Positions 1 to 23,831 of a stretch of 23,831 nucleotides of DNA are shown here, in pieces. The stretch is from a virus, in the IMG/VR virus record IMGVR_UViG_3300029258_003713, positions 1 to 23,831 of that record. One strand, written 5' to 3'. How positions within the stretch are numbered: the first letter of the stretch is position 1; each line of letters starts with the position of its first letter. The notes beneath the pieces were generated by a model. The model did not search any database. It saw nothing but the letters and a program-made list of their open reading frames with translations, and was not told where the DNA came from. Position numbers and translations under genes: made by a program.

Positions 1-191
1 ACGCTGGCGTCCTTGAGCGTGCCGATCGTGGCCCGCCAGCCGTTGTTGCCGCGGGTCGTAACGTCGGCCTCACCCTTCTCAAGGTTCAGCGTCAGGTCCT
101 TGACGTTCGTGATCTCCGTCCAGGACGGTGTTCCGCCGGCGCCAGCGACGCAGAAATACAGGTAAGCGTCCATCCCAAGTACGTTCGACAT
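1..191 (-). CDS. Phage tail tube protein (N-terminal 63 codons; cut by window edge)
   Basis: The minus-strand ATG at 191 follows an AGAACACGCA stretch with a weak GGAG-type ribosome site and stays open to base 1, so only the N-terminus is present. The peptide starts MSNVLGMDAYLYF and continues with a WTEITNVKDLTLNLEKGE segment and a TTRGNNGW segment. This is the usual beginning of siphovirus and myovirus major tail (tube) proteins of the Phage_tail_2 kind, where an early beta strand is followed by 'tnvkd' and 'vTtr..gw'. Tail tube subunits polymerise into the hollow tube that conducts DNA. It is the last visible gene of the virion operon, directly after the gp10-like gene, which is the expected order. 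The family call rests on remembered patterns; a search with the full protein would settle it. Confidence 0.6.
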   Translation of the reverse strand, partial: MSNVLGMDAYLYFCVAGAGGTPSWTEITNVKDLTLNLEKGEADVTTRGNNGWRATIGTLKDAS

Positions 192-209
192 TGCGTGTTC
201 TCCTTCCGC

Positions 210-644
210 TCAGGCCACGGAGTCTTTCCACATGGCCGGGAGCTTCGGTTTGTTGATCTCGAATGCCGGGCCCATGAACGGCCGCGGCCGGTAGGTCATA
301 GTCCGCCGGCGGCGCTTGCCGACCTTGCGATGCACGCGCCCGCCGTGTTCCAGGAGTTCGGGGGCCTCGGGCTTGCTCCGCAGTGGGACCGGGCCGATGA
401 CGACCGTCCGGTCCGCCCGGTCATAGCCGAAGAAGATGAACTTCCTCAGCAGGCCCGTATGGCTGGAGGGCGGCTTGCCGGGCTCGGAGACTCTCTTGCG
501 CTTGCGGATGCTGCTGCGAGCCGACCGGCGGACGTAGGCCCCGAACTTCGACAGCACCCGCCGCGTGGTGCGGTCCACCGCACCCAACACTGTGGGCGAC
601 GTGAAGAACATGCCCTTGGCCAGCTTGAAGTTCATGCCCACCAT
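210..644 (-). CDS. HK97 gp10-like head-tail/tail completion protein
   Basis: This 144-aa basic protein (very rich in Arg and Lys in residues 20-60) has a C-terminal segment around YRPRPFMGPAFE that is the hallmark of HK97 gp10-like and related phage morphogenesis proteins, where 'rPRPFm.pA.e' precedes the last helix. Members of this group join head and tail or complete the tail. An AGGTGA Shine-Dalgarno lies just before the ATG at 644, overlapping the stop of the preceding gene, so translation is probably coupled. It sits between the putative tail terminator and the tail tube gene, as in HK97-like phages. A second in-frame ATG lies three codons downstream. Confidence 0.65.
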   Translation of the reverse strand: MVGMNFKLAKGMFFTSPTVLGAVDRTTRRVLSKFGAYVRRSARSSIRKRKRVSEPGKPPSSHTGLLRKFIFFGYDRADRTVVIGPVPLRSKPEAPELLEHGGRVHRKVGKRRRRTMTYRPRPFMGPAFEINKPKLPAMWKDSVA

Positions 645-648
645 CGCG

Positions 649-1074
649 TCACCTCATCACCCGGAACGTCAGCGTCACGAGGCTCGTGAACTGCCGTAGT
701 TCGGCCATGTGCTCGGCGGCGTAGACCGGCGCGTTGGCCACACCCATGCACGTCGCGCCGGTGTTGCCGAGCTTCCGCAGCCGGAAGAAGTCCATCACCT
801 CTTCCACCAGGTCCATCAGCGGGTCCAGTTCGGCCGGGCTGTCTTCTGTGAACTTCTTCTGCACCGCCACATGGACCTGGACGTCGTACTGCTGCATGGA
901 TCGCGACAGTGAGGTGACCTCCACCGCGTGTGGCACGACCGTCACGTGCAGGTCGGTCATGTCCTTCAGCTCGAAGGCCGGGCGATACTGCCGCGTGGCC
1001 GTGAACGGCTGGCTGAAGCTGTGGCCGTTCAGGGCTTCCTTGACAGCCTCGGCAATGTCCACGACTACCGACAC
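649..1074 (-). CDS. Probable tail terminator-like virion protein (141 aa, GTG start)
   Basis: The reading frame is open further upstream, but the best start is GTG at 1074: it has GAGGAG seven bases upstream and lies just after the stop of the preceding gene at 1079. The protein begins with an amphipathic helix (VVDIAEAVKEAL), then alternating strands including DLHVTVVPHAVEV and YDVQVHVAVQKKF, a helix DPLMDLVEEVMDFF, and a final strand TSLVTLTFRV. This alpha-beta-alpha-beta plan and size match tail terminator or minor tail proteins (DUF3168 or lambda gpU-like folds). The position, two genes before the tail tube, agrees. No diagnostic motif exists, so the function is inferred from size, pattern and synteny. 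Confidence 0.5.
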   Translation of the reverse strand: MSVVVDIAEAVKEALNGHSFSQPFTATRQYRPAFELKDMTDLHVTVVPHAVEVTSLSRSMQQYDVQVHVAVQKKFTEDSPAELDPLMDLVEEVMDFFRLRKLGNTGATCMGVANAPVYAAEHMAELRQFTSLVTLTFRVMR

Positions 1075-1078
1075 GACG

Positions 1079-1360
1079 CTACTCCTCGATCTCGATGTCC
1101 AGCTTGGCCGCGATCTTGACCACGTTCTTGTCGATCCGACTCGTCGTCTCGCACGTCTCGCGCAGCCACAGCTCCCGGCCATGGCAGGCCGAGCGGATCT
1201 CGGCGATCTCGGCCTTCAGGTGCACGATCTCGCCTTCGACCAGGGCCATGCGCGCCCGCAGGCCGAACATGCCCGAGACGACCCACCATCCGGCGCCGGT
1301 CAGCACGCCGCCGCCCAGGAGAACCGCCGCGATTGCCAGGAGGATCTGTCCGGTTGTCAT
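1079..1360 (-). CDS. Small membrane-anchored coiled-coil protein of the virion operon
   Basis: This 93-aa protein has one hydrophobic N-terminal segment (about residues 5-32, ILLAIAAVLLGGGVLTGAGW) that would span the membrane. It is followed by a charged helix (about 36-92) with heptad-like Leu, Ile and Val spacing that ends in IDKNVVKIAAKLDIEIEE and is probably a coiled coil. GGAGG lies seven bases before the ATG, and its start overlaps the previous gene's stop by four bases. Small membrane proteins with a coiled coil occur in phage morphogenesis or lysis regions, where some are spanins or holin-like, but here the gene sits among the connector genes. I do not recognise a family. Confidence 0.6.
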   Translation of the reverse strand: MTTGQILLAIAAVLLGGGVLTGAGWWVVSGMFGLRARMALVEGEIVHLKAEIAEIRSACHGRELWLRETCETTSRIDKNVVKIAAKLDIEIEE

Positions 1361-1743
1361 GATGCCGCCTCCGTATCTACCAGCTTGGTGTGAATCCGCA
1401 GCGTGTGACCGTAGGGATCGCTCGGCCGCCAGTGGCCCGCCCCGCCGAGGTCCATCACCTCGAAAACGTGGACTTCGTCTCCGAATGTCACGCGAATGCG
1501 GTCGCCCGGTTGCGGCTGGGCTTTCTGGCCGGCGAGCACCAGATCGGCTGCACCGACCAGGAAGTCCGTCGCCTTGGCCTCGACGACCGTGCCGAACTCG
1601 TCGGCGACCTCGTAGCTCGTTGCGCCCAGCGTGGCCGACAGCTCGATGGACTCAGCGCCCCGAACGTACGTCACGCTGCGCGAGGCGTGCTGCTTGAGCA
1701 TGCCTGCCAGCCATGCGGCGCCTTGTTCGAGCATGTCGGCCAC
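1357..1743 (-). CDS. Putative head-tail connector/neck protein (128 aa, GTG start)
   Basis: The frame begins with GTG at 1743, with GGAG nine bases upstream. The N-terminus is helical (MLEQGAAWLAGMLKQHAS) and the rest is predicted mainly beta, including RIRVTFGDEVHVFEVMDL and PYGHTLRIHTKLV. A helical N-terminus, a beta-rich body and the phrase GDRIRVTFGDEVHVFEV are typical of small head-closure or head-tail joining proteins that follow the capsid genes. The location between the DUF2190-like gene and the terminator-like genes supports this. The family is not identified with certainty; the alternative is an unrelated structural accessory protein. Confidence 0.5.
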   Translation of the reverse strand: MADMLEQGAAWLAGMLKQHASRSVTYVRGAESIELSATLGATSYEVADEFGTVVEAKATDFLVGAADLVLAGQKAQPQPGDRIRVTFGDEVHVFEVMDLGGAGHWRPSDPYGHTLRIHTKLVDTEAAS

Positions 1744-1761
1744 GCTGTTACGCTCCCGTCG

Positions 1762-2169
1762 TTACGAGCCCGACTCGCTCTCGTAACCGCTCTCGTCGGA
1801 GTCGTCGTTGAGGTTGCCGACGTAGCCCTGGCTCAGCCGGACGCGGACCGTCGCCTCGTCGCGATCGGCGTGCGCCACCGCCTGGCCGATCAGACCGTTG
1901 GCCCCGGACTCGTCGTCCAGCTTGGCGACCTCCTCGGCCTCGTCCCAGAACAGGCTCTCGCCTGCTTGGATGGCCGTGCCGGCGCCCGTGGCCTTGGGGA
2001 AATCGAAGACGCCGACCACCGCCAGCGCGCCGAGCGTCCCGGCCGCGATCGGCCGCTTGGCCACGCCCAGCAGGTCGTTACGGACGACCACCTGCCCGGC
2101 GACGACGTCCGCCTCGGGCGTGTAGTCGATTGCGTCACCGTCGTGAATAAAGTTGACCTTGTGTGCCAT
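1762..2169 (-). CDS. DUF2190-like capsid decoration (cement) protein
   Basis: The 135-aa product matches the DUF2190 pattern. It starts with a 'DGDAIDYTPEADVVAGQVV' segment, then a 'LLGVAKRPIAAGTLGALAV' segment, an FPKA strand, a 'GESLFWDEAEEVA' turn and an 'IGQAV..A' strand. Proteins of this family are small trimeric beta proteins thought to decorate or stabilise HK97-type capsids, and their genes usually directly follow the major capsid gene. Here an HNH endonuclease gene lies between the two. GAGGAG precedes the ATG at 2169 with about nine bases spacing. The tail is Ser/Glu/Asp rich (GYESESGS) and probably disordered. Confidence 0.75.
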   Translation of the reverse strand: MAHKVNFIHDGDAIDYTPEADVVAGQVVVRNDLLGVAKRPIAAGTLGALAVVGVFDFPKATGAGTAIQAGESLFWDEAEEVAKLDDESGANGLIGQAVAHADRDEATVRVRLSQGYVGNLNDDSDESGYESESGS

Positions 2170-2182
2170 GTTTGGAATCTCC

Positions 2183-2728
2183 TCAAATCGAAGCCAACAG
2201 AAGCGCGTAACGCTTCCTGTTGTGGATTAGGCTGACTGTTGCGCGACTCACCCCGAATTGCTGGGCAATATCCTTCTGGGCAACCGTGCCCCTAAGGGAT
2301 GCGATCCGCCGAACTTGACCATCGGTCAGCTTCCTGCCAACCGGCTCGCGGAGGCCCGTCCGATAGGCATGCCGATGATTGTCGCCACGGCTCAGATATT
2401 CCAAGTTCTTGATGCTATTGTCGTGCTTGTCACCGTTGGTGTGGTTCACGTCCTGGCCATTCGCCTTTCCCAGAAAGGCTGCGGCAATCAACCGATGCAC
2501 ACTCCTCGCAAAGTACTTCCCGTCTCGGCGGAGGCTCACCACAAGGTACCCTGTCTTGGAGTGTGGCGTCTGCCGCAGTACCTTCCACTCGCCCGACTTG
2601 AAGCTCCGAATCCGTCCGAGATTGCTGGCTTGATAGTCCGGGAATCCGGGGATGTTCCGCCAGATTTCATTGGACGCGATTCGTGAATCCGGACGCGAAT
2701 CACTCACGATGGGAACTGGATTGCTCAC
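2183..2728 (-). CDS. HNH homing endonuclease with NUMOD4 and C-terminal HTH
   Basis: A GTG at 2728 begins this 181-aa frame and overlaps the TGA of the capsid gene (GTGA), with a GGGGGAA ribosome site. Domains in order: NUMOD4 at about residues 20-45 (EIWRNIPGFPDYQASNLGRI), an HNH_3 nuclease at about 60-122 with VHRL, the metal-site region DVNHTNGDKHDNSIKNLE and the trailing NH-R-AYRTG, then a DNA-binding helix-turn-helix at about 145-175 (DIAQQFGVSRATVSLIHN). Such free-standing enzymes cut alleles lacking the gene and so spread selfishly. Placement between capsid and decoration genes indicates invasion of the virion operon. GC is visibly lower than in flanking genes, consistent with transfer. 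The frame continues upstream across the capsid gene only as a shadow. Confidence 0.9.
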   Translation of the reverse strand: MSNPVPIVSDSRPDSRIASNEIWRNIPGFPDYQASNLGRIRSFKSGEWKVLRQTPHSKTGYLVVSLRRDGKYFARSVHRLIAAAFLGKANGQDVNHTNGDKHDNSIKNLEYLSRGDNHRHAYRTGLREPVGRKLTDGQVRRIASLRGTVAQKDIAQQFGVSRATVSLIHNRKRYALLLASI

Positions 2729-4731
2729 GCTTCCCCCTTTGCCTTGCAGCCGCCTTTGGGGTCCTGCAGAGCACAACCGAAATCGTGGTAGCCGCGCATC
2801 TGCACGCCGAGGACGTTGAAGTCCGCCTCGGCCGTTTCGATGGTCGGGCTCTCCTGGCCGTTGAGGAACGCGACCTCGATCACCGGCAGGTCCACCGGAT
2901 CGGCCAGCAGGTACCACGCCTTGTCGCTGTTGCCGGTGTAGCTGCTGTTGGACAGGTACCGGCTGACCTCGGCTCGGTACTTGCCCTGATGCGGGTTGGC
3001 CACGGGGTACTTCGTGCTGGCGGTCGTGTCCCGCAGTTCCAGCGACTTGTAGAGCTGGGTTCCGACCGCGCTCAGCGCCGTGGGCAGCAGCATGATCGTC
3101 GGCATGATCCCGAGGGGCTTGCCGTCCGGATCGACCTGGTCCATGAACTTGACCTCGGCCTTGGTCAGCCCGTCGATGCTCAGGGCCGAATCCGCCCCGG
3201 TGACGTAGTTCTTGTTGCCGGCCTTGAAGAACGACCCGTTGTTCAGGAACACCGTCCAGAACACGTCGTTGATCTTCAGGCCGCTGCCCCGACCGAGCTT
3301 GCGGGGCACCGCCGTGATAGCGCCCAGGTCGTCGTTGATGATGTCCCGCCTGTCGATGCTGAGCAGCAGCCCGTACGTATCGGCCTTGTTGGTGTAGGAC
3401 TCCTCGCCCAGCGTCCCGTGCTTCAGCTCGCCGCCCGGGGCGACCTTCTGGTACTGGTCCTTGCCGATCAGCCGATACGAGGTGACCGTCTTGAAGTCCG
3501 AGACGTTGCGGACGGCCGTGATGTTCCGCCAGGTCCGCTCGACGCTGAAGAAGCCCTCGAGCAGGAACTTGTTCGCCACGTTGGACAGGATGCCGCTGAT
3601 GTCCACCGTGCTGAACGCCGCCTGGATGTTCCGCCCGAAGGCGAACCGCAGCACGGCCCGGCTGTCCCGGAAGTTGCGGCCGGTGTACCCGTTGGCCCAC
3701 GCCGCCTCGAGCAGCAGCTCCTGCAGGCCGATCCCGCCGCGGAACCGCTTGTCGGCCAGCTCGAGCGCCTGCTCCCCGTGGGAGGCGACCAGGTCGTCAC
3801 CCTTGATCCCGCCGGTCATCAGGCACGCGGCCTCGAGCACCTGGCCGGTAACCCCCTCGTCATCGCGGCTGTGGATCGCCGGGGCCTTGGGCCGCGAGGC
3901 GCGAAGCACCTCCAGCTCGGCGCGCGTCTCGTCCCAGCCCTCTTCGATGGCCTTGGCCTCGATGTCCGGGTATTGGCCGGCGCAGACCTTGCGGATCGCG
4001 GCGATTCGCTTGGTCTCGGCGGCCGCCTCGGCGCGCATCTGCGCCACGGGATCGGCCTGGCCGCCATCGTCGCCGGCCGCCTCGATCTTCGGCTGGGCCT
4101 CGGGCTCGGGCTGAGCCTCGACCTTGGGCTGCTGTTCGACCTCGGGCTCGGCCGCGGTCTTGACGTCATCTTTGCCGTTCGTCTTCATGGTGTTCTCCTG
4201 GCTGTTCTCTGCGGCGACGCTGGCCGATGCGCCCTTGTCGGCGCCGCTGTCGACGAAGCTGATTTCCTTGAGGACGGCCTTGCGCACCACGTGCACAGGG
4301 CCGGTGAACGTCTTGCCATTGACCTGGACGCGCCCCCCGGCGGGTACGAACTCGGCCTCCACGACCGCCGCGCCGATGCTCGCCTGCCACGGGAAGCCCT
4401 TGGCGCCGCTACGGGCCACGTCCCGGGCCCAGGACGTGTCGCGCGAGATCAGGCCCTCGGCGACGAGCCGGCCCTGGTCGATAGCGATCCGCCGGGTGTG
4501 TCCCACCCCCTGGCGGCGCTCGTGGTCCAGGCGGATCGGCAGGTTCTGGCTGGGGATCTCCAGCCCGGCAAGGTCCACCACCACCGGGTGCGGGAATCCC
4601 CTGATCCGCATCCTCCCGCCGCTGTAGGCGACCATGCTGAATCGCGGCAGATCGCCGGCATCGCCGCCGCCGGCCTCGATGGTGGGTGTGGCGGTCATCG
4701 TTACGTGCGTAAGCGTCTCTTCATCCGACAT
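2725..4731 (-). CDS. Fused prohead protease and HK97-fold major capsid protein
   Basis: The 668-aa product has three parts. Residues 1-175 are an HK97-family (S78-like) prohead protease: a PIRLDHERRQGVGH segment carrying the presumed catalytic H70, a WQASIGA segment with the presumed nucleophile S118, and the typical ending EISFVDSGADKGA. Residues 180-290 are a charged Glu/Ala/Pro/Gln-rich scaffold-like region ending in coiled helices. Residues 300-668 are the capsid core: helical start, SVERTWRNI, a DRRDIINDDLGA segment and C-terminal strands. The protease normally removes the scaffold after assembly. AAGGAG precedes ATG 4731, and the start overlaps the portal stop. A second ATG (residue 182, position 4188) has AGGAGAAC upstream and could make a separate 487-aa scaffold-capsid protein. 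Fusions of this type are known in phages; the catalytic residues are inferred by pattern. Confidence 0.85.
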   Translation of the reverse strand: MSDEETLTHVTMTATPTIEAGGGDAGDLPRFSMVAYSGGRMRIRGFPHPVVVDLAGLEIPSQNLPIRLDHERRQGVGHTRRIAIDQGRLVAEGLISRDTSWARDVARSGAKGFPWQASIGAAVVEAEFVPAGGRVQVNGKTFTGPVHVVRKAVLKEISFVDSGADKGASASVAAENSQENTMKTNGKDDVKTAAEPEVEQQPKVEAQPEPEAQPKIEAAGDDGGQADPVAQMRAEAAAETKRIAAIRKVCAGQYPDIEAKAIEEGWDETRAELEVLRASRPKAPAIHSRDDEGVTGQVLEAACLMTGGIKGDDLVASHGEQALELADKRFRGGIGLQELLLEAAWANGYTGRNFRDSRAVLRFAFGRNIQAAFSTVDISGILSNVANKFLLEGFFSVERTWRNITAVRNVSDFKTVTSYRLIGKDQYQKVAPGGELKHGTLGEESYTNKADTYGLLLSIDRRDIINDDLGAITAVPRKLGRGSGLKINDVFWTVFLNNGSFFKAGNKNYVTGADSALSIDGLTKAEVKFMDQVDPDGKPLGIMPTIMLLPTALSAVGTQLYKSLELRDTTASTKYPVANPHQGKYRAEVSRYLSNSSYTGNSDKAWYLLADPVDLPVIEVAFLNGQESPTIETAEADFNVLGVQMRGYHDFGCALQDPKGGCKAKGEA
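4186..4202 (-). promoter_or_regulatory. Internal Shine-Dalgarno and ATG inside the protease-capsid fusion
   Basis: On the minus strand the bases CAGGAGAACACCATG place a near-consensus AGGAG seven bases before an in-frame ATG (4188-4186, residue 182 of the fusion). It lies exactly at the end of the protease domain and before the charged linker MKTNGKDD. Initiation here would give a scaffold-plus-capsid protein without the protease, so capsid subunits could exceed protease subunits. Confidence 0.6.
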
Positions 4732-6148
4732 CGCTGTTGCTCCTTGGTGTTTGGGTCTGCCCGGTCTGGCTGGGCGCCGCCTCGGGCTCTGCCAGCCCCA
4801 GTTCGCCCATGAGCTGCTTCTCCTTGGCCCGTTGGCGAAGTTGCGTCTCCCAGTCCTTGCCCTGCTTGGCGTACTCGTCCGCCAGCGTGGTCGTGTTGTT
4901 CTTCAGACGCCGCTCCTGGGCGGTCGCCTCCTTGGCCGGGTCCACGTGCTCGGTGCCGTCCCAGAACCACTGGTGCGGCAGGCTCCCCGTGCCACGGAGG
5001 AACGAGAACTCCGTCAGCAGCTCGGCCTCGCGCACCCAGGCCGCCAGGATGCGGTCGCACACCACCTCGTTCAGGTGGGCCTGCTCGACCCGGACCGACT
5101 TGAAGTACGTCTGGTGGTCCAGCCGCCCCGAGGCGTAGTTGTGCTGGCTGGAATCGCCCGTGACGACGTTGATCGGCACCAGCAGGCAGCGGGCGATCTC
5201 CCCGAGGATTTCGCGCTTGAACTCGGCATACGCGGTGCCCGGCTGCTCGGCCTTGATCTGCCCCAGCTTCCAGCCGTCCGGCAGGACCGTGGCCATGCGC
5301 TTCTCGAGTTCGATCACGTCCATCGGCTCGACGGCCGCCGCCTCCCCGCTGGCCGGGGCGTCCGTGAACAGCACGGCCGCGAAGTCGGCAGCCGTCTCGG
5401 CCGCCCCGAGCACTGCCAGCGTGTACCGGCGGAGCTGGGCGAACAGCGGGATCGCCGGCGTGATCTCGGGGACGCCCCGGTGCTGGCCCGGCCGGTCGGC
5501 GCGGTACCAGTGGATCATCGCTTCGGCCGGGACGCGGTCGTAGGCATGGATCGCCGGGGGCGTGATCTGCGAGCCGGGATGCTCCCGCAGGACCAGGTAT
5601 GCCATCGGGTTGCCGTACGAATCGAATTCGATCCCGTCCACTGCGCCGCCCGTCGGCAGCCGCAGGTCCGGGTTCGTCACGCGGTCGGCCTCGACAAGCT
5701 TCAGGTCCACCTTCACTGCCGAGGCCAGCGCCGGGTTGGCCGTCAGCAGGGCGAACGCTTCACCGTCACCGGCCTTGGCCATTCGCATCGTCCGCAGCTT
5801 CTCGGCCAGGCCGACGGCCGTCGCCCACGCACAGAAGGCCTTCTCCACGATGCGGTTGGTCTCCTCATCCGGACTGAGCACCTGGAGGCGTGGCCCCGTG
5901 CCGACCACGTCGTTCGCGAGAGTCAGGACGACGCCTTTGGCGTAGGAGTTGTTGGCGACCTCGTAACGGCTGCGGTTACGGAGTATCCTCCGCACCGCGG
6001 CGCTGGCGGCCGCGTCGGCCGACAGCCCGTCGGCATTGGCCCAGTGCCGGGCGTTCTCGACATTGGTGATCGCCGCATCGAACCGGGCGCGGATCATTCG
6101 GGCGACGGCCCTTGCCTTGCGGGATTTACGCCTGCCGAAGGGCCACAT
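4721..6148 (-). CDS. Phage portal protein, lambda family
   Basis: This 475-aa protein is a lambda gpB-type portal (Phage_portal_2). Recognisable elements are the N-terminal RRILRNRSRYEVANNSYAKG segment, the VVGTGPRLQV strand, GDGEAFALL, and the family signature HWYRADRPGQHRGVP at about residues 230-245. Later come an FKREILGEIARCLLVP segment and a GDSSQHNYASGRLD segment. The C-terminus is a long charged helix rich in Gln, Lys and Glu that ends in a Pro/Gln tail. Twelve subunits form the ring at the capsid vertex through which DNA is packaged and to which the terminase docks. The ATG at 6148 overlaps the stop of the upstream gene (TGATG), so translation is coupled. Confidence 0.92.
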   Translation of the reverse strand: MWPFGRRKSRKARAVARMIRARFDAAITNVENARHWANADGLSADAAASAAVRRILRNRSRYEVANNSYAKGVVLTLANDVVGTGPRLQVLSPDEETNRIVEKAFCAWATAVGLAEKLRTMRMAKAGDGEAFALLTANPALASAVKVDLKLVEADRVTNPDLRLPTGGAVDGIEFDSYGNPMAYLVLREHPGSQITPPAIHAYDRVPAEAMIHWYRADRPGQHRGVPEITPAIPLFAQLRRYTLAVLGAAETAADFAAVLFTDAPASGEAAAVEPMDVIELEKRMATVLPDGWKLGQIKAEQPGTAYAEFKREILGEIARCLLVPINVVTGDSSQHNYASGRLDHQTYFKSVRVEQAHLNEVVCDRILAAWVREAELLTEFSFLRGTGSLPHQWFWDGTEHVDPAKEATAQERRLKNNTTTLADEYAKQGKDWETQLRQRAKEKQLMGELGLAEPEAAPSQTGQTQTPRSNSDVG

Positions 6149-6345
6149 CAGGCGGTCCCTCCCGGTGAGATTTTCGCCAGCTTGATCCCCAGCCCCTTGC
6201 CGGCTGTTGCCTTCTTGCCGGCCAGGTGCTTATCGGCGGCGATCTGGTCCTTCAGCGAGTGCTGCTCCATCTCGCCCGCATCGCCCCGGGCCCGCTTGGG
6301 CCCGGCGGCGTTGTCACGAATCGTGTTGTCGAGGTCTTCAGCCAT
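6148..6345 (-). CDS. Small conserved phage protein preceding portal (65 aa)
   Basis: The 65-aa product is charged and helical at first (MAEDLDNTIRDNAAGPKRAR), with a central EQHSLKDQIAADKHLAGKKA segment and a basic, Gly-rich end GLGIKLAKISPGGTA. A small gene in this position, between terminase and portal, is where lambda-like phages carry head-tail joining gpW-type proteins, but the sequence does not match gpW convincingly. The ATG at 6345 has AGGAGAC seven bases upstream, and its stop overlaps the portal start. It is the first gene of the virion operon and lies just downstream of the repeat promoter at 6369-6417. Function unknown. Confidence 0.7.
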   Translation of the reverse strand: MAEDLDNTIRDNAAGPKRARGDAGEMEQHSLKDQIAADKHLAGKKATAGKGLGIKLAKISPGGTA

Positions 6346-6368
6346 GAAGTCTCCTGATGGCGGCCGAA

Positions 6369-6417
6369 TCTTGGCTGCTATGGGTTACTTACCCGGCCGA
6401 TGGGCGATCTGTCGGAG
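6369..6417 (-). promoter_or_regulatory. Bipartite promoter-like repeat, copy 1 (virion operon)
   Basis: Read on the minus strand: a CTCCGACAGATCGCCC block, a 7-bp variable spacer, then a 26-bp block that includes GGGTAAGTAACCC. The 26-bp block (6369-6394) is identical to 21781-21806, and the 16-bp block matches 15 of 16. GACAG and TAAGTAA are separated by 17 bp, as -35 and -10 elements would be. The ATG of the first virion gene lies 46 nt after the first T of TAAGTAA. The near-palindrome GGGTNANTNACCC could also be an operator. The promoter role is inferred. Confidence 0.5.
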
Positions 6418-6503
6418 CAAGAAGGGCGAAAGCAGAAATCGTTACGTATCTAGAACCCAACTGCCATCTGGAACCGGAGTTTTCGAATGGTGGGGGCATT
6501 GAC

Positions 6504-6532
6504 TTGAAAGCCGAGCAAGGACAATGCAGAAT
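6504..6532 (+). promoter_or_regulatory. Sigma-70-like promoter for the plus-strand moron
   Basis: TTGAAA (6504-6509) and CAGAAT (6527-6532) are spaced by 17 bp. They match the bacterial consensus at five and four of six positions. Transcription would begin near 6539, about 40 bases before the ATG at 6580, which has AAAGGAGA upstream. This gives the gene its own promoter against the surrounding leftward operons. Confidence 0.45.
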
Positions 6533-6579
6533 AGGAATTGGCACTGTGGGTATACAGACAAGCCCCGAAAGGAGACTCT

Positions 6580-6972
6580 ATGGCTACTATCTTCACAACC
6601 GTTGAATGGGAAGACCTGCAAACGATCTGGACAGACTACTGGAACGAATTCGCGGTGGCTGTCTCGGAGGCCGGAGGGTTAGGCGACAGCCCCCCCGCAC
6701 TGACTGGCCTGCAGAACACGTTGCAGAATAGGGTATATCCCAAGATCGATGGGATGCTCCGGAGAATCAATCCTTTGGCGTTTTCGCCTGAGAACCTCCC
6801 AGAGCCAGAGTACCTGGTGCTGCTCGACGTCCTGGATCAATGTGAGAAGTTGCATCAAATGATCGGTTCGGCAACCACGTATGAACCGCATCAAGTGATC
6901 CGGTGTTTCACGCTGGGGGCTAGGCTCATTCAGCAGGCTATCGCACTCGTAGAAGAGGACAAAGCCAAGTAG
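6580..6972 (+). CDS. Plus-strand moron, helical protein of unknown function
   Basis: The ATG at 6580 follows a strong AAAGGAGAC site and begins a 130-aa product (MATIFTTVEWEDLQTIWTDY...). It is predicted all-helical, acidic and Trp/Leu/Gln rich, with no signal peptide, membrane segment or recognisable motif. It ends in IALVEEDKAK. It runs opposite to the operons on both sides, is visibly lower in GC than they are, and has its own promoter. That is the classical picture of a phage moron: an independently transcribed cargo gene between virion modules, often acting in superinfection exclusion, defence or lysogenic conversion. I do not recognise its family. The same frame is open 14 codons further upstream, but without a ribosome site. 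Confidence 0.7.
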   Translation: MATIFTTVEWEDLQTIWTDYWNEFAVAVSEAGGLGDSPPALTGLQNTLQNRVYPKIDGMLRRINPLAFSPENLPEPEYLVLLDVLDQCEKLHQMIGSATTYEPHQVIRCFTLGARLIQQAIALVEEDKAK

Positions 6973-7062
6973 GATTGCTTTGGTTCTTCGCCGCGTTGCG
7001 ACTCCCTCACAGACCTTTAAGAGCGTCAAAGGTTCGCCGGAAATCAACTACTCCCGAGTCGG

Positions 7063-7245
7063 TCAGTTGCTTGCCGTCTCATACGTCGTCATCCGCCGCC
7101 CGCAATGGCGGCACTCCCTGCGGCGAAGCAGACGCCCCCCCCAGGCCCGGCGCGTGTAGAGCACGCGGAAGTGAGCGCAGCCGCAGCGTGGACACTCCAG
7201 TCCGCGCTTCCCCATGGCTTTCTGGTTTTGGTTCGGCTGGGCCAT
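7063..7245 (-). CDS. NrdR-like zinc ribbon protein (60 aa)
   Basis: The product contains LECPRCGC (Cys 18 and 21) and RECRHCGRRMTTYE (Cys 43 and 46), a four-Cys zinc ribbon with Arg-rich linker. The pattern CPxC, then R-RRREC--CG-R-TTYE, is very close to the N-terminal zinc ribbon of the transcription repressor NrdR, but the ATP-cone domain of NrdR is missing. It therefore cannot sense dATP the same way. Its ATG immediately follows the terminase stop (TAGATG), with GAGGAG inside the terminase end, so it is coupled to terminase. A DNA-binding packaging or regulatory accessory is plausible, but the role is not shown by the sequence. Confidence 0.7.
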   Translation of the reverse strand: MAQPNQNQKAMGKRGLECPRCGCAHFRVLYTRRAWGGRLLRRRECRHCGRRMTTYETASN

Positions 7246-9510
7246 CTATCGCCTGCTCCTCTGGAGTTCTGACAGCCTGATGCGCCGCCGCGCCGGTGCG
7301 GACCTGACGTCCGTACCCGGCAAGATCGCGCCCTGCACGGAGGCCGCGACCGCACAGCCGACCAGGCAGTCCAGCCAGTGGTTGTCGGGCCCGCTGGCGC
7401 GCAGTTTCCATTCGTCCACAGTGCGGTTGCGGGCCTCGGTCCGCACGCGGTACTCGGCGGTGATGTGCTCGGCCAGGAGTTGATGGTCGGCGGGCTTGCG
7501 GCCGAAGAGGGACAGGCAGCCTTTGTCGCCGATCGCCACGGCCAGGCGGGCGTGGACGAACGACTTCCAGTAGTTCGTGTCGATCAGGACGTGGCGGACC
7601 TGCCGGCGACCCTGGACGTTCGGGATGCGCCAGTGGTGGCCGATCCGTTCGCCGCGCTTGCGCTTGTACTCGCTAAACGGGACGCTGGAAGCCCCGACGT
7701 ACCGCCCGTGGCTGGGCATGACGACGGCCGAGTGGGCGCTCTGCCGGCAGAACTGGTAGACCACGTCCGTGCTCTGGCCCCAGTTGGCGTCGATCAAACA
7801 GCGCTGGATTCGCAGCATGGCCCCATCATCGCGCCGCCATTCGCGGGACAGGTAGTCATCTGTCAGTTTCGTCAGGCCGGCATAGATCGACCCTTCCAGC
7901 CCGGCCCCGGGTGTGGCTCGGCCGAGGGTCTTGCGGATGTCCCGAAGCGTGAAGTACGCCCGGGCCTGATCGGGATACGTGCCGTAGTCGATCAGGCAGC
8001 CGGTGAAGTCGTCCTCCCACGCCACGACGGTGTGGAACAGGGCCTTGCCCTGCACGTCGATGAACATCGTCAGGTGGCCACAGCCGATGGGCACCTCCCC
8101 GCGCCGATGGCCGTTGACTTTGCTGGCCACCTGCTCGGCAGTGAGCATGTCGGTGTCGCCCTCGTCCTCGGGCAGGGGCTCGTTCTGGTACTCGGCCCAG
8201 AAGGCACGCTCGTCCTGGTGTTTCAGGTTCATCGCGTGCTGCAGGGCGGACAGCTCGTCGGTGTTGTGCCTTTCCGGCCACGCGACGACGGCGCCGGCGT
8301 CCATCTCGTGACGATGCTCGCGATAGAATTCGGTGGCCTCGTGGCCGTCGCCGTCGTTGCGAAAACTGTCAGCGCGGATCTGGGCGTACTTGTCCCAGAG
8401 CTTCTCGTTTGCCGGGAAGGAGTAGACCAGCTTCGTCCGTTCGCCCTGCCAGGCGGGGTGCGTATCGCGGTCGAGGATCTGGTCGGCCATGTCGCCGGGG
8501 CGGATCACGGTGCATGGCATGATGCCGGAGATCTTCTGGCCGGGCCCGGCGAGGTTCAGGATCGCGCCGTTGAGCGTGTCCATCCTGGCCCGCGTCTGCG
8601 GGACGCTGCGCGCCGACTCGTCGGTCTGCGGGTCGTCGAGCACCACCAGCGACGGGCGGGCGGCCCGGCCGTCGGCACGCTTGAACTTCATGCCGCGTAT
8701 GCGGCTCTCGATACCCGCCACGCGAATAATCGCGCCGGACGCCTTCGAGTCGGGAATGGTCGGCAGGACGATCTCGTCGGCCGTCCAGACGATCCGCGTG
8801 TGCCTGCCGTTGCACAATTGGCCCTTGGCGCGGTTGTGAATCCGCTCGAGGGCGTGGATGGGGAACACCGCCTCCGGATAGTCCTCCAGCAGACGCTCGT
8901 TGGTCTCGAACTCGACCTTGATGCTCTCGAGCATGCTGCGGGCGTGTCCGGCGTCTGAGCCGATCAGGCACACAAAATCCCGCGCGCCGGTGAGCATCGC
9001 CCAGATACAGGCCGTTTCAGCCAGCGTGGTCTTTCCGCTGCCGCGCGGCATGGCCATGGCGAACAGCCCGCCGCGAAGGACGGCCTGCTCGATCTTGGCG
9101 ATCACCTTCAAGTGATCGTCCGACCACGGCAGGCAGAACGCCTCGGGGAAGTAGGCCTCGCAGAAGAACCGAAAGTCCGTCCGGCCCCTGGCCTTTCGTT
9201 GCGGGTCGATCACCTCGGGAATGGGCCCGATGTCCCTGCCGATGGCCGATAGCGCCGCGTTGCGGGCACGGGCGGCCTCCTTCATGGCCTCGTAGTCGGC
9301 CGGCTGCTTGGCGGGCGCGGGGTTGTGTCGAAGCCACGCCAGCCAGGCGGCGTAGCGGAACAGGTCGACGTGCTTCTGGTCGCCGATCCGGTAGCCGGCC
9401 CGGTTGCGGTGGCGGCGCAAAGTGCGCTCACTAATCACCTCGCCCAGCGGCGTGGAGTTCAGCATCCGCGTCAGCATCGACGGGCGCAGCTTGCGAGGAT
9501 CAGTCGCCAC
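7246..9510 (-). CDS. Terminase large subunit (GpA-like) with N-terminal extra domain
   Basis: The 754-aa protein packages DNA into the prohead by ATP-driven translocation and cuts it. Residues 1-62 form an extra helical domain ending in FRYAAWLAW. The ATPase has Walker A PRGSGKTT (K160), a Walker B strand SLVVLDDPQTDE at about 285-297, and the coupling region that follows. The nuclease part (from about 490) has MFIDVQGKALFHTVVAW, a LIDYGTYP strand, LIDANWG and a late DNHWLDCLVG acidic motif, a layout that fits the GpA-type RNase H-like nuclease. The start at 9510 overlaps the 66-aa gene by 11 bases. No separate small terminase is obvious, so the N-terminal domain and the neighbouring 66-aa protein may take that role; this is inference. 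Confidence 0.9.
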   Translation of the reverse strand: MATDPRKLRPSMLTRMLNSTPLGEVISERTLRRHRNRAGYRIGDQKHVDLFRYAAWLAWLRHNPAPAKQPADYEAMKEAARARNAALSAIGRDIGPIPEVIDPQRKARGRTDFRFFCEAYFPEAFCLPWSDDHLKVIAKIEQAVLRGGLFAMAMPRGSGKTTLAETACIWAMLTGARDFVCLIGSDAGHARSMLESIKVEFETNERLLEDYPEAVFPIHALERIHNRAKGQLCNGRHTRIVWTADEIVLPTIPDSKASGAIIRVAGIESRIRGMKFKRADGRAARPSLVVLDDPQTDESARSVPQTRARMDTLNGAILNLAGPGQKISGIMPCTVIRPGDMADQILDRDTHPAWQGERTKLVYSFPANEKLWDKYAQIRADSFRNDGDGHEATEFYREHRHEMDAGAVVAWPERHNTDELSALQHAMNLKHQDERAFWAEYQNEPLPEDEGDTDMLTAEQVASKVNGHRRGEVPIGCGHLTMFIDVQGKALFHTVVAWEDDFTGCLIDYGTYPDQARAYFTLRDIRKTLGRATPGAGLEGSIYAGLTKLTDDYLSREWRRDDGAMLRIQRCLIDANWGQSTDVVYQFCRQSAHSAVVMPSHGRYVGASSVPFSEYKRKRGERIGHHWRIPNVQGRRQVRHVLIDTNYWKSFVHARLAVAIGDKGCLSLFGRKPADHQLLAEHITAEYRVRTEARNRTVDEWKLRASGPDNHWLDCLVGCAVAASVQGAILPGTDVRSAPARRRIRLSELQRSRR

Positions 9511-9700
9511 CGGCCATCTCCTTGGCCAGCCAAGCCGTGTAGTGCACCAGATTGAGCGTGCCGCCCGGATTGACCGGCGCGCCCGCGTCGATGTCGGCGC
9601 GGATCATCTCCTCGGTGATCCGCCGGCCACCGGCGGCGGAGAGGACCTTGGCCAGCTGGGCGGTGGTGAGGGCCGTCAGGCTTGGGGTTGTCTCGCTCAT
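9500..9700 (-). CDS. Small protein before terminase; homologous in pattern to the TerL N-terminus
   Basis: The 66-aa product has two helices around LTTAQLAKVLSAAGG and ITEEMIRADIDAGAP, then LNLVHYTAWLAKEMAG. GGGAGGA lies seven bases upstream of ATG 9700. It aligns with residues 8-62 of the terminase that follows: 'L...L...L....G..I.E...R', then 'L..Y.AWLA', with about 12 identities over 52 positions by eye. It is probably a small DNA-binding or terminase-associated protein, possibly part of a divided small-subunit function. It is the first gene of the packaging operon and is transcribed divergently from the plus-strand cluster starting at 9898. Confidence 0.6.
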   Translation of the reverse strand: MSETTPSLTALTTAQLAKVLSAAGGRRITEEMIRADIDAGAPVNPGGTLNLVHYTAWLAKEMAGGD

Positions 9701-9897
9701 GTGCCTGTCCTCCCGGCAGGAATCTGCGGATTCTCGGCCGGGATCTTTCGCCCATGCCGCAAATGGCGACGTGTGCCATGCTTACGGGCGCAAGTTCTTT
9801 TGCAAAAATGTGTTAATTGCCTTGCCCCGGGCGGACCACAGAGCAAACATGAACACGTGAAAACGAAGCGCAAGCCATTGAGAGAAAGGATGTTGCG
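9701..9897. other. Divergent intergenic region between packaging and accessory operons
   Basis: This 197-bp gap separates the leftward packaging operon (start 9700) from the rightward operon (start 9898). It contains an AT-rich core near 9793-9822 (CTTTTGCAAAAATGTG then TTAATTG), which probably holds promoters in both directions, but I could not find a clean -35/-10 pair. It has no supported gene; a long minus-strand open frame across it is a GC-driven shadow. Confidence 0.4.
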
Positions 9898-10185
9898 ATG
9901 AGAATCACGAGCATCGAACTGGTAGGCACCAGCGACACGAAACTGCATGACGGCAGCCCGGGCCTGGCCCGGGCCTTTGCCAAGATCAGCCGCAAGCCGG
10001 GCGACAAGCACATCACCGTCGAGCTGCTGGCGCCCGGCTGCGAACGCACCCACCAGGTTCAGGCCGACGACGCCGATGACCAGTGGTCGATGGCCCAGAT
10101 CCTCCAGCACGCCCTGGACGGATACCAAGGGACCAACAGCGACGTCGACGGATACTTCCGAACCATCCAGATGCTGGCCGACTGA
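9898..10185 (+). CDS. Hypothetical phage protein (95 aa), first of plus-strand cluster
   Basis: ATG 9898 follows AAAGGA with eight bases spacing. The product starts with MRITSIELVGTSDTKLHDGS, a beta-strand start, then the basic segment FAKISRKPGDKHITVELLAPGC and an acidic helical C-terminus ending in FRTIQMLAD. It is small, soluble and without membrane segments or recognised motifs. It leads a run of five genes on the plus strand with strong, similar ribosome sites and gaps of 12-39 bases, so they are likely one transcript. I do not recognise a family. Confidence 0.65.
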   Translation: MRITSIELVGTSDTKLHDGSPGLARAFAKISRKPGDKHITVELLAPGCERTHQVQADDADDQWSMAQILQHALDGYQGTNSDVDGYFRTIQMLAD

Positions 10186-10197
10186 CCCGAGGGGACC

Positions 10198-10563
10198 ATG
10201 CACCGACTCAACCACAGCGGCGAAACGATGATTCCCGGCACACCACGGACGGCGCGCCGGGCCATGCGGAAGGTCCGCGAACTGGCGCGGCTGCGGCACA
10301 AGGTGTACCTCCGTCGCTTCCGGCAGACCTACGGATACGAGTCGCAGCTCGGCCCGGAATGGATCGCCATCTCGCACCGCCACCCGATGGCGATGGTGAC
10401 CGTCACCGGGCCCCTCGACGAGAGCCTGGCGGCGGACCGGGAGATCATGGCCACCGCACACGACGTGCTGGCGTTCGGCACGGACAGGTATGCCATCAGT
10501 TGGCTGGGATTCGAAAGGCTGCCCGGGGCCGGGAATCATCCTCGTACGCAGAGCGACTACTAA
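10198..10563 (+). CDS. Hypothetical basic phage protein (121 aa)
   Basis: The ATG at 10198 has GAGGGG just upstream, and another in-frame ATG lies ten codons later (MIPGTPRTARRAMRK). The product is strongly basic in residues 15-42 (ARRAMRKVRELARLRHKVYL), followed by a region of strands and a helix (MAMVTVTGPLDESLAADREI) and a charged tail. The basic helices could bind nucleic acid, but no motif proves this. It is 12 bases after the previous gene. Family unknown. Confidence 0.6.
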   Translation: MHRLNHSGETMIPGTPRTARRAMRKVRELARLRHKVYLRRFRQTYGYESQLGPEWIAISHRHPMAMVTVTGPLDESLAADREIMATAHDVLAFGTDRYAISWLGFERLPGAGNHPRTQSDY

Positions 10564-10590
10564 CCGCCCCATGCGGGCAAGGAGAACGGC

Positions 10591-10812
10591 ATGAACGAGC
10601 AAGAATTCCAGGACGCATTGAAGACGGCCCTCCAGGCGCTGGCCTGGATGGCGGAAGACCACGACTACCCCGACACGCTGCCGGTGGACCTGGCGGAGGT
10701 CCGCGAGGTCCGGACCTTCGACGAGGCCGGGGTGCTCACACGAAACAAGGGCCTGGTGGTGACGCTCGCCGACCGCAGCCAGATGCAGGTCACCATCATC
10801 GCAAGCCGCTGA
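10591..10812 (+). CDS. Hypothetical small acidic phage protein (73 aa)
   Basis: ATG 10591 is preceded by AAGGAGAACGGC, a very strong ribosome site. The acidic product has an N-terminal helix (FQDALKTALQALAWMAEDHD) followed by beta strands ending in GLVVTLADRSQMQVTIIASR. No motif is recognised. The size and acidic charge would suit a small regulatory or inhibitor protein, but that is only a guess. It belongs to the same transcript as its neighbours. Confidence 0.6.
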   Translation: MNEQEFQDALKTALQALAWMAEDHDYPDTLPVDLAEVREVRTFDEAGVLTRNKGLVVTLADRSQMQVTIIASR

Positions 10813-10827
10813 GCAAGGAGAACCGCC

Positions 10828-11115
10828 ATGAAACGAGCACGCACCGCAACCGGCAAGGTCTACGGCGCGGAGGTCCACGGCAAGAAGCGCCGCGTGACCG
10901 TGCCGGAAGACCCAAAGCCCGAGGACGTGCTGAACGACGCCCTCCGGGAGAACCTCAGCCCGCACGCCGTCGCGGCCATCGCCGCGTTCTGCCAGACGGC
11001 GACGACACAGCGGGAAGACGTGGACCGGCAGATTCGATGGTTCGCCGACCGGCTGATCGAGCTGGTCGGCGGTGGCGACGAGCACAACCGCCTCTGCGAA
11101 GAGGTCGGACTCTAG
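10828..11115 (+). CDS. Hypothetical phage protein with helical C-terminus (95 aa)
   Basis: ATG 10828 follows AAGGAGAACCGCC. The basic N-terminus (KRARTATGKVYGAEVHGKKR) is followed by PEDPKPEDVLNDALRENL and then long helices (QTATTQREDVDRQIRWFADRL) ending in CEEVGL. It is soluble, with no membrane segment. I recall similar short proteins in phages near replication-type genes but cannot name a family. It is the fourth gene of the plus-strand cluster. Confidence 0.6.
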   Translation: MKRARTATGKVYGAEVHGKKRRVTVPEDPKPEDVLNDALRENLSPHAVAAIAAFCQTATTQREDVDRQIRWFADRLIELVGGGDEHNRLCEEVGL

Positions 11116-11154
11116 AAACCGGCCCGCATGGGCCACAACATGAGGAGCAAGATC

Positions 11155-11808
11155 ATGAAGAAGAACGAAGTCAAGGTCGGACAGACGTACCGCTGCAAGG
11201 TCAGCGGGTCGCTGGCGGACGTCCGGATCACCGCTGAGAATCCCCACGGCGGGTGGGACGCGATCAACGTCTCCACGAACCGGAAGGTCCGGATCAAGAG
11301 CCCGCAGCGCCTGCGGAGCGTGGTCAAGCGGCCGGCCAAGCGGAAGAAGACCGTGACGCTGGCCGAGCACGAGGCCCAGGCCAAGCGCGAGCAGGCCAGC
11401 GCCGAGCGCGCCGCCGGGCAGGTCCGCAAGGACATCGCCAAGACGGTCAAGGCCGTTCAGAACGGCGACCTGACCAAGGGCGTCACCGTGCCCACGGGGG
11501 CGAAGAAGGCCAAGAAGGCGACCGGCAAGGCCAAGGCGGCGACGAAACGCCACACGGGCCAACGTGACGCGAAGGGGGCCAAACGTCCGAGCGGCCTGGA
11601 CGCCGCCGCCCAAGTCCTGGGCGAGACCAAGGAACCCCTCGGTGCTAAGGAGATGGTCGAACGGATGCTGGCCAAGGGCCTGTGGCAGACCAAGGGCAAG
11701 ACCCCGGCCGCAACGATTTACGCCGCCATCATCCGGGAGATCGCCGCAAAGGGCAACGACAGCCGATTCCGCAAGGTCGACCGCGGCAAGTTCGAGCTGG
11801 CCAAGTAG
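11155..11808 (+). CDS. HARE-HTH domain protein with histone-like Lys/Ala linker
   Basis: The open frame begins at 11128, but ATG 11155 has GAGGAG eight bases upstream and is preferred (217 aa). Residues 1-55 form a small beta domain (VKVGQTYRCKVSG, VRITAENPHGGWDAI). Residues 60-145 are a Lys/Ala/Arg-rich tract resembling histone H1 tails (KKAKKATGKAKAATKRH). Residues 147-217 match a HARE-HTH domain: GLDAAAQVLGE, MVERMLAKGLW, TPAATIYAAIIREI, then FRKVDRGKFELAK. That winged-helix family links to RNA polymerase delta, chromatin and modification enzymes. The protein probably binds DNA; nucleoid-like or regulatory action is inference. A hairpin terminator follows. Confidence 0.75.
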   Translation: MKKNEVKVGQTYRCKVSGSLADVRITAENPHGGWDAINVSTNRKVRIKSPQRLRSVVKRPAKRKKTVTLAEHEAQAKREQASAERAAGQVRKDIAKTVKAVQNGDLTKGVTVPTGAKKAKKATGKAKAATKRHTGQRDAKGAKRPSGLDAAAQVLGETKEPLGAKEMVERMLAKGLWQTKGKTPAATIYAAIIREIAAKGNDSRFRKVDRGKFELAK

Positions 11809-11834
11809 CGTAGAGTTCACGCCTCCACCTCCTC

Positions 11835-11859
11835 CACCCCGGCGACGCTTGCCGGGGTG
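11835..11859 (+). terminator. Hairpin terminator of the plus-strand cluster
   Basis: CACCCCGGC (11835-11843) and GCCGGGGTG (11851-11859) form a perfect 9-bp stem with a 7-base loop, followed by CTCTT. The U-run is weak, but the location, 27 bases after the stop at 11808, supports a termination role. Confidence 0.55.
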
Positions 11860-11873
11860 CTCTTCGGCCAAGC

Positions 11874-11901
11874 TTGTTCCATCCCCCGTTTCTGATAGAA
11901 T
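11874..11901 (+). promoter_or_regulatory. Promoter with apparently leaderless transcript start
   Basis: TTGTTC (11874-11879) and TAGAAT (11896-11901) are separated by 16 bp. The A of the ATG at 11908 lies seven bases past the -10, where transcription would start, so the mRNA could begin at the start codon. No Shine-Dalgarno is visible. Confidence 0.5.
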
Positions 11902-11907
11902 CAGCCT

Positions 11908-12363
11908 ATGGCTACTGAAGCACTCGAGATTCCGGAGAGATGCTGCCTGAACTGTGTGTTTCTGTACGATCCGAGTCAGGATGGAAAGCCCAAGCCCTCC
12001 TTGGACCGACAAACCAGAGATCGGCTTCGGGTAAGCGATCCCATTGGCAACAGAACGTTGCAGTGCTATCAGGAAGTCTGGGATGCCAAGGCGGTCAAGG
12101 ACGAGCCCGAAAGCAAACTCGACCGATTGCTCAGAGAAGACCGGGGAGAATTCTGTCTCTTCTACCCCTACAAGCCCAATGTATTTCCTGCTGCCGCGAA
12201 GCACCTTGAACGACGAGCCGCCGACCGCCAGGAGGCGGAAAGGGACCGTGCTCTGACTAGGAGAGCCTTCTGGGTCGCTTTTGCAGCCCTTATGGTCTCG
12301 ATCTTCGCGATTCTGGCACAGCTCACGTGGGACATCTGTAAGCATATTCATTCCTGTCCGTAG
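11908..12363 (+). CDS. Cys-rich protein with C-terminal membrane segment (moron)
   Basis: The 151-aa product has cysteines at residues 12, 13, 16 (RCCLNC), 53 (LQCYQ) and 83 (EFCLFYPY), a spacing that could bind zinc or an Fe-S cluster. A charged Arg/Glu helix at about 98-119 precedes one membrane segment at about 120-142 (FWVAFAALMVSIFAILAQL), with a short Cys-containing tail outside. It is probably tail-anchored with the Cys-rich part inside the cell. It has its own promoter, is lower in GC than its neighbours and faces the methyltransferase gene, whose 3' end it overlaps by 16 bases. A superinfection-exclusion or defence role is conceivable. Family unknown. Confidence 0.7.
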   Translation: MATEALEIPERCCLNCVFLYDPSQDGKPKPSLDRQTRDRLRVSDPIGNRTLQCYQEVWDAKAVKDEPESKLDRLLREDRGEFCLFYPYKPNVFPAAAKHLERRAADRQEAERDRALTRRAFWVAFAALMVSIFAILAQLTWDICKHIHSCP

Positions 12364-13667
12364 GCTGAAATTCGTTTCGCCTTCTGGCCGGTAAACTGCT
12401 CCCAGCGCTGCACGATCACGTCGCAGTACAGGGGGTCGAGTTCCATGAGGTAGGCTCGGCGCCCGGTCTGTTGGCAGCCGATGAGGGTCGAGCCCGAGCC
12501 GCCGAACAGGTCCATGACGTTCTCACCGGGCAGGGAGCTGTACTGAATGGACCGGACGGCCAACTCGACGGGCTTCTCGGTCAGGTGCACCATCGCTTGG
12601 GGACTGACCTTCTTGACATGCCACAGATCCGTGGCGTTGTTGGGGCCGTAGAAGTTGTGGCCGGCGCCTTCCTTCCAGCCGTAAAACGCCAGCTCGAACG
12701 CCCCCATCATGTCTTTCCTGGTGAGCACCGGATGCTGCTTGTCCCAGACGATGCCCTGGCTGAAGTACAGCCCAGCCGCCTTCAACGGCGCGGGGTAGTT
12801 GCCGAGGTTGGCGTACCCACCCCAGATGTAGAACGACCCGCCCGGCTTGAGCACGCGCGAGGCGTTTGCGAACCACGCCATGAGCATCTTGTCGAATGCC
12901 TCGTCGCTGACGAAGTCGTTTTCGAGCGGCCGGTCCTTGGCCCGCATCTTCTTGCGGGCCTTGGTCGGGTCAATTGTGCCCCGGGCAACATCGAAGCGCT
13001 GGTGGTGCATCTTCTGCGACAGGTCGGGGTGGGAGCTGTTGCCGGCGGCGATGGCGGTGCTACTGCGCGGCTCGACCTTCACGTTGTACGGCGGGTCCAT
13101 GTTGACCAGGTCGATGGTCGCCCCGTCCAACAGCCGGTCGAGATCGGCCTCGCTGCCGCTGTCACCGCACATCAGACGGTGCTCGCCCAGCACCCAGATG
13201 TCGCCCGGCTGGGTGATCGCCTCGTCCGGTGGCTCGGGAACCTGGTCCGGATCGGTCAGGCCCTCGGTGGCCTCGCCGTCGAGCAGCTTGGCCAGTTCTT
13301 CGCTGCCGAAGCCCAGCAGGCTCAGGTCGTAGTCGGCGCCCTGGAGATCCTTCAGTTCGATGGGCAGCAGGTCGAAGTCCCACTCGGCCAGCGTGGCCGT
13401 CTGGTTGTCGGCGATCCTGTAGGCCTTGATCTGCTCGGGCGACAAGTCGGTGGCCACGTGGACAGGCACCTTGGCCAGGCCGAGCTTCTTGGCGGCCTTC
13501 CAGCGGGTGTGCCCGACGATGATCACGCCATCGCCGTCCACAACGATGGGCTGGCGGAAGCCGAACTCGGCCAGGGAGGCCGCCACGGCGTCCACGGCCT
13601 GGTCGTTGACGCGAGGATTAGACTCGTAAGGCGTGATGTCATCAATGTTTCGGATAGCGACTTTCAT
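12348..13667 (-). CDS. ParB-like nuclease/DNA methyltransferase fusion (beta class)
   Basis: ATG 13667 follows AAGGAGAT, so the 25 upstream codons of the frame are left out (439 aa). Residues 1-95 are a ParB/Srx-like domain (LAEFGFRQPIVVDGDGVIIVGHTRWKA style; residues 34-57). Residues 155-439 are a methyltransferase: DPPY at 191-194 comes first and the SAM-binding FGGSGST at 388-394 comes last, which is the beta-class order, with LDPLYCDVIVQRWE at the end. DPPY suggests N6-adenine; N4-cytosine is possible. Such ParB-methyltransferase fusions are common orphan phage enzymes that protect phage DNA against host restriction. No cognate nuclease lies nearby. The 3' end overlaps the convergent gene ending at 12363. 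Confidence 0.88.
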   Translation of the reverse strand: MKVAIRNIDDITPYESNPRVNDQAVDAVAASLAEFGFRQPIVVDGDGVIIVGHTRWKAAKKLGLAKVPVHVATDLSPEQIKAYRIADNQTATLAEWDFDLLPIELKDLQGADYDLSLLGFGSEELAKLLDGEATEGLTDPDQVPEPPDEAITQPGDIWVLGEHRLMCGDSGSEADLDRLLDGATIDLVNMDPPYNVKVEPRSSTAIAAGNSSHPDLSQKMHHQRFDVARGTIDPTKARKKMRAKDRPLENDFVSDEAFDKMLMAWFANASRVLKPGGSFYIWGGYANLGNYPAPLKAAGLYFSQGIVWDKQHPVLTRKDMMGAFELAFYGWKEGAGHNFYGPNNATDLWHVKKVSPQAMVHLTEKPVELAVRSIQYSSLPGENVMDLFGGSGSTLIGCQQTGRRAYLMELDPLYCDVIVQRWEQFTGQKAKRISAYGQE

Positions 13668-13732
13668 GTGCGATCTCCTTCGCGAAAAAACCGGCGGCGC
13701 AAAACAAACTCTGCCCATGGGTGCGACTGTTC

Positions 13733-13763
13733 CCGCGGCCATTTTCTCGATTCGATGCCGCGG
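13733..13763 (-). other. Hairpin between two replication-block genes
   Basis: In the 111-base gap 13668-13778, CCGCGGC and GCCGCGG form a 7-bp inverted repeat with a 17-base AT-rich loop. No run of T follows on the minus strand, so it is only a weak terminator candidate. It could instead be a processing or pausing site before the methyltransferase gene. Confidence 0.3.
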
Positions 13764-13778
13764 AAGTACCTATACGTT

Positions 13779-14138
13779 TTATTTCTTCTCGACATTGGCT
13801 TTGCGACTGGCGCCTGTCTGGCCTGCTCCCGACGGCTGCGATGCTCGGGCGTCCACGTTGCCCGCCTCGCAGTCCCCGGGCTTCGTCTGCGCTATCCTGG
13901 CGACGATGGTGTGGATCGCCTCGGCGTGCCGAGGGTATTCCTGGGCCAGCCATGAGGCCGGTGCATAGATATGCCCATCGTGTTGGATCACCGGCGCGAC
14001 GTCATACCCGAGGCACAGCATCGCCTTGAGTTCGTTGTCGAACGCTCCGCAGGGCAGGAAGACCACGCCACAGTCATCCTCGAATGCGGTCCGCAGCCAC
14101 TTGGCCAGTCGCTTGCCTTCGATCACGATCTGTCTCAT
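13779..14138 (-). CDS. Hypothetical protein (119 aa) next to the putative origin
   Basis: ATG 14138 follows AGGAGAAC with normal spacing. The product starts MRQIVIEGKRLAKWLRTAFE and has CGVVFLPCGAFDNELKAML and then a helix AEAIHTIVARIAQTKPG. The last 35 residues are Gly/Ala/Ser/Lys rich and probably disordered (ASQPSGAGQTGASRKANVEKK). Two Cys near residues 23 and 30 are not arranged as a metal site. It is the first gene after the origin-like region. Function is unknown and I do not recognise a family. Confidence 0.6.
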   Translation of the reverse strand: MRQIVIEGKRLAKWLRTAFEDDCGVVFLPCGAFDNELKAMLCLGYDVAPVIQHDGHIYAPASWLAQEYPRHAEAIHTIVARIAQTKPGDCEAGNVDARASQPSGAGQTGASRKANVEKK

Positions 14139-14187
14139 TTCGTTCTCCTGTCCTTGACGCCATGTCGTCGCGATAGCCCTACGTCCC

Positions 14188-14516
14188 GGGGAGTATCGCG
14201 GGGCGTTTGGGACGCCCGCGTACTCCCCCGTAGGGGGAGGGTGTGCTGAGTTCCGCCCTCAGTTCCGCGACCAATCGTTGTAAGTTGCTCATTTGAATCA
14301 TCTTGAATCAGCAAGTGTCGCGGAACTGGGACGCCAACTGAGACGCGTCCCAGTTCCTGTCCAGTTCCGCCGCAGTTCCGGTCTGTAAATGGATCGTATT
14401 CCATTAGTTGTAGCTCTCGCGTCCGGAACTGGCTCCGGAACTCGGTTTTGCCAGTTCCGCGTCCAGTTCCGCAGTAACACATTTATTTGTGTTGACGAAT
14501 TCCGTGTCAGTTCCGG
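14188..14516. other. Iteron and inverted-repeat region: putative replication origin
   Basis: Eleven copies of the 7-8-mer CAGTTCC(G) or its complement start at 14249, 14260, 14320 (rev), 14351, 14362, 14373, 14424 (rev), 14436 (rev), 14452, 14464 and 14508. Neighbours are mostly 11-12 bp apart, one helical turn. Perfect inverted repeats are 14260-14271 with 14317-14328 (12 bp, enclosing an AT-richer tract with TTGAATCA twice) and 14322-14334 with 14345-14357 (13 bp). A bulged hairpin at 14188-14228 and a 7-bp one at 14223-14239 precede them. The array runs into the 3' end of the PrimPol gene. Iterons beside a replication gene suggest an origin or initiator binding site; this is inference. Confidence 0.55.
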
Positions 14517-16533
14517 CCATCGCGTTGCGAATCTGGCGAACGTATCGCTCTGAGATTCCCACCTGCTGGGCGACCTCCTGAACGCTGACCTCGGGGTCGT
14601 GGTCCAGCAGCGCCGCGGTCCACAGCGCCTTGTCACCGTTCATGCCGGGACGGTTCTTGACGTATCGCATGTACGCGCCGACGCGAATCTTGGCGACCAG
14701 GCCGCGCTCGATGGCCAGTTCCAGCATCTCGTCGGCCTTGCGTTCGGACAGGCCGAACCGCTGGCCGGCCTCGTACCGCACTGAGTTCTTGGAGCTCGGG
14801 TCATTGACGGCGACGGATTGGGCGACGAAGTCTTCCAGTGCGACGTCCCTACGCCTGGCCTTCGGCTTGGCTGCGCCCAGCAGGGCCGAGGTATCCACCT
14901 CGTCGACGGGCGTGAACAGCGGCCAGTTCCAGACCAGGGCCTGCGGGCCCATGGGCGGCCAGCTCCGGACGGCGGATTCCAGCACGACGATGCCCTCGGC
15001 CTGGTGCGGACGGAGGATCAGGTGGGTATCGGCCGCGCGGGACTGGCTGCCGGCGCCCGCCCCGACGTCGGTGACGGCTTTACTGGCCTGGTTGCCCTTG
15101 CTGGCGTGGTGGATCAGGACGAAGGCGCACTGCATCTGCGCGGCGTAGTGATCGATCTGGTTGTACAGATTGGCCATCGCCCCGTTGTCGTTCTCGTCGG
15201 TGCCCAGAGGCAACGTGCGGTAGAAGGCGTCGACGATGACGATCTTGTACTGGCCGGCATCGACACGACGGAACATGCTGCCCATCGAGTACAGGTCGCG
15301 GAGCTTCCCGCGAAGGCTGATCAGGTCGATGTTCCTGCTGTACAGATGGTGCGGCATGCCCATGGCCTTGCTGACCACCCCGTAGCGATAGGTGATGTTG
15401 CATGCGTGCAGTTCGTTGTCGATGTGGAGCACCCGGCCCTGTTCGACGGCCAGGCCCAGCCAGTCGAGGCCCGATGCCACGGAGATCCCCAGCGAGGAGG
15501 CCAGCCATGACTTGCCCATCTTCGGGCTGGCGATGATGTTCATCGTCTCGCCTTCGCGAAGCAGGCCATGGACCACCGGCCGGTTCAGGCCGGTGAAGCT
15601 GTCCATGAGCTCGTGGAGCCGCTGGATCGGAGGGCCGTCGTCCGGGTCCTCCGGCGGCTCCGTGCCACAGGCCTGCACAATGGCCGAGATGTCGACGTCC
15701 GTACCACCGTCGGGGCCGAACATCTGGTCGTAGTGGTTCTCGACAAGCGCGACGGAGACCGAATCGGGCTCGTACCTCGCCACGCTGGCGGCGATGGCCT
15801 CGACTTCGCGATCGGCCAGGGGCGGGTTGCACCGGGCGAGGTTGGTGGCCTGCAGCGCCGCGTGGATTTCGTCCTGGGACATGCCCATTCGGCGCATCCC
15901 GCCGGCCAGGGAGGCCAGAGTGCTATTGCGCTGGCCCGAGGGGATCAGGTTGGCGTCCGTGGGCCGCGACGTTCGCCCGTGTGGCGTTTTCTCGCCGGGG
16001 GCGCGTATCAGGGCCAGTAGCCACTCGGGGCACGCAGCGGGGCGAACGTCGGCGATATCGCTGGATATCTCCCAGGTGTAGGCCTTGCCGTTGGGATGGA
16101 TGCTGGGCGGCAGGACGACATATCCACCGTCGCCCTTGATGTCGATGCCCGGGGCGACCTCGCCCTGGCTGCACGGAACATGTCCGCCGGGGTGGGCGAT
16201 GAAGATGTGCCGCCCGCCACCGCCAGTCAGGACCTCGGCCGTCTCGGGCAGCGGTCCGTGTTTGGCCTCGAGGTCGGTCAGGCTCTCGTCCCCGCCGTGG
16301 CAGGGATCAACGTCGACGACGAACAACCCGCTGGCCTTGCCCGTGGCCATGGCGACGTTCGCCCGCGGGTTCTGGGTCCACCAGGCGCGAATAGTGGCCT
16401 TGTCGGTGGTCGCATCATGGAAACCGTTGGCGCACGCAGGCTTCTTGCGCCCTGGCTCGCATGGAAAGACGGCGATGTCCATGCCCGCGTAGCCGAGGGC
16501 GGCATCAAGGAATATGTTGACGGTGTCAGACAT
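14404..16533 (-). CDS. PrimPol primase-polymerase fused to RepA-like ATPase helicase
   Basis: The 709-aa protein starts replication. Residues 1-180 are an archaeo-eukaryotic-type primase-polymerase: VVDVD metal ligands (D74, D76), GGGGRHIF with H109, then a GIDIKGDGGYVV segment (D131). Residues 197-254 fit a PriCT_1 helix bundle (SGQRNSTLASLAGGM...). Residues 325-560 are an AAA/RecA-like helicase: Walker A IASPKMGKS with K341, Walker B KIVIVDAF, and LIHHASKGN with a GAGAGSQSRAAD sensor. Near 655-680 is an HTH (VQEVAQQVGISERYVRQI). The last 30 residues are encoded by the iteron repeats and are low complexity. The ribosome site is weak (AGGGCC). It is likely the replicase acting at the adjacent array. 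Confidence 0.92.
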   Translation of the reverse strand: MSDTVNIFLDAALGYAGMDIAVFPCEPGRKKPACANGFHDATTDKATIRAWWTQNPRANVAMATGKASGLFVVDVDPCHGGDESLTDLEAKHGPLPETAEVLTGGGGRHIFIAHPGGHVPCSQGEVAPGIDIKGDGGYVVLPPSIHPNGKAYTWEISSDIADVRPAACPEWLLALIRAPGEKTPHGRTSRPTDANLIPSGQRNSTLASLAGGMRRMGMSQDEIHAALQATNLARCNPPLADREVEAIAASVARYEPDSVSVALVENHYDQMFGPDGGTDVDISAIVQACGTEPPEDPDDGPPIQRLHELMDSFTGLNRPVVHGLLREGETMNIIASPKMGKSWLASSLGISVASGLDWLGLAVEQGRVLHIDNELHACNITYRYGVVSKAMGMPHHLYSRNIDLISLRGKLRDLYSMGSMFRRVDAGQYKIVIVDAFYRTLPLGTDENDNGAMANLYNQIDHYAAQMQCAFVLIHHASKGNQASKAVTDVGAGAGSQSRAADTHLILRPHQAEGIVVLESAVRSWPPMGPQALVWNWPLFTPVDEVDTSALLGAAKPKARRRDVALEDFVAQSVAVNDPSSKNSVRYEAGQRFGLSERKADEMLELAIERGLVAKIRVGAYMRYVKNRPGMNGDKALWTAALLDHDPEVSVQEVAQQVGISERYVRQIRNAMAGTDTEFVNTNKCVTAELDAELAKPSSGASSGRESYN

Positions 16534-16548
16534 TGCTGGCCCTGTACG

Positions 16549-18264
16549 TCAAAACGGAATGTTGTCACCGGCCCACGTGTAGTCGCCGGGGCCCGGGTCG
16601 TGTTCGTCCCCACCGTCCAGCAACGGAGCGATCGGACCGATCTGGTAATCGATGATGCGGTCATACTTCTCGCCGGCGATGCTGCGAACGGTGATGGCTC
16701 TGGTTTCGGCCAGGGCGCCGGCCTCGGCGAGGTCCACGGCCTGCTCGGCCGTCTCGGGCAACGCCTCATTCGACCGGGCGCGCCACCAGGCCTCGAACTT
16801 CGCCCGGGCATAGCCGGTGTGCTCAGGGCAGACCCATTCGGAGTGGTACTCGTCAAAGCCGACGCGATACTCGACGCGCATGGTCCGGGGATGATCCTCC
16901 GGTGCGCCCCGCTTATGGTGGACGGAGTAGTAGACGTCGCTTACGTCATGCTCGGTGTCCGTGACCTGGCCGCTGAGGATGCCGGCGCTACTGGCCCGGG
17001 CGTCGTGGGTTTCCTTCTCCGGCGGCGGGAACTCGTATCCACACTCCGGGCACGTGGCATAGGCCGCGTGGATTAGTGCCTGGCACTCGGGGCATTCCTT
17101 GGCCGGGGCCTCGCCGCCGGACGCACCCGGCGTCTTGATTTGCAGATCGTCGACGGGCCCGTGACGGAGGATGTTCCCGCCGTAGTCCAGGACGAGGCAG
17201 TCGGCCTTGCCTGGATGCAGCCGGAAGCCCCGACCGACCATCTGGTAGAAGAGCCCCGGGGAGTTGGTCGGCCGAAGCAGGACCACGCAGTCGATGTTGG
17301 GCGCGTCGAAGCCGGTGGTCAGGACGTTGACGTTGGCCAGGTACTTCAGGTCGCCCGACTTGAAGCGGTGCAGCGTGCCCTCGCGCTCGAGGCCGGGCGT
17401 CTCGCCGCAGACAAAGCCGCACTCCTGGCCTGAGATCCGCCTCATGTTGCCAGCGACGTGTTTGCCGTGCTGGACGCCGCTGGTGAAGACCAGCACACTG
17501 CCGCGGTCCCGTGTCAGCTCGATGATCTCTTCACAAGCCGACTGGACGAGCGTGTACTGGTCCATGGCCGCCTCCACCTCCGACGCGATGAACTCCCCGC
17601 CGCGAACATGCAGGCCGTTCAGATTGGCCTTGCTCTTACCGGCACGGCTCTTGAGCGGGCAGAGGTAGCCCTGGGTGATCAGCTCCTTGACGCCGATCTC
17701 GTAGCAGACGTGGTTGAGCAAGTTCTCGGGTCCGCAGATCATGCCTGTCGCCATGCGGTACGGTGTGGCGGTCAGGCCGATCAGGCGGACGTTCGGATTG
17801 ACAACCTTCGCGTCGGCCAGGAACGTGCGGTACATGCCCTCCCCATCGGGAGGGAGCATATGCGATTCGTCCAGAAGGATCAGGTCGAACGCGTCCAGCT
17901 CGGCGGCTCGCTTGTAGACACTCTGTATCCCAGCCACGGTGATCGGCTTGTTCGTGTCCCGGGTCTTCAGACCTGCCGAGTAGACCCCGATCTGCATCCA
18001 GAGGTCCGGGGCCATGACGTGCAGCTTCTCGACGGCCTGCTCGAGCAGTTCCTTGACGTGGGCCAGGATCAGCACTCGCCCGTCCCACTTGGCCACGGCG
18101 TCGCGACAGATCGTGGCCATCACGGGGGTCTTGCCCCCGGCCGTGGGGATCACCACGCACGGGTTGTCGTCCCGACAGCGCAAGTGGTCGTAGACGGCGT
18201 TGACCGCCTCGACCTGGTACGGCCGCAGTACGATCGGCTGGGACTCTGCCGTGGCCGTCGTCAC
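16549..18264 (-). CDS. DEAD/DEAH-box SF2 helicase with zinc finger
   Basis: GTG 18264 has GGAGG seven bases upstream and overlaps the stop of the preceding gene (GTGA), giving 571 aa. SF2 motifs in order: Q-like LRPYQVEAVNAV (13-24), motif I PTAGGKT (40-46), motif II LDESH (131-135), motif III LTATPYR, motif V TGFDAPNID and motif VI QMVGRGFRLH. A CPEC-x10-CPEC zinc ribbon follows near residue 365, then a C-terminal domain with a VRSIAGEKYDRI strand and the ending WAGDNIPF. This architecture resembles phage UvsW/RadD-like helicases used in replication restart or recombination. It is transcribed after the phosphoesterase and before PrimPol. Confidence 0.9.
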   Translation of the reverse strand: MTTATAESQPIVLRPYQVEAVNAVYDHLRCRDDNPCVVIPTAGGKTPVMATICRDAVAKWDGRVLILAHVKELLEQAVEKLHVMAPDLWMQIGVYSAGLKTRDTNKPITVAGIQSVYKRAAELDAFDLILLDESHMLPPDGEGMYRTFLADAKVVNPNVRLIGLTATPYRMATGMICGPENLLNHVCYEIGVKELITQGYLCPLKSRAGKSKANLNGLHVRGGEFIASEVEAAMDQYTLVQSACEEIIELTRDRGSVLVFTSGVQHGKHVAGNMRRISGQECGFVCGETPGLEREGTLHRFKSGDLKYLANVNVLTTGFDAPNIDCVVLLRPTNSPGLFYQMVGRGFRLHPGKADCLVLDYGGNILRHGPVDDLQIKTPGASGGEAPAKECPECQALIHAAYATCPECGYEFPPPEKETHDARASSAGILSGQVTDTEHDVSDVYYSVHHKRGAPEDHPRTMRVEYRVGFDEYHSEWVCPEHTGYARAKFEAWWRARSNEALPETAEQAVDLAEAGALAETRAITVRSIAGEKYDRIIDYQIGPIAPLLDGGDEHDPGPGDYTWAGDNIPF

Positions 18265-19034
18265 GCAACCACCTCCGTTCCGTCGGGGAGGATGCAGCGG
18301 CCGTCCATGATCGGGATCGTGTACAAGGTGTCGCTGCGCCGACCGAGGTAGCCCAGGATGAAGGCGTTGACCCACTCGACGGGCCTGCCGGTGCCGTACA
18401 GCGGGATCGGCTTGCACAGACACCCGGCGCTTCGGGCCTGGATGATCCTCGCCGGCGACCAGATGTTCTGGATGATGCTCGTGTCGGCCCTGTGCGTGTG
18501 CCCGTGGATGACGCTCTTGCCCTGGCTGATCTGGAGGTGGTTCTTCGTCGCGTGCTTCGCGTAGGACCAGCCGTGCACGGCGATGATGCGCGAATTGACG
18601 GCGTAATGCGGGTACTTGCCCGACGTCGTGCCGTAGCGGACGTAGGTGCATCGCTTGCGGCCCCGCATCAGTTGAATGCGCGGTGCCAGCATCGAATACG
18701 CGCCCCTGCCCTCAGCCGTCGCCGCTGCCCAGCGGTCCAGCCGGTACTCATGGTTGCCTTCCACCATCACCAGCCGGTCACACGCCTTCTGAAGGCGATC
18801 CAGCAGCGCACCGGCAGTATCCAGATCGGCCTCGTAGTCCGTTTCCGGCATGCCATAGGTCGGCGGGTGCGTCGAGAACTGTCCGCAATCGAGCAGATCA
18901 CCCAGGCAGACGATGAGGTCAGGCCGAAGGCGCTCTGCGGCGAGGCAGAACACCTCCAGCGCCGCGACGTTCTGATGGGGCGCGTGCACGTCGCCGAAGG
19001 CGAGCATCGTTTTGCTGCCGGTCCTGGCCATCAT
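18261..19034 (-). CDS. Calcineurin-like metallophosphoesterase
   Basis: ATG 19034 overlaps the previous stop (ATGA) and follows GGGGGA, so the longer upstream frame is not used (257 aa). All family motifs are present: GDVHAPH at 14-20, GDLLD at 45-49, GNHE at 93-96, VHGW at about 153-156, and HGHTH at 177-181. The enzyme uses two metal ions to cleave phosphoesters. In phage replication blocks such proteins may act as SbcD-like nucleases or phosphatases, but no SbcC partner is visible, so the substrate is unknown. It lies between a DUF4406/DUF6378 gene and the SF2 helicase. Confidence 0.88.
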   Translation of the reverse strand: MMARTGSKTMLAFGDVHAPHQNVAALEVFCLAAERLRPDLIVCLGDLLDCGQFSTHPPTYGMPETDYEADLDTAGALLDRLQKACDRLVMVEGNHEYRLDRWAAATAEGRGAYSMLAPRIQLMRGRKRCTYVRYGTTSGKYPHYAVNSRIIAVHGWSYAKHATKNHLQISQGKSVIHGHTHRADTSIIQNIWSPARIIQARSAGCLCKPIPLYGTGRPVEWVNAFILGYLGRRSDTLYTIPIMDGRCILPDGTEVVA

Positions 19035-19699
19035 TCGTCCCCCGCGACCATTCCGGCCGTTCGCGCGTAGCCCGCGATGTCTACCAGGTTGTCCCTCTTG
19101 TGATGATGCGATTGACGGGCCAATTTGACTGCGATTACGCATAGGGGCACGTCCATCGCCGTGACCACAGCACCATCGCGCAGTTTGCCGGCCAGGATGC
19201 CCGTCCACATCAGTGCCGTTCGGGCGAAGTCATCGGCCGGATGGCCATAGTCCTTCTGCCGGTCCGTGCTGGTAATGCGCTGAGCCTCGGCCAGGATCGA
19301 TTCGCTCGGGTCGGCGGTCACCAGCCGCAATCGGTGGAGACCGACTGTCGGTACCGGCGCTTCGGTCACCGGCCCAAGCGTCTCGGCGTCGAGGATCTCC
19401 ATCCCGAACTCACGAGCCAGCAGGTACTCCAGCTTGGCCCCGCACGATTCCTCCCACCCGGGCAGCAGGGCGATGGCGTCGCAGTCGACCAGCAGGGCAA
19501 CGTCGGCGCGCAGGTACATTTCGCGGGGCAGGTCTGTGCGTCCGTCAAAGTTCTCGGCCGGATTGGCTACCACCCAACCGGCCGCCCTGAATCGCTCGGC
19601 CGCTGCGTGGAAGGCCGGATAGTTCGAGCCTGCCGCCCCGGACGCGAGGGCGCCGCCGTGTGAGAAGGAGGTCGATCTGGCTGTCGTCGAGGTAGACAC
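19031..19699 (-). CDS. DUF4406 and DUF6378 nucleotide-related phage protein, start uncertain
   Basis: The C-terminal 100 residues (SESILAEAQRITSTDRQKDYGHPADDF in part, then VVTAMDVPLCVIAVKLARQ and LVDIAGYARTAG) match DUF6378. The preceding region (YPAFHAAAERFRAAGWVVANPAE, REMYLRADVALLVDCDAIALLPG, GAKLEYLLAREFG) matches DUF4406, a nucleoside 2-deoxyribosyltransferase-like fold. Its usual initial strand and start are missing: the frame remains open upstream into RusA, and only a GTG at 19699 without a Shine-Dalgarno is available, so the start is approximate. Either the gene overlaps RusA by over 150 bases or an indel fused two genes. Nucleotide metabolism is a family-based guess. Confidence 0.6.
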   Translation of the reverse strand: MSTSTTARSTSFSHGGALASGAAGSNYPAFHAAAERFRAAGWVVANPAENFDGRTDLPREMYLRADVALLVDCDAIALLPGWEESCGAKLEYLLAREFGMEILDAETLGPVTEAPVPTVGLHRLRLVTADPSESILAEAQRITSTDRQKDYGHPADDFARTALMWTGILAGKLRDGAVVTAMDVPLCVIAVKLARQSHHHKRDNLVDIAGYARTAGMVAGDE

Positions 19700-19949
19700 C
19701 CGCGTGCTCGAGCGCGTCGAGTACCGGCTTGGCGATGTTGTCCAGGTCGCGCCGCCGCCGATCCGGCGGGAAGGCGTCCATCGCCAAGGCAATGCGCCCG
19801 CCAGCGGGGGGCTTGCGGGCCCCGCCGCCGCCCAGGAGGGCACAGACATTCCTGCGGAACGTCCGGCCCTCCCGGCTGATCAGCGTGCGAGGCCCCACCC
19901 GGCGCCAGTAGTGGTTGATGCTCGGGGGCCAGGGCAAAGCAAGCTTCAC
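19545..19949 (-). CDS. rusA: RusA-type Holliday junction resolvase
   Basis: GTG 19949 has AGGAGG upstream. The beginning LALPWPPSINHYWRR is the standard RusA N-terminus. The catalytic cluster is RRRDLDNIAKPVLDALEHAGVYLDDSQID in part, where the two Asp of DLDN, the Lys and the DD of LDDSQ correspond to the Asp/Lys residues that bind magnesium and cut four-way junctions. The family normally ends soon after an RGGRLEL-like strand, near 19630. Here the frame runs on about 30 more residues to 19545, overlapping the DUF4406 frame. RusA resolves recombination intermediates before packaging. It overlaps the upstream gene by four bases. Confidence 0.85.
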   Translation of the reverse strand: MKLALPWPPSINHYWRRVGPRTLISREGRTFRRNVCALLGGGGARKPPAGGRIALAMDAFPPDRRRRDLDNIAKPVLDALEHAGVYLDDSQIDLLLTRRRPRVRGGRLELSGLPRSGRAIQGGRLGGSQSGREL

Positions 19950-20239
19950 CGGCCGTCCTCCTTCCGAGAAGTGTGCAGCGGGATGCTGATGGTCCCGGTT
20001 GCCACCGCCCCGCAGATCTCCTCGGTCGGCTCGAGCGTGTCGGCATCAATCACGTCCACGACGAACCGGCCGGAGACCAGCAAGCACCGGACGACGATTG
20101 GCTCCCTGGCGTCCGGTTCGTCGGTCGCGACTTCGATTCGCAACCAGCCGTTCGCCTCGCGCGCTATGCGGAACTTGGCGGCTACAGGCTCTCCGCGTTC
20201 GTCCCGCTTGTAGAGGTCGTACATCGTGCCGTGATTCAT
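19946..20239 (-). CDS. Hypothetical beta-rich phage protein (97 aa)
   Basis: ATG 20239 has a weak AGAGG site and the stop overlaps RusA by four bases. The product has strands WLRIEVATDEP, PIVVRCLLVSGRFVVDVIDAD and GTISIPLHTS, and little helix. No motif is recognised. Location between SSB-like and RusA genes suggests a replication or recombination accessory, but nothing in the sequence proves it. Confidence 0.55.
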   Translation of the reverse strand: MNHGTMYDLYKRDERGEPVAAKFRIAREANGWLRIEVATDEPDAREPIVVRCLLVSGRFVVDVIDADTLEPTEEICGAVATGTISIPLHTSRKEDGR

Positions 20240-20242
20240 GGC

Positions 20243-20704
20243 TCAGCCTCTCTTCCACGGGGGGGTGTTGTCGGCAGCCGGAGCCTGCTGAGGCTGGCCG
20301 GCAGCGGCGGACTTGGGCTCGTAGCCCTTGATCTCGTTGGTCAGCTCATCGTTGTCGGTGCGCTTCTTCAGCTTGACGGTGACCAGCAGAGGGATGTTGT
20401 GCAGGTCGACGCTGTCCTTGGGCTGCATCACGCCGACCGCCCGGCAGATGGCCGACAGCTCGGCCCTGGCCATTTTGACCGCCGTGGCGTTGGGGTTGTT
20501 CAGGTTCAGCCGGGCCCAGAGAAGACGGCCTTTGTGCTCCCCCTCCAGGATCGTGAACGTCAGCTCGAGGAAGCTGCCCGCCCCGGACTTGGTCTTCTTC
20601 ATCTCGCTGGCGGTGACGGCCGCGAGATACCGGCCCGCCGGGATGGGCTCGAACGGGGTGGTGGGTTCGACTTCGTGTGCGTTGAAGTTTCCGAGGTCAG
20701 CCAT
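20243..20704 (-). CDS. DUF669 single-stranded-DNA-binding-like protein
   Basis: The 153-aa product has the DUF669 layout: PFEPIPAGRYLAAVTASEMKK near the N-terminus, then FLELTFTILEGEHKGRLLWARLNL, and a helix AVKMARAELSAICRAVGV. It ends with a Gln/Pro/Ala-rich disordered tail finishing in NTPPWKRG. A tail with PPW near the C-terminus resembles the acidic or PW tip by which SSB recruits partners, though here it is basic. GGAAAGGA precedes ATG 20704. The gene lies directly downstream of a Sak4-like ATPase, and such pairs are frequent in phage recombination modules. SSB function is family-based. Confidence 0.75.
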   Translation of the reverse strand: MADLGNFNAHEVEPTTPFEPIPAGRYLAAVTASEMKKTKSGAGSFLELTFTILEGEHKGRLLWARLNLNNPNATAVKMARAELSAICRAVGVMQPKDSVDLHNIPLLVTVKLKKRTDNDELTNEIKGYEPKSAAAGQPQQAPAADNTPPWKRG

Positions 20705-21443
20705 TGGTGGTGTCCTTTCCGTCGTTGGGGGTCTGGGTCATTGCGGTCATGAGGGCCGACCAACTCAGAGGCAGTTCGGCCGGAAGGCTGTAGCGGTTCT
20801 TCGCCAGGATCACGTTGGTGCCCTCGGTCAGCAGCAGACGCTGGCCGTCTTGGCGATGGGCGTACAGCACGCAGTCGGCCCACTCGATGAAGGGCGGGGC
20901 GATCCAGTGAGGGAGGTCCGGCGAGGCCAGTCGCACGTCGTAGCCCTCGGGCGTGGTCATCTTCGTGTTGGCCGCGTGGGCCAGGAGGATGATGGCCGCG
21001 CCGGTCTCGGCCACGGCGTTGAGCATCGGCAGAAGGTCGCGGTAGACGATGTTCTGCACGACCTCGCGGCCCTTGTAGTAGCCGCCGTGGGCGGTGCCCA
21101 GCGTGTTGGTCAGATCGGCACCGGCCTTGGGATCGAGGTCGTGCACGACGTGCTCGACGATCCGCTGGACCATCCAGTCGATGGTGTCGATGGCCAGGGC
21201 CGGAGGGGCATCGGCCTTATCCAGGGCCGCCAGCTCGACCAGCCACTTGCGCATCTGCGGCCACGACTGAAGATAGGGCGTGCGGGTCAGGCCGGGCACG
21301 GCACCGGCACCGTTCTCGCAGTCCAGCAGGACGGCGTTGGCCGAGGCGCCGAAGGTGGTTTTTCCGACCCCTGCTTGGCCGAAGACGATCATCTTCGGCG
21401 GCGCTGGTGTTGTTCTCGTGATCAGTGAGTTCATCAGAGTCAT
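20697..21443 (-). CDS. Sak4-like RecA-fold ATPase (AAA_24), recombination
   Basis: ATG 21443 follows AGGAGAC and gives 248 aa; the 13 upstream codons of the open frame lack a site. The Walker A is FGQAGVGKTTFG (residues 21-32), followed by AVLLDCENGAG and the Walker B-like ALAIDTIDWM. Then come a VVQNIVYRDLLPML segment, AIILLAHA and a final ILAKNRYSLP with LSWSALMTA. This pattern is that of AAA_24/Sak4 ATPases, which help anneal single strands in phage recombination together with SSB. Its stop overlaps the SSB-like gene start by eight bases. Assignment to Sak4 rather than other AAA_24 proteins is moderately sure. Confidence 0.8.
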   Translation of the reverse strand: MTLMNSLITRTTPAPPKMIVFGQAGVGKTTFGASANAVLLDCENGAGAVPGLTRTPYLQSWPQMRKWLVELAALDKADAPPALAIDTIDWMVQRIVEHVVHDLDPKAGADLTNTLGTAHGGYYKGREVVQNIVYRDLLPMLNAVAETGAAIILLAHAANTKMTTPEGYDVRLASPDLPHWIAPPFIEWADCVLYAHRQDGQRLLLTEGTNVILAKNRYSLPAELPLSWSALMTAMTQTPNDGKDTTNG

Positions 21444-21483
21444 GGTTGTCTCCTGTGCTGTGGTTGCTTGATTGCGATTCATT

Positions 21484-21550
21484 GCCTGCCTGGTCGCGCC
21501 TGAGCGTGCCTAGCATCGCCTTGCACCGACTAGCCTGCTGTTCCATGCCT
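21484..21550. repeat. Helically phased GCCT array
   Basis: GCCT occurs at 21484, 21488, 21498, 21508, 21518, 21533 and 21547. Four copies are spaced by exactly 10 bp. It lies 40-110 bp upstream of the ATPase start and could be a protein-binding array or a chance run in GC-rich DNA. Confidence 0.3.
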
Positions 21551-21578
21551 CGTTATGCCGCGTGCCACTTCGCGGCAA

Positions 21579-21642
21579 TGGCAGGTGCGGGAGTCGAACC
21601 CACGTCCCGAGGCTTATGAGGCCCCGGCAGCCCGGCCCTGCC
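21579..21642 (-). tRNA. tRNA-Met(CAU)-like sequence lacking a normal D-arm
   Basis: On the minus strand 21625-21579 is a complete 3' tRNA half: anticodon arm GGGGC-CTCATAA-GCCTC (anticodon CAU), a 5-base variable loop GGGAC, T-arm GTGGG-TTCGACT-CCCGC, acceptor strand ACCTGCC and discriminator A. The 5' partner GGCAGGG (21642-21636) pairs at six of seven positions, but only ten bases instead of a D-arm lie between it and the anticodon stem. No CCA is encoded. The 5' half is also explained by a 9-bp hairpin (21622-21646). It may be a degenerate tRNA, or the attachment-site copy of a tRNA 3' end. Confidence 0.45.
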
Positions 21643-21646
21643 GGGG
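21622..21646. repeat. Perfect 9-bp hairpin next to the tRNA-like sequence
   Basis: CCCCGGCAG (21622-21630) and CTGCCGGGG (21638-21646) form a perfect stem with a 7-base GC loop. It overlaps the anticodon stem of the tRNA-like sequence, so the two foldings compete. Confidence 0.45.
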
Positions 21647-21730
21647 GCGCCGGGCGGCGGCAGGGAGTCGGGCTTCACTGTCAGGGGTTAAGTCCACTCC
21701 GGCCACATGGCCCGCCCGGGCGCTGGTCGG

Positions 21731-21757
21731 CTATGCGATGTCCATCGTTGCGCTCAT
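21731..21757 (-). CDS. 8-codon mini-ORF after promoter copy 2 (leader peptide or gene remnant)
   Basis: ATG 21757 encodes MSATMDIA then TAG. A CGGAGAC site lies six bases upstream, and the ATG is exactly 46 nt after the first T of the TAAGTAA element in copy 2, the same geometry as in copy 1. It might be a leader peptide or the remnant of a deleted gene. Translation is not shown. Confidence 0.35.
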   Translation of the reverse strand: MSATMDIA

Positions 21758-21780
21758 GCTGGCGTCTCCGAGCAGCTTGC

Positions 21781-21829
21781 TCTTGGCTGCTATGGGTTAC
21801 TTACCCCGCGCAAGGGCAATCTGTCGGAG
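21781..21829 (-). promoter_or_regulatory. Bipartite promoter-like repeat, copy 2
   Basis: The 26-bp block 21781-21806 is identical to 6369-6394, and 21814-21829 matches the second block at 15 of 16 bases with the same 7-bp variable spacer. GACAG and TAAGTAA are 17 bp apart. It begins six bases after the stop of the sigma-like gene at 21836 and points leftward to the mini-ORF, the tRNA-like sequence and the ATPase operon. Confidence 0.5.
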
Positions 21830-21835
21830 AAAGCG

Positions 21836-22429
21836 CTACGCCAAGTAGCCGTCCAGCCCCTTCGCAGCAAACGCCTCACGCAGTCGCGTGAGGTGGTTGT
21901 CGTAGAAAGTGGCGTGCGGAACACCCATCTCACGGGCGACTTGCGCAATGGGGTGGACCTGAAGCAACTCCGCCGCCTGGCGGAGATCCGGCGGCAGGTC
22001 GGCCAGCACCGTGTCGACGTCCATTTGAAGGTGGGCACGCTCCTCGGCGGGAAGATCGTACTTGCCCCAGCGGATATCCTGTTCGTCCTGGCTGATCGTG
22101 CTCAGGCGCTGTTTGGGCTCGTCCTCGCCGACGTCGATGTCCTCGTTGAGCGAGCAGATCTCGCGCCGGTAGTCGCGTACATCCTGGGTGCGGTGCCGAA
22201 TAAGGTTGCTGATCTTCCGCTCGACGAGGCGAGCGACAAACGTGTTGTACGCGGCCTTGGCCGGGTCGAACTTCGGCAAACGTTCCAGCAGGTCGAGGAT
22301 GAGTTCCTGCTCGATGTCCTCGACGTCGTCCTGCGTGAAGCCCGCCTTGCCGACGAGCTGCCAAGCCTTGTGGTGAACGAGTTCAAGTGCGTAGTCATTG
22401 AGTTCGTACTGCTTGTCGTTGGTGTCCAT
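21836..22429 (-). CDS. Sigma-70-like factor A (197 aa)
   Basis: The 197-aa protein has a region 2-like helix bundle (about 20-85) with TQDDVEDIEQELILDLL and KFDPAKAAYNTFVARL, the latter matching the 'fdp....f.t.l......' core-binding and -10-recognition pattern of small sigma factors. A charged linker follows (about 86-140), then a region 4-like HTH at 158-186 (IAQVAREMGVPHATFYDNHL). It is much shorter than a housekeeping sigma and lacks region 1.1. Phage sigma-like factors redirect host RNA polymerase to phage promoters. It is related in size and layout to the gene at 23114-23707. Its Shine-Dalgarno (GAGGAG) is inside a 7-bp hairpin, so translation is probably controlled. Confidence 0.75.
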   Translation of the reverse strand: MDTNDKQYELNDYALELVHHKAWQLVGKAGFTQDDVEDIEQELILDLLERLPKFDPAKAAYNTFVARLVERKISNLIRHRTQDVRDYRREICSLNEDIDVGEDEPKQRLSTISQDEQDIRWGKYDLPAEERAHLQMDVDTVLADLPPDLRQAAELLQVHPIAQVAREMGVPHATFYDNHLTRLREAFAAKGLDGYLA

Positions 22430-22614
22430 GAGGACTCCTCGTGGCCGAGGAGGCCTGCGTGGGTGCCCACGAAAGCAGCGATCCGGTAATGAAGGAGGCG
22501 TTGCAGGTTCGCCGCATCAGCGGCACCCACAACGCCTCCACTTCGTGGCCGGTTAGTTGTCAGGTACTCGATTCGTTTACATCACTTCGCATGTGGGGAG
22601 CCGACCCCCTGTGG
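22430..22614 (-). promoter_or_regulatory. Structured RNA leader of sigma-like gene A
   Basis: On the minus strand the Shine-Dalgarno is in a perfect hairpin: CTCCTCG (22452-22446), loop GCCA, CGAGGAG (22441-22435), with ATG five bases on. Upstream, GGAGGCGTTG (22539-22530) pairs with CAACGCCTCC (22503-22494), enclosing GCCGC/GCGGC. GTGGGTGCC (22530-22522) can pair with GGCACCCAC (22467-22459). The two pairings interlock, as in a pseudoknot or switch. Similar elements precede the other sigma-like gene. Function inferred. Confidence 0.55.
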
Positions 22615-23043
22615 TCAGGCAATCACCTCCTCGACGGTCATCTTGAACGGCAGGCCGTGCTTGACCTCAATGCACCGTACGGTCCCGTCGCCCATCGCCT
22701 CAAGCTGGGCGAACAACTCACGCACCTGCGCCTTCAGGGCGAAGTCGTCCTTTGCCATCTCCGGGCGCGGCCCGTTCTCGCCACGGAACTTGATCTCACG
22801 CACCACGCGCGGGGGCGGGTCGACCACCGGGGCTCCGCTCCGGACGGCGAGGTGCTCGATTCGGCCGAAGTTGATGCATTGCATCAATTCCACCAGCCGT
22901 GCTCCTGAAGCGGAGAGATCGACCTTCGCCATAACATCGCCCGCGTCAAACTCGTCGGTGTTGTAGTGTTTGCACGCGGGGGGATTCTTCGATTCGGCCC
23001 GTTTGTTTCCGATTCTGCTGCTGTCTGAGAACGCCTCGCACAT
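22615..23043 (-). CDS. Conserved hypothetical phage protein between two sigma-like genes
   Basis: ATG 23043 has GGAG eight bases upstream, giving 142 aa; an internal ATG (residue 38, MAKVDLSASG) is a possible alternative start without a ribosome site. The core is ARLVELMQCINFGRIEHLAV, then DPPPRVVREIKFRGENGPRP and KAQVRELFAQLEAMGDGTV, ending in IEVKHGLPFKMTVEEVIA. I have a recollection of such proteins in Planctomycetota but cannot name a family. The residue pattern suggests a soluble alpha/beta protein. A GACAG-TAAGTAA element lies just upstream. Confidence 0.65.
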   Translation of the reverse strand: MCEAFSDSSRIGNKRAESKNPPACKHYNTDEFDAGDVMAKVDLSASGARLVELMQCINFGRIEHLAVRSGAPVVDPPPRVVREIKFRGENGPRPEMAKDDFALKAQVRELFAQLEAMGDGTVRCIEVKHGLPFKMTVEEVIA

Positions 23044-23075
23044 GGCCGTGTCTCCAATACCTGTCGTGATACTTA

Positions 23076-23105
23076 TTACTTATGCCGTTCGCGCACAGAG
23101 CTGTC
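23076..23105 (-). promoter_or_regulatory. Looser promoter-like element (GACAG - 18 bp - TAAGTAA)
   Basis: On the minus strand GACAG (23105-23101) and TAAGTAA (23082-23076) are separated by 18 bp, against 17 bp in copies 1 and 2. The ATG at 23043 is 39 nt after the first T. The flanking sequence is not conserved, so this supports a promoter reading of the motif but could be chance. Confidence 0.35.
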
Positions 23106-23113
23106 CGGGAAGA

Positions 23114-23707
23114 TCAGGAATCGGTTAGGCCCGCCTGACGAAAGCGCTTGCAGATGGCCAGCACGTCCTTCCGGACCTCCCGCCTCGAGATGCCCATCTC
23201 CCGTGCAATGGTGGTCTCTCTGGCCTCGATCAGGCGCTTGGCGACCTCACGCTGCCGGGGCGTCAAGCCGGCCATCGCGCCGGCCACGTCGACTGAAAGC
23301 CCGGAATCGGCCCGGGGGTCGTGAACGAAGCCCCCACAGCGGCGGCGAAGGTCGCTCTCGCTGACAAACTCGCCCAGCGTCGCCTGCCCCTCGTCCTCCT
23401 CCGGATGGAAGGTGTCCTCCAGAGAGGCCGCGTGGTAGCCGGCCGCGCGCTTAACGCGCCCCCGCTTGCGAATCTCCATCGCCACGGCGGTCTCGACCAC
23501 GCAGGAGACGAACGTGTTCACGCACGCTCGGGCGGGATCGTACTTGCTGGCCTGCTCGAGCAGGTGGGCGATGAGGTCGTGCTCGATGTCGGCCCTCTCG
23601 GAGTATCTGAACTCCGGGCGGCTTGAGAGCTGGCGAGCCCTAATCTGGAGAAGCTTCTGGACGTACGTAGTGGACAGGGCCAAGCGGACGGCATCGGTGG
23701 TACCCAT
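23114..23707 (-). CDS. Sigma-70-like factor B (197 aa)
   Basis: The product has a region 2-like part (about 12-85) with ERADIEHDLIAHLLEQ and KYDPARACVNTFVSCVVETA, closely like factor A. A charged linker with Cys 124 follows, then a region 4-like HTH at about 150-190 (LTPRQREVAKRLIE, ETTIAREMGISRREVRKDVL). Length equals factor A. LTPRQREV is the typical beginning of sigma region 4 or a LuxR-type HTH. It probably binds promoters with host polymerase; a solitary DNA-binding regulator is an alternative. GGAGG six bases upstream of ATG 23707 is held in a 6-bp hairpin. Confidence 0.72.
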   Translation of the reverse strand: MGTTDAVRLALSTTYVQKLLQIRARQLSSRPEFRYSERADIEHDLIAHLLEQASKYDPARACVNTFVSCVVETAVAMEIRKRGRVKRAAGYHAASLEDTFHPEEDEGQATLGEFVSESDLRRRCGGFVHDPRADSGLSVDVAGAMAGLTPRQREVAKRLIEARETTIAREMGISRREVRKDVLAICKRFRQAGLTDS

Positions 23708-23831
23708 CGTGGGCCTCCGTGGGCCGGAGGCGGATGGGTCGGTGCCGTCCGAAGTGGGCGCGGACCGTCCGCGCCACCCTTGCCGAGCGCAAAGAAAACG
23801 GAGGGTGTTGGACTATCGCTTCGGCGACACC
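23708..23831 (-). promoter_or_regulatory. Structured RNA leader of sigma-like gene B (incomplete)
   Basis: CCTCCG (23730-23725), loop GCCCA, and CGGAGG (23719-23714) lock the Shine-Dalgarno six bases before ATG. Upstream lie a 9-bp palindrome GGCGCGGAC/GTCCGCGCC (23757-23775) and CAACACCCTCC (near 23810-23800), whose partner would lie past the window edge; the last bases GGTGT are its probable start. Shared short blocks with leader A, in the same order, suggest homology. Confidence 0.45.

Follow-up and report, generated by a model that had tools for sequence, protein, structure and literature searches.

How is the expression of two phage sigma-like genes controlled when both follow leaders that seem to bury their own Shine-Dalgarno (SD) sequence? 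The question is raised by one end of a linear IMG/VR phage record, whose 23,831 nucleotides are called the window here. Genes A and B encode paralogous sigma-70-like proteins of 197 aa each, with 32% identity (E 1e-20). Gene A scores 52.9 bits against the sigma70-ECF model TIGR02937 (cut-off 42.9) and belongs to the ECF members, whereas gene B, at 26.7 bits, falls below this cut-off. A 142-aa gene without a Pfam, PHROG or NCBIfam match lies between them (22615-23043, minus strand), and in many relatives leader A is preceded by the end of an ORF (..FRMTVEEV..A*) resembling this gene. Other genes on the minus strand of the window are an HNH/homing-endonuclease-like gene with NUMOD4-type motifs recognized by eye (2183-2700) beside a putative capsid gene, a 668-aa ORF that reads by eye as a prohead protease fused to a major capsid protein (2725-4731), an N6/N4 DNA methylase with a fused ParB_N domain (12348-13742), and a single ORF joining DUF4406 and DUF6378 (19031-19849).

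An earlier note on this DNA had described a perfect hairpin of 7 bp at gene A and 6 bp at gene B that hides the SD directly before the ATG. Both hairpins are found, but that of gene B also has 7 bp. The hairpin of gene A, CTCCTCG-GCCA-CGAGGAG, holds the SD GAGGAG 5 nt before the ATG, and that of gene B, GCCTCCG-GCCCA-CGGAGGC, holds GGAGG 6 nt before it. An SD in a short perfect hairpin before the ATG is what would be expected of an RNA thermometer, in which this hairpin (P4) melts with temperature. However, P4 alone has -11.6 (A) and -13.7 (B) kcal/mol at 37 °C, the conserved and covarying helices SL-I, P1 and P2 of the leaders are not needed for a thermometer, and related leaders of an integrase operon have a different RBS hairpin. 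A thermometer is therefore very improbable. The elements that had been listed as common to both leaders turn out to be parts of a single structure: CAAC[G/A]CC and GGCACC are the 3' strands of helices P1 and P2, respectively, and GCCTCC-GGCC-ACG-GGAG is P4. Likewise, the two interlocking pairings noticed in leader A are P1 (GGAGGCGTTG/CAACGCCTCC) and P2 (GTGGGTGCC/GGCACCCAC). The earlier note had seen only part of the structure, in which the conserved sensor-like domain is a 5' hairpin, SL-I, and not the SD hairpin.

From 5' to 3', the leader consists of SL-I, P3, P1', a variable stretch, P2', and P4 with the SD (Table 1). The parts of SL-I are P5 (YACC..ACAAC with GUUGU.GGUG), a short helix in the middle, a GG/A internal loop, and P0, which has a small loop. 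The covariance model of the whole leader, R1, matches 22426-22575 with 122.9 bits, leader A itself being in the R1 alignment. The SL-I model, R2, matches 22522-22578 with 65.2 bits, and here too the window sequence is within the alignment. Both leaders fold more stably than dinucleotide shuffles (z = -4.8, 0/200 for A; z = -3.4, 2/200 for B). The P1+P3 hairpin of leader A reaches about -38.8 kcal/mol, the family mean being -38.2, and the PL 3' strand forms a duplex of -35.4 kcal/mol with the shared strand S. Leader B is without SL-I as the contig ends at 23831; a full-length relative (L276) is found in a Planctomycetota genome.

Table 1. Features of the two leaders and their genes in the window
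Feature	Position	Strand	Evidence
Gene A, ECF-like sigma-70 family protein	21836-22429	-	Sigma70_r2, PHROG sigma-factor and TIGR02937 matches
Leader A, whole RNA element upstream of gene A	22430-22575	-	Covariance model R1 and fold z
SL-I, conserved 5' hairpin (P5, P5m, GG/A internal loop, P0)	22524-22566	-	R2 match, covariation
SL-I 5' strand UACC-UG-ACAAC, partner of GUUGU and GGUG	22556-22566	-	Pairing count
P0 stem-loop CCAC-GAA-GUGG	22538-22548	-	Covariation
Shared strand S (GGAGGCGUUGUGGGUGCC), partner of SL-I, P1 and P2/PL	22522-22539	-	
P1+P3 hairpin, weak U tail in leader A, terminator-like in many relatives	22494-22539	-	
P3 stem-loop GCCGC-UGAU-GCGGC	22511-22524	-	Pairing count
P1' strand (ACCUGCAACGCCUCC)	22494-22508	-	
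PL 3' strand: P2' (GGCACCCAC) and anti-SD strand (GCCUCC) of P4	22449-22467	-	
P4, SD-sequestering hairpin of gene A	22435-22452	-	SD 22435-22440; -11.6 kcal/mol alone
Gene B, second sigma-like paralog	23114-23707	-	Sigma70_r2 and PHROG sigma-factor matches; likeness to A
Leader B, same family, 5' end removed by contig end	23708-23831	-	Fold, likeness to A
P3 of leader B (UCGC-CGAA-GCGA)	23816-23827	-	
P1' of leader B (CCAACACCCUCC)	23800-23811	-	
U-rich tract 3' of P1' in leader B (GUUUUCUUU)	23791-23799	-	
P2' of leader B (CGGCACC), pairs with GGUGUCG 23825-23831	23741-23747	-	MFE fold
P4, SD-sequestering hairpin of gene B	23713-23731	-	SD 23714-23718; -13.7 kcal/mol alone

Relatives of these genes are difficult to reach. 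Protein searches with either sequence alone gave almost none, and an alignment of the two paralogs was needed; it yielded 17 related loci in IMG/VR, and a wider alignment 55. The upstream regions of the closer relatives repeat the leader of gene A. Further viral and bacterial loci were fetched by DNA patterns derived from the core strand S. Sigma-like genes headed by this leader occur in dozens of IMG/VR phages; among bacteria, they are found in prophages of Desulfobacterota and Planctomycetota, including cultured Desulfosarcina, Desulfofustis, Desulforhopalus and Desulfobulbus. Among 109 leaders of distinct sequence, 104 have a sigma-like gene downstream, four precede another operon, and one is too near a contig end. 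In genomes of the phylum of Desulfosarcina, R1 and R2 match 10 and 12 of 297, respectively, and in Planctomycetota 14 and 21 of 294. R2 matched none of the genomes of two other phyla (0/199 and 0/198; 0/397 in total). A set of near-identical leaders (L132, L150, L177, L182, L183, L187, L208, L215, L237 and L238) occurs in Desulfofustis, Desulforhopalus, Desulfosarcina, Desulfobulbus, Ectothiorhodospira and several MAGs, and reads as a recently spread prophage or mobile element. In Wolbachia phage WO (L021), a distant sigma-like gene directly precedes an AAA24 gene, just as gene A precedes the Sak4-like gene in the window; R2 has no match in that locus.

The main evidence for a structured RNA is the covariation of SL-I. 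In 35 diverse sequences, 92.4% of its cells are paired and double changes occur at 12 of the 16 pairs, with a covariation score of 0.310 against 0.177 in shuffles (0/500). Sliding the partners lowers the score from 0.31 to at most about 0.10. A second, structure-blind alignment of 19 covariance-model hits, mostly independent and mostly found later by the model, again has compensatory changes at 12/16 pairs (0.429 against 0.224, 0/500 shuffles). The SL-I 5' strand together with P0 is paired in 94.9% of cells (0/500 shuffles). P0 occurs in many forms, such as CCGC/GCGG, CCAC/GUGG, CUGC/GCAG, UCGC/GCGA and GAGC/GCUC, as well as AAGC/GCUU, GCGC/GCGC, GCCC/GGGC and UUGC/GCAA. One P0 pair is G-C in 44 sequences and A-U in 29, and is thus paired in all 73. 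P0 and P2 together are 96.3% paired, with 65 double-change cells against 18 in shuffles (0/500). The GG/A internal loop is near invariant (33/35, 29/35 and 34/35). Covariation strongly supports SL-I as a real conserved hairpin, and the cis-regulatory RNA family that the earlier note had suspected is borne out, with leaders A and B as members and covarying pairs in the homologous leaders.

Perfect inverted repeats near gene starts may also be operator or promoter sites that act as DNA palindromes. This has very little to recommend it: the compensatory changes include G-U pairs kept on the coding strand, the same strands take part in alternative helices, and the elements have a fixed position and orientation before start codons. 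The earlier note had recognized no described family, and Rfam 15 gave no match, at gathering score or with a convincingly low E-value, over leaders A and B or over seven loci with diverse relatives. Over four loci that include integrase-operon leaders, the sole gathering-level match was to the tRNA model. A published description of the leader family was not found in the open-licence literature either. The leaders thus constitute a structured, apparently undescribed RNA family in many temperate phages.

Strand S, with the consensus GGAGGNCGUUGUGGGYG, takes part in several alternative helices of this RNA. It is the 3' strand of SL-I, but its bases can instead pair with P1' in the P1/P3 hairpin or with P2'. 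Since all of them use S, SL-I, P1/P3 and P2/PL are mutually exclusive. P2 is paired in 97.1% of cells, and one of its pairs is U-A 30 times, C-G 27, U-G 9 and A-U 3. For P1/P3/P4, 85.4% of cells are paired and double changes occur at 14 pairs; P3 itself is paired in 81.4%, with double changes at two pairs. The layout is of the riboswitch type, with the 5' domain SL-I exclusive with the expression platform, and with SL-I, P1 and P2/PL all covarying. RNAalifold with the full alignment recovered just P1 and part of its top, because alternative helices cannot share one structure.

The duplexes of S with its own upstream (SL-I), P1' and 3' partners are better than those with partners swapped between leaders (0/5000 each), a strength that is inflated because the leaders are related. 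Taken separately, the two main sequence types show a weaker effect, which for PL in type 2 is not convincing (326/5000), since leaders fetched by S patterns hardly differ in S. Many leaders were fetched in this way, and the invariance of S is overstated accordingly. Leaders found by protein or model carry variants of S, such as GUCGU, GAUGU, GCUGU and GUGGAUG; in these, with the upstream segment cut short, the leader's own S is better than both canonical S strands in only 6/14 cases for P1' and 8/14 for the 3' region. At the level of sequence comparison, SL-I, P1/P3, P2 and P4 are shown to exist and to compete for S. Two other candidate elements were rejected. A GGCC-GGCC kissing interaction between a 5' element and the P4 loop was dropped by eye, many relatives being without one or both GGCC. 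A leader peptide with GGAGG-GUUGUG as SD and start is broken in frame by one-base indels between types and in the P3 loop.

How the competition for S may expose the SD is suggested by the position of P2', which immediately precedes the anti-SD strand of P4. Many leaders have an S that can pair continuously with both, forming the extended helix PL. PL covers the anti-SD strand, and therefore PL and P4 exclude each other. In constrained folding, the SD has a median probability of 0.00 of being unpaired when nothing or P1 is forced, and of 0.49 when PL is forced. These values and the shared strand are consistent with the proposal that alternative folds hide or expose the SD. In a nearest-neighbour model without pseudoknots, P1+P4 is on average 13.3 kcal/mol more stable than PL; in this model the P1 state is the ground state with the SD buried, and the leader would be OFF by default. 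With such a difference, the ON state would have to be reached kinetically or with the help of a bound factor. The ensemble with SL-I forced (-69.8 kcal/mol) is slightly less stable than that with PL (-72.4 kcal/mol), so PL is accessible once P1 is avoided.

A kinetic route could suffice by itself, if metastable SL-I, then P1, then PL merely delayed translation during transcription in a ligand-free timer of the hok/aapA3 kind. The S-pairing energies do rise in the order of transcription (SL-I -15.6, P1 -27.2 and PL -32.2 kcal/mol), and in aapA3 mRNA successive metastable hairpins sequester the SD (PMC6733600). However, the computed ground state is P1+P4 and not PL, and the near-invariant GG/A loop and the conservation of SL-I at the sequence level suggest a binder. 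We consider a pure timer unlikely.

P1 may also act on transcription. A U-rich tail 3' of P1 is in the top 5% of the leader's own positions in 42 of 73 leaders (58%), and the tail is absent in many type-2 leaders. The stretch after P1' is GUUUUCUUU in leader B and just UUCAUU, a weak tail, in leader A. A consensus scan found no intrinsic terminator at leader A, the P1 hairpin exceeding the loop limits of the scan. For a large part of the family, transcriptional attenuation is plausible; for gene A it is uncertain.

Beyond the two sigma-like genes considered in the earlier note, the leader RNA also heads an integrase operon. SL-I is found upstream of a small ORF, DUF2924 (PF11149, E 6e-53) and a serine recombinase, usually in a prophage that also has the sigma leader; sequence patterns failed or were too strict to find it, and it was detected by the covariance model. 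With few exceptions, R1 and R2 hits precede either a sigma-like gene or the small ORF and DUF2924. An SL-I-like hairpin at L358:785-842, possibly a remnant, lies upstream of an ATPase-like gene instead. In two genomes (G001 and G021), DUF2924 is followed by the gene of a large serine recombinase, and the gene of a LexA-like repressor runs divergently. A prophage that has a sigma leader usually has a companion leader as well, some 4-7 kb away and often in divergent orientation. In many integrase-operon leaders of Planctomycetota, S itself is one arm of the RBS hairpin, as in L277 (GTGGGCGCATCC-GAGA-GGATGCCCAC-C-ATG), and therefore SL-I and RBS sequestration exclude each other directly. This hairpin leaves part of the SD in the loop, and forcing SL-I did not raise the computed SD opening in the integrase-operon leaders. 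In one MAG (L335), a tRNA-model match (1192-1264, plus strand, 69.8 bits) lies about 250 bases upstream of the integrase-operon leader and may be an attachment site next to the integrase.

The two copies allow a different view, in which the leader is a put-like RNA, a cis-acting antiterminator or anti-pausing element on RNA polymerase for early phage operons, with SD sequestration being secondary. Two divergent copies about 4 kb apart are present in each of four prophages (G021, G171, G178 and G190), those of G021 stand at the heads of two operons flanking the LexA-like repressor, and HK022 likewise has two copies, putL and putR (PMC9378689). Nevertheless, the leader extends up to the start codon and uses a strand that SD-hiding helices also use, neither of which put needs; it has no Rfam match, and the covariation of the shared strand S favours alternative folds. 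A put-like role is improbable.

The reading that we prefer, at a probability of about 0.6, is a cis-acting leader fold-switch of temperate phages that heads two operons, that of the sigma-like gene and that of the integrase. When P1/P3 forms, the gene would be OFF by sequestration of the SD in P4; leaders with a U-rich tail would in addition terminate transcription. Were S engaged in SL-I during the passage of RNA polymerase, P1/P3 could not form. S might then pair with P2' and the anti-SD strand as PL, breaking P4 and leaving the SD free in an ON state. The formation of SL-I would be the decision step, and it may be stabilized by a phage or host protein, a ligand, or folding kinetics alone. 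A protein on the GG/A loop is the favoured candidate sensor, because the loop is near invariant and common to two unrelated operons.

A tentative suggestion is that the fold is set by a protein bound to the purine internal loop of SL-I, be it the sigma-like protein (possibly as autoregulation), another phage protein or a host protein. This suggestion names a sensor within the fold-switch and does not replace it. SL-I is a compact hairpin of a size typical of protein sites and is common to two operons of the same phage, but the downstream proteins of these operons are unrelated, so that simple autoregulation cannot cover both. More speculatively, and with somewhat less likelihood, the fold-switch may extend to a riboswitch-like phage regulon, in which one RNA sensor in two copies per prophage jointly sets the ECF-like sigma factor and the serine integrase, with RNA folding joining the decision between lysogeny and induction.

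The leaders represent an apparently undescribed and widespread phage RNA family in poorly studied bacteria, with covariation strong enough for curation. A phage sigma-like factor and a site-specific recombinase operon are tied to one RNA element, which suggests coordination of lysogeny at the RNA level. Cultured hosts such as Desulfosarcina, Desulfofustis and Desulfobulbus make the family testable, and the binding partner of SL-I, once identified, would lead directly to a new regulatory signal.

Among known systems, riboswitches and attenuators resemble the family in their 5' UTR position, in a conserved 5' domain that shares a strand with a terminator-like or SD-hiding platform, in the combination of variable platforms with a constant 5' domain, and in the occurrence of the same RNA before two operons. 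Membership among the riboswitches would also require the direct binding of a small ligand. Unlike them, the leader family has three alternative partners for one strand and no Rfam match, and is phage-borne before a sigma-like gene and an integrase operon. In HK022, putL and putR are RNAs of about 70 nt downstream of the PL and PR of that phage and act on RNA polymerase (PMC9378689). In position and copy number they are similar, being phage RNA hairpins whose two copies head two, often divergent, operons, whereas the leader RNA lies directly before the start codon, in competition with SD and terminator-like helices. The hok/aapA3 type I toxin mRNAs share successive alternative pairings, duplicated anti-SD-like strands and a buried SD, as with the successive metastable SD-sequestering hairpins of aapA3 mRNA (PMC6733600). 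However, the genes downstream of the leaders are not toxins, the computed ground state is P1+P4, and SL-I is common to unrelated genes; 197-aa sigma-like proteins or a DUF2924 operon do not make a type I toxin-antitoxin system. RNA thermometers also pair the SD in a hairpin beside the ATG, but the leader family adds an elaborate conserved 5' domain and a covarying long-range helix.
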